From NCBI RefSeq assembly GCF_031180965.1, contig NZ_JAPSLH010000031.1, forward strand, positions 1 to 46,331: a stretch of DNA of 46,331 nt, written 5' to 3'. The position numbers and the translations under genes are program-made. Below the pieces are notes generated by a model, which made no database searches, was not told the DNA's origin, and saw only the letters and a list, made by a program, of their open reading frames with translations. Source of the stretch: Chelativorans sp. (GTDB lineage: Bacteria > Pseudomonadota > Alphaproteobacteria > Rhizobiales > Rhizobiaceae). Below are positions 1 through 46,331 of the stretch, one piece after another. Numbering within the stretch: the stretch's first letter is position 1; each line of letters begins with the position of its first letter.

Positions 1-1323
1 CGACAGCGTCACCGACATGATGGTGGCGACCTTGATCTCGCCTCCCTTCACCACCGGCCGCTCCTCGCCGGCGCCGACGGCCAGGATCGTCGCATGCGGC
101 GGGTTGATGACGGCGGCGAAATCCTTGATACCGAACATTCCGAGATTGGAGATCGCCGCCGAGCCGCCCTGATATTCCTCCGGCTTCAGCTTGCGGTTGC
201 GGGCGCGCGACGCGAGGTCTTTCATCTCGTTGGAGATGGCCGACAGCGTCTTCTCGTCCGCCCGCCGCACGATCGGCGTGATCAGCCCGCCGGGGATCGA
301 CACGGCCACGCCGACATCGGCATGCCTGTGCCTGACCATGGCGCTTTCCGTCCAGGAGACATTGGCGTCCGGCACCGCCTTCAGCGCCATGGCGAATGCC
401 TTGATGATCATGTCGTTGACGGAGAGCTTGTAGGCGGGCTTCTCGCCGGCCTCGGTCTTCACCATGGGCGCGGCATCGTTGAGCTGCTTGCGCAGGGTCA
501 GCAGCGCGTCGATCTCGCAGTCAAGCGTCAGATAGAAATGCGGGATGGTGCTTTTCGCCTCGACCAGCCGGCGCGCGATGGTCCGGCGCATCGAATCATG
601 CGGCACCAGATCGTAGGTGCCCTCCGCGTAGAGTTTCAGGATGGCGTCCCGATCCTCCCCGCCTTCGGTCGGGCCGGGGCGGGGAGGATCGGTGCGCAGC
701 GCCGGGATGGGGGTCTCCGGCGAAGAGCTGTGAACGCCGCCACCAGCACGCGCACCCTCTGCGCGGCCCGAGGGGGTGGAACTTCCCACTGCGGCTGCTT
801 CAACATCGGCCCTCACCACGCGCCCATGCGGGCCGGAGCCGGAGAGGCCCGAAAGCTCAATGCCATTTTCTCGGGCAAGCCGCCGCGCGAGTGGCGTGGC
901 GCGAACCTTACCCTGGCCGTTAGGCATGGCGCCGCCTTTTTGTGGCGGGGTCATTGACTGTTCAGCGTCCGGACGGATTTCCTCCCTTGGAGGAGCAGGC
1001 ACGATGGCGTCCGGCTTAGCCGCTGCCGGGTCCCGCTCGGGGGCGTTGGGCGCGGGCAGGGGAGAAGCCTCGACCGCTGCCTCGCCCTCCTCGTAGATCC
1101 AGGCCACCGCCTGTCCGACAGGGATATCCACTCCTTCCTTGCCGATGATGTTGCGGACGATGCCGGCGGCCGGCGCGTCGATCTCCATCGCCGCCTTGTC
1201 TGTCTCTATTTCGAAGAGCAGGTCGCCCTTTTTGACCGTGGCGCCCTCCTGCACGGCCCAGCGGGAGATGCGGCCGGTCGACATGTCCATATCGACCTTG
1301 GGCAGAATCACTTCGACCGGCAT
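1..1323 (-). CDS. Dihydrolipoamide acyltransferase (E2) of a pyruvate/acetoin-type dehydrogenase, C-terminus outside window
   Basis: The E2 core of a 2-oxoacid dehydrogenase moves the acyl group from E1-bound thiamine diphosphate via a lipoyl arm to CoA. The frame stays open from the ATG at 1323 to the window edge (441 codons). An N-terminal lipoyl domain carries the lipoylated lysine in ETDKA near residue 47. A long Pro/Ala-rich linker follows, then a peripheral-subunit-binding domain (RATPLARRLARENGI) and the acyltransferase domain. The readable part ends at IMSVTLS, just before the expected DHR catalytic motif, so the active-site histidine is not visible. It starts 4 nt after the E1-beta stop and is probably co-translated. 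Whether the substrate is pyruvate, acetoin or another 2-oxoacid cannot be read from this sequence. An E3 gene may follow beyond the left edge. Confidence 0.92.
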   Translation of the reverse strand, partial: MPVEVILPKVDMDMSTGRISRWAVQEGATVKKGDLLFEIETDKAAMEIDAPAAGIVRNIIGKEGVDIPVGQAVAWIYEEGEAAVEASPLPAPNAPERDPAAAKPDAIVPAPPREEIRPDAEQSMTPPQKGGAMPNGQGKVRATPLARRLARENGIELSGLSGSGPHGRVVRADVEAAAVGSSTPSGRAEGARAGGGVHSSSPETPIPALRTDPPRPGPTEGGEDRDAILKLYAEGTYDLVPHDSMRRTIARRLVEAKSTIPHFYLTLDCEIDALLTLRKQLNDAAPMVKTEAGEKPAYKLSVNDMIIKAFAMALKAVPDANVSWTESAMVRHRHADVGVAVSIPGGLITPIVRRADEKTLSAISNEMKDLASRARNRKLKPEEYQGGSAAISNLGMFGIKDFAAVINPPHATILAVGAGEERPVVKGGEIKVATIMSVTLS

Positions 1324-1327
1324 GGCT

Positions 1328-2350
1328 TCAGCGCGCTCCCCGCACGAGATCGCGGGCAGCCGCAAGAATGTTCTCCACCTGCGGCACCGTCGCGCGTTCC
1401 AGGTCCGGATTATAGGGGATCGGCGTCTCCGCTCCGCCCAGTCGCACGATCGGTGCATCGAGATAGTCGAATGCCTCGCTCTCCGCCACCATGGCGCTGA
1501 TCTCGGCGCCGACGCCGAGCGTCTTCACGCCTTCGTAGACGCAAAGAAGGCGCGAGGTCTTTTTGACGCTCTCGACCACGGTCTTGCGGTCCATGGGGCG
1601 GATGGTGCGAAGGTCGATCACTTCGGCGTCGATGCCTTCGCCGGCCAGCGTGGCGGCCGCATCCAGCGCCTTCTGCACCATGATCGAGGTGGCCACGATC
1701 GTGACATCACGTCCCTCGCGCCGCACCGCCGCCTTCCCGATGGGAACGGTGTAAAAACCTTCCGGCACCTCGCCTTTCATCTTGTAGAGCAGCTTGTGCT
1801 CGAAGATCATCACCGGGTCGGGATCCTGAACCGCCGCGAGAAGCAGTCCCTTGGCGTCGTGCGGTGTCGCGGGCTGGACGACTTTGAGGCCGGGCACGTG
1901 ACCGAACCATGCCTCAAGACTCTGGCTGTGCTGGGCTGCCGCCCCTGTTCCCGACCCCGCGGGAAAACGCATGACGACCGGCACCGAGACCGCGCCGCCT
2001 AGCATATAGCGCATCTTCGCCGCCTGGTTGACGATCTGCTCCATCGCGAGCGTGGCGAAATCGGAGAACTGGAACTCGAAGATGGGCCTGAGGCCCGTCA
2101 CCGCCGCACCGACGGCGACGCCGGCGCCGCCCAGCTCCGAGATTGGCGTATCGATCACGCGCTCGGGGCCGAAGCGTTCGACCAGGTTGCCGGTCACCTG
2201 GAAGGCGCCGCCATACACACCGATATCCTCACCCATCAGCACGACGCGCTCGTCCGCTTCCATGGCAAGCGCCATGGCCTCCTGGATCGCCTGCGCATAG
2301 GTGAGCTCGCGCGCGCCGGTCTCGGCCTTCACCTCCACCGCCACATTCAT
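1328..2350 (-). CDS. 2-oxoacid dehydrogenase E1 component, beta subunit
   Basis: This 340-residue protein is the beta half of the thiamine-diphosphate-dependent E1 heterotetramer that decarboxylates a 2-oxoacid and reductively acylates E2. It has the transketolase-like pyrimidine-binding region ([20 protein letters not shown], then [13 protein letters not shown] and [13 protein letters not shown]) and a C-terminal transketolase domain ([11 protein letters not shown]). Its length is normal for PdhB/AcoB proteins. Its ATG overlaps the E1-alpha stop (ATGA), and the E2 gene follows 4 nt downstream, so the subunits are probably made together by translational coupling. It lacks the N-terminal lipoyl domain found in the housekeeping PdhB of many rhizobia, which suggests a second, dedicated complex rather than the main pyruvate dehydrogenase; that last point is an inference. 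Confidence 0.93.
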
Positions 2351-3384
2351 CAGGCAAGCTCCGTATAGACGTCCTGTTCAAGATCGGCGATCTCCGGCGC
2401 CGGGCTCGCCTTCGCGTATTCGATGCCTTCCGCGATCTCGCGCTCCACGTCGGCGCGGATCGCCGCGATGCCCGCCTCGTCGATGACGCCGAACTCCCTG
2501 AGCTCCGCCTCGTAGAGGGAGATCGGATCGTGCTGCGTCATCCACTGCTCGATCTCTTCTTTGGTGCGGTAGCGGTTGCGGTCGCTCTTGGAATGGCCGC
2601 GATAGCGGTAGGTCTTGCATTCGATGAGCGTCGGCCCCTGACCCAAGCGGGCGCGTTCCACCGCCTCATTCGCCGCTTCCGCCACCTTCGACAAGATGTT
2701 CCCGTCGATAATGACGCCGGGCATGGAATAGGCGGCCGCGCGGTCAGCTATGTTCGGCACCGCGGTCGATCGGGCGACGGAGGTGGACATGCCGTAGCCG
2801 TTATTCTCACAGACAAAAACGACCGGCAGCTTCCAGATCGAGGCCATGTTCAGCGCTTCGTGGAAAGCGCCCTCATTGTTTGCCCCGTCTCCGAAGAAGG
2901 AGACCGCGACTTTGCCGGTGCCGAGTCTTTTGGCAGTCAGCGCCGCCCCGACCGCGATCGGAATGCCGCCGCCGACGATCCCGTTCGCGCCCAGATTGCC
3001 CTTGGTGACATCGGCGATGTGCATGGAGCCGCCGCGGCCGCGGCAGTAGCCGGTGGTCTTGCCGAAGAACTCGGCGAACATGCGCTTCACGTCCGCCCCC
3101 TTGGCGATGGAATGGCCGTGGCCGCGGTGCGTGGAGGTGATCTGGTCCTCGTCCGTGAGCGCCATGCAGATGCCGACGGCGCTTGCTTCCTGGCCGATGG
3201 ACAGGTGCATCGTGCCGTGGATGAGCCCGCGCATGTAGCTCTCCTCAGCACCTTCTTCGAAGCGGCGGATGAGATACATTTTCCGCAGCGCCTCGCGCAG
3301 CTGCTCCGGTGTGTAGTGTCGATAGAGGAAGGGCTGATTAGCCTTGGCGGCCGTCTGGCCGCGGGCTTTCGTGCTGCGTGCCAT
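2350..3384 (-). CDS. 2-oxoacid dehydrogenase E1 component, alpha subunit
   Basis: This is the catalytic alpha subunit of the E1 decarboxylase (344 residues). The thiamine-diphosphate/Mg motif is intact: GDG in [17 protein letters not shown], followed about 25 residues later by NN in VCENNGYG. The [10 protein letters not shown] segment of the active-site region is also present. I chose the ATG at 3384, which has AGGAG six bases upstream; a TTG codon directly before it is the only nearby alternative. The gene begins a few bases after the stop of the DRL-like oxidoreductase and overlaps the E1-beta start, so the four genes probably form one operon. AcoA (acetoin dehydrogenase) and PdhA share this architecture and cannot be separated by eye. 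Confidence 0.93.
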
Positions 3385-3393
3385 CAAAAACTC

Positions 3394-4713
3394 CTATGCG
3401 CCGTAGACCAGCCTATCCTGGCGGGCCCTGAGCTCGGCGATCTTCGACCCAGCCGGCGGCGCTGCATTCTCGTAGGTGATGAGTTCGCCTTTGCGGATCG
3501 GCTTCAGAACCTGGCCGCCCTGCAGCAGGCCGCAGGGAATGGCTTTTGCTGCCCGGGCTTCCCCTACCTGCATGATCCAGGCGCGGTATGTATATTCGCC
3601 GATGGCGTCGAGCTTATCGCCGGGCTGCAAATCCTTCTTGGCGACCGCGCAAACCTCAGCGACGGGCTTCGCCAGGGGCACCATGTCCGCCTTGCCGTAA
3701 AGCGCGACCCGGGCGCAGGTGAGCGGCACTTCGAGTGAGGTGAGGTGATAGGGCCGGTGGAAGGTGAAATAGGGACCGTGGCCCATCTTCAAATCCTCCA
3801 TGCGCTCGCGGATGCGCGGATGCGACATGTCGGCGATGACGAACACGCCGGGCGCCACTCCCTTGCCGATGGAGTAATCCACCACGCCGACCCTCGACAG
3901 CACTCCGCCGTCCTTCTCCGGGATCAGCGTCTTGTTGAGCTCGGAAAGGGTAGCCGCTGGACCATGCATGCCCGGCTTGTCCGGGACCAGACCCGTGGCG
4001 TTGGCGATCGCCGCCATTTCGACCATCGTCTTCGAGCCGTCGACGAATTCCACGAGCATGCGCACATTCATATTCCGCCGCTCTGCTTCCTCGGCGTAGT
4101 CGTCCGGGATGGCGTCAATGTTGAGCGGATTGTTTTTGCCTTTTCCGGCCGCAACGATCGTGTGGCCCATGGCGGAGACGAACTCAATGAGCTCCATGCA
4201 GGAGGATGGCTCGTCGCCGGCACCCAGCGAATAGATGACACCCAGCCGGTCCGCCTCGCTTTTCAGATAGGCGCCAATGGTCACATCCGCCTCGACATTC
4301 ATCATGACGAGATGCTTGCCGTGCTCCATCGCGCGAAGGCCGATCTCGGCACCCACAGCCGGTACGCCAGTCGCGTCAACCACCACGTCAATCAAATCGT
4401 TTTCGATGACCTGGTTTGCGTCCTGGGTGACCGCGATCTTGCCCGCCTCGATCGCCTGTGTGACAGAGGCGGTGCTGTCCGCCGCACGCGCATGGCCGTC
4501 TTCCTGATAGGCAACTTCGACCGCCTTCAACGCCGCGTCCGGCCGCAGCTCCGAGATGGCGCCGATGCTCACGCCCTTCATGTGAGCCACGCGCGAGACG
4601 ATGTCGGTGCCCATCTCGCCGCAGCCGATGAGGCCGATCCGGACAGGTTTTCCCGATTTGGCGCGCTCGTCGAGATCGCGGGCAAGGCCGGTGAGCGCAA
4701 CATTGGTCGCCAT
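3394..4713 (-). CDS. drl: DRL/DXR-II-like NAD(P)-dependent oxidoreductase with SAF domain
   Basis: This 439-residue protein has an N-terminal Rossmann fold (GLIGCGEMG, residues 27-35), a homoserine-dehydrogenase-like middle part (MMNVEADVTIG, SLGAGDEPSSCMELIEF, GKGKNNPLN) and a C-terminal SAF-type domain (from about residue 335, PLAKPVAEVCAVAKKDL). From memory it closely resembles Brucella DRL, the alternative 1-deoxy-D-xylulose-5-phosphate reductoisomerase of the MEP isoprenoid pathway, which was misannotated as homoserine dehydrogenase. Not every family member has that activity, so the reaction here is inferred. I chose the ATG at 4713 (MATN) because GGGAGGTG lies just upstream and the Brucella protein starts the same way; an in-frame ATG at 4734 has no such support. 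It heads the E1/E2 operon, so a catabolic role with those enzymes is possible. Confidence 0.82.
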   Translation of the reverse strand: MATNVALTGLARDLDERAKSGKPVRIGLIGCGEMGTDIVSRVAHMKGVSIGAISELRPDAALKAVEVAYQEDGHARAADSTASVTQAIEAGKIAVTQDANQVIENDLIDVVVDATGVPAVGAEIGLRAMEHGKHLVMMNVEADVTIGAYLKSEADRLGVIYSLGAGDEPSSCMELIEFVSAMGHTIVAAGKGKNNPLNIDAIPDDYAEEAERRNMNVRMLVEFVDGSKTMVEMAAIANATGLVPDKPGMHGPAATLSELNKTLIPEKDGGVLSRVGVVDYSIGKGVAPGVFVIADMSHPRIRERMEDLKMGHGPYFTFHRPYHLTSLEVPLTCARVALYGKADMVPLAKPVAEVCAVAKKDLQPGDKLDAIGEYTYRAWIMQVGEARAAKAIPCGLLQGGQVLKPIRKGELITYENAAPPAGSKIAELRARQDRLVYGA

Positions 4714-4746
4714 GGAACACCTCCCGAAGATCACAGCGTTTTTAGA

Positions 4747-4775
4747 CGGTTAGTGAACATATGTATTCGTGTCAA
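4747..4775 (-). promoter_or_regulatory. Candidate sigma-70 promoter of the drl-E1-E2 operon
   Basis: On the minus strand a perfect -35 TTGACA occupies 4775-4770. Seventeen bases further is TAACCG (4752-4747), a poor -10. The leader to the ATG at 4713 would be about 30 nt. The -35 lies inside the inverted repeat described separately, which suggests repression by a DNA-binding protein. No start-site data are available. Confidence 0.4.
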
Positions 4776-4782
4776 TACGAAT
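4765..4782. promoter_or_regulatory. Candidate operator: ATTCGT-N6-ACGAAT inverted repeat
   Basis: This is a perfect 6-bp inverted repeat with a 6-bp spacer (arms 4765-4770 and 4777-4782). It covers the -35 of the presumed drl promoter. Size and position fit a dimeric repressor or activator site. No regulator gene is visible on this side of the operon. Confidence 0.45.
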
Positions 4783-4861
4783 GTCTCATATATGGGCCAG
4801 CGCTGGAGGACGGCAAGACCGTCAGCGCAGCCGGCGAGACGACCGGGCCCGGTGCGACACA

Positions 4862-4882
4862 TTTGCATGGCAGCTGTGCAAA
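4862..4882. promoter_or_regulatory. Inverted repeat TTTGCA-N9-TGCAAA upstream of the sRNA promoter
   Basis: The perfect 6-bp arms are at 4862-4867 and 4877-4882. The repeat ends 6 bp before the candidate -35 of the sRNA, a typical place for an activator site. Chance occurrence cannot be excluded from one copy. Confidence 0.3.
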
Positions 4883-4888
4883 AGAGCG

Positions 4889-4917
4889 CTTTAAATCCTC
4901 GCACGACCCTCCTATGT
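4889..4917 (+). promoter_or_regulatory. Candidate promoter of the anti-SD sRNA
   Basis: CTTTAA at 4889-4894 is separated by 17 bp from CTATGT at 4912-4917. This resembles the CTTAGAC/CTATAT-type promoters of rhizobial sRNA genes, although the -35 match is partial. It places the 5' end near 4924, directly before the first hairpin. Confidence 0.35.
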
Positions 4918-4923
4918 AAGCCG

Positions 4924-5048
4924 CGAGTTCTCGGCGGGGTTCCCCTCCTCCCGAATCCCGTCGAGCTCGGTCAGCCTATCCTCCTCCTCCCGGGCTGGCC
5001 GACCCAAAGAGCACCCGCCGGATCTCCTCCCCCGGCGGGTGCTTTTTT
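4924..5048 (+). ncRNA. alpha-r14/NfeR1-like trans-acting sRNA with three anti-Shine-Dalgarno loops
   Basis: Three hairpins stand in tandem. Hairpin 1 pairs 4930-4942 with 4953-4965 and exposes CCCTCCTCCC (4943-4952). Hairpin 2 pairs 4967-4976 with 4993-5002 and exposes CCTCCTCCTCCC in its loop. Hairpin 3 is a perfect 11-bp stem (5011-5021 with 5032-5042) with loop ATCTCCTCCC, followed by six T, a Rho-independent terminator. Stacked hairpins with CCUCCUCCC loops complementary to Shine-Dalgarno sequences are, from memory, the hallmark of the alpha-r14 (Sm14/NfeR1) family of alphaproteobacterial sRNAs of about 115-125 nt. Such RNAs are thought to block translation of transporter mRNAs. The 5' end is estimated from the candidate promoter. 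The gene is convergent with the phosphodiesterase gene that ends at 5075. Confidence 0.78.
5011..5048 (+). terminator. Rho-independent terminator of the sRNA
   Basis: A perfect 11-bp GC-rich stem (5011-5021/5032-5042) with a 10-nt loop is followed by TTTTTT (5043-5048). It is also the third hairpin of the sRNA. On the other strand it lies just past the end of the phosphodiesterase gene, but the T tract there is poor. Confidence 0.85.
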
Positions 5049-5074
5049 CATATGGCCTGAAAGAATTTTGCAGC

Positions 5075-6856
5075 TTAATGCGGCTGCATGCGCCTGAGCC
5101 CCTGCGGATCCTGCCCCGCGAACGCGTCCTTGCCGCGCAGCACCGACAAGCGATGGTCGAACAGCCATCCCCGGAAGGTGTCCGCGGCCAGCGGCCGGCT
5201 CAGAAGATAGCCCTGCCCGAAGTCGCAGGAGAGATCCTGGAATTTCTGGAGCGCCGAGCGGGTCTCGATCCCTTCCGCGACCACTTTCTGTCCCAATTGA
5301 TGGGCAGCATCGACTGCCAGGCGCACCACCACGCCGACCTGCGGGTCGGCTTCGACCTCATGCGCGAAGCTCGCATCCAGTTTGATGACGTCCACCGGGA
5401 GCTTGGCGAGGTAGGACAGGGAACTCTGGCCGGTGCCGAAATCGTCGAGCGCAACGCCCACTCCAAGCTGGCGCAGCCGCGCCAAGCTGCGCATCGCCGC
5501 CGCGGGATCCCGCATCAGCGCATTTTCCGTCACCTCGAGCACCAGGCGCGGCGCAGGCACAGCATGATTGGACAGCAGCTTCGCGGTGGAGGCCGCAAAC
5601 CGCTCATCTTCGAGATCACGGACGGAAATATTGACATAGAAGTCGAGCTCGAAACCTTCCGCCTGCCACTGCTTCATCTGCCGCAGGCTGCGGTCGATGA
5701 CGAGGCGCGTCAGCTCGCCCATCAGTGCGGTCTTTTCGGCAGCCGGGATGAAATCTCCCGGGGGAATCGGGCCCAGTTCGGGGTGCTCCCACCTCAGCAG
5801 CGCTTCCGCGCCCTTACAATGGCCGGTCTTCAGATCAAGGATCGGCTGATAGTGGAGCGAGAGGCAGTTGCCGGAGCGGATCGCCTCCTGCAAGTCCGGC
5901 AGCAGGCGGAGGGTAGACTGACGCAGCCGGTCGAACCGTCCGTCATGCACCACGATCGCCTCGTTCGCCTTCTCCGCGCGGTGAAAGCAGGCGATGCTTT
6001 CGCGCGTCAGCGTTAAGGCGTCTATACCCTCCTGCGCCATCGCTATCCCCACATGGCCGCTGGAGAGCGTCGGGATACCGCCGATCTCGAAACGTTCGCC
6101 CAATGCACGCGCAAATTTGGCGCCGATCGAACGGGCTTCCTCCGCCGACCTATGGATTGTCGCGAACAGCCCGGCTCTGATGGCGAAGAGCTCGGTTTCT
6201 GGAGACAGAAGCTGCAGGAGGCGATCCGACGCGACCCTGTATAGCTGATCGGCATAGGGGTAGCCGAAGCTTAGAATAAGCTCCTCGAAGTTGCCGATTC
6301 CAACAGTGAGCGCGACGACGGGAGGATCCGACGGCCGCCGCGCGGCAAGCACGGCCTCGATCCTCTCCAGATATGCGGCTCGGTTGGGGAGGCGAGTCAT
6401 ACGGTCACGATAGGCCTGCCGGCTCAAGGCCTTCACCTGACGGCGCAGCAGGTCGGCAGCGATGCCGGAGAGCGCTCCGATCAGAAGGAAAAAGCTGGCT
6501 CTGACGAGCCAGTTGTGCATGCTCTGCGCGGTCCCGGATTCCACCTCCAGAGGCATCGGCGGGCCCATAAGCAGGCCAGCCGCCAGGCCGGTAAGAAGAC
6601 CTCCGCGGATGCCGAAGGAGAACGCACCGATGACGATCGGCACATAGGCGAAATGGGCGTAGGAGTAGCGCGTTCCGCCCGTGGCGTAGACGATCGCGTA
6701 GGTCGCGGCAAGCGCCGCAAGAACGGTCAGGGCCGCCCAACGGCGCGTTGCCGGTCTGCTGCGCTCGGTCTCCACGAATTGAAGGAACCAGTCGCCCAGA
6801 GGATTGCGCCGCTTGAGAAACGGCGGAGTTCCTGATCTGGCCGGCTCTTCCTTCAT
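5075..6856 (-). CDS. Membrane c-di-GMP phosphodiesterase with degenerate GGDEF and intact EAL domain
   Basis: This 593-residue protein probably hydrolyses cyclic di-GMP. Three hydrophobic segments (about 41-59, 69-98, 117-136) form a membrane sensor module. The GGDEF domain (about 150-310) is degenerate: the signature is replaced by AGLFA (about 228-232), so cyclase activity is unlikely. The EAL domain (about 330-580) keeps its catalytic set: EAL at 351-353, N in YVNIS, E in LEVTE, DDFGTG, K in VIKLD, and E in VAEGIE. I chose the ATG at 6856, which comes 2 nt after the stop of the diguanylate cyclase gene, so the two are probably translated together. A longer frame extends upstream inside that gene and is not credible. 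Confidence 0.9.
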   Translation of the reverse strand: MKEEPARSGTPPFLKRRNPLGDWFLQFVETERSRPATRRWAALTVLAALAATYAIVYATGGTRYSYAHFAYVPIVIGAFSFGIRGGLLTGLAAGLLMGPPMPLEVESGTAQSMHNWLVRASFFLLIGALSGIAADLLRRQVKALSRQAYRDRMTRLPNRAAYLERIEAVLAARRPSDPPVVALTVGIGNFEELILSFGYPYADQLYRVASDRLLQLLSPETELFAIRAGLFATIHRSAEEARSIGAKFARALGERFEIGGIPTLSSGHVGIAMAQEGIDALTLTRESIACFHRAEKANEAIVVHDGRFDRLRQSTLRLLPDLQEAIRSGNCLSLHYQPILDLKTGHCKGAEALLRWEHPELGPIPPGDFIPAAEKTALMGELTRLVIDRSLRQMKQWQAEGFELDFYVNISVRDLEDERFAASTAKLLSNHAVPAPRLVLEVTENALMRDPAAAMRSLARLRQLGVGVALDDFGTGQSSLSYLAKLPVDVIKLDASFAHEVEADPQVGVVVRLAVDAAHQLGQKVVAEGIETRSALQKFQDLSCDFGQGYLLSRPLAADTFRGWLFDHRLSVLRGKDAFAGQDPQGLRRMQPH

Positions 6857-6858
6857 GG

Positions 6859-7656
6859 TCAGGCCACTTTTTCCATAGGGTCGGTGAACACAACGCGGTT
6901 CCGCCCGGCGCGCTTTGCCGCATAAAGCCGTCTGTCGGCCAGCTCGAGGATTTCGGGGACGGTAGCAAGCTCCTCGCCGAGCGGAGCTCCGCCGATGCTT
7001 ACGCTGAGGCCCGGCGCCCCCGACACCGGCACGGGCCACGGGATGGACTCCACCCGCTGCCGGATCTTCTCGGCTATATCGGCCGCATGGGCCGGCGACA
7101 CGTCCTTGAGCAGCACCGCGAACTCCTCCCCGCCAATGCGTCCCACCACGTCCCCGCCGCGGACGGACTGGCGAACCGCGCGGGCGATCTCGACCAGTGC
7201 GTCGTCGCCTCTGAGGTGCCCCAGGCGGTCGTTGATCTGCTTGAAATGGTCGGCATCGATAAGCAGCAGCACGTCGCGCTGCTGGCCGCGGTGGGCGGCT
7301 TCCAGATGCTCTATGAACCGCTCGCGATTGGGCAGCCCCGTCATCCGGTCGTGATTGGCCGTATACACCATGATCTCATGCGCCAGCCTGAGCTGCCGGT
7401 AAGATTCCTGCATTTCCTCATTGATAGCTGTGATTCTCTGATTCGCTTCCTTCAATCTTTCCGATTGGGAAAAGAGGTAGCACAGGATCGGCATGCCCAC
7501 GGCAATCGGGATGGCGAAGCATTCGATCAGGTCAACATGTGTGAAGGGGATGCCGGTGATCGCCCGCTCGATCAGGAATACCCCGTAGGTGGCGGCTATG
7601 GCGAGGGCGGTTACAGCCGACGCTTTGCCGAGGATCGCTCTGCTCGGATTCGTCAT
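6859..7656 (-). CDS. Diguanylate cyclase with GGEEF and I-site
   Basis: This 265-residue protein makes cyclic di-GMP from two GTP. It has two membrane segments (about 11-29 and 42-63), a short coiled coil (about 66-95) and a complete GGDEF domain with GGEEF at 175-179. An RGGD inhibitory site lies exactly five residues before it (166-169), which predicts product inhibition. The start is uncertain: ATG at 7656, or GTG two codons earlier at 7662. Neither has a strong Shine-Dalgarno sequence. It forms a two-gene unit with the downstream EAL protein, so synthesis and breakdown of the second messenger are set by one transcript. Confidence 0.9.
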   Translation of the reverse strand: MTNPSRAILGKASAVTALAIAATYGVFLIERAITGIPFTHVDLIECFAIPIAVGMPILCYLFSQSERLKEANQRITAINEEMQESYRQLRLAHEIMVYTANHDRMTGLPNRERFIEHLEAAHRGQQRDVLLLIDADHFKQINDRLGHLRGDDALVEIARAVRQSVRGGDVVGRIGGEEFAVLLKDVSPAHAADIAEKIRQRVESIPWPVPVSGAPGLSVSIGGAPLGEELATVPEILELADRRLYAAKRAGRNRVVFTDPMEKVA

Positions 7657-7806
7657 GGGCACGATATATAGTCCGCCGGCGAAGGAAGATTTTATCGGTT
7701 CTTTCGAATTTTACGCGCATGCAGAACATATCGCCAGTTGTCGGGGAACATAGTGGGCGAACTCGCGTTGGCCGCACGATCCCTGGACGACAACCGATCG
7801 AATCCC

Positions 7807-9438
7807 ATGGACGAGAGCAGGCAAGCACACCAGGCCCCCAAACCGGGCGGCGAAAAGACAGTCTGGTGGCAGCGTGGAGTGATCTATCAAATCTACCCGC
7901 GCTCGTTCCAGGATAGCAATGGCGACGGCGTCGGCGACCTGCGCGGCATAGTCGATCGGCTCGATTATCTCGCATGGCTCGGTATTGACGCGATCTGGAT
8001 ATCGCCGATCTTCTCCTCGCCCATGGCTGATTTCGGCTATGACATTTCCGATTACAGGAACATCGATCCCCGCTTCGGCACGCTCGAGGATTTCGACCGC
8101 CTGCTGATCGAAGCGCACCGGCGCGGCATGCGCGTGCTGCTCGACTTGGTGCCGAACCACACCTCGGACAGGCACCCCTGGTTCCTGGAGGCGCGCAGCT
8201 CCCGCGACAATCCAATGCGCGATTTCTACATATGGCGCGACCCCGGTCCGGATGGCGGCCCTCCCAACAATTGGCAGAGCGAGTTCGGCGGCGATGCGTG
8301 GGAGTGGGACGAGAGAACCGGCCAGTACTATTATCATGCCTTTCTAAAGGAGCAGCCTGACCTCAACTGGCGCAACCCACGCGTGCGCAACGAAATGTAT
8401 GATGTGCTGCGCTTCTGGCTCAACCGGGGCGTCGATGGCTTCCGCGTCGACGTCATGTGGCACCTCATCAAGGACGCGGAGTTCCGCGACAACCCGCCGA
8501 ACCCCGACTGGACGGACGGCATGCCGCCGCACAAGAGGGTGCTGCCGATCTACTCCTGTGACCAGCCGGAGGTCCATGAAGTTGTCTCGGAAATGCGGGC
8601 GGTCCTCGAGGAATATGGAGACGACCGCCTGCTGATCGGCGAAATCTATCTGCCGCTCGCCCGGCTCGTCGCCTATTACGGCCGCGATCTGCGCGGCGCG
8701 CATCTGCCATTCAATTTCCATCTGATCCAGGCGCAGTGGGATGCCCGCCACATAGAGCGGCAGATTCTCGAATACGAGGCCGCGCTTCCCGAGGGCGGCT
8801 GGCCCAATTGGGTTTTGGGCAACCACGACAAGCCGCGCATCGCCGCCCGCGTGGGCCGCGAACAGGCCCGTGTCGCGGCCGTGATGCTCCTCACGCTGCG
8901 CGGGACGCCCACGATCTATTACGGCGACGAGATCGCCATGACGGACGTGTCGATACCGCCCGAGCAGGTGCAGGATCCCTTCGAGCTAAGAGTCCCTGGG
9001 CAAGGTTTTGGGCGCGATCCTCAGCGCACGCCCTTGCAGTGGGACGGCTCCGCAAAAGCGGGCTTCACCACGGGCTCGCCCTGGCTCCCGATCGCGCCCG
9101 ATGTAGCGGAATATAACGTGGAGGCGGAGCGGAGCGATCCCAGCTCGATGCTGACGCTCTACCGCAGGCTGCTGGCCTTGCGGCGGAAGAGCAAGGCGCT
9201 GACCATCGGCCGGTACGCCACGGTCGAGGCTGCGGGCAGCTTGCTCGCTTATCTGCGCGAGACGGAGGAGGAGCGCCTTCTCGTGGTCCTGAATTTGGGC
9301 CCCGAGCCGGCGGACCTGGTGCTGCCCGGGCCTTGCCGGATCGTGCTCAGCACCGCCGGAGAAGGAGAAGAGGAGCGCATCGAGGGAACGCTTCGCCTCA
9401 AGGGGAATGAAGCCGTGCTGGCGGAAATGGCGGGGTAG
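7807..9438 (+). CDS. GH13 alpha-glucosidase (oligo-1,6-glucosidase/AglA type)
   Basis: This 543-residue cytoplasmic glycoside hydrolase acts on alpha-glucosides such as maltose, sucrose or isomaltose; the exact substrate is not readable. All four GH13 regions are present: DLVPNHT (113-119); GFRVDV with the nucleophile Asp near 215; IGEIY with the acid/base Glu near 279; and GNHD with Asp near 341. The QPDLNW motif typical of oligo-1,6-glucosidase-like members is also present. I chose the ATG at 7807 (MDESRQ). In-frame TTG at 7738 and GTG at 7753 lie upstream, and none has a clear ribosome site. The gene stands alone, without the ABC transporter that accompanies aglA in some rhizobia, and is divergent from the diguanylate cyclase. 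Confidence 0.9.
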   Translation: MDESRQAHQAPKPGGEKTVWWQRGVIYQIYPRSFQDSNGDGVGDLRGIVDRLDYLAWLGIDAIWISPIFSSPMADFGYDISDYRNIDPRFGTLEDFDRLLIEAHRRGMRVLLDLVPNHTSDRHPWFLEARSSRDNPMRDFYIWRDPGPDGGPPNNWQSEFGGDAWEWDERTGQYYYHAFLKEQPDLNWRNPRVRNEMYDVLRFWLNRGVDGFRVDVMWHLIKDAEFRDNPPNPDWTDGMPPHKRVLPIYSCDQPEVHEVVSEMRAVLEEYGDDRLLIGEIYLPLARLVAYYGRDLRGAHLPFNFHLIQAQWDARHIERQILEYEAALPEGGWPNWVLGNHDKPRIAARVGREQARVAAVMLLTLRGTPTIYYGDEIAMTDVSIPPEQVQDPFELRVPGQGFGRDPQRTPLQWDGSAKAGFTTGSPWLPIAPDVAEYNVEAERSDPSSMLTLYRRLLALRRKSKALTIGRYATVEAAGSLLAYLRETEEERLLVVLNLGPEPADLVLPGPCRIVLSTAGEGEEERIEGTLRLKGNEAVLAEMAG

Positions 9439-9484
9439 TCGCGTCGCGCAAAACGGCTCGGGCCGTCATTGGAGGAATTTCGCA

Positions 9485-10528
9485 ATGGCAAGACGAGGCA
9501 TCGAAGGCGAAAAGCGGCAGGTGGTTGTGATCACCGGTGCTTCCGCCGGTGTTGGGCGAGCCACGACGCAGCGCTTCGCCAAAACGGGTGCGGCGGTCGC
9601 GCTCCTAGCCCGCGACGAAGCCGCACTTCAGGAGACGCGGAAAGAGGTCGAGGCTCGCGGCGGGACGGCCATGGTGATCCCGCTGGATGTGGCGGATCCT
9701 GAGGCGGTCTTTGCCGCCGCGCGCGACGTGGAGGAGACGCTCGGTCCGATCGATGTTTGGGTCAACAACGCCATGGCGACAATGTTCGCGCCCCTTTCGG
9801 CCATCACTCCGGAGGAATTCCGCCGCATCACTGAAACCACTTATCTGGGCTTCGTCCATGGCACCATGGCCGCGCTTGAGCATATGCGCCGGCGCAACCG
9901 CGGCGTGATCGTGCAGGTGGGCTCAGCTCTTGCTTATCGCGGAATTCCCTTGCAGTCGGCCTATTGCGGGGCAAAACACGCCATCCGCGGCTTTACGGAC
10001 TCGCTTCGCTGCGAGCTGATCCATGAAAAGAGCCGCATTAAGCTGACGATGGTGCATCTGCCGGCGATCAACACGCCGCAGTTCGATTGGGCGCGGACGC
10101 GCCTTCCAAACGAGCCCCGTCCGGTCGCGCCGGTTTTCCAGCCCGAGGTCGCCGCTGAGGCCATTTTCGAGGCTGCCCGCCATCCGCGGCGCGAGGTGTG
10201 GCTCGGATCGAGCACGGCACAAGTGATCCTCGGAGACGCCGTCGTCCCTTGGTTCCTCGACCGCTTCCTCGCCCGCACCTGTTTCGAGGGTCAGCAAAGG
10301 GAAACGCCGTTGCCCCCCGGCCGCACCGACAACCTGTTCCACCCGGTCCATGACCCTCACCGCACGCACGGCTCCTTCGACCGGGAGGCGGCGGGTTCCG
10401 CCCCGGCGCTCTCAGGCAACGCCGTCCGGCTTGCGACCGCCGTGGCAGGCTTCGGTGTGGCGATGATCGCGGGAATGCTGACGCGCAGCCTTTTGCCCTC
10501 TAGGCGCGTGCGGGCGAGACGCCGCTGA
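9485..10528 (+). CDS. Short-chain dehydrogenase/reductase with C-terminal membrane tail
   Basis: This NAD(P)-dependent oxidoreductase of about 347 residues belongs to the classical SDR family. It has the cofactor motif TGASAGVG (17-24), VNNA near 93, catalytic Ser in VGSALAY (about 147), and YCGAK with Tyr160 and Lys164. After the normal SDR fold (about 250 residues) there is a long extension. It ends in a hydrophobic stretch (about 313-332) and a strongly basic tail, so the enzyme is probably anchored in the inner membrane by its C-terminus. I chose the ATG at 9485 because GGAGGA precedes it. It is the first of three closely spaced genes (SDR, SRPBCC, SDR). The substrate is unknown. Confidence 0.88.
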   Translation: MARRGIEGEKRQVVVITGASAGVGRATTQRFAKTGAAVALLARDEAALQETRKEVEARGGTAMVIPLDVADPEAVFAAARDVEETLGPIDVWVNNAMATMFAPLSAITPEEFRRITETTYLGFVHGTMAALEHMRRRNRGVIVQVGSALAYRGIPLQSAYCGAKHAIRGFTDSLRCELIHEKSRIKLTMVHLPAINTPQFDWARTRLPNEPRPVAPVFQPEVAAEAIFEAARHPRREVWLGSSTAQVILGDAVVPWFLDRFLARTCFEGQQRETPLPPGRTDNLFHPVHDPHRTHGSFDREAAGSAPALSGNAVRLATAVAGFGVAMIAGMLTRSLLPSRRVRARRR

Positions 10529-10633
10529 GTCGATCGGCTCTCCCGCGTCATCCCGCGGATTAGGTTGGAACAATCCCCTTGAGGCGCGGTTCGGCGCGCA
10601 TGTGGCGAGCACGTCCACCAAGGAGCATTCCAA

Positions 10634-11263
10634 ATGCATCATCGATATCACAATCACGGTAACAGCCGTGCGCTTGCAGCAGGCATGCTGGGCATTGCGG
10701 CGGGCGCCGCCATCCTGATGGCCGCGCGCAGCATGATGAGAGACAGGAGCGGCGTGCAGCTGGAGGATGCATCCGGCCAGTCCTCGCGCAACAGGTATCG
10801 CGGGCGCTGGCGGGAAGGCGCCGTCGTCGGCCGGACCATAACTGTCAATCGGCCACGCGAGGAGGTCTATACCCGCTGGCGCGACTTCACCCGCTTCCCC
10901 GAATTCATGGAGAATGTCCGCTCGGTGACGATGATCGACCAGACCCGTTCGCATTGGGTGGTCGAGGCCCCGGCCGGCACCACGGTCGAATTCGAGACCA
11001 GGATCACCGAGGATCGCCCGAACGAACTCATCGCCTGGGAATCGGACGAGAACGCGGAAGTCCGCAACAGCGGGCGCGTCACTTTCCGCGATGCGCCGGG
11101 TGGCCGTGGCACGCAGATCGAGGCCGTGATCGCCTACGACCCGCCGGGCGGGACGGTTGGGCGCATGGCCGCAAAACTCTTCCAGAAGGAGCCAAATATC
11201 CAGGTGCGGCGCGAGCTCAAGCGCTTCAAGCAGCTGATGGAGACCGGCGAGATCCCGGCGTAG
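10634..11263 (+). CDS. Membrane-anchored SRPBCC (START-like) protein
   Basis: This 209-residue protein has a His-rich N-terminus, one hydrophobic segment (about 13-32) and a START/Bet-v1-like SRPBCC domain (about 60-205). The domain shows family features such as ITVNRPREEVYTRWRDFTRFPEFME and WVVEAPAGTTVEFET. It resembles the cyclase/dehydrase or coenzyme-Q-binding-like proteins often found beside stress genes. Such domains bind hydrophobic ligands; the ligand here is unknown. AAGGAGC lies about 8 bases before the ATG. Its position between two SDR genes suggests that it presents a lipid-like substrate to them, which is inference. Confidence 0.8.
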   Translation: MHHRYHNHGNSRALAAGMLGIAAGAAILMAARSMMRDRSGVQLEDASGQSSRNRYRGRWREGAVVGRTITVNRPREEVYTRWRDFTRFPEFMENVRSVTMIDQTRSHWVVEAPAGTTVEFETRITEDRPNELIAWESDENAEVRNSGRVTFRDAPGGRGTQIEAVIAYDPPGGTVGRMAAKLFQKEPNIQVRRELKRFKQLMETGEIPA

Positions 11264-11374
11264 GGCCCGCCGGGCCTGCGCCTTCGCAGGGAACGGTAGG
11301 CACAACCTCGCTAGCCGCCCGAACGAGGGCGAGGCAAGCAAGATTCTCCTCAAAACCGGGACGGGAGGAAAGTG

Positions 11375-12169
11375 ATGGCTGAAAAATTCGGTCTTGCGGT
11401 CGTCACCGGCGCGTCCACCGGCATCGGGTACGAGTTGGCAAGATGTTGTGCGGAGGCCGGCTACGATCTTGTTGTCGCAGCCGATGAGCCGGAGATCGTC
11501 CGCGCCGCGGACGACTTTCGCGCGCTGGGCGTTCAGGCCGAGGCGGTCGAGGCGGATCTCGCCACGGCGGAGGGCGTCGAGAAGCTTTATGTGGCGCTTG
11601 CCGGCCGCCCGGTCGAGCTGCTGCTGGCCAATGCCGGGCGCGGCCTCGGTCACGCCTTTCTCGATCAGGAGGTGGCCGACATCCGCCGCGTGATCGATAC
11701 GAACATCACCGGCACGATCCTTCTCGTTCACCGGATCGGCCGCGACATGCGGCTGCAGAACCGCGGCCGCATTCTCTTCACCGGTTCGATAGCCGGGTTC
11801 ATGCCCGGCAGTTTTCAGGCCGTCTACAACGCCAGCAAGGCTTTCATCGACAGTTTCTCCTGGGCGCTGCGCAATGAATTGAAGGATACGGACGTCACCG
11901 TCACCTGCCTCATGCCGGGGCCGACCGATACGGAATTCTTCGAGCGCGCGGATATGACCGACACGAAAGTGGGGTCCGATCCCAGCAAGATGGACGATCC
12001 GGCCAAGGTGGCGCGCATCGGCTTCGACGCAATGATGAAGGGCGAGGCCGGTGTTGTTACCGGCTTCTCGAACAAGATCCAGGCCGCCATGGCGCATCTT
12101 CTGCCCGCCGGGATGGTAGCCGAGCAGCACCGCAAGCTGGCCGAACCGGGCAGCGGAAAAAGCCAATGA
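11375..12169 (+). CDS. Short-chain dehydrogenase/reductase
   Basis: This 264-residue classical SDR carries the NAD(P) motif TGASTGIG (11-18), ANAG near 85-88, catalytic Ser138 in TGSIAG, and YNASK with Tyr151 and Lys155. There is no transmembrane tail, unlike the other SDR of the cluster. I chose the ATG at 11375, preceded by GGGAGGAA with good spacing; a GTG codon immediately upstream is an alternative. It follows the SRPBCC gene by about 110 bp. The substrate is unknown. Confidence 0.88.
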   Translation: MAEKFGLAVVTGASTGIGYELARCCAEAGYDLVVAADEPEIVRAADDFRALGVQAEAVEADLATAEGVEKLYVALAGRPVELLLANAGRGLGHAFLDQEVADIRRVIDTNITGTILLVHRIGRDMRLQNRGRILFTGSIAGFMPGSFQAVYNASKAFIDSFSWALRNELKDTDVTVTCLMPGPTDTEFFERADMTDTKVGSDPSKMDDPAKVARIGFDAMMKGEAGVVTGFSNKIQAAMAHLLPAGMVAEQHRKLAEPGSGKSQ

Positions 12170-12331
12170 GGCGGCTCGCGGCCTTCAGATAGGATGGCTT
12201 TGCCAGCCCCCTTTTAGCTACTTTACTTCCCCAAGATGCCCGCTCATTGTAGCGGCAAACACGCGTTGGTATTGCCCGGCAATGGGATCGCCGCTCGGAA
12301 AGATCCGACGGCGTGTGGGGGTGCCGAATCG

Positions 12332-12973
12332 ATGCGCTTTTTGACGCAGATTGCCGCGATGGCGATCGTCCTCTTCGCGCGCCTCATCACGGCGGTGCGC
12401 GGCATCTGGCAGGGAGCCGAGCCGGTCCCGCGGCAACGCATCTATTTTGCCAATCACGCCAGCCACGGCGATTTTATCCTGATCTGGACCGTGCTGCCGC
12501 CCAGGCTTCGGCGCAGCACGCGGCCGGTGGCCGGGGCCGACTACTGGCTGAAGACTTCGCTTCGGCGCTTCATCGGCTGCGACGTTTTCAAGGCTGTGCT
12601 GATCGACCGCAACCGGGAAAGCCGCGAACGCGACCCGATCGAGGTCATGGTCGAGGCGCTGGACGGCGGTGCGTCGCTGATCGTGTTTCCAGAGGGCACC
12701 CGGAACGGGACGGACGCGCCCCTGCTGCCGTTCAAGAGCGGTCTCTACCACCTCGCCAAGGCTCGGCCCACCGTTGAGCTCGTGCCGGTCTGGATCGACA
12801 ATCTGAACCGCGTCATGCCGAAGGGCGAATTCGTGCCGGTGCCGCTTATCTGCACGGTCACCTTCGGGGCGCCCGTGCGGGTCGATTCATCCGAAGACAA
12901 GGAAGCCTTCCTTGAAAGGGCGCGGAACGCGCTGCTCGCGCTCTCGCCCAAATCCTCGGAGGTTCGGGCATGA
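12332..12973 (+). CDS. 1-acyl-sn-glycerol-3-phosphate acyltransferase-like (PlsC family)
   Basis: This 213-residue acyltransferase would make phosphatidic acid from lysophosphatidic acid at the inner membrane. It has an N-terminal hydrophobic helix, the catalytic NH-x4-D block (NHASHGD), the GADYW segment, and the acceptor-binding block FPEGTRNG. I chose the ATG at 12332 (MRFLTQ) since hydrophobic coding sequence starts there and GGGGGTG lies about 9 bases upstream. The frame is open to 12236, but those extra residues do not look like protein. The last four bases overlap the CdsA-like gene (ATGA), so the two are translationally coupled. It is probably a second copy beside a housekeeping plsC elsewhere. 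Confidence 0.88.
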   Translation: MRFLTQIAAMAIVLFARLITAVRGIWQGAEPVPRQRIYFANHASHGDFILIWTVLPPRLRRSTRPVAGADYWLKTSLRRFIGCDVFKAVLIDRNRESRERDPIEVMVEALDGGASLIVFPEGTRNGTDAPLLPFKSGLYHLAKARPTVELVPVWIDNLNRVMPKGEFVPVPLICTVTFGAPVRVDSSEDKEAFLERARNALLALSPKSSEVRA

Positions 12974-13920
12974 ACCAGACCCATGTTCATCTCCTGACGC
13001 TGCTGGCCGGCATTGCGGGGATGCTCATGGCGGCCTCCGCCGCCGGATTTGTCCTGCAGCGCCGGCTTTCTCCGGACGGCTCCAATGCGGTGATCGAGAA
13101 CCTCAACGCCCGCATCAAGGCGTGGTGGGCCATGGTGATCCTAATCGCGCTTGCCTTCCTCGGCGGCCGGGCGGGCGTCATTCTGCTTTTTGCCTTGTGC
13201 TCCTTCGCGGCGCTGCGCGAGTTCGTCACGCTGACCAATGCGCGCCGCGCCGATCACTGGGCGCTTGCGGCCGCCTTCTTCGTCATTCTGCCCGTGCAGT
13301 ACTACCTCGTCTGGGTCGACTGGTACGGGCTCTATTCGATCTTCATCCCTGTCTACGCGTTTCTTCTGCTGCCGATCGTTTCGGCGCTGCGCGGCGATAC
13401 GGACCGATACCTGATCCGCATCGCTGAGGTACAGTGGGCCTTGATGATCTGCGTCTTCTGCGTCTCCCACGTGCCGGCGCTGCTCAGCCTTCAGATCCCC
13501 GGTTATGAGGGGCGCAACGTGCTCCTCATCGCCTTCCTCGTCGTCGTGGTGCAGCTGAGCGACGTGCTCCAATACGTCTGGGGCAAGCTTCTGGGACGCC
13601 GCAAGATCGCGCCCCTGCTTTCTCCCTCGAAAACCGTCGAGGGCTTTTTTGGCGGCGTGGCCAGCGCCACGATCATCGGCGCCGGCTTGTGGTGGATGAC
13701 GCCCTTCGCCCCGCTTCAGGCGGGCAGTCTCGCCCTCATCGTCGCGCTGATGGGTTTCTTCGGCGGGTTGGTGATGTCGGCCATAAAGCGCGACCGCGGG
13801 GTGAAGGATTGGGGACACCTCATTGCCGGCCATGGCGGTTTCATCGATCGGCTGGACTCGGTGATCTTCTCCGCGCCCATCTTCTTTCACATTGTCCGTT
13901 ACTGGTGGTCGCTGACATGA
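12970..13920 (+). CDS. Phosphatidate cytidylyltransferase (CdsA family)
   Basis: This 316-residue integral membrane protein with about eight hydrophobic segments makes CDP-diacylglycerol from phosphatidic acid and CTP. The family signature is fully kept near the C-terminus: SAIKRDRGVKDWG, then GHGGFIDRLD. SPSKTVEGFFGG, another conserved stretch, is also present. Its start overlaps the PlsC-like gene, and the CDP-alcohol phosphatidyltransferase gene follows after 60 bp. Together they encode acylation, CTP activation and head-group transfer. The protein is longer at the N-terminus than E. coli CdsA and resembles the second CdsA paralogue seen beside PlsC homologues. Confidence 0.92.
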   Translation: MNQTHVHLLTLLAGIAGMLMAASAAGFVLQRRLSPDGSNAVIENLNARIKAWWAMVILIALAFLGGRAGVILLFALCSFAALREFVTLTNARRADHWALAAAFFVILPVQYYLVWVDWYGLYSIFIPVYAFLLLPIVSALRGDTDRYLIRIAEVQWALMICVFCVSHVPALLSLQIPGYEGRNVLLIAFLVVVVQLSDVLQYVWGKLLGRRKIAPLLSPSKTVEGFFGGVASATIIGAGLWWMTPFAPLQAGSLALIVALMGFFGGLVMSAIKRDRGVKDWGHLIAGHGGFIDRLDSVIFSAPIFFHIVRYWWSLT

Positions 13921-13980
13921 GCCGGCATGGCGCCCTCGGGGATCTCGCTCCTGCGCGCCCCAGGCAGGAGGAAGGCTGAC

Positions 13981-14628
13981 ATGATGGAGGATGCGAGTCG
14001 GCGGCCGCTGGCGAGCCGCGATACCGGATGGGCAAGGGCGCTGACGCGTCTCCTGGCCCGCACCTCCGTCACGCCGAACCAGATTTCAGCAGCAAGCATA
14101 CTCATGGCCGCCCTATCCGGCGGCGCCTTATGGCTCGCCGGTTCCGCGGAAGGCGGGGCGCGCATCGCGCTGCTTCTTTGCGGAGCGGCCTTCTGCCAAC
14201 TCCGGCTGCTCTGCAACCTGCTCGATGGCATGGTGGCCATAGAGGCGGGCAAGCGGTCGCCGGACGGCGCATTCTGGAACGAGTTCCCGGACCGCGTCGC
14301 CGACATCCTGATCCTGTCCGGCCTGGGCTACGGCATCGGTCTGCCTGCGCTCGGCTGGGCCGCCGCGGCGTTCGCGGTGCTCACCGCCTATGTGCGCGAA
14401 CTTGGCCACGCATCGGGGGCGGCGCCGGACTTCTCCGGTCCCATGGCCAAGCCGCACCGGATGGCTGCCGTCACTGGCGGGGCCTTGCTGTCGCTGTTCG
14501 AGCCGCTCTGGGATGGGCGGAACCAGGTGCTCACCATCGTTCTATGGCTCATCGTCGCCGGCACGATGTTCACAGTCCTGCGGCGTTCGTTCCGATTGCT
14601 CGCGCATTTTAGAAGGCCGGCCGACTAG
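13981..14628 (+). CDS. CDP-alcohol phosphatidyltransferase-like protein with altered signature
   Basis: This 215-residue membrane protein (about five or six helices) follows the CdsA-like gene and should use CDP-diacylglycerol or a related CDP-alcohol. The usual signature is D-x2-DG-x2-AR-x8-G-x3-D-x3-D. Here the spacing is exact, but the first Asp is Asn (NLLDG), the Arg is Ile (AIEAG), and the third Asp is Asn (FWNEFPD). The first and third aspartates bind metal and act in catalysis in known members, so the reaction may be changed or lost. I chose the ATG at 13981, preceded by AGGAGGAA; the frame opens earlier at 13927 without a ribosome site. Confidence 0.85.
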   Translation: MMEDASRRPLASRDTGWARALTRLLARTSVTPNQISAASILMAALSGGALWLAGSAEGGARIALLLCGAAFCQLRLLCNLLDGMVAIEAGKRSPDGAFWNEFPDRVADILILSGLGYGIGLPALGWAAAAFAVLTAYVRELGHASGAAPDFSGPMAKPHRMAAVTGGALLSLFEPLWDGRNQVLTIVLWLIVAGTMFTVLRRSFRLLAHFRRPAD

Positions 14629-14672
14629 CATATCCGTGGTTCACTCGTCCGATACTCGATAGTTTATCCTTC

Positions 14673-14694
14673 ACTGACTGTCAGCAAAGTCAGT
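14673..14694. promoter_or_regulatory. Inverted repeat ACTGACT-N8-AGTCAGT ahead of the cell-wall hydrolase gene
   Basis: The 7-bp perfect arms are at 14673-14679 and 14688-14694, in the 180-bp gap between the CDP-alcohol phosphatidyltransferase gene and the SleB-like gene. It lacks a T tract, so a protein-binding site is more likely than a terminator. There is no second copy to support it. Confidence 0.3.
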
Positions 14695-14808
14695 CAATAC
14701 TCGCGGACGTGACCTTCCAATCGCCTCTTTCTCGCCTTTCTCCTTCCGTTTTGACGCCCCATTCTTCGGACAGAAGCCCGCCAAACACAACAAGAACGGG
14801 GTTGGGTG

Positions 14809-15354
14809 ATGATCCGATCATGCGCGAGCGCCAAGCTCGCTTTGGGCTTCCTTGCGTCAATTTTCCTCTCCGGTCCGGCCGCTGCCGACATGATTCCCGT
14901 ACCGCAGCCGCGGTCGGAGGCCGCGCCGGACTTCCGCAGCTACGAAAAAGAAATCGGCTGTCTCGCCACGGCCATCTACTTCGAGGCGAGAAGCGAGCCG
15001 CCGGCGGGCCAGTGGGCGGTTGCGCAGGTGATCCTCAACCGGCTCGAGAGCGACTTCTACCCGAAATCGGTGTGCGGGGTCGTGTACCAGAACGACCATC
15101 TGAAGAATGCCTGCCAATTCTCCTTCGCCTGCGACGGCATTCCTGACCGGATCGAGGAGCCTTACGCATTCAGGATCGCCGAGCTGATCGCCAGGAACAG
15201 CTTCGAATGCGAGCAGACCAGGTGCGGGGCGGGCGACCCGCTCGCGCGCTCCACCCATTACCATGCCGACTATGTGAGCCCCTGGTGGGCCCAGAAGCTG
15301 GAGCGCACCGGCAAGGTCGGGCGGCACATCTTCTACTACACCGCTTCCATGTAG
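14809..15354 (+). CDS. Secreted SleB/CwlJ-family cell wall hydrolase
   Basis: This 181-residue protein has a typical signal peptide (residues 1-26, hydrophobic core 10-22, cleavage after AAA) and one Hydrolase_2 domain related to SleB and CwlJ, lytic enzymes of peptidoglycan. The likely catalytic glutamate lies in AIYFEARSE, and VILNRL and FSFACDG are family motifs. In non-sporulating alphaproteobacteria such proteins are thought to remodel the periplasmic wall; this one lacks a separate binding domain. I chose the ATG at 14809; GTG directly upstream is an alternative start. Confidence 0.88.
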
Positions 15355-15470
15355 CCGCGGCGGAGCGCCTCCGCGGCGCTCGCCCTATGCGGCTCCGGCG
15401 AACTCCGAGAACCAAATCCGCTCGACACGCGTTGTCCGCGCATGACGCTTGCGTGGGGTGAAGAGACCGG

Positions 15471-17039
15471 ATGAGAAGCGAGGTCGAGTTGCAGGACGGG
15501 GCCCCGGCCGGCGGCCGTCGCCCCTCTATTTTCGTGCCCGGCCGCAACTGCCGGCAGGTCACCACCGCCCGGCACGCTGCCTTCCTGATCGATGCCGAGG
15601 CCTATTTCGGCGAGCTTGAAAAAGCGCTCCGCCTGGCCAGGAGGTCGATCTTCATCATTGGCTGGGACTTCGACGCGAGGATACAGCTTCGCCCACAGGA
15701 CGGCCCTGATGCGCCGAGGCTTGGTGAGATGCTGCGCCGGCTGGTGGAGGAGCGCCCGGAGCTGGAGGTGCATGTTCTGGTCTGGAGCCTTGCGGCCGTC
15801 CATGCGCCGGGCGCCACGATCCCCCTCGTCTTCGGTTCGGATTGGGACGACCACCCGCGCATCCATCTGCGGCTCGATACGCGGCATCCGCTCTATGCCG
15901 CCCACCATCAGAAGATCGTCACGATCGATGACTCGCTCGCCTTCATCGGCGGCATGGACCTGACCATCGGCCGCTGGGACACCCAGCGGCATGCAGCCGG
16001 TGATCCGCGGCGGTTCTGGCCCGACGGATCGCCCTACAATCCGGTGCACGACCTGCAGATGGCGATCGACGGACCGGCCGCCCGCGCCATCGCCCGCGTG
16101 GCGCGGGACCGCTGGCGGGCAGCGATCGGCGAGGATATTCCGTTGGGCCCGTCCGAAGAAAGGTGGCCGGAAGGCCTGTCTCCCACGTTTTCCGACATTC
16201 CTGTCGCCGTCGCGCGCACGGTGCCGGGCCTTGCCGGCCGTAAGGGTGTGGAGGAAGCCGCCAGCTTGACGGAGGACCTCTTCTACGCTGCAAGGCGGAG
16301 CGTCTATATCGAGGCGCAGTACTTTACGGCCAAGCGCCTCAGGAAGGTGCTGCGCAAGGTGCTCTCCAGGCCGGACGGTCCGGAAATCGTCGTGATCTGC
16401 ACCCGCCATGCCCACGGCTTTATCGAGCGCTTTATCATGGGGGCCAACCGCGAGCGCCTTCTGCGCAGCTTGAAGTCGTATGACCGCCATGGGCGGCTGC
16501 GCGTCTACTGCCCGGCGCTCGATGGGCCGCAGGATCAAGGCGTCATGCTCGTCCATGCAAAGCTGATGATCGTCGACGACCGCTTCCTGCGCATTGGCTC
16601 AGCCAACCTCAACAACCGCTCCATGGGCCTCGACACCGAATGCGATATCGTCATCGAAGCGGACCGGGAGGAAACGGCGGAGGCGATCGCCGAGTGCCGC
16701 GATCGCCTGCTCGCCGAGCATCTCGACGTCGATCCGGCCGTGGTGCGCCAGACGGTGCGGCGCGAGGGATCCCTCATCCGCACCATTGAGCGGCTCAACA
16801 AGCAGAGCGGCCGATGCCTCTGCCCGCTTACGGTCGACAAGGGCGCGACCCGTTCCTTTCCCGGTACGCGCCTGCTCGATCCCGAACGACCTTACCGTTT
16901 CCTGGAATGGCTGCGGTCGCTGTGGAAGGGCCGTGCCGGTCAGGCCGCGCCGGAGGCCCGCTCGCGCCGCCCGTCAGACAACAGCGCTTCCGAAGAGATG
17001 AGCAGGATGCCGCCAAGCACCAGCGGCAGAAGGAAATAG
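15471..17039 (+). CDS. Phospholipase D-family protein, cardiolipin-synthase-like (ClsB/YbhO relative)
   Basis: This 522-residue protein has two HKD motifs, the hallmark of phospholipase D and cardiolipin synthase: H146-x-K148-x4-D153 (HQKIVTID) and H362-x-K364-x4-D369 (HAKLMIVD). Both are followed by the GG/GS-N pattern (IGGMD, IGSANLNNRS). It could join phosphatidylglycerols to cardiolipin or cleave phosphodiesters. No clear N-terminal membrane helix is present, as in the ClsB class. The gene runs 100 bp into the 3' end of the convergent YbhN-like gene (16940-17039); its last 35 residues are low-complexity and may be a late extension. E. coli clsB also sits beside ybhN and ybhP, and homologues of both follow here. 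Confidence 0.86.
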   Translation: MRSEVELQDGAPAGGRRPSIFVPGRNCRQVTTARHAAFLIDAEAYFGELEKALRLARRSIFIIGWDFDARIQLRPQDGPDAPRLGEMLRRLVEERPELEVHVLVWSLAAVHAPGATIPLVFGSDWDDHPRIHLRLDTRHPLYAAHHQKIVTIDDSLAFIGGMDLTIGRWDTQRHAAGDPRRFWPDGSPYNPVHDLQMAIDGPAARAIARVARDRWRAAIGEDIPLGPSEERWPEGLSPTFSDIPVAVARTVPGLAGRKGVEEAASLTEDLFYAARRSVYIEAQYFTAKRLRKVLRKVLSRPDGPEIVVICTRHAHGFIERFIMGANRERLLRSLKSYDRHGRLRVYCPALDGPQDQGVMLVHAKLMIVDDRFLRIGSANLNNRSMGLDTECDIVIEADREETAEAIAECRDRLLAEHLDVDPAVVRQTVRREGSLIRTIERLNKQSGRCLCPLTVDKGATRSFPGTRLLDPERPYRFLEWLRSLWKGRAGQAAPEARSRRPSDNSASEEMSRMPPSTSGRRK

Positions 17040-17893
17040 ACGAAGCGGAACACGAGAACCGCGCCGATCAGGTTATCGTTGGGCAACAGGTACAGCACCA
17101 CGCTTTCGATCACGCCCAGGCCGCCTGGCGCATGGGTGATCAGCGTGGCGACATTGGCGCTCACATATACAGCCGCCACTTCGAGATAGGGCACATCCGC
17201 CAAGGCGGAGATCGCCTGATGGAGCGCTCCCGCGACGAAGGCGAAGTTGAGAGTGCCGATGACAATCTGTGGCAGGGCGAGCCGGAAGTTCGGCATCTCA
17301 AGCCGCCGTCCCCGGATTTCGACAGCGCGGCCGCCAAAGATGCAGGACAAAAGCAGATAAAAGGCAGGCACTGCGATGCAGCAGGCCCCGATGAAATAGA
17401 CCAGGGCAGGCGATATGCCGATGACCTCCTCAGCAAGAGCGGCGTTTGTGAGCAGCCCCACGCCGCCGAGCACGGAGAGGCCGAGACCTACCGTAGCCCC
17501 GCAGAAGACGATGACCTTCGCCACTTCTTCTCCGCCCAGCCCCCATCGGGAATAGAAGCGGTAGCGGATCGCACCGCTGCTTAGCGCCGCAAGTCCGATA
17601 TTGTGGCCGAGGGAAAGGCTGGTGAACGACGCCAGGGCGGCGCGCGGATAGGAGAGCGGGTGGCCGGCGTAACGCAGCGCCAACCAGTCGAAGCCGGTCA
17701 GGCAGAGATAGCTCGCGGCGGTGAAGCCGAGAGCGAACAGCAGCCGCTCCAGCGACACGGAAGTGACCGCCGCCACGACCTCTTCCCACTTGTATTGCGA
17801 AAGGGTGCGGTAGAGGAGAAAGGCGGCGAACAGAACGGCGGCCACGGCAAGTGCGTAACCCAGATAGCGGCGGTATGGATGGCGTGATCTCAA
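16940..17893 (-). CDS. YbhN/UPF0104-like membrane protein (lysylphosphatidylglycerol synthase TM-domain family)
   Basis: This integral membrane protein of about 317 residues has seven or eight helices and matches the flippase-like domain shared by YbhN, AglD and the N-terminal half of MprF. Family features include LSLGHNIGLAALSSGAIRYR and ITHAPGGLGVIESVV. There is no aminoacyl-transferase domain, so lysyl-lipid synthesis is not expected; lipid translocation is plausible but unproven. The start is uncertain. I chose TTG at 17893, with AGGGGG seven bases upstream, because it leaves 110 bp for divergent promoters; GTG at 17917 and ATG at 18010 are alternatives, the last overlapping the divergent gene. 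Confidence 0.82.
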   Translation of the reverse strand: MRSRHPYRRYLGYALAVAAVLFAAFLLYRTLSQYKWEEVVAAVTSVSLERLLFALGFTAASYLCLTGFDWLALRYAGHPLSYPRAALASFTSLSLGHNIGLAALSSGAIRYRFYSRWGLGGEEVAKVIVFCGATVGLGLSVLGGVGLLTNAALAEEVIGISPALVYFIGACCIAVPAFYLLLSCIFGGRAVEIRGRRLEMPNFRLALPQIVIGTLNFAFVAGALHQAISALADVPYLEVAAVYVSANVATLITHAPGGLGVIESVVLYLLPNDNLIGAVLVFRFVYFLLPLVLGGILLISSEALLSDGRRERASGAA

Positions 17894-18003
17894 CGATGAA
17901 CCCCCTGACACGCTCACTAGAACGCGCTTGATGGGCGATCCGATCCCACGAAGAAAAAGCGCCCGTGCGCTCAACGATCCGGGAAGTTGCGCGTTGAGCG
18001 GCC

Positions 18004-18795
18004 ATGACATCTCACACCAAGGATGCCCCGCTCGAAATCTCGCAGGACCTGGCAGGATTGCCGCAGCAGGCAAGCTCCCGCGCTGGTCTCGTGCGGGTAA
18101 TGACCTGGAATATTCACGGGGGCGTCGGGCTCGACGGCCGGCTCGATTTGCAGCGGATCGTCGCTCTCGTGCGCAAGCACGCCCCCGACCTGATGGCCCT
18201 GCAGGAGGTGGGCACACGGCGCAAAACCGACGGTTCGGCAGAGGCGTTCGGGTTTCTGGCGGAGGCGCTCGGCAGCCATATGGCCGAAAGCCGGCTGGTG
18301 ACCGCGCCGGATGGCAATTACGGGCACGCGCTCATCTGCCGCTGGCCGCTGAGCGGCGTCGCCTGCCACGATATCTCCTACCGTCGGCGCGAACCGAGGG
18401 CGGCGATCGCGGCAGTGGCCGAAACCCCCTTCGGTGCGTTGCATGTCATCGCCGCGCATCTGGGGCTGAGCTTCGCCGAACGCCGGCATCAGGCGCAGCT
18501 GTTGGCCGCGCTCGTGCGCTCCGGGACCGAACGCACCGTGGTGCTGGGCGACCTCAACGATTGGCTTTGGCGGGGTTCTGTGCAGACGACGTTGAACCGC
18601 CTGTTCCCCGGCCACACGCATCTAAGAACATTCCCCGCCTTTTGGCCGGTTCTTTCGCTCGATCGGATCTATTGCCGCCCTCGCGAGATGCTGGCGAAGC
18701 AATGGACGGATCCGTCTGCTCGTACCGCTTCCGATCACCTGCCGGTCATCGCGGATCTCGCGATGGGAACGACCGAAACGGCCGATCTTCCTTGA
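18004..18795 (+). CDS. Endonuclease/exonuclease/phosphatase family protein (YbhP-like)
   Basis: This 263-residue protein has the exonuclease-III-like phosphodiesterase fold. Visible catalytic elements are TWNIHGGVG (Asn), LMALQEVG (metal-binding Glu), AAHLGLS, VVLGDLNDW (Asp and Asn) and SDHLPVIADL (Asp-His). There is no DNA-binding insertion of the ExoIII type. In E. coli ybhP is in one operon with clsB and ybhN, and here the same three families are adjacent, so the substrate may be a phospholipid or its head group rather than DNA. That is inference. It is divergent from the YbhN-like gene. Confidence 0.85.
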   Translation: MTSHTKDAPLEISQDLAGLPQQASSRAGLVRVMTWNIHGGVGLDGRLDLQRIVALVRKHAPDLMALQEVGTRRKTDGSAEAFGFLAEALGSHMAESRLVTAPDGNYGHALICRWPLSGVACHDISYRRREPRAAIAAVAETPFGALHVIAAHLGLSFAERRHQAQLLAALVRSGTERTVVLGDLNDWLWRGSVQTTLNRLFPGHTHLRTFPAFWPVLSLDRIYCRPREMLAKQWTDPSARTASDHLPVIADLAMGTTETADLP

Positions 18796-18856
18796 TGAGA
18801 GGGAACGCCTCAGCTTTGCGGCGGTTCGGCTTGTATCAGAAGAGGGAGGCAGTCTT

Positions 18857-19255
18857 ATGCAGATCATTCCGACCAGAACCCATGGGGTGCTCGACTATCT
18901 CGTCGGGCTGCTGCTTATAGCGGCTCCGTGGCTGCTGGGCTTTGCCGATGGAGGTCCGGCGCAATGGGTGCCGGTGATCCTCGGCCTCGCGGCCATCATC
19001 TACAGCCTTCTGACCAATTATGAACTCGGCGTCGTCAAACTCATTCCGATGCCGGGGCATCTCGCTCTCGATATCGGCAGCGGCCTGCTGCTTGCCGCCT
19101 CCCCCTGGCTGTTCGGCTTCGCCGACGTGGTCGCCTGGCCCCATCTGGTGTTCGGTCTGCTGGAGATCGCCATTGCCGCATTCACTCACCGCAGGCCAGA
19201 TTACGCGTCGCTAGGGCAAAATGCTGCTGGGCTGTCCGCAAGCAAACGGCATTAA
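18857..19255 (+). CDS. SPW-repeat membrane protein
   Basis: This 132-residue protein has four hydrophobic helices arranged as two copies of the SPW repeat. The tell-tale segments are APWLLGFAD in the first half and SPWLFGFAD in the second. The family is widespread in bacteria and archaea; its function is unknown. AGAGGGAGG lies about 7 bases before the ATG. It follows the YbhP-like gene by about 60 bp on the same strand and may be read through from it. Confidence 0.85.
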   Translation: MQIIPTRTHGVLDYLVGLLLIAAPWLLGFADGGPAQWVPVILGLAAIIYSLLTNYELGVVKLIPMPGHLALDIGSGLLLAASPWLFGFADVVAWPHLVFGLLEIAIAAFTHRRPDYASLGQNAAGLSASKRH

Positions 19256-19258
19256 AGC

Positions 19259-19287
19259 TTGACATAAGAGCCGGATCAGGCAGTAAA
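19259..19287 (+). promoter_or_regulatory. Candidate promoter upstream of chvI
   Basis: TTGACA at 19259-19264 is separated by 17 bp from AGTAAA (19282-19287). It lies directly after the stop of the SPW gene, so a transcript from here would have a leader of more than 200 nt before chvI. The 268-bp gap holds no other gene that I can support. Confidence 0.4.
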
Positions 19288-19523
19288 GCCCACAGGCGGT
19301 GTTGGCTGCTGCGCGGCGAGGGAAGTTGATCGCCGGACTAGCCATTTCAGTTGGTGGCCCTGAACGGATTCCCTTGCTTTTGCGGCCGCGGGTGGCGCTG
19401 CTCCTTGCGTGAATCCGTCGCATCGCACACTCCGAAGTGACTTCGCTTGGAGAATGTGCCACATTTTGTACCCAATTTGTCCTGCATCTGCCGCCCTCGA
19501 AGCAGCAGAAGGGACATCTGCCC

Positions 19524-20246
19524 ATGACGAGGGAGCCGCTGGACATGGCAACGATCGCGCTTGTTGATGACGACCGGAACATTCTGACGTCCGTCTCAAT
19601 CGCGCTGGAATCCGAAGGCTATCGCGTGGAAACCTATACGGATGGGGCCTCGGCGCTGGAAGGCCTCAGCGCCCGCCCGCCGACGCTCGCCATCCTCGAC
19701 ATCAAGATGCCGCGCATGGACGGAATGGAGCTTCTGCGCCGGCTGCGCCAGAAGACGGATCTTCCGGTGATCTTCCTCACCTCCAAGGACGACGAGATCG
19801 ACGAGCTGTTCGGCCTGAAGATGGGCGCGGACGATTTCGTCAGAAAACCCTTTTCGCAACGGCTTCTGGTCGAGCGCGTACGCGCCGTTCTGCGGCGCGC
19901 CAGCGCGCGCGAAAGCGGCGCCAAGGCGCCCGACAAGCAGTCGCGCTCGCTTGAGCGCGGCCATCTCATCATGGACCAGGAGCGCCATACCTGCACCTGG
20001 AAGGGCGAGGCGGTGACATTGACCGTCACCGAATTCCTCATCCTGCATGCGCTGGCGCAGCGTCCAGGCGTGGTGAAAAGCCGCGACGCGCTGATGGATT
20101 CGGCGTATGACGAACAGGTTTATGTGGACGACCGCACGATCGACAGCCACATCAAGCGCCTGCGCAAGAAGTTCAAGGCGGTGGATGGCGAGTTCGACAT
20201 GATCGAGACGCTCTACGGCGTCGGTTACCGGTTTAGAGAAGTGTAG
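19524..20246 (+). CDS. chvI: Two-component response regulator ChvI (OmpR family)
   Basis: ChvI (BvrR in Brucella) is the transcription factor of the ChvG-ChvI system, which senses acid or envelope stress and controls exopolysaccharide, motility and host-interaction genes. The receiver domain has the acidic pocket DDD (IALVDDDRN), the phospho-acceptor Asp in [10 protein letters not shown] and Lys in FVRKPFS. A winged-helix DNA-binding domain follows ([27 protein letters not shown]). The start may be ATG 19524 (240 residues) or ATG 19545 (MATIALVDD, 233 residues), which matches the classic ChvI N-terminus; both have weak purine-rich upstream stretches. The sensor gene follows 11 bp downstream. 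Confidence 0.95.
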
Positions 20247-20257
20247 CCACGAGCTGA

Positions 20258-22027
20258 ATGGCCATTGAGGCACAACATAGAAGCGGATTTTCTGCACAAG
20301 CCAAATCGGGGCGCGCGACCCCCTGGCTTTTCAGCCGCCTTGCTGTGCCCATCCGGCGTGTGCTGGGACACTACATGTTTTCCAGCCTCACGCGGCGCAT
20401 CCTTATCCTCAATTTCACCGCCATCGGCGTGCTGGTGGTCGGGGTGCTCTACATCAACCAGTTCCGCGACGCGCTGGTCGATGCCCAGATCGAGAGCCTG
20501 AGAACCCAGGGCCGCATCATTGCCGGCGCCATCGCCGCTTCGGCGACGGTGGAGACGGATGCGATCATGATCGATCCGGAGAAGCTGCTGGAACTGCAGG
20601 CAGGCCAGGAACTCACGCCTGGCTCGGACCAGCTGGACAGCCTCGATTTCCCCATCAATCCGGAGAAGGTGGCGCATCTTCTGCGTCGTTTGATAAACCC
20701 CGACAGGACGCGCGCGCGCATCTATGACGACAAGGCCAATCTGGTGCTCGACTCGCGCCAGCTCTACTCGATCTTGCGCTATGACCTGCCCGCGGTGGAC
20801 GGCGATGAGAAGGGTTTTTTCGAAAAGGTTTGGGAAAGCCTGAGCGCATACTTCCACCCGAACGACCTGCCCATCGATCGCGAGCAGCCGGGCGGCACGG
20901 GCGTCGCCTATGAGGAGGTGATGACGGCGCTCAAGGGCGGCGAGCCCGAAGCCGTGCGGCGCCGCAGCCCCGAAGGCGAATATATCATCTCGGTGGCCGT
21001 CCCCATCCAACGTTTCCGCGCGGTCGTCGGCGTGCTCCAGCTCTCGACCCAGGGCGACATAGACCGCATCATCGCCGCCGAGCGGCGGGCGGTCCTGCGC
21101 GTCTTCGCGGTGGCGGCGGTCGTAACCGCCGTGCTCTCACTGCTGCTTGCCTCCACGATTGCAAACCCACTGCGCCGGCTTTCCGCCGCGGCGATCCGCG
21201 TGCGCAGGGGCGTCAGCAAGCGCGAGGAGATTCCCGACTTCTCGCATCGGCAGGATGAGATTGGAAACCTTTCCATCGCGCTGCGCGATATGACCAAGGC
21301 ACTTTACGCGCGCATCGACGCGATCGAGAGCTTTGCGGCCGATGTGGCGCATGAGCTGAAAAACCCGCTCACCTCTCTCGGCAGTGCGGTCGAGACCCTG
21401 CCGCTCGCCAAGGACCAGCGCTCGCGCGATCGCCTGATGGAGATCATTCAGCACGATGTGCGCCGGCTCGACCGCTTGATCACGGATATTTCCGACGCAT
21501 CGCGGCTCGACGCCGAATTTGCGCGCGAGGACTCCGAGCCGATCGACCTGCAGAAATTCCTGCGCGACCTGGTCTCCGTGGCGCGCGAGGTGGGCGGCAG
21601 CAAAAAGAAGGTGGAGATCGAATTCAAGACCGAGGGAAAGCCGGGGCAGCATTACATCGTGCAGGGCCACGACCTCCGTCTCGGGCAAGTCGTCACCAAT
21701 CTGATCGAGAATGCCCGCTCATTCGTGCCGGACGAGGGCGGCCGCATCACCCTCACGCTGTCTCGTATCCAAAGCCGCATACTGCTCACGGTGGATGACA
21801 ACGGGCCGGGCATCCGGGCAGACAGCATCGAACGCATCTTCGAGCGCTTTTATACCGACCGACCGGCCGGCGAAGCCTTCGGCCAGAACTCCGGTCTGGG
21901 GCTTTCGATCAGCCGGCAGATCGTCGAGGCGCATGGTGGGACGCTGACCGCGGAGAACATCCCCGGGAGCAAGCCGGGCGAGTTGCGCGGCGCGCGCTTT
22001 GTGATCTCGCTTCCCGCCGAAGGCTGA
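20258..22027 (+). CDS. chvG: Sensor histidine kinase ChvG
   Basis: This 589-residue inner-membrane sensor (ExoS in Sinorhizobium, BvrS in Brucella) phosphorylates ChvI. It has a membrane helix near residues 47-68, a periplasmic domain of about 220 residues, a second helix near 285-310, then HAMP. The HisKA domain has His365 in DVAHELKNPLTS, and the ATPase has N box NLIENARS, DDNGPGI and GLGLSIS. In known systems the periplasmic inhibitor ExoR holds ChvG off until low pH destroys it; exoR is not in this window. It precedes the hprK gene by 2 nt. Confidence 0.95.
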   Translation: MAIEAQHRSGFSAQAKSGRATPWLFSRLAVPIRRVLGHYMFSSLTRRILILNFTAIGVLVVGVLYINQFRDALVDAQIESLRTQGRIIAGAIAASATVETDAIMIDPEKLLELQAGQELTPGSDQLDSLDFPINPEKVAHLLRRLINPDRTRARIYDDKANLVLDSRQLYSILRYDLPAVDGDEKGFFEKVWESLSAYFHPNDLPIDREQPGGTGVAYEEVMTALKGGEPEAVRRRSPEGEYIISVAVPIQRFRAVVGVLQLSTQGDIDRIIAAERRAVLRVFAVAAVVTAVLSLLLASTIANPLRRLSAAAIRVRRGVSKREEIPDFSHRQDEIGNLSIALRDMTKALYARIDAIESFAADVAHELKNPLTSLGSAVETLPLAKDQRSRDRLMEIIQHDVRRLDRLITDISDASRLDAEFAREDSEPIDLQKFLRDLVSVAREVGGSKKKVEIEFKTEGKPGQHYIVQGHDLRLGQVVTNLIENARSFVPDEGGRITLTLSRIQSRILLTVDDNGPGIRADSIERIFERFYTDRPAGEAFGQNSGLGLSISRQIVEAHGGTLTAENIPGSKPGELRGARFVISLPAEG

Positions 22028-22029
22028 TC

Positions 22030-22473
22030 GTGCCGGTGAACCACCACGGCAGCCTTGTGCTCGCCGGCGACCGCGGCATCTTCATCATCGGCCCGTCGGG
22101 CTCGGGCAAGACAAACCTTGCGCTGGCGCTTCTCGGCCACTGCCTCGCCTCGGGGCGCTTTGCGCGGCTCGTTGCCGATGATCAGATCCTGCTCTCCGTC
22201 AGTGGCGGCCGGCTGATCGGCAGAGCACCCTCGACGATCGGCGGGTTTGCGGAGGCGCGCGGCTTCGGTCCCGCGTCCCTGCCGCACGAGCCCGCCGCCC
22301 TGCTCGATCTCGTGGTTCGGCTGGTGCCAGCACCGGCTGCGCCCCGTTTCCAGCAAGGTGAAACTGTGACCCTCGAGGGGGTGGACCTGCCCTGCCTCGA
22401 TTTGGCTGAGCGCGAAGCCGGGAGTGCGGTTCTGGCCATATCCGCCATGCTTTCCCTGCCGCCTTTTGGATGA
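22030..22473 (+). CDS. hprK: HPr kinase/phosphorylase, short alphaproteobacterial form
   Basis: This 147-residue protein is only the C-terminal kinase domain of HprK. It phosphorylates the regulatory serine of HPr and removes the phosphate. The P-loop GPSGSGKT is at 21-28, and the VADDQILLSV segment follows. The N-terminal domain of Gram-positive HprK is absent, which is usual for Rhizobiales and not a truncation of this copy. The start is a GTG at 22030, 2 nt after the chvG stop, so translation is probably coupled. Its substrate HPr is encoded at 23115-23420. Confidence 0.9.
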   Translation: MPVNHHGSLVLAGDRGIFIIGPSGSGKTNLALALLGHCLASGRFARLVADDQILLSVSGGRLIGRAPSTIGGFAEARGFGPASLPHEPAALLDLVVRLVPAPAAPRFQQGETVTLEGVDLPCLDLAEREAGSAVLAISAMLSLPPFG

Positions 22474-22519
22474 ATACGTCGGCGCGCGGCCAAAATCGGT
22501 CAAATCGGGCAGTTTTGGG

Positions 22520-22546
22520 CTTGTCAACGCCCGGCGCGTTGACAAG
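22520..22546. promoter_or_regulatory. Perfect 11-bp inverted repeat between hprK and the EIIA gene
   Basis: The arms CTTGTCAACGC (22520-22530) and GCGTTGACAAG (22536-22546) flank a 5-nt loop. No T run follows, so it is not a normal terminator. The right arm contains TTGACA (22539-22544), a good -35, so a regulator bound here would control transcription of EIIA and HPr apart from chvIG-hprK. An mRNA hairpin or processing site is the alternative. Confidence 0.5.
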
Positions 22547-22552
22547 ATAGCG

Positions 22553-22592
22553 CCCCTGCCGTGTTGAGGCGGTGGCAGCGCGATGGCAGGGG
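22553..22592 (+). promoter_or_regulatory. Potential leader hairpin before the EIIA gene
   Basis: CCCCTGCC (22553-22560) and GGCAGGGG (22585-22592) are perfectly complementary with 24 nt between them. It lies just after the inverted repeat, in the 243-bp hprK-EIIA gap, and could fold in the 5' leader. No function is known. Confidence 0.3.
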
Positions 22593-22716
22593 GTGACGCC
22601 GAGACCGCATGGCCATTGAAACGGAGTAACGGTTTGACAGCCTCAGGGCACGAAGACGGGGCGCATCAAGACCCCAGCAAACGCGGGTTGGCCGAAAAAC
22701 GGGGCCGGGAAACTCG

Positions 22717-23118
22717 ATGATCGGCATCGTTCTCGTCACGCACGGACGGCTGGCGGAGGAATTCCAACACGCGCTTGAGCATGTCGTTGGGCGGCAGGAC
22801 AATCTCGAGACGGTATCAATCGGCGCCGAAGACGACATGGAGCAGCGCCGTCGCGATATCATAGATGCCGTGCGGCGGGCCGACACCGGTGCCGGTGTCA
22901 TCATCCTCACCGACATGTTCGGAGGCACCCCCTCCAATCTCGCCATATCGGTCATGGACGCCGGTCGGATAGAGGTGATCGCCGGCATGAATCTGCCCAT
23001 GCTGATAAAGCTTTCCAGCGTGCGCGCCGAGGATAACATGACGCGGGCGCTCGAAGAGGCGCAGACCGCGGGCCGCAAATACATCAACGTGGCGAGCCAA
23101 CTGCTCAACGGCAAATGA
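22717..23118 (+). CDS. PTS EIIA component, mannose family (regulatory PTS)
   Basis: This 133-residue EIIA(Man)-type phosphocarrier accepts phosphate from HPr on His9 (LVTHGRLA). TDMFGGTPSN is the conserved loop. No EIIB or EIIC transporter gene is present, so it belongs to the regulatory PTS of alphaproteobacteria, where the phosphorylation state reports carbon and nitrogen status. In Brucella and Sinorhizobium relatives this gene lies between hprK and the HPr gene, as here. The ATG overlaps no upstream gene, has a weak ribosome site, and is preceded by a 243-bp gap with two inverted repeats. Its stop overlaps the HPr start (ATGA). Confidence 0.93.
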   Translation: MIGIVLVTHGRLAEEFQHALEHVVGRQDNLETVSIGAEDDMEQRRRDIIDAVRRADTGAGVIILTDMFGGTPSNLAISVMDAGRIEVIAGMNLPMLIKLSSVRAEDNMTRALEEAQTAGRKYINVASQLLNGK

Positions 23119-23420
23119 CGGACGCCCCTCCCAAACCCGCAGCGGACGACGTCGTCACGCGTGAGTTCGCCATCGTCAACCAGCGTGGCCTCCACGCACG
23201 GGCCTCGGCAAAATTCGTCCAACTCGTCAGCGGCTATGACGCAAGGGTGATGGTGGAGAGGGACGGCATCTGCGTCGGAGGGACATCAATCATGGGCCTG
23301 ATGATGCTCGCCGCAAGTCCCGGCTGCACCATCCGTATCTCCGCCAGCGGGCGGGATGCGGTGGAAGTGCTCGATGCTCTGGGCGATCTAATAGCGGAGC
23401 GATTCGGCGAGGAGATCTGA
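23115..23420 (+). CDS. ptsH: Phosphocarrier protein HPr
   Basis: HPr passes phosphate from PTS enzyme I (EI-Ntr in these bacteria) to EIIA. This one has 101 residues; His27 in GLHARASAKF is the phosphorylation site. Ser58 in GGTSIMGLMM is the regulatory site used by HprK. An N-terminal extension of about 12 residues precedes the usual start of the fold. The gene overlaps the EIIA stop by four bases, so the two are translationally coupled. The presence of hprK 0.7 kb upstream in the same orientation makes serine phosphorylation likely. Confidence 0.94.
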   Translation: MTDAPPKPAADDVVTREFAIVNQRGLHARASAKFVQLVSGYDARVMVERDGICVGGTSIMGLMMLAASPGCTIRISASGRDAVEVLDALGDLIAERFGEEI

Positions 23421-23448
23421 GGCGACACCAAGCCGTGCACATGCAGGG

Positions 23449-23464
23449 ATAAAGATTTCCTTAT
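23449..23464. promoter_or_regulatory. Candidate methionine-cycle regulator site upstream of ahcY
   Basis: ATAAAG (23449-23454), four bases, then CCTTAT (23459-23464) form an inverted repeat with one mismatch. From memory it resembles the palindrome AT-rich AAAG/CTTT sites assigned to ArsR-type SAH/SAM-responsive regulators upstream of methionine-cycle genes in alphaproteobacteria. The site is about 90 bp before the ahcY start. Confidence 0.4.
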
Positions 23465-23493
23465 ATGATTGTCGCCCGCTGCGCGATCTGTTA

Positions 23494-23525
23494 GGCAGGC
23501 CGTAACTGCCGCGCCCCCTCGGGGC
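23494..23525 (+). other. Two small hairpins in the ahcY leader
   Basis: GGCAG/CTGCC (23494-23498, 23506-23510) and GCCCC/GGGGC (23513-23517, 23521-23525) can form two adjacent stems 30-60 nt before the ahcY ATG. They may be leader structure. I could not match them to the SAH riboswitch or another known aptamer. Confidence 0.3.
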
Positions 23526-23555
23526 CGTTCAAGAACCAAGCTGGAGTTTAAGCCG

Positions 23556-24953
23556 ATGGCTGCCAATGACTATGTCGTTGCCGATATGTCCCTTGCCGCA
23601 TGGGGCCGCAAGGAGATGGAGATCGCCGAGACCGAGATGCCGGGCCTCATGGCCTGCCGTGAGGAGTTCGGCGCGTCGCAGCCTCTGAAGGGGGCGCGCA
23701 TCACCGGGTCCCTACACATGACGATCCAGACGGCGGTGCTGATCGAGACGCTGAAGGCCCTCGGCGCCGAGGTTCGCTGGGCCTCCTGCAACATTTTCTC
23801 CACCCAGGATCACGCTGCCGCCGCCATCGCGGCGACGGGCACACCGGTTTTCGCCGTCAAGGGCGAGACACTGGAGGAATATTGGACCTATACGGACCGC
23901 ATCTTCCAGTGGCCGGACGGCCAGCCCACCAACATGATCCTCGACGACGGCGGCGACGCGACCATGTACATCCTGCTCGGCGCCCGCGCTGAGGCCGGCG
24001 AGGACGTGCTTTCGAAGCCCGGCAGCGAGGAAGAAGAGATCCTCTTTGCGCAGATCAGGAAGCGCATGGCCGAGACGCCAGGCTTCTTCACGCGTCAGCG
24101 GGAGGCCATCCGCGGCGTGACGGAGGAGACGACCACCGGGGTCAACAGGCTCTACCAGCTGCAGAAGAAGGGATTGCTTCCCTTCCCGGCCATCAATGTG
24201 AACGACTCCGTCACGAAGTCGAAATTCGACAACAAGTACGGCTGCAAGGAATCCCTGGTGGATGGCATCCGCCGCGCCACCGATGTGATGATGGCCGGCA
24301 AAGTGGCTGTCGTCTGCGGCTATGGCGACGTAGGCAAGGGCTCCGCCCAGTCCCTGGCCGGCGCCGGCGCGCGCGTGAAAATCACGGAGGCCGATCCGAT
24401 CTGTGCCTTGCAGGCAGCCATGGACGGATTCGAGGTGGTCACGCTGGACGAGGCCGCGCCAACCGCCGACATTATCGTCACGGCGACGGGCAATAAGGAC
24501 GTCGTGACGCTGGATCACATGCGCAAGATGAAGGACATGGTGATCCTCGGCAATATTGGTCACTTTGACAACGAGATCCAGGTGGCTTCGCTGCGCAATT
24601 TCAAATGGACCAACATCAAGCCGCAGGTTGACCTGATCGAATTCCCCGACGGCAAGCGGATCATCCTGCTTTCCGAAGGCCGGCTACTCAATCTGGGCAA
24701 TGCCACTGGCCATCCAAGCTTCGTCATGTCGGCTTCTTTTACCAACCAGGTGTTGGCGCAGATCGAGCTTTGGACCCGTGGAAGCCAGTACGAGAACAAG
24801 GTCTACGTGCTTCCAAAGCACCTGGACGAGAAAGTCGCTCGGCTGCATCTGGACAAGCTCGGCGCCAGGCTGACCGAGCTTTCACCGGATCAGGCCGCTT
24901 ATATCGGTGTCAGCCCGCAGGGTCCGTTCAAGCCCGAGCACTACAGGTACTGA
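23556..24953 (+). CDS. ahcY: S-adenosyl-L-homocysteine hydrolase
   Basis: AhcY splits S-adenosylhomocysteine to homocysteine and adenosine, removing the product inhibitor of methyltransferases. The protein has 465 residues, normal for the NAD-dependent bacterial enzyme. NAD-binding [10 protein letters not shown] is clear, as are [23 protein letters not shown] and the C-terminal KPEHYRY that contacts the neighbouring subunit. I chose the ATG at 23556 because the highly conserved [13 protein letters not shown] start follows and CTGGAG precedes it; the frame opens earlier at 23469. The gene lies downstream of the HPr gene with its own 135-bp regulatory gap, a neighbourhood also known from other Rhizobiales. 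Confidence 0.97.
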
Positions 24954-25141
24954 TTGCTATCAAAGCTTTGCGCAATGTGAGCAGGGCCCTGAACGCCTTG
25001 GCCCGGCCTCATTTTTGTCGCGAGCCCTTCTTCACGCCGATTCCTGCACCCTGTAGAGTGCGCTGATTCGAGGGAATGCCGATCATCGGTCGGTGCGTTT
25101 CGGGGCGGTCTTGATCATCGGGCGGCGGAGAGGAGCGAGGC

Positions 25142-27655
25142 ATGCCGAGGCTGGACCCGCACGGCGGCGGGGCTGCTGGGCCTCAGGCCCATAGGAAGAT
25201 TCGAGGGCGAAGGGCGGGCAGGTGGGCGTGGCCGTTGCTGCCGGCCTTGGGCAGCACGGCGCTGACCTGGAATATCGCTGCCGCCCAGCAGGGCATGATT
25301 TCCGTCGGCACGCCGCAGATCATCCAGCTTTCCATCATCGCGGGTGTTATGGGCGCTGCGCTTTTTTGCGCGATCTGGCTCATTCGCGAGCGTGGCCGCA
25401 CCGCAGCCGAGAATGTGGAGCTCAAAAGCCGCGTCGCGGAACTCTCCAACGCGCTCTCCCGCGCGGAGGCGCTGCTCAATCTCAAGGACCAGCGTATAGT
25501 GGTCTGGTCCGGGGCCGCGGACCGCCCTTCCGTTGTCGGCGAGCTTCCCGCCGACAGCGGCGCCCCGCATGACCGCAGTACCTTCCTTGCCTTCGGCCGC
25601 TGGCTGATGCCGAAATCCGCTTCGGCGCTCGATCGCGCGGCGACGGCGCTGCGCGATCATGGAACCGCTTTCGACCTCGTCGTCGAGACGCGCAAGGGTC
25701 CATTGCTGGAGGTGCAGGGACGCAAGTCCGCGCTGCATTCGGTGATCCGCTTCGTCTCTCTCTCGGCCATTCAGGCAGAGCACGCCAGACTGAAACTCGA
25801 TCATCAGCGTCTGCGCGTCGATCACGACAGCATTCTGGGCCTGCTCAACGCCCTCGACATGCCGTTCTGGCTGCGCGACGAGGCCGGTCGGCTCAAATGG
25901 GTGAACGCGGCCTATGCGCGCGCGGTGGAAGCCGACGACCTGGGAACCGCGGTCCGCGAGGGACGCGAGCTTCTGCCGACCTCCGCACGCACCGCCCTGG
26001 AGCAGCATCACCGGGACAAGCCCGTCTTCCGCGAGCCGCTTTCGACCGTCGTCAGGGGCGATCGCCGCGTCTTCACCGTCACCGATTTCGCCGGCCGCGA
26101 CGGCAGCGCCGGCATCGCGCTCGACACGAGCGATACGGATGCGCTGCGGCGCGAATACGAAAGCAGCGTGCGCAGCCATTCCGATACGCTCGATCAGCTG
26201 ACGACTGCCGTCGCTATCTTCGGTGCGGACCAGAAGCTGCGCTTCTACAATCAAGCTTTCCAGAAACTGTGGGGACTCGATCCGGCATTTCTGGACAGCC
26301 GGCCAGAGAACGCGCTGCTCCTCGACCGGTTGCGGAGCGACGGAAAGCTCGCCGAACAACCGGAGTGGCGGCGCTGGAAGGAGCAGCTCCTTTCCGCCTA
26401 TCGCTCGGTGGAGCCGCAGGAGCACTGGTGGCATCTGCCCGACGGGCGCACGATCCGCGTGGTTGCGAGCCCGCAGCATAAGGGCGGGGTCACGTGGGTC
26501 TTCGAGAACCTGACTGAAAAGATCGATCTGGAAAGCCGTTATAACGCCATCGTGCAGGTGCAGAGCGAAACGCTGGACAATCTTGCCGAAGGGGTGGCGG
26601 TGTTTGGCTCGGATGGCCGCCTTCGCCTTTCCAATCCAGCCTTCCGAACATTGTGGGGCATTCCAGAGAGGCTGATCGGCCCGGACATCCACATTTCCGT
26701 GCTGAAGGCGGCCTGCGATCCCGTCGCAGTGGAAAGCCCATGGGGGAACTTCGTCGCCGCCGTCACCGGCTTTGATGATGAGAGGCGCGACAGCCACGGC
26801 CGCACCGAGCTGATCAATGGCACGGTACTGCATTATGCGATCGTGCATCTGCCCAATGGACAGGTGATGCTTACGTTCGTGGACGTCACCGACAGCGTGA
26901 ATGTGGAACGCGCGCTGAAGGAGAAGAACGAGGCGCTGGAACGCGCCGACAAGCTGAAGAACGATTTCGTGCAGCACGTGTCATACGAGCTGCGTTCGCC
27001 GCTCACCAATATCATAGGCTTCACCGAGCTTCTGGCGCTGGAAACCACCGGGCCCCTGACCCCGCGCCAGCGCGAATATGTGGACCATATCGGCTCCTCC
27101 TCCTCGCTCCTGCTCACCATCGTCAACGATATTCTCGATCTGGCGACCGTCGACGCCGGCATCATGGAGCTGGAAATCGGCGAGGTGCAGATCCGGCCGA
27201 TCGTGACAGCGGCGGCGGAACTCGTGGCGGACCGGCTGCGCGAGCACAACATCTCGCTGGAGCTTGCGGTGGACGCGGCGCCGGTCAGCTTCTATGCGGA
27301 CGAAAACCGCATCCGGCAGATCCTCTACAACCTGCTCAGCAATGCCGCCAATTACGCGCCGCAAGGCGGCAGGATAACGCTTTCGGCGAAGCGGGTGGAC
27401 GATGCCGTGGAGTTCCGTGTCCATGATGACGGCCCCGGCATGCCACCCGAGGTGCTGCAAACCATCTTCAAGCGCTTTGAGCCGCGCAGCAATGGCGGCC
27501 GCCGGCGCGGCGCGGGGCTCGGCTTGTCCATCGTGAAGAGCTTCGTGGAGCTTCATGGAGGCAGCGTGGATGTGGACACCGGCCCCGGACGCGGTACGAC
27601 CGTGATTTGCCGTTTCCCGCTGGCGCCCACGCGGGTCCGCGCTGCGGCGGAATAA
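25142..27655 (+). CDS. divL: DivL-type PAS sensor kinase homologue with tyrosine phospho-acceptor
   Basis: This 837-residue protein has two N-terminal membrane helices (about 29-50 and 58-80), a coiled coil, at least three PAS-like regions (about 230-330, 350-460, 475-585), a dimerisation domain and an ATPase domain. The usual phospho-acceptor histidine is replaced by tyrosine: Tyr615 in HVSYELRSPL. This is the signature of Caulobacter DivL, which controls the CckA-CtrA cell-cycle phosphorelay at the pole. The ATPase motifs are otherwise kept (NLLSNAANY, DDGPGM, GAGLGLSIV). GAGGAGCGAGG lies upstream of the ATG at 25142. Its stop overlaps the next start (TAATG), as found for divL and tsaE in Rhizobiales. 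Confidence 0.9.
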   Translation: MPRLDPHGGGAAGPQAHRKIRGRRAGRWAWPLLPALGSTALTWNIAAAQQGMISVGTPQIIQLSIIAGVMGAALFCAIWLIRERGRTAAENVELKSRVAELSNALSRAEALLNLKDQRIVVWSGAADRPSVVGELPADSGAPHDRSTFLAFGRWLMPKSASALDRAATALRDHGTAFDLVVETRKGPLLEVQGRKSALHSVIRFVSLSAIQAEHARLKLDHQRLRVDHDSILGLLNALDMPFWLRDEAGRLKWVNAAYARAVEADDLGTAVREGRELLPTSARTALEQHHRDKPVFREPLSTVVRGDRRVFTVTDFAGRDGSAGIALDTSDTDALRREYESSVRSHSDTLDQLTTAVAIFGADQKLRFYNQAFQKLWGLDPAFLDSRPENALLLDRLRSDGKLAEQPEWRRWKEQLLSAYRSVEPQEHWWHLPDGRTIRVVASPQHKGGVTWVFENLTEKIDLESRYNAIVQVQSETLDNLAEGVAVFGSDGRLRLSNPAFRTLWGIPERLIGPDIHISVLKAACDPVAVESPWGNFVAAVTGFDDERRDSHGRTELINGTVLHYAIVHLPNGQVMLTFVDVTDSVNVERALKEKNEALERADKLKNDFVQHVSYELRSPLTNIIGFTELLALETTGPLTPRQREYVDHIGSSSSLLLTIVNDILDLATVDAGIMELEIGEVQIRPIVTAAAELVADRLREHNISLELAVDAAPVSFYADENRIRQILYNLLSNAANYAPQGGRITLSAKRVDDAVEFRVHDDGPGMPPEVLQTIFKRFEPRSNGGRRRGAGLGLSIVKSFVELHGGSVDVDTGPGRGTTVICRFPLAPTRVRAAAE

Positions 27656-29151
27656 TGCAGTTCTTTGCGCGCTTTCTGCCCGACGAGCAGGCGACGGATC
27701 TGCTGGGGGACGACCTCGCCTTGGCGCTGCGGCCCGGGGACGTCCTGGCGCTCAGCGGCGATCTCGGAGCCGGCAAGACGACGCTTGCGCGCGCCCTCAT
27801 CCGGGCGATCGCGGGCGAACGGCAGCTCGAAGTGCCGAGTCCCACTTTCACGCTCGTGCAGAGCTACGCGCTGCGCATTCCCGTGCACCATTTCGACCTC
27901 TACCGACTTGCCCAGCCGGAAGAGTTGGAGGAACTGGGATTTGCCGAAGCGCTGGCCGAGGGGATCGTCCTCGTGGAATGGCCAGAGCGCGCGCCTGGCG
28001 CTTTCGCGAATGCCATTGCCCTTGTCCTGCGCGAGAGCGGCGCTGGGCGGGAGGCGGAGATCTCGGCGCCGCCCGGCGCAGCGGAGCGGATTGCCCATTC
28101 CCTGGCTATCCGCGATTTTCTTGACCGGGCGGGATACACCGGCGCGCGCCGGACCTATCTCCTGGGGGACGCTTCGGTCCGTGCCTATGAAACCATATCG
28201 ACCGAGGACCACCGCCTCATCCTTATGGACGCGCCGCAAAGGCGCGACGAGCCAATCGTGCGCGATGGGCTGCCCTACAGCCGCATCGCCCGGCTGGCCC
28301 AGTCGGTGACCGCCTTTGTCGGCGTGGCCAACGCGCTGCGCGATGCGGGCTTTTCCGCTCCGTGCATCCATGCGCAGGATCTCGATCAGGGCCTGCTTTT
28401 GACCGAGCATCTGGGTGATGAGCATTTTCTGGGCTCACAGGGAACACCCATCCCGGAGCGCTATCTCGCGGCAGCCGAACTCCTGGCAGGGCTGCATGAG
28501 CGTAAGTGGCCGCAAAGCTTTCCGGTGGCCGAGGGGCTGGATTATTCTCCGCCGCCCTACGACCACGCCGCATTGGGGATCGAAACGGAGTTGCTGCTCG
28601 ATTGGTACCTGCCTTTCGTGAAGGATCGCCCTGCAAGCCAGTCGGAACGCGACGAATTTAGCCGGCTATGGGAAAGCCTCTTCAGACGGCTGCAACAGGC
28701 TGAGCAGGGCCTCGTCCTGCGCGATTTCCACTCGCCCAATATCATCTGGCGCGGCGAAAAGCAGGGACTCGACCGGCTGGGCCTTGTCGATGTGCAGGAT
28801 GCGGTCTGGGGGCCGGCTGCCTATGATGTCGCGTCGCTTGCCCTCGACGCGCGCGTGACCGTCCCGGAGCCGCTCGAAGCGGCGATCCTTGCGGCCTATT
28901 GTGCCGCGCGCCGGTCGCCACGCTTCGACCGCGCCGCTTTCGAGGAGGCTTATGCCATCACTGCCGCCCAGCGGAACACCAAGCTGCTCGGTATATTCGT
29001 GCGGCTTTCGCAGCGCGACGGCAAGCCGTTCTATCTGCGCCATCTGCCTCGCATCCGTACCTATCTGAACCGGGTTTTGGAGCACCCCACTCTTGCCGGT
29101 CTTCGCGCCTTCTACCACGAACAGCGCTTTCTGGATGGAGAGGTCGAATGA
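27655..29151 (+). CDS. Fusion of TsaE (tRNA t6A ATPase) and AmgK-type sugar kinase
   Basis: This 498-residue bifunctional protein has two parts. Residues 1-150 are TsaE, the ATPase of tRNA N6-threonylcarbamoyladenosine synthesis: Walker A GDLGAGKTT (35-43), SPTF (62-65) and DLYR (81-84). Residues about 165-498 form an aminoglycoside-phosphotransferase-like kinase with a catalytic loop LRDFHSPN near 354-361 and DVQD near 379. They resemble AmgK, which phosphorylates N-acetylmuramate at C1 in cell-wall recycling. The next gene encodes the MurU partner, which supports the AmgK call. The gene begins at ATG 27655, overlapping the divL stop, and overlaps the murU start (ATGA). Confidence 0.9.
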   Translation: MQFFARFLPDEQATDLLGDDLALALRPGDVLALSGDLGAGKTTLARALIRAIAGERQLEVPSPTFTLVQSYALRIPVHHFDLYRLAQPEELEELGFAEALAEGIVLVEWPERAPGAFANAIALVLRESGAGREAEISAPPGAAERIAHSLAIRDFLDRAGYTGARRTYLLGDASVRAYETISTEDHRLILMDAPQRRDEPIVRDGLPYSRIARLAQSVTAFVGVANALRDAGFSAPCIHAQDLDQGLLLTEHLGDEHFLGSQGTPIPERYLAAAELLAGLHERKWPQSFPVAEGLDYSPPPYDHAALGIETELLLDWYLPFVKDRPASQSERDEFSRLWESLFRRLQQAEQGLVLRDFHSPNIIWRGEKQGLDRLGLVDVQDAVWGPAAYDVASLALDARVTVPEPLEAAILAAYCAARRSPRFDRAAFEEAYAITAAQRNTKLLGIFVRLSQRDGKPFYLRHLPRIRTYLNRVLEHPTLAGLRAFYHEQRFLDGEVE

Positions 29152-29870
29152 CGGTGCCGGAAAAGGCCATGGTGCTTGCGGCGGGGCTCGGCCTTCGCAT
29201 GCGGCCGCTGACCGAAACAATGCCGAAGCCGCTGATTTCCGTGGGCGGCAAGGCGCTCATCGACTGGGGCCTCGACGCGCTGAAGCAGCAGGGGGTCGGC
29301 ACGGCGGTCGTCAATGTCCATCACCTTGCGGATATGATGCTCGCCCACTTGGCCCGCCGCAGCGAACCCCGCATCGTTATCTCCGACGAGCGCGAGACAC
29401 TGCTCGATTCCGGCGGCGGGATCGTGAAGGCGCTGCCCTATCTTGGGGAAAAGCCCTTTTTCATCCTCAATGCCGACACATTCTGGATCGACCGCTCGGA
29501 AGGCAATCTCGACCGGCTGGCGCGAGCGTGGGATCCCCTGCACATGGATATTCTGATCCTGCTCGCCGATCCGGCATTCGCGACAGGCCATACGGGCAGG
29601 CTGGATTTCACCATGGAGCATGAGGGGCGGCTGAAGCGCGCAGGCGCAGGCGAGACTGGCTTCATCTATGCCGGAGCCACCATACTCCATCCGCGCATGC
29701 TCGCCGGCGCGTCCGCTGCTCCGCATTCGCTCAACCTTTATTTCGACCGCGCCATCGCCGCCGGGCGGATGTTCGGCCTGCCGCTCGATGGACACTGGAT
29801 CACCGTCGGCACGCCAGACGCGATCGCCCCGGCCGAAGCCGTGTTGCGGCGCCTCGGCGTGGTCTCGTGA
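29148..29870 (+). CDS. murU: N-acetylmuramate-1-phosphate uridylyltransferase-like (MurU)
   Basis: This 240-residue nucleotidyltransferase has the sugar-phosphate NTP-transferase start (MVLAAGLGLRMRPLTETMPKP) and the NAD motif (LNADTFW). In Pseudomonas, MurU turns MurNAc-1-phosphate made by AmgK into UDP-MurNAc, bypassing de novo synthesis and the MurA target of fosfomycin. The same kinase lies immediately upstream, fused to TsaE. The start ATG overlaps the upstream stop, and its stop overlaps the GTG of addB. A generic mannose-1-phosphate guanylyltransferase is the alternative reading, made less likely by the neighbour. Confidence 0.88.
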   Translation: MTVPEKAMVLAAGLGLRMRPLTETMPKPLISVGGKALIDWGLDALKQQGVGTAVVNVHHLADMMLAHLARRSEPRIVISDERETLLDSGGGIVKALPYLGEKPFFILNADTFWIDRSEGNLDRLARAWDPLHMDILILLADPAFATGHTGRLDFTMEHEGRLKRAGAGETGFIYAGATILHPRMLAGASAAPHSLNLYFDRAIAAGRMFGLPLDGHWITVGTPDAIAPAEAVLRRLGVVS

Positions 29871-32800
29871 ACTCTCTCCGCACCGCACCGCGCGTCTTCT
29901 CCATTCCGCCTGGCGTTCCCTTCCTGCCGGCTGTTGCCGACGCGCTCCTCGCCGGCCGCCTCGTTCCCGGTTTCCGCTATGACGGCGACCCGCTGGCGCT
30001 GGCTGACGCGACGATCTATCTGCCGACCCGGCGTGCGGCGCGGGAGCTCCGGAGCGTGTTCGTCGAGCGGCTTGGCGGGGTGTCCGCCATTCTTCCCGTG
30101 ATCCGCCCCTTGGGCGAGTTCGAAGCCGAGCTTGCTGATCTGGACGCGGAAGCCGGCGTCGCGGCGCTCAACCACGCGCCTCCCATCCCGAAGCTTGACC
30201 GCATCCTGTTGCTCGGCCGTCTGGCGCAGGCGTGGAAGGCTCGAGTGCCCGCACATGTGGCCGCGCTTTTCGAGGAGGGCGTGGTCGTCCCGGCTTCGGT
30301 GAGCGACGGTCTTTGGCTCGCCCGCGATCTCGCCGGCCTCATGGACGATGTGGAGACCGAGGAGGCCGACTGGTCAAGGCTCGCCGATCTCGTCCCGCAG
30401 GAGCTCGCCGGCTGGTGGCAGGTCACGCTCGAATTTCTCGAGATCGTCACGCGGCTCTGGCCCGATTTGCTTGCCGAGCGGGGACGCTCCAATCCCGCGG
30501 CGTACCGCAATGCGATGCTGGCGGCCGAGGCCTCTCGGCTTGTCCGCAACCCGCCGCGCGGACCGGTCATCGCCGCCGGGTCGACCGGCTCCATCCCGGC
30601 CACGGCGCGCCTGCTGGGGACGATTTCCCGTCTTGCGAGCGGTGCTGTGGTGCTGCCCGGGCTCGACCTCGAGCTGGACGACGCCTCCTGGCAGGCGGTG
30701 GGCGCGAGCGAGGAACCTTCCTCCTGTGGCCATCCGCAGTTCGGCCTGAAGAAGCTAATCGCCACCATTGGGGTGACGCGTATGGCGGTCGAGGAACTCG
30801 CCAGGCCTGAGGCCGCGCTGGCCGCCCGGCGGAGGATTTTGAGCGAGGCGCTGCGGCCGGCGGAGACGACGGAACTCTGGGCGGCCAACCGGCAGGCCGT
30901 GGATCGGGCGCTGGACGACGGCGCCCTGGCCGGGGTCAGCCTCATCGAGGCGGCAAATGAGCGCGAGGAGGCGGCGGCCATCGCCGTCGCTCTGCGCCAA
31001 GCGATAGCCCGCGAGGGGGCCAATGCGGCGCTTGTCACGCCCGACCGGGCGCTCGCCCGGCGCGTTGCGGCGGAGCTGCGTCGCTTCGGCATCCGGGCTG
31101 ACGATTCGGGCGGTTCCCTCCTTGCCGACAGCGTGCCGGCCACGCTGCTGCGCCTGATGCTGGAGGCGGTCTGCCGGCCTCGCGAGCCGGTGGTGATCGT
31201 CGCGATGCTGAAACACCCGCTGCTGCGGGTGGGGCTGGCACGCGAGACGGTTCGCAGGGCAGCGGAACTGATAGAACTCGGCGCCCTGCGCGGAGGGACC
31301 GGCCGTCCGGACGTGACCGCACTGGCAGAACTTTTCGAGCAGCGCTACAAAGCCGCCCTGAAGAACGCGCGGAAGCCGTTCTGGATAAGCCGGCTAACAA
31401 GGCGGGACGTCAGTGACGCGCGGCAGGTCCTTTCAGCCATAGAGAAGGCGATCGCGCCGCTGGCAAGGCTGAGGTCGTCCGGGCCAATCGGCCTGCCGGA
31501 ACTCGCCCGTGCGTCCGTTGAGGCGCTTGAAGGCCTAGCGCGGGATGCGGACGGTGCGGTGACTGATCTTTATCGCGGCGAGGCGGGCGAGGCGCTGGCG
31601 CGCTTCCTGCGCGAGGTCGTGGAAAGTCAATCCAGCACCGCCGTGGAGCTTTCCGAATGGCCGGATGTACTCTCCGCGTTGATCGCCGGGGAAGTTGTGA
31701 AGCCGGCAATGGGCGCGGATCACCGGGTGGCGATCTGGGGCACGCTGGAAGCGCGGTTGCAGAGCGTCGACACGCTGGTGCTGGGCGGCCTGAACGAGGG
31801 CACATGGCCGCAAGTGCCGCCGTCCGATCGGTTCATGTCGCGCCTCATGAAGGGCGAACTCAAGCTTGAGCCGCCGGAGCGGCGCATCGGCCTTGCCGCC
31901 CATGATTTCATGATGGCGCTTGGCGCGCCGGAAATCGTGCTTGCCCGTTCCGCGCGCTCGGAAGGCGCGCCGGCCGTGGCCTCGCGCTGGCTGCAGCGCC
32001 TCGCCGCCTGCGCCGGCCCCGCGGAAACCGCTGCCATGCGGGCGAGGGGGCAGCGCTTCATCGCTTGGGCCCACGCACTCGAAGAGCGCGAGGATGTTCC
32101 CTTTGCGCGCCGCCCCTCCCCAAAGCCACCGCTCGAAGCCCGGCCGCGGCGCTTCTCCGTCACGGAGATCGAGACGTTGCGGCGCGATCCTTACGCGGTC
32201 TATGCCCGGCGCATCCTCGGCCTCTTTCCGCTCGACCCGCTCATCCGCGATCCCGGCGCGGCTGAGCGGGGTACCCTCTTCCACGATATCCTGCAGGTTT
32301 TCGTCCAGTCGGGCGTCGAGCCCGATGCGCCCGACGCGTTGGAGCAGCTTCTCGATGCCGGGCGCCGGCTCTTCGCTGAAACGAAACTCCCCGTAGACGT
32401 CCAGGCGGTCTGGTGGCCGCGCTTCGAGCGCACGGCCCATGGCGTGATCGGCTGGGAGCGCACCCGGGCAGGAGGCATCGCGGTCCGGCATGCCGAGATT
32501 CGTGCCTCCCCTATCGAGGTGGGCGCAACGGGCAAGCTGCTTTCCGGCCGCGCGGATCGCATCGATGTGCGGCGCGACGGCCGCGCCGATATCATCGACT
32601 ACAAGACCGGCTCGACTCCATCCAAGGTGCAGGCGCATCGCCTCCTGGCGCCGCAGCTTGCGCTTGAGGCGGCGCTGCTCGCCCGTGGTGCCTTCACCGG
32701 GCTGGGCAGCCCGCCGCCCGCGGAACTCCTCTATGTGCGGCTGAAGGCGAACGGTTCGGTCGAGCCGGAATCGATATTGAAGGTCAAAGACAGCGAGAAA

Positions 32801-32998
32801 ACAGGGCCCGAGCTTGCCGAGGAAGCATGGCAAAGGCTCGAAAAGCTGCTTGCCTGGTATGACAATCCGGAAGCCGGCTACCTTTCTCGTGCGCTGCCCT
32901 TCAAGGAAGGAGACATGGAGGGCGATTACGACCATCTGGCGCGCGTGCTGGAATGGTCGGCGGGTGGCGATGCCGAAGAAGGGGAGACGGCGGGATGA
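29867..32998 (+). CDS. addB: Double-strand break repair protein AddB
   Basis: AddB is the partner of AddA in the helicase-nuclease that processes DNA ends for RecA, the alphaproteobacterial counterpart of RecBCD. This protein has 1043 residues, a normal length for the alphaproteobacterial form. The C-terminal nuclease has DYKTG near residue 910 in the PD-(D/E)xK fold. The N-terminal region is helicase-like (IYLPTRRAARELRSVF), and I see no classical Walker A, consistent with a non-motor subunit. It starts with GTG at 29867, overlapping the murU stop, and its stop overlaps the addA start. Confidence 0.93.
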   Translation: MNSLRTAPRVFSIPPGVPFLPAVADALLAGRLVPGFRYDGDPLALADATIYLPTRRAARELRSVFVERLGGVSAILPVIRPLGEFEAELADLDAEAGVAALNHAPPIPKLDRILLLGRLAQAWKARVPAHVAALFEEGVVVPASVSDGLWLARDLAGLMDDVETEEADWSRLADLVPQELAGWWQVTLEFLEIVTRLWPDLLAERGRSNPAAYRNAMLAAEASRLVRNPPRGPVIAAGSTGSIPATARLLGTISRLASGAVVLPGLDLELDDASWQAVGASEEPSSCGHPQFGLKKLIATIGVTRMAVEELARPEAALAARRRILSEALRPAETTELWAANRQAVDRALDDGALAGVSLIEAANEREEAAAIAVALRQAIAREGANAALVTPDRALARRVAAELRRFGIRADDSGGSLLADSVPATLLRLMLEAVCRPREPVVIVAMLKHPLLRVGLARETVRRAAELIELGALRGGTGRPDVTALAELFEQRYKAALKNARKPFWISRLTRRDVSDARQVLSAIEKAIAPLARLRSSGPIGLPELARASVEALEGLARDADGAVTDLYRGEAGEALARFLREVVESQSSTAVELSEWPDVLSALIAGEVVKPAMGADHRVAIWGTLEARLQSVDTLVLGGLNEGTWPQVPPSDRFMSRLMKGELKLEPPERRIGLAAHDFMMALGAPEIVLARSARSEGAPAVASRWLQRLAACAGPAETAAMRARGQRFIAWAHALEEREDVPFARRPSPKPPLEARPRRFSVTEIETLRRDPYAVYARRILGLFPLDPLIRDPGAAERGTLFHDILQVFVQSGVEPDAPDALEQLLDAGRRLFAETKLPVDVQAVWWPRFERTAHGVIGWERTRAGGIAVRHAEIRASPIEVGATGKLLSGRADRIDVRRDGRADIIDYKTGSTPSKVQAHRLLAPQLALEAALLARGAFTGLGSPPPAELLYVRLKANGSVEPESILKVKDSEKTGPELAEEAWQRLEKLLAWYDNPEAGYLSRALPFKEGDMEGDYDHLARVLEWSAGGDAEEGETAG

Positions 32999-35900
32999 AG
33001 GAGAAATTCCGCATTCCCGAAGAGACGCTGCGAGCCCAGGCGCTCGCCTCCGATCCGGGGCTTTCAGCCTGGGTGTCCGCCAATGCCGGTTCTGGCAAGA
33101 CCCATGTGCTTGCCCAGCGCGTCATCAGGCTGCTGCTCAAGGGCACCGACCCCTCAAAGATCCTTTGCCTGACCTATACGCGCGCGGCCGCCGCCAATAT
33201 GGCCAACCGCGTCTTCGACAATCTGGCCAGCTGGAGCCTTCTGTCCGACGAAGCCCTCGCCGGGGAGGTGGCGAAGCTGGAGGGGCGGTGGCCCGGGCCG
33301 GAAAAGCTGCGCCGGGCGCGCCAGCTCTTCGCCCGCGCGTTGGAAACGCCGGGCGGGCTGAAGATCCAGACCATCCACGCCTTCTGCGAAGCGATCCTCC
33401 ACCAGTTTCCGCTGGAGGCCAATATCGCCGGCCACTTCGAGCTGCTCGACGAGCAGATGGAGGAGGCGCTGTTTGCCGAAGCCCGGCGCGATCTTCTGAC
33501 CAGTATCGCGACCGAGAAGGACGGGCCGATGGCGGAGGCTTTCGCTGAAGTGCTGGAGCGCGGCGGCGAGAGCGGCATGCAGGCGCTGCTCGCCGAGATC
33601 GTTGCCAAGCGTGACGACCTGCGGCACTTCATCGATGAGGTGGCGGACGAGGGCACTCCCTATGCGGCGCTTCTCGCCGAGTTCGGCTTTGATGCGGACG
33701 AGAGGGCAGACGCGATAGCCCGTTCCGTCTGGCCGCTTCCCGGCTTCAGCCCGCAGGAATTCGGGCGCTTCGTGCAGGCGGCGGAGGCGAGCGATGCCAG
33801 GGCAGTGCTGAACAACATCGTCCCCTCCGCCTCGCAAGCCTTTGCGGAGACCGACCCTGTGCTCCGCCTCGACCTGCTGAAGAAGGGCTTCTTTACCGAC
33901 AAAGGTGAGCTCTATGGGGAGAAGGCTTTCAAGGCGGAGCTGAAGAGCAGGCTGCCGGGCGTCTACGAGCGCTATTCGCAGGCGGCGGAGACGCTCCGCC
34001 AGGCCTGCGATCGGCTGGCGCTTTTCCGGATGCTGAGCGCCACGACGGCAGCGCTCAGGATCGCCGACGCGCTGATCGCCCGCTACGAGCGGCTGAAGCG
34101 CGCGCGCGGCTTCCTTGATTTCAACGATCTCATCATGCGCACGGTGCGGCTGCTTTCGCGTGGCGATGTCGGACCCTGGGTGCAGTACAAGCTCGATCGC
34201 GGCATCGACCACATCCTCATTGACGAGGCGCAGGATACCAGCCCCGAGCAGTGGAGGATCGTGCGGCATCTTGCGGAAGAGTTTTTTGCCGGCAAAGGAG
34301 CGCGCGACGGGATCGGGCGCACCATCTTCGCCGTCGGCGATGAGAAGCAGTCCATCTACTCCTTTCAAGGCGCGGAGCCGGACGCTTTCGCCGAGAGCGG
34401 GATGAGCTTCAAGAAACGTGTGCCGGAGGCCGGTGGCCGCTTCGAGCGCGTGCGGCTCACACGCTCCTTTCGCTCGACCGAGGACGTGTTGCGCGCGGTC
34501 GATCTCGTCTTCTCGCGCGAGGAGGCCCGGCGCGGGCTGACGCGGGACCCCGAGCCGATAGAACACAAGGCCATTCGCGAGAACGCCCCCGGCTATGTGG
34601 AGGTCTGGTCGCCGCTCAGCCCGGACATCGTGGAAGAGCCTGACGACTGGACCCAGGCCGTCGACCATGCCTCCGCGCCTGCCGCCCGCCTGGCAGAGGT
34701 GATCGCGGCCAGGATCCAGGGCTGGCTCAAGAACGGCGAGGTGCTGGAGGGCAAGGCCCGGCATCTCAGGCCGGGCGATATCATGGTCCTGGTCAGGAAG
34801 CGCGACCGCTTCGTCCATGCGCTTTCACGCAGCCTGAAGAACCGGAGGATTTCGGTGGCCGGCGCCGATCGCCTGCGGCTCACCGCGCATATCGCCGTCA
34901 AGGATCTGATGGCGCTCGGACGCTTCCTTCTGCAGCCGCATGACGATCTTTCACTTGCTGCCATACTGAAAAGCCCGCTCTTCGGGCTCGACGAGGAGGC
35001 GCTCTTCCGCCTTGCCTGGCCGCGCGCGGAAGACGTCTCGCTCTTTGCCGCGCTGAGGGAAAAGGCAAGGGCCGATCAGCGGCTCGCGGCGATCGTCGAG
35101 ATGCTGGTAGCATGGCAGTCCGACGCCGTGTTCAAGCCGGTCTTCGAGTTCTACGCGGGCGTACTCGTGGGCACGGCGGAGCGCGAAGGCGCGCGCAGTA
35201 GCTTCGTCGCCCGTCTCGGGCACGAGGCCGACGATATCCTGGACGAATTCCTGTCTTTCTGCCTCACGGCGGAAAAGACGGGGCTCATGGGGCTTGAGGC
35301 GTTCCTCGACACGCTCGAAGGAGCCGCGCCCGAGATCAAGCGCGAGATGGATCAGTCGCGCGACGAGATCCGCATCATGACTGTGCATGCGGCCAAGGGT
35401 CTCGAAGCACCGGTGGTCTTTCTGGTCGATCCGGGCAGCGCTCCGGTCAGCAACAACCATATGCCCTGCCTGATGCCGTTCCGCATGAAGGACAGTCCGG
35501 TGAAGGGATTCCTCTGGCGGCAGGGGAAGGACCTCGCCAATTCCGTGGCGCGCCGGTTCGAGGCGGAGGTTCGGGAAAAGGCGGCGGAGGAATACCGCCG
35601 CCTGCTCTATGTCGGCATGACCCGCGCCGAGGACCGGCTGATCGTCTGTGGCTATCACGGCGTGCGCGGTCCGGCGCCCTCCACATGGCACACTCTCGTG
35701 CGCAACGCCTTCCTTCAGCAGCCGGGAACCGTCGAGCTCGCCGATCCGGAAATCTGCGCGCCGGTGCTGCGCTTTCAGGTGACGCCGCCTTCAGCAAAGC
35801 TGCCGGCGGAGAGTGCGCCGGCGGAGATCGCTTCTTTCCCCTTGCCGCCCGAACTGCTGCAGCCGCTGCCCCCGCCGCCGCCCACCCTTCCGCGCCCGCT

Positions 35901-36516
35901 ATCGCCTTCGGGCGCCGCCGTGCTCATCGAGGGCGAACACGAAACCACGGCGTTGAAGCGGTCGCCGGTGCTGGACGGCGCCGTCGAGCCGGGGCTGGCG
36001 CTCGCGCGCGGCAATGCGGTGCACCGCTTGCTGCAGATCCTTCCCGAGCTGCCGCCCCACGAGCGGGAGGCCGCGGCCCGGCTCTATCTCCAGCGGGTCG
36101 GGGCGGCCTGGCCCGATGCGGAGCGGGAAAACGCCTTCCGCTCCGTGCTGGCGGTTCTGGAAGACGCGGACTTCGCGCCGATCTTCGCGCCTGGCTCGCG
36201 CGCGGAAGTATCGCTTATGGGTGAGCTTCAGCTGGGGCGTGTTCGCCGCGCAGTGAGCGGCAAGGTCGACCGTCTTGCCGCGACGGAACATGAGGTCTTG
36301 CTGGTCGACTACAAAACCAACCGGCCCCCGCCGGAAAACTTGGACGAGGTGCCCGACGCCTATATCGCGCAGATCGCGCTCTATGCCGAGCTCTTGAAGC
36401 CACTCTATCCGGGCAGGCGCATCTCCGCGGCCCTGCTCTTCACGGAGGCGCCGCGCCTTATTCCCGTAGGCGGCGAAGCCATGGCCGCGGCGCTTGCCCG
36501 ACTCGCGGGAGCGTGA
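32995..36516 (+). CDS. addA: Double-strand break repair helicase AddA
   Basis: This 1173-residue UvrD-like helicase-nuclease is the motor of AddAB. Walker A is in NAGSGKTH (about 30-37), motif II in DEAQDTSPEQW, and motif VI-like sequence in LLYVGMTRAEDRL. A C-terminal nuclease has VDYKTN near 1103-1108. I chose the ATG at 32995, which overlaps the addB stop (ATGA) and starts MKEKFRIPEET. The order addB-addA downstream of murU is common in Rhizobiales. The chi-like recognition sequence of this lineage cannot be inferred here. Confidence 0.95.
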   Translation: MKEKFRIPEETLRAQALASDPGLSAWVSANAGSGKTHVLAQRVIRLLLKGTDPSKILCLTYTRAAAANMANRVFDNLASWSLLSDEALAGEVAKLEGRWPGPEKLRRARQLFARALETPGGLKIQTIHAFCEAILHQFPLEANIAGHFELLDEQMEEALFAEARRDLLTSIATEKDGPMAEAFAEVLERGGESGMQALLAEIVAKRDDLRHFIDEVADEGTPYAALLAEFGFDADERADAIARSVWPLPGFSPQEFGRFVQAAEASDARAVLNNIVPSASQAFAETDPVLRLDLLKKGFFTDKGELYGEKAFKAELKSRLPGVYERYSQAAETLRQACDRLALFRMLSATTAALRIADALIARYERLKRARGFLDFNDLIMRTVRLLSRGDVGPWVQYKLDRGIDHILIDEAQDTSPEQWRIVRHLAEEFFAGKGARDGIGRTIFAVGDEKQSIYSFQGAEPDAFAESGMSFKKRVPEAGGRFERVRLTRSFRSTEDVLRAVDLVFSREEARRGLTRDPEPIEHKAIRENAPGYVEVWSPLSPDIVEEPDDWTQAVDHASAPAARLAEVIAARIQGWLKNGEVLEGKARHLRPGDIMVLVRKRDRFVHALSRSLKNRRISVAGADRLRLTAHIAVKDLMALGRFLLQPHDDLSLAAILKSPLFGLDEEALFRLAWPRAEDVSLFAALREKARADQRLAAIVEMLVAWQSDAVFKPVFEFYAGVLVGTAEREGARSSFVARLGHEADDILDEFLSFCLTAEKTGLMGLEAFLDTLEGAAPEIKREMDQSRDEIRIMTVHAAKGLEAPVVFLVDPGSAPVSNNHMPCLMPFRMKDSPVKGFLWRQGKDLANSVARRFEAEVREKAAEEYRRLLYVGMTRAEDRLIVCGYHGVRGPAPSTWHTLVRNAFLQQPGTVELADPEICAPVLRFQVTPPSAKLPAESAPAEIASFPLPPELLQPLPPPPPTLPRPLSPSGAAVLIEGEHETTALKRSPVLDGAVEPGLALARGNAVHRLLQILPELPPHEREAAARLYLQRVGAAWPDAERENAFRSVLAVLEDADFAPIFAPGSRAEVSLMGELQLGRVRRAVSGKVDRLAATEHEVLLVDYKTNRPPPENLDEVPDAYIAQIALYAELLKPLYPGRRISAALLFTEAPRLIPVGGEAMAAALARLAGA

Positions 36517-36589
36517 GAAAAGAACCGCTTGAAGTCATCCCCGCTGCTCCCCACATCCGGAGCAACGCTTTCGAGACAAGGAGAGCCTG

Positions 36590-36913
36590 ATGGCCACCGT
36601 GAAGGTCGATACCGGCAATTTTCAGTCCGACGTTCTGCAGGCGAGCGAGCCTGTGGTCGTGGATTTCTGGGCGGAATGGTGCGGCCCATGCAAGATGATC
36701 GCTCCCGCGCTCGAAGAGATTTCGACGGAGATGCAGGGCAAGGTGAAGGTCGCCAAGCTCAATATCGACGAGAATCCGGAACTCGCGGCCCGCTACGGCG
36801 TGCGCTCGATTCCCACGCTCATGCTGTTCAAGAACGGCGAAGTGGCGGATATGAAGGTGGGCGCAGCCCCGAAGACCGCTCTTTCGGCCTGGATTGGCGG
36901 CGCGGTAGCCTGA
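36590..36913 (+). CDS. trxA: Thioredoxin
   Basis: This 107-residue cytoplasmic thioredoxin keeps protein disulfides reduced with thioredoxin reductase. The active site is WCGPC (Cys31 and Cys34) in [12 protein letters not shown]; the cis-proline loop RSIPTL is also present. AAGGAG precedes the ATG. It is the last gene of the plus-strand block from divL, with 73 bp between addA and trxA, so it may also have its own promoter. A strong terminator follows. Confidence 0.97.
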
Positions 36914-36935
36914 CTAGCCCGCATTCTGAATACGG

Positions 36936-36961
36936 AAGCCCGGCAATGCCGGGCTTTTTTT
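36936..36961 (+). terminator. Rho-independent terminator after trxA
   Basis: A 9-bp stem AAGCCCGGC/GCCGGGCTT (36936-36944, 36948-36956) with a 3-nt loop runs into a T tract at 36955-36961. It lies between the convergent trxA and folC genes; on the folC strand the T tract is not present to the same extent. Confidence 0.9.
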
Positions 36962-36989
36962 CGGCTCGAGTCCGCCGTTTGCGGCCCGG

Positions 36990-38312
36990 TCACTCCGGCG
37001 GCGTGCCGTTTTCCGCCAGGACCTCGCCGACCAGATAGAGAGACCCGCTGATCAGGATTCGCGGGGGCACCAGACCGTCCCAGGTCTCGCGAAGGAGCGT
37101 CAGCGCATTGGCCACGGAGCTCACCGGCTCGGCCGAAAGGCCGGCCGCGATGGCCCGCGCCGCAAGCTCGCTATTGGGTACCCCGGCATCACTATTGTTC
37201 ACCGGCACCGTGTAGACGTGCCGCGCCATGCCCTCGAAGGCGCGAAAATAGCCGGCTTGGTCCTTGGTGTTGATCATGCCTGTGATCAGCACCAGCGGCC
37301 GCGGCCGCTTCTCCTCCGCCTCCGCCATGGCCTCGGCGATGACAGCGCCGGCGCCTGGATTGTGGCCGCCGTCCACCCATATCTCCGCATCGTCCGGCGC
37401 GAGCGTCACCAGCTTCCCGTCCAGCAGCCTTTGCATGCGCCCCGGCCAGGAGACGCTCAGCATCGCGGCCTCCGCGGTACGGTCGGTGACCGTAAAGCCG
37501 GCCGCCTTGACCGCGGCGATCGCCGCCGCAGCGTTGGCGTACTGGTGGCGGCCGACTAGACGCGGGAGCGGCAGGTCCATCAGGCCGTCCTCGTCCTGAT
37601 AGACCATGCGGCCGTTTTCCTCGAGCGCAATGAAATCCTGGCCATAGACGCTGAACGGCGCCTCGAGGCGCTCCGCCGTCTCGACGAGGACTTCGCGCGC
37701 GGCATCCCATTCCTGCTGCCCGATGACGGCCGGCACACCGGGCTTGATGATGCCCGCCTTTTCCGCGGCGATCAGTTCCACCCGATCCCCGAGATAGGCC
37801 TCGTGGTCGAGCGAGATCGGCATGATGAGGCTGACTGCCGGACTGCGGATCACGTTGGTGGCGTCGAACCGGCCGCCGAGCCCCACCTCGACGATGGCGG
37901 CATCCGCCGGATGCTCTGAAAAGAGCAGGAACATCCCGGCCGTGAGGATTTCGAAGACGGTGATCGGCTCGCCCTGATTGGCCTCGGCGACACGCTCCAG
38001 CGCGTCCGCCAGAACTGCGTCCTCGACGAACCTGCCGCCCCCGCGGGCGCCCATGCGGTAGCGCTCGTGCCAGCTCACGAGATGCGGCGAGGTGTGCACA
38101 TGCACTGCCTTGCCGGCGCTTTCCAGCAGCGCGCGTGAGAAGGCTGCGGCCGAGCCTTTCCCGTTGGTGCCGGCGATATGGATCACCGGCGGCAGCTTTT
38201 CCTGCGGATCACCGAGGCGCTGAAGAAGCCGGCCAATGCGCTCCAGCGACAGGTCGAACCCCTTGGGGTGGAGCGTCATCAGCCGGTCGATGACGCGCTC
38301 GGCGGCACTCAT
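36990..38312 (-). CDS. folC: Bifunctional dihydrofolate synthase/folylpolyglutamate synthase
   Basis: FolC adds glutamate to dihydropteroate and to folates, which keeps folate in the cell. This Mur-ligase-family protein has 440 residues. The P-loop GTNGKGS is in IHIAGTNGKGSAAAF (about 47-60), and SPHLVSWHERYR and GGRFDATN follow in the central domain. DGGHNPGA is in the C-terminal domain. It lies 27 bp after accD on the minus strand, as the last gene of the trpF-to-folC unit. The arrangement is standard for Rhizobiales. Confidence 0.96.
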   Translation of the reverse strand: MSAAERVIDRLMTLHPKGFDLSLERIGRLLQRLGDPQEKLPPVIHIAGTNGKGSAAAFSRALLESAGKAVHVHTSPHLVSWHERYRMGARGGGRFVEDAVLADALERVAEANQGEPITVFEILTAGMFLLFSEHPADAAIVEVGLGGRFDATNVIRSPAVSLIMPISLDHEAYLGDRVELIAAEKAGIIKPGVPAVIGQQEWDAAREVLVETAERLEAPFSVYGQDFIALEENGRMVYQDEDGLMDLPLPRLVGRHQYANAAAAIAAVKAAGFTVTDRTAEAAMLSVSWPGRMQRLLDGKLVTLAPDDAEIWVDGGHNPGAGAVIAEAMAEAEEKRPRPLVLITGMINTKDQAGYFRAFEGMARHVYTVPVNNSDAGVPNSELAARAIAAGLSAEPVSSVANALTLLRETWDGLVPPRILISGSLYLVGEVLAENGTPPE

Positions 38313-38339
38313 GGATGTTTCGGAACCTTGCGGGCGCGA

Positions 38340-39272
38340 TCAGGCATGCATTGCGGCTTCCGCTGCCGCTTCCTGCGTGGGCGCAGGCAGTTCCAGCCGC
38401 TCGGGCTCTTCTTGGGTTTCATCGCGCGTCTTGAGGAGGATTTTGAGCAGCCGGGCGATGGTGGCTTTCATCTCCAGCCGCGAGACGACCATGTCCACCA
38501 TGCCGTGCTCCATAAGATATTCGGCCCGTTGGAAGCCTTCCGGCAGCTTCTCGCGGATCGTCTGCTCGATCACCCGCGGGCCGGCAAATCCGATAAGCGC
38601 CCCCGGCTCTGCGATGTGGACGTCCCCGAGCATCGCGTAGGAGGCCGTCACGCCCCCGGTCGTGGGATTGGTCAGCACCACGATATAGGGCAGCCCGGCC
38701 TCCTTGAGCCGGTCCACCGCCACCGTGGTGCGTGGCAACTGCATGAGCGAGAGGATGCCTTCCTGCATGCGCGCGCCGCCCGAGGCGGCGAAGAGGACCA
38801 TCGGCAGCCGCCGCTGCACGGCGGTCTCGAAACCGCGCACGATCGCCTCGCCGGCCGCCATGCCGAGCGAGCCGCCCATGAAGGCGAAGTCCTGTACGGT
38901 CGCGAGAATCTCCAGTCCCTCAATGCGGCCGACGGCGTTCAGAACCGCATCGTCAAGGCCCGTCTTTGCCTTTGAATCGCGCAGGCGGTCGACATAGCGC
39001 CGCTCATCGCGGAATCGCAGGGGATCGACTGCCGCTTTGGGGTTTTCGAGTGCCTCATAGGCACCCCCGTCGAAGAAGTGCTTGAGCCGCTCCTTGGCGG
39101 AGATCTTCATGTGATAGCCGGAGGAGGGGATCACCCATTGGTTCTCCTCCAGGTCCTTGTGAAAGACCATCTCGCCTGTCTCCGGATCCTTGATCCAGAG
39201 GTTTTCCGGCATCTCGCGGCGGCCGAGCATGGAGTTGATCTTCGGCCGCACATAATTGGTGATCCAGTTCAT
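38340..39272 (-). CDS. accD: Acetyl-CoA carboxylase carboxyltransferase subunit beta, zinc ribbon lost
   Basis: With AccA this subunit transfers carboxyl from biotin to acetyl-CoA, the first step of fatty acid synthesis. The 310-residue protein has the full carboxyltransferase fold (PASGG-like [25 protein letters not shown]). In most bacteria four cysteines near the N-terminus form a zinc ribbon. Here the positions hold Asp29, Thr32, Ile48 and Ser51, with the surrounding residues kept ([17 protein letters not shown]). Rhizobial relatives also lack most of them. GGGAG lies upstream of the ATG. It follows trpA in the operon. Confidence 0.96.
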
Positions 39273-39320
39273 GCCAGGTACTCCCTTCCTCTCCGAACAT
39301 ATTCCGGGAGAAAATGTCCG

Positions 39321-40163
39321 TTATTCGGCGGGGGCCGGGGCTCTCGCCTCCCGCACCCCCTGCGCGAGACCGCGCACCAGCGTCGCCACCGCCTCGGCCG
39401 GATCGGCGGTCATCTTGCCCTCGGGGCCGAGAACATTGGCGACTGCATTGACGATCGCAGTGCCCACCACCACGCCGTCCGCTGCCGCGCCGATGGCGCG
39501 CGCCTGGCTCGCCGTCTTCACACCGAAACCAACGCAGACAGGCAGGCGGGTGTGGCCCTTGATGCGCGAGACCGCCGCCGCCACTTTCGAGGTGTCCGGC
39601 AAGGCCGAGCCCGTGATGCCTGTCATCGATACGTAGTAGACGAAGCCGGATGTGTTCTCGAGCACCTTGGGCAAGCGCCTGTCATCCGTGGTCGGCGTTG
39701 CCAGGCGGATGAAATTGATGCCGGCGCGAATGGCAGGCAGGCAAAGCTCCTCGTCCATTTCCGGCGGCAGGTCGACGATGATGAGGCCATCGATTCCGGA
39801 CGCTTTCGCATCGGACAGGAAGCGATCCACGCCATAGATGTAAATGGGATTGTAGTACCCCATCAAGACGATCGGCGTCTGCTCGTTGTCTTCCCTGAAA
39901 CTCCGCGCCATCTCCAGCGTCTTCGAAAGGGTCTGCCCAGCTCTGAGGGCACGCAGACCCGCCGCCTGAATCGCCGGACCGTCGGCCATCGGGTCGGAGA
40001 AGGGCATTCCCAGCTCGATGATATCGCTGCCGGCCTGGGGCAGCGCCTTCATGATGGAAAGCGAGGTTTCGTAGCCCGGATCGCCGCCCATGACATAAGT
40101 GACGAGCGCCGGCCTGTTCTCAGCCTTGAGCTTGGTGAAGAGCCTGTCGATGCGGGTGGTCAT
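39321..40163 (-). CDS. trpA: Tryptophan synthase alpha subunit
   Basis: TrpA cleaves indole-3-glycerol phosphate to indole, which is channelled to TrpB. This protein has 280 residues with catalytic Glu50 ([11 protein letters not shown]) and Asp61 (MADGP). VVGTAIVN of the phosphate-binding region is near the C-terminus. I chose the ATG at 40163, which overlaps the cutA stop (ATGA); the longer frame upstream lies inside cutA. The separation of trpB and trpA by cutA is unusual, since the two subunits form one complex. Confidence 0.97.
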
Positions 40164-40489
40164 GCCGGTTCCTTCGTCTCGGCGCGCAGCCAGTCGGCAT
40201 AGGCCTGGTCGATATGGCTGATGTCCGTCGCCGTGATCGAGGGGACTTCGTAAGGGTGCAGCGGGCGAACCGCCTCGCAGACGGCGTTGAAATGCTCCGC
40301 CCGCGTTTTGAGCAGCAGAGGTATCTCGTCCGCCTGCTCCACCGCGCCCTTCCAGCGGTAGCGGCTGGCGATCGGCGCAAGGATGTTGGCGCAGGCGGCA
40401 AGTCTTTCGCTGACGCATACCTCGGCGATCCTCTCCGCCGTCCCCCGGTCGGGGCAGTTCACCCAGATATCGATGAAACGCAGCGCCAT
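40160..40489 (-). CDS. cutA: Divalent-cation tolerance protein CutA
   Basis: CutA1 is a small, very stable trimeric ferredoxin-like protein linked to metal tolerance in E. coli and to signalling-like roles elsewhere; its biochemical function is not settled. This one has 109 residues and carries [30 protein letters not shown] and HPYEVPSI, the family motifs. It starts 4 bp after the trpB stop and overlaps trpA by four bases, so it is translated as part of the trp operon. I see no sequence sign of recent insertion. Confidence 0.92.
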
Positions 40490-40492
40490 GCC

Positions 40493-41713
40493 TCAGACGT
40501 CCATGTTGAGATGCTTCGCGACGGCGAAGATGTCCTTGTCGCCGCGGCCGGACAGGTTCATCACGATGATCTGGTCCTTGCGCATCTTCGGTGCGCGTTT
40601 GATCACTTCCGCCAGTGCATGGGATGGTTCAAGCGCCGGGATGATGCCTTCGAGCCTGGTGAGAAGCTGGAACGCCTGCAGCGCCTCGTGATCCATGATG
40701 GGCACATACTCGACGCGACCGAGCTCCTTAAGCCAGGAATGTTCCGGTCCGATGCCGGGATAGTCGAGACCAGCCGAGATGGAGTGCCCCTCCTTGATCT
40801 GCCCGTCCTCGTTTTGCAGGAGGTAGGTGCGGTTCCCGTGCAGCACGCCCGGCTGCCCGGCAGTAAGCGACGCGCAGTGCTCATCCCCTTCAAGGCCTTT
40901 GCCGCCGGCTTCTACGCCCACCATCGCCACCTGCCGGTCGTCAAGGAAGGGGTGGAAGAGACCGATGGCGTTGGAGCCGCCGCCCACGGCTGCCACCAGC
41001 AGGTCCGGCAGGCGGCCTTCCGCGGCCAGCATCTGCTCCTTCGTTTCGTGCCCGATGACGCACTGGAAGTCGCGCACCAGTTCGGGATAGGGGTGCGGTC
41101 CAGCGGCCGTGCCGATCAGGTAGTAGGTATCCTCGACATTGGTCACCCAGTCGCGCAGCGCTTCGTTCATCGCGTCCTTGAGCGTGCCGTGGCCGGACGT
41201 CACCGGTCTCACCTCGGCCCCGAGAAGCCGCATGCGGAAGACGTTCGGCGCCTGCCGCTCGACATCCGTTGCACCCATATAGACGACGCAGGGCAGGCCG
41301 AAACGCGCCGCCACCGTGGCGGTCGCCACGCCGTGCTGGCCGGCACCGGTCTCCGCGATGATCCGCGTCTTCCCCATGCGCCGGGCAAGCAGGATCTGCC
41401 CCAGGCAGTTGTTGATCTTGTGGCTGCCTGTGTGGTTGAGCTCGTCGCGCTTGAAGTAGATTTTCGCGCCTCCGAGATGCTCCGTCAGCCGCTCCGCGAA
41501 ATAGAGCGGCGAGGGGCGTCCCGTATAATGCGTGTTGAGATGCTGCAACTCGGCCTTGAACGTCGGGTCTGCCTTCGCCGCGTTCCAATGCTCCTGAAGA
41601 TCGAGGATCAGCGGCATCAACGTTTCGGCGACGAAGCGGCCGCCGAAAATGCCGAACATGCCCTGCTCGTCGGGTCCGGTGCGGAATGAATTGGGTTCGA
41701 CCGGCTTGTTCAT
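40493..41713 (-). CDS. trpB: Tryptophan synthase beta subunit
   Basis: TrpB joins indole and serine to tryptophan with pyridoxal phosphate. The 406-residue protein has the PLP lysine Lys99 in [15 protein letters not shown]-like ETGAGQHG and the GGGSNA phosphate-binding loop ([10 protein letters not shown]). GGAGG stands four bases before the ATG at 41713. It follows trpF by 10 bp. TrpA, its partner, is 330 bp downstream, after cutA. Confidence 0.98.
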
Positions 41714-41723
41714 GCCGCCTCCG

Positions 41724-42380
41724 TTACTCGCGCTCGCCCCGTGCGGCTCGCACGGCGCTGAAGAAGGCGCGGATCAGTTCCGGGTCCTTTTCGCCCGGCG
41801 CGCGTTCCACGCCGGATGAGATATCGACGCCACGCGGCCTGGCGATGCTCAGCGCCTCGCCGATATTGTTTGCGGTAAGGCCACCGGAAAGCATGTAATC
41901 CACGTCCCCGTCAAGCGACGCAAGCAGCGACCAGTCGAAGGGGAGGCCGTTGCCGCCGGGAAGCTCCGCGCCGGCAGGCGGCTTGGCATCGAGCAGGAAG
42001 CGGTCGGCGACCCCGCGATAGGCGGCCATTGCTTCCAGGTCGCGCGCGTCCCTCACCGAGACCGCCTTCATCACTGGCAGGCGGTAGCGCTCTTTCACGT
42101 CCGCCAGCCGTGCGGGGCTTTCACGTCCGTGAAGCTGCAGCATGTCGGGCCGCATGCCCTCCACGATGGCTTCCAGGGTCTCGTCATCGGCATCCACGGA
42201 AACGGCTACCGCCTTCGCCCGTCCGAGCGCCGCCTGCCGAAGGCGGCCGGCAGTCTCGACCGCAACATGGCGCGGGCTCCTGGCGAAGAAAATGAAGCCG
42301 ATATGTGTCGCCCCAGCATCGAGCGCGGCGGCGACCGCGTCGTCGGTTTTGAGCCCGCACATTTTGATGTCGAATTGCAT
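41724..42380 (-). CDS. trpF: Phosphoribosylanthranilate isomerase
   Basis: TrpF converts phosphoribosylanthranilate to its ribulose form, the third step of tryptophan synthesis. This 218-residue TIM barrel has the catalytic Cys8 (IKMCGLK) and the general acid Asp in [17 protein letters not shown] is the phosphate-binding loop. The gene is first in the minus-strand unit trpF-trpB-cutA-trpA-accD-folC. The 149 bp ahead of it contain TTGTC/GACAA arms (42478-42482, 42493-42497), but no leader peptide or attenuator that I can support. Confidence 0.96.
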
Positions 42381-42529
42381 TCGGTGGGAGTGGCACGAAA
42401 TGGTGCCGGTGTCGAGGGAGAGGGTAGCAGCCGCCGGGTCGTCGAGGCGCCTCCCGAACCAGTATGCCTCAGCTCATTTGTCGGATCGTCTAGACAACCG
42501 AGCGAACGGCGATCATTGCCCCGATGCGC

Positions 42530-43288
42530 TCAGTGGGCAAACCTTATCGCCTGCAGCGCGGTTCCGTTCCTCTTCAGCCAGGCCTTGCAGCGGTCGGTAT
42601 CCGGGCACAGCCTCTCGCAGAGCTTCCAGAAGTCCGCGCCGTGGTTCATCTCCTCAAGATGTGCCACCTCATGCGCCACGAGATAGTTGATCACGGCAGG
42701 GGGCGCCATCATGATGCGCCAGGAAAAGGACAGCACCCCGTCCGAGGTGCAAGATCCCCAGCGGCTGGTCGTGTCCTTATAGCGGATCGCCTTGGCCTTC
42801 CGTCCCACCGCGGATGTGTGGCGGGCGACGAGCACCTCGATCTCGCGCCGCGCCTCGCGCTTCAGGAAGTCGGCGATACGGCGCGGCAGATGCCGCCGGT
42901 CCCCGTTGACGATGAGCGCCGGCTCGCCGTCGATCGTCGCGACGGTGACCGTTCCGCGGGTGCCCGGTTCATGCACGATCAGATGCGCCACGCCGCGCAC
43001 CGGTATCTTTATGCCCGGCCGGACCAGCGGCTGTTCCGGCAGCTTCTTCAGCCGCTCCTCGATCCAGCCGCGATGGCGCTCCAGGAAACGGTCCACCTCA
43101 CGGGCCGAAAAGCCCGGCGGAACGGTAACGCGCAAGCCTCCGCCGGCCGGCGCGATCCGCAGCGTCAGCCGTCGGGCACGATCATTCTCCACGATCTTGA
43201 GCGGCAGCTCCCGCCCGGCAACCAGGTGGATGCGCTCGGCGGCAGGTTTCGCTTTCGGTGGGGTGCGCTTCAGAAGACGGGACAGCAT
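42530..43288 (-). CDS. YgjP-type zinc metallopeptidase (DUF45/M48-like)
   Basis: This 252-residue cytoplasmic protein has the YgjP-like domain. HEVAH near residues 203-207 supplies two zinc ligands and the catalytic Glu, and the third ligand His lies in NHGADFW. The segment YKDTTSRWGSC is family-specific. The substrate is unknown; the family is related to SprT and WLM proteases. The position between trpF and the DUF2852 gene does not show a pathway. Confidence 0.88.
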   Translation of the reverse strand: MLSRLLKRTPPKAKPAAERIHLVAGRELPLKIVENDRARRLTLRIAPAGGGLRVTVPPGFSAREVDRFLERHRGWIEERLKKLPEQPLVRPGIKIPVRGVAHLIVHEPGTRGTVTVATIDGEPALIVNGDRRHLPRRIADFLKREARREIEVLVARHTSAVGRKAKAIRYKDTTSRWGSCTSDGVLSFSWRIMMAPPAVINYLVAHEVAHLEEMNHGADFWKLCERLCPDTDRCKAWLKRNGTALQAIRFAH

Positions 43289-43354
43289 TTCCGCAAGAAT
43301 ATGTGATTCGGACGGCGGCGGGGGAGGGGGTCATGGCGGAGAGTTCCGCAAATG

Positions 43355-43380
43355 AAAACGGCGCCCGTTGGGGCGCCGTT
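43355..43380 (-). terminator. Rho-independent terminator of the DUF2852 gene
   Basis: On the minus strand a perfect 10-bp stem AACGGCGCCC/GGGCGCCGTT with a 4-nt loop (43380-43371, 43366-43357) ends in TTTT (43358-43355). It lies 23 bp after the stop at 43403. Confidence 0.75.
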
Positions 43381-43402
43381 GAGAGAACCGGTTGGCTCGG
43401 GA

Positions 43403-43819
43403 TCAGCCGAGATCCGTCACGGTCGGAGCATTCGGCCCGCGATTGTTGCGCTCGCGCATGAAGCGGTCGAACTCTTCCTGGTCCTTGGCGCGGCGAAGCT
43501 CGCGTACATATTCATCGAACTCGTTGCGCATGGCGTCGAGCTTGCGGCGCTCCTCTTCCAGCCGCTCCAGCTCCTTGGCCCGCCAGTCGTCGAACGCGAC
43601 GTTGCCGGTGCTGGCATAGCTGCGGGTGGCGCGGCGGCAGTTGGAAAAGAGGCCGTCCGTCGTGCGATTGACGCCGCGCTTGAACTCGGTGAGCCGGTCG
43701 CCCCAGAGAATATAGGCGAGCATGGCAAGGCCCAGTGGCCAGAACACCATAAAGCCGATCACCATGAGGGCGATCGTCGCCGGCGTCCAGGCGGGGCGGA
43801 TCAGGGCAGAAGTGGTCAT
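43403..43819 (-). CDS. DUF2852 membrane protein
   Basis: This 138-residue protein has two hydrophobic segments close together (about 13-41) followed by a long charged coiled coil (about 75-125, rich in Glu, Arg and Lys). It matches the DUF2852 family, restricted mainly to alphaproteobacteria; no function is known. I chose the ATG at 43819, with GAGGAA nine bases upstream, rather than the GTG two codons earlier. A terminator follows directly, so it is probably transcribed alone. Confidence 0.83.
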   Translation of the reverse strand: MTTSALIRPAWTPATIALMVIGFMVFWPLGLAMLAYILWGDRLTEFKRGVNRTTDGLFSNCRRATRSYASTGNVAFDDWRAKELERLEEERRKLDAMRNEFDEYVRELRRAKDQEEFDRFMRERNNRGPNAPTVTDLG

Positions 43820-43948
43820 CGTCACCAGTTCCTCATCGAGGGGTTGAAGGTCGGGGCGCGGCCGCGTCTTCCGAAATGGGAAGGTAAAAACACCCTTTCA
43901 AGAGATAGCCTGCCAAAAAAGCGCAGGAACCTGGAATCCCTTTCGCGC

Positions 43949-44722
43949 TTATAGGGCCCGCTCTACCAGGGAAGCGACCACGCGCAGCATGAGGCTGATG
44001 TCCTGGGGGCGCGAAAGCCTGTGGTCGCCATCGCGGATGAGCGAGAGCGTCACGTCGTCCACCGGGAGGTGCTCCACCAGCCGCATGGCATGGGCGTAAG
44101 GCACGTCCGGATCGGCCATCCCCTGCAGGATATGGACCGGGCAATGGGTGTCGATGATCCCCTCCAGCACCCGGTTGGCTCGGCCGTCCTCTATAAGCGC
44201 GCGGGTATAGATATAAGGCTCAGGGGAGTATTCGGACGGCTTCTCGAAATAGCCTTGGCTTTCCAGCGCCTCCCGTTGCGCTTCGGTGAGCTTCGGCTCG
44301 ACAAGCTCGCTGGTGAAGTCGGGTGCGGGCGCAAGCAGGAGAAGTCCGCCGACGCGCGCGCCCTCGCCGGCCTTGTGCAACTCCTGCGCCATGCGCAAGG
44401 CGATCCACGCGCCCATGGAGGAGCCGACGAGAATCTGCTTGCCATCCGTGAAGCGGCGGAAGACGGCCAGGCTCTCGGCGAGCCAGCGGGAAATCGTCCC
44501 CTCTACAAAGGCGCCGCCGGATTCACCGTGGCCAGAATAGTCATGCCGGGTGCAGGCGATCCCGTGCTCGCGCGCCCAAGCGTCGAGGGCCTGCGCTTTC
44601 GTGCCCTTCATGTCCGAGCGGTAGCCGCCGAGCCACACCAGTCCCGGAGAGCGGCCCGGCCGATGACGCACCGCTATCGCTCTTCCGTCGACTTCGATAC
44701 CGGTTGGTTCGGCATCGTCCAT
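43949..44722 (-). CDS. Alpha/beta hydrolase (ABHD10-like)
   Basis: This 257-residue serine hydrolase has the nucleophile elbow GSSMG with Ser102, the oxyanion-side motif WLGGYRSDMKGTKA, and the His in GDHRLSRP near the end. The acid residue is likely in GMADPDVP. The sequence resembles the eukaryotic ABHD10 thioesterase/esterase; the natural substrate here is unknown. AAGGAGG lies five bases before the ATG. It is divergent from infC, with 186 bp between. Confidence 0.87.
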   Translation of the reverse strand: MDDAEPTGIEVDGRAIAVRHRPGRSPGLVWLGGYRSDMKGTKAQALDAWAREHGIACTRHDYSGHGESGGAFVEGTISRWLAESLAVFRRFTDGKQILVGSSMGAWIALRMAQELHKAGEGARVGGLLLLAPAPDFTSELVEPKLTEAQREALESQGYFEKPSEYSPEPYIYTRALIEDGRANRVLEGIIDTHCPVHILQGMADPDVPYAHAMRLVEHLPVDDVTLSLIRDGDHRLSRPQDISLMLRVVASLVERAL

Positions 44723-44823
44723 GAGACCCTCCTTATGGCTCGGCCGTGCAGCGGAATTTTGCGTGCGCCCGTTTTATGCGCGGTCGCGCGCCCGGGGCGT
44801 GATTCTTCCGTCGGGTTATGCTA

Positions 44824-44853
44824 TTGACACTCGACCCGGCAAGCCCACATAGC
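44824..44853 (+). promoter_or_regulatory. Candidate infC promoter
   Basis: Perfect -35 TTGACA at 44824-44829 is followed by an 18-bp spacer and CATAGC at 44848-44853. The transcript would begin near 44860, about 50 nt before the AUU start. The -10 is weak, as is common in this group. Confidence 0.45.
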
Positions 44854-44908
44854 GCTCGGCTCGCTTCGGGCCACAGCGATTCCCGCAACAGCTGAGGAGA
44901 CAACGACC

Positions 44909-45445
44909 ATTCGCAGACCATTCAAAGCGGCGCCGACCGTCAAGGAAGGCCCCCGTACCAATCGCGAAATCCGGGTCCCCCGGGTTCAGCTCATCGACGA
45001 CGAGGGCAACAATCGCGGCATTGTCCCGATCGATGAAGCTTTGAGGATTGCCGAGGAGGCGGGCCTGGATCTCGTCGAGATTGCGCCCAATTCCGAACCC
45101 CCCGTCTGCAAGATCGCCGATTTCGGCAAGCTCAAATATATGAGCCAGAAGAAGGCGGCCGAGGCGCGGAAGAAGACCAAGACCATCGAGATCAAGGAGA
45201 TCAAGATGCGTCCGAACATCGACACCCATGATTATGAGGTGAAGATGCGCTCGGTGCGCCGCTTCTTCGAGGAAGGCGACAAGGTCAAGCTGACGCTGCG
45301 CTTCCGCGGTCGTGAAATGGCCCATCTGGAGCTGGGCATGAAGCTGCTCAACCGCGTCCGTGAGGATGTGGGCGAGATCGCCAAGGTGGAAGCCGAGCCG
45401 AAGCTCGAAGGGCGCCAGATGATGATGGTTCTCGCCCCGAAATAA
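44909..45445 (+). CDS. infC: Translation initiation factor IF-3, AUU start
   Basis: IF-3 binds the 30S subunit and rejects non-canonical start codons. The protein has 178 residues with N-domain [20 protein letters not shown] and C-domain motifs [14 protein letters not shown]-like and [15 protein letters not shown]. No ATG, GTG or TTG precedes it after the in-frame stop at 44825. The only canonical-type start is TTG 45041, inside the conserved N-domain. ATT at 44909 is preceded by GAGGAG nine bases upstream and gives the expected N-terminus [15 protein letters not shown]. An AUU start is known in E. coli infC, where IF-3 thereby represses its own translation. Confidence 0.93.
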
Positions 45446-45500
45446 CCAAGATGCGGTTCAACCCTCGCCGACAGTCCTTTCGCTGGATGCGGGGTTGAAT

Positions 45501-46121
45501 ATGAGTGGCGAGACCGCCAGGGCGATGGCTGCATTCCAGTCGTCGCGCCGCTACGTGCTTGCGTTCCTTATCGGCATCGTTTGCGTGCTGCTCATCTTCG
45601 GTGGTTCGCTGCATGACGATCTGGGGCATGAGCGGATCGAGTCCTTCGGTCTTGCCTTCATTCTTGTCGGCATCGGCGGCCGGCTCTGGTCGATTCTTTA
45701 TATCGGCGGGCGGAAATCCGCCGAACTGGTTTCCACCGGTCCCTATTCTGTCACGCGCAACCCGCTCTACTTCTTCTCCACAATCGCGGCGGGCGGTGTC
45801 GGCGCGCAGACGGGGAGCCTGGTCATCGCGGGTCTTTCCGCCGCCTTCTGTGCCACGGCCTTCTACCTCGTGGCGCTGCGCGAGGAGCGGCACCTGAAGG
45901 TCATGCTCGGCGCGCCCTATCTCGCCTATCTCAAGCACGTGCCGCGCTTCCTCCCCAATCCGCGGCTCTTCAGGGACCAGGTTGAGGTCACCTTCAGGCC
46001 TGAGATCTTCAACCGGACGCTGCTCGATGGCCTCGTCTTCCTCGCCTCCATCCCGTTCTTCGAACTGGTGGAGGAAGGCCAGGAAATGGGGATCATCCCC
46101 GTCCTCTTCTGGTTTCATTGA
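45501..46121 (+). CDS. Isoprenylcysteine carboxyl methyltransferase-like membrane protein
   Basis: This 206-residue protein has four or five hydrophobic helices and the ICMT/PEMT-type motif GPYSVTRNPLYFF, then EERHLKVMLGAPYLAYLKHVPRF, which binds S-adenosylmethionine in relatives. The methyl acceptor is unknown in bacteria; phospholipid or isoprenoid methylation are options. I chose the ATG at 45501; a TTG two codons upstream is an alternative. It sits between infC and rpmI, genes that are usually adjacent. Confidence 0.82.
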   Translation: MSGETARAMAAFQSSRRYVLAFLIGIVCVLLIFGGSLHDDLGHERIESFGLAFILVGIGGRLWSILYIGGRKSAELVSTGPYSVTRNPLYFFSTIAAGGVGAQTGSLVIAGLSAAFCATAFYLVALREERHLKVMLGAPYLAYLKHVPRFLPNPRLFRDQVEVTFRPEIFNRTLLDGLVFLASIPFFELVEEGQEMGIIPVLFWFH

Positions 46122-46144
46122 TCTCGAGCAAGCCGGGAAAGCTG

Positions 46145-46172
46145 TTGCGATTGTTGCGACATGGGGCTATAA
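46145..46172 (+). promoter_or_regulatory. Candidate rpmI promoter
   Basis: TTGCGA (46145-46150), 16 bp, CTATAA (46167-46172). It would give a leader of about 105 nt before rpmI, which includes a small hairpin CGAGC-TTTC-GCTCG around 46230. No known L20 or L35 leader motif is recognised. Confidence 0.45.
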
Positions 46173-46285
46173 GCCCGCCGTTCGTGTGAGCCGTCCGGCA
46201 GGGCATGCCGTGGCGGCTCGTAATGCTTGCGAGCTTTCGCTCGATAAGAACCAGGCGCTCGGCGCCTAAAATTCGGAGAAGCAAA

Positions 46286-46331
46286 ATGCCCAAGATGAAG
46301 ACGAAGTCTGCCGTCAAGAAGCGGTTCAAGG
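46286..46331 (+). CDS. rpmI: 50S ribosomal protein L35, start of gene only
   Basis: The window ends 15 codons into this gene. The visible residues MPKMKTKSAVKKRFK match the start of L35. CGGAGAAG lies upstream of the ATG. The order infC...rpmI agrees with the usual infC-rpmI-rplT block, so rplT probably follows outside the window. Confidence 0.93.
   Translation, partial: MPKMKTKSAVKKRFK

Follow-up and report, generated by a model that had tools for sequence, protein, structure and literature searches.

Among the closest described systems is the ar14 RNA NfeR1 (SmelC397, Smr14C2) of Sinorhizobium meliloti, which is presented in PMC10746234 as silencing ntrB through its loops by a pairing of 8 nt, as carrying three loops that are redundant, and as being activated by LsrB, with a promoter of the form CTTAGAC-N17-CTATAT together with an LsrB site, TGCA-N6-GCAT. 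The same account, from 2023, describes an anti-Shine-Dalgarno motif in all three loops, that of the terminator included, as a family-wide trait (PMC10746234), and in 2011 SmelA075 had been published with three hairpins and CCUCCUCCC-like loops (PMC3927594). A further group, the CcsR RNAs, is described as co-transcribed with, and cut from, the ccaF1 transcript, with the DUF1127 gene and the RNAs together making up the CIN1 locus (PMC10253847). The three-loop anti-Shine-Dalgarno design is thus already known, and since it has been published for the family it is not new in the locus described here.

The stretch of DNA analysed (the window, 46,331 nucleotides of Chelativorans sp.) contains a single Rfam match at gathering cut-offs, namely ar14 (RF02344) at 4926-5047 on the forward strand, which spans model positions 1-123 of 123 and scores 83.0 bits against a gathering cut-off of 58.8 (E 1.4e-13). 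This is the search that the first-pass annotation had proposed for its assignment of the RNA to the alpha-r14/NfeR1 group, with all three loops exposed, and the assignment is upheld by it. The RNA lies divergent from drl (DRL_cat, E 3.6e-68), an order also found in certain relatives; copies so placed are called drl-linked in the following list of features.

4864..4880 (+), inverted repeat TGCA-N9-TGCA, present in 5 of 6 drl-linked copies (not that of genome G008); by analogy a probable LysR-type activator site
4889..4895 (+), probable -35 element CTTTAAA, of putative function; core CTTTAA in 6 of 6 drl-linked copies
4912..4918 (+), probable -10 element CTATGTA, of putative function; each of the 6 drl-linked copies has CTATGTA, CTATCTA or TTATGTA
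4926..5047 (+), ar14 small RNA gene with three hairpins (Rfam RF02344, fold z -8.13)
4930..4965 (+), hairpin 1, GC-rich; anti-Shine-Dalgarno loop 4943-4952, CCCTCCTCCC; 6 of the 10 pairs of helix 1 double-changed in relatives
4967..5002 (+), hairpin 2, GC-rich; anti-Shine-Dalgarno loop 4978-4991, ATCCTCCTCCTCCC; 5 of the 7 pairs of helix 2 double-changed
5006..5048 (+), hairpin 3 (the hairpin itself to 5047), an intrinsic terminator; loop 5022-5031, ATCTCCTCCC; TTTTTT at 5043-5048; 8 of the 15 pairs of helix 3 double-changed

The minimum-energy and centroid folds agree on these three hairpins, and at -69.9 kcal/mol none of 200 shuffled sequences folds as low; the opposite strand is less exceptional (-62.1, z -3.33), yet there too 0 of 200 shuffles reach the same energy. 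Fold and letters alike bear out the three hairpins, the third ending in six T, that had been drawn between 4924 and 5048; all three are GC-rich. The CCUCCUCCC motif is unpaired in every loop of the RNA: it is complete in loops 1 and 2, whereas the third loop, reading UCUCCUCCC, carries 8 of its 9 letters, so that the earlier statement of a motif in all three loops holds in full for two of them and in part for the third. Only one cluster of two or more loop motifs within 110 nt is present in the 46 kb, at the ar14 gene, and it holds three. A terminator scan restricted to loops of 3-8 did not list hairpin 3.

Conservation was followed in A3, a MAFFT alignment of 29 of the 41 same-genus ar14 copies, from which a duplicate (L154), the weak phasin-linked L003 and ten copies of greater divergence (L166, L168, L169, L170, L197, L198, L199 and three of L159) were left out; by eye, nine of these ten have three motifs and L197 has two. 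Across the 29 copies, 98.4% of the cells are paired, falling to 34-52% when partners are slid by 1-3 columns, a control that is biased in favour of the structure because the consensus was derived from A3 itself. Double changes occur in 19 of the 32 pairs (shuffled mean 9.7) and in 120 cells (shuffled mean 38.6), the shuffles being such that the relatedness of the copies is not kept; further pair types, at 38 against 38.2, do not exceed the shuffled alignments. Identity stands at 93, 89 and 99.6% in the motif cores of loops 1, 2 and 3 (for loop 2 a gapped window row depresses the figure) versus 84% in the stems, and all three motifs are present in 28 of the 29 copies, the exception being L163 with two by exact pattern. 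In A3, therefore, ar14 stems vary in sequence while the loops stay constant, as is typical of the family, and the absence of compensatory changes and of conserved loops, which had been named as grounds for discarding the RNA, is not what is found. The window RNA is genuine and well conserved, yet unremarkable as one more copy in a family described before.

A probable start of transcription near 4924-4926 is indicated by the promoter-like block, in which the inverted repeat at 4864-4880 is, by analogy with NfeR1, a probable candidate for a LysR-type activator site. The block fits the published rhizobial boxes loosely, with a repeat spacing of N9, not N6; its likeness to the NfeR1 promoter, which is of the sigma-70 type and has an NtrC box besides the LsrB box, is inexact, if suggestive. 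An E. coli-type promoter scan of 4650-5150 found no promoter.

The same genome holds two ar14 matches above the cut-off, that of the window and a stronger one of 93.7 bits at C30:44466-44587 (L001:1501-1622, reverse strand), which lies behind a 46-aa DUF1127 gene (Pfam DUF1127, E 2e-18) and begins 8 nt past its stop codon. Below the cut-off there are a match of 41.5 bits on contig C50 and, up to E 10, eight more of at most 23.6 bits each. Matches over the cut-off occur in 37 of 61 genomes, the present one included, and matches at E <= 0.001 in 45 of 61; among 14 control genomes there are none at either level, although at the loose limit of E 10 nine of the 14 also give ar14 matches, all under the cut-off. 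Relatives also show weak matches of 30-52 bits, the contexts of which were inspected for some. A blastn search of PLSDB returned no plasmid copies of the window RNA.

The C50 element (40756-40853, L003:1501-1598, reverse strand) is RNA-like, with two hairpins as judged by eye, C-rich TCCTCC loops and a terminator, and lies after a phasin gene (Phasin_2, E 3.9e-15) and near a tRNA. On contig C25 (L004:1501-1569, forward strand) two models match weakly, CcsR1 at 27.0 bits against a cut-off of 65.3 and ar14 at 23.6 bits. Tandem arrangements are also seen—e.g., four ar14 copies at G035:C23:266663-267184 (L189), three of them over the cut-off and one at 58.4 bits, with a DUF1127-like C-terminus before the first, and three consecutive copies at G013:C1:402900-403540 (L159), each with a TGCA-N9-TGCA repeat at -55.

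When 94 ar14 matches are sorted by context (all over the cut-off except the C50 element and the 58.4-bit copy of the L189 array), 28 fall into a DUF1127 class, defined by a text pattern in which an upstream frame resembles the DUF1127 C-terminus and has its stop within 60 nt of the RNA; every one of the 16 same-genus genomes contributes a copy to this class. The remaining 66 include later members of tandem arrays and phasin-linked copies. A TGCA-N9-TGCA-like repeat lies upstream of 25 of these 66, the window copy included, versus none of the 28 in the DUF1127 class, and for 24 of the 25 the distance from repeat to RNA is 55 to 62 nt. In 200 block shuffles the count of such repeats averaged 0.71 and never exceeded 4, it being understood that the 25 repeat-bearing copies are related and hence not independent. 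A -10-like CTATGTA, CTATCTA or TTATGTA precedes an ar14 copy in 13 of the 16 same-genus genomes (in G006 and G008 the copy with this element is without the repeat). With a DUF1127-linked copy in all 16, it follows that at least 13 of the 16 hold both kinds.

On comparison of positions, the divergent order of drl and RNA is found in 6 of the 16 same-genus genomes (G000, which is the present one, G002, G008, G009, G012 and G014), with G003 only partly judgeable on the upstream side as its drl begins 271 bases from a contig end. In a set of 80 named drl loci, a three-motif cluster precedes drl in one, that of Chelativorans sp. J32 (L042, within which the G002 stretch lies); at four of the 80 (L046, L052, L058, L119) fewer than 300 bases precede drl, so that absence there means little, and a two-motif cluster near drl at L091 was left unscored. 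The start of drl itself is probably the ATG at 4713 on the reverse strand, four bases past GGGAGGTG, rather than the GTG at 4734; in 69 of the 80 named relatives the match begins only at residue 4-8 of the longer frame.

On the other side of the RNA, 5075-7662 on the reverse strand is occupied by an EAL gene (with GGDEF) and a GGDEF gene with overlapping ends, the EAL gene (5075-7039) being convergent with the RNA. Among the loci searched, including the five other drl-linked ones over 1500 bases beyond drl, this phosphodiesterase gene matched its own locus alone; a conserved linkage of phosphodiesterase and RNA is accordingly not supported, and the EAL gene may have been inserted later, in this lineage. 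The frame past the RNA instead matches the glycosidase gene of the window in G012, G009 and G014 (83-87% identity) and, partially, in G002 (41%), while at the G008 locus neither the EAL nor the glycosidase gene was matched. The window GGDEF gene finds a match (54% over 72 residues) next to an unlinked ar14 copy of G015 (L163:1-216), so that GGDEF genes adjoin such RNAs outside this lineage too.

With high confidence, the window RNA can be placed among the trans-acting small RNAs of the ar14 family and, within these, with the own-promoter kind. The C-rich loops of such RNAs are similar to the 16S rRNA end that carries the anti-Shine-Dalgarno sequence. Transcription would run from near 4924-4926 to hairpin 3 and yield an RNA of about 122 nt offering three C-rich single-stranded loops, any one of which could pair with ribosome-binding sites of the GGGAGG(AGG) type and thereby keep ribosomes off the target mRNAs; as for NfeR1, activation would come through the LysR-type site and the three loops would be redundant. 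Structure and family membership are supported by the present data, and transcription, LysR-type activation, the block of translation and the redundancy of the loops are carried over from NfeR1 by analogy.

That the copy is instead silent or redundant, being unexpressed or leaving the work to the DUF1127-linked copy, is unlikely. The genome does hold two full ar14 copies and a weak one, and a review (PMC7143759) relates that only one of six S. meliloti copies was reliably detected by northern blot under the conditions tested; a dead copy would however be expected to lose both its stem pairing and its promoter, whereas here double changes keep the stems paired, the promoter-like block is conserved, and a copy with such a -10 element recurs in 13 of the 16 same-genus genomes. 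Still less credible, to the point of being almost negligible, is the notion that the region merely provides a terminator for neighbouring genes with repeats arisen by chance: hairpin 3 with its six T does resemble a good intrinsic terminator, but the flanking gene at 5075-7039 runs towards the RNA and has no match at the five other drl-linked loci searched, and two more covarying hairpins, the promoter-like block and the family match would be left unexplained.

A local role, in which the divergent RNA would bind the ribosome site of drl, GGGAGGTG, and regulate that gene, is very improbable, even with the neighbourhood kept in six of the same-genus genomes. In loop-only duplexes with the window loops, a model outside which mRNA accessibility falls, this site forms 6 contiguous pairs at -11.7 kcal/mol (values of -15.9 and -18.4 from loop strings that included stem letters are superseded). 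Random 35-nt stretches of the same genome pair as well in 554 of 5000 cases, about 1 in 9, a count perhaps slightly raised by the pool (the window, L001-L011 and L211-L273), part of which was chosen for strong ribosome sites. The drl starts adjoining an RNA (n=6, -8.8 to -12.2) pair no better than the others (n=7, -8.1 to -15.6) over the 13 of 16 same-genus genomes covered, and the near absence of three-motif clusters before drl in the named loci (1 of 80) speaks against the same role. The suggestion of drl as a possible target, made in the first-pass annotation, is thus not borne out, and drl was rejected as a special target.

At the ntrB start of this genome (ntrB being assigned by its place before ntrC and by reading frame) there is AGGAG only, giving about 5 contiguous pairs at -6.4 to -8.4 kcal/mol. 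Sites of the form GGGAGGAG-N3-9-ATG number 42 in the genome versus 9 for the reversed pattern, and control AAGGAGGA sites 38 versus 9. At the GGGAGGAG loci (30 of the 42 sites), 26 distinct ORFs of at least 60 aa were scanned, of which 20 have a Pfam hit and 6 are ABC-transporter parts (one of them, L214, below the Pfam cut-off); 30 control loci gave 23 ORFs, 16 with a Pfam hit, among them 2 ABC and 2 TRAP binding proteins. Some of these ORFs may have false starts, the IspF-like L215 in particular being judged to begin at an internal ATG. On these small sets and raw counts, 6 of 20 against 2 of 16 (4 of 16 with TRAP), an ABC-transporter regulon is not supported, and the transporter mRNAs suggested earlier as targets do not differ discernibly from strong ribosome sites in general. 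Among drl, ntrB and the strong ribosome sites examined, no specific target stood out.

The most useful addition made here is that copies with an apparent promoter of their own and copies linked to DUF1127 occur together within a single genus. The ar14 riboregulator family is also extended to another genus. A tentative reading, on balance doubtful, is that this genus maintains distinct anti-Shine-Dalgarno RNAs that share their loops but differ in expression logic, all feeding one shared translational brake: one kind with its own promoter and an inverted-repeat activator site, as in the window; one that is probably freed from a DUF1127 mRNA; and, in the present genome, a two-hairpin kind after a phasin gene. 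If this is true, different signals would be channelled into one common brake on translation. The two coexisting kinds also offer a clean comparison by which to ask if RNAs with near-identical seed loops differ in their job by timing.

Placed beside the described systems, the window RNA is like NfeR1 in length, in its three hairpins, in its CCUCCUCCC-type loops and in its apparent own promoter, and differs from it in the detail of the promoter boxes and in the weak pairing with ntrB (5 contiguous pairs versus 8 nt). A likeness by description extends to SmelA075, SmelA099 and the cuckoo RNAs, for which PMC3927594 gives three or four hairpins with a CCUCCUCCC-like motif per loop. With CcsR1-4 of the CIN1 locus it has the CCUCCUCCC-type loop motif in common; the CcsR1 model (RF02791) gives 33.3 bits on the window RNA, short of its cut-off of 65.3, and the window copy does not lie behind a DUF1127 gene, whereas the C30 copy of the same genome does, and so has the CIN1 arrangement.
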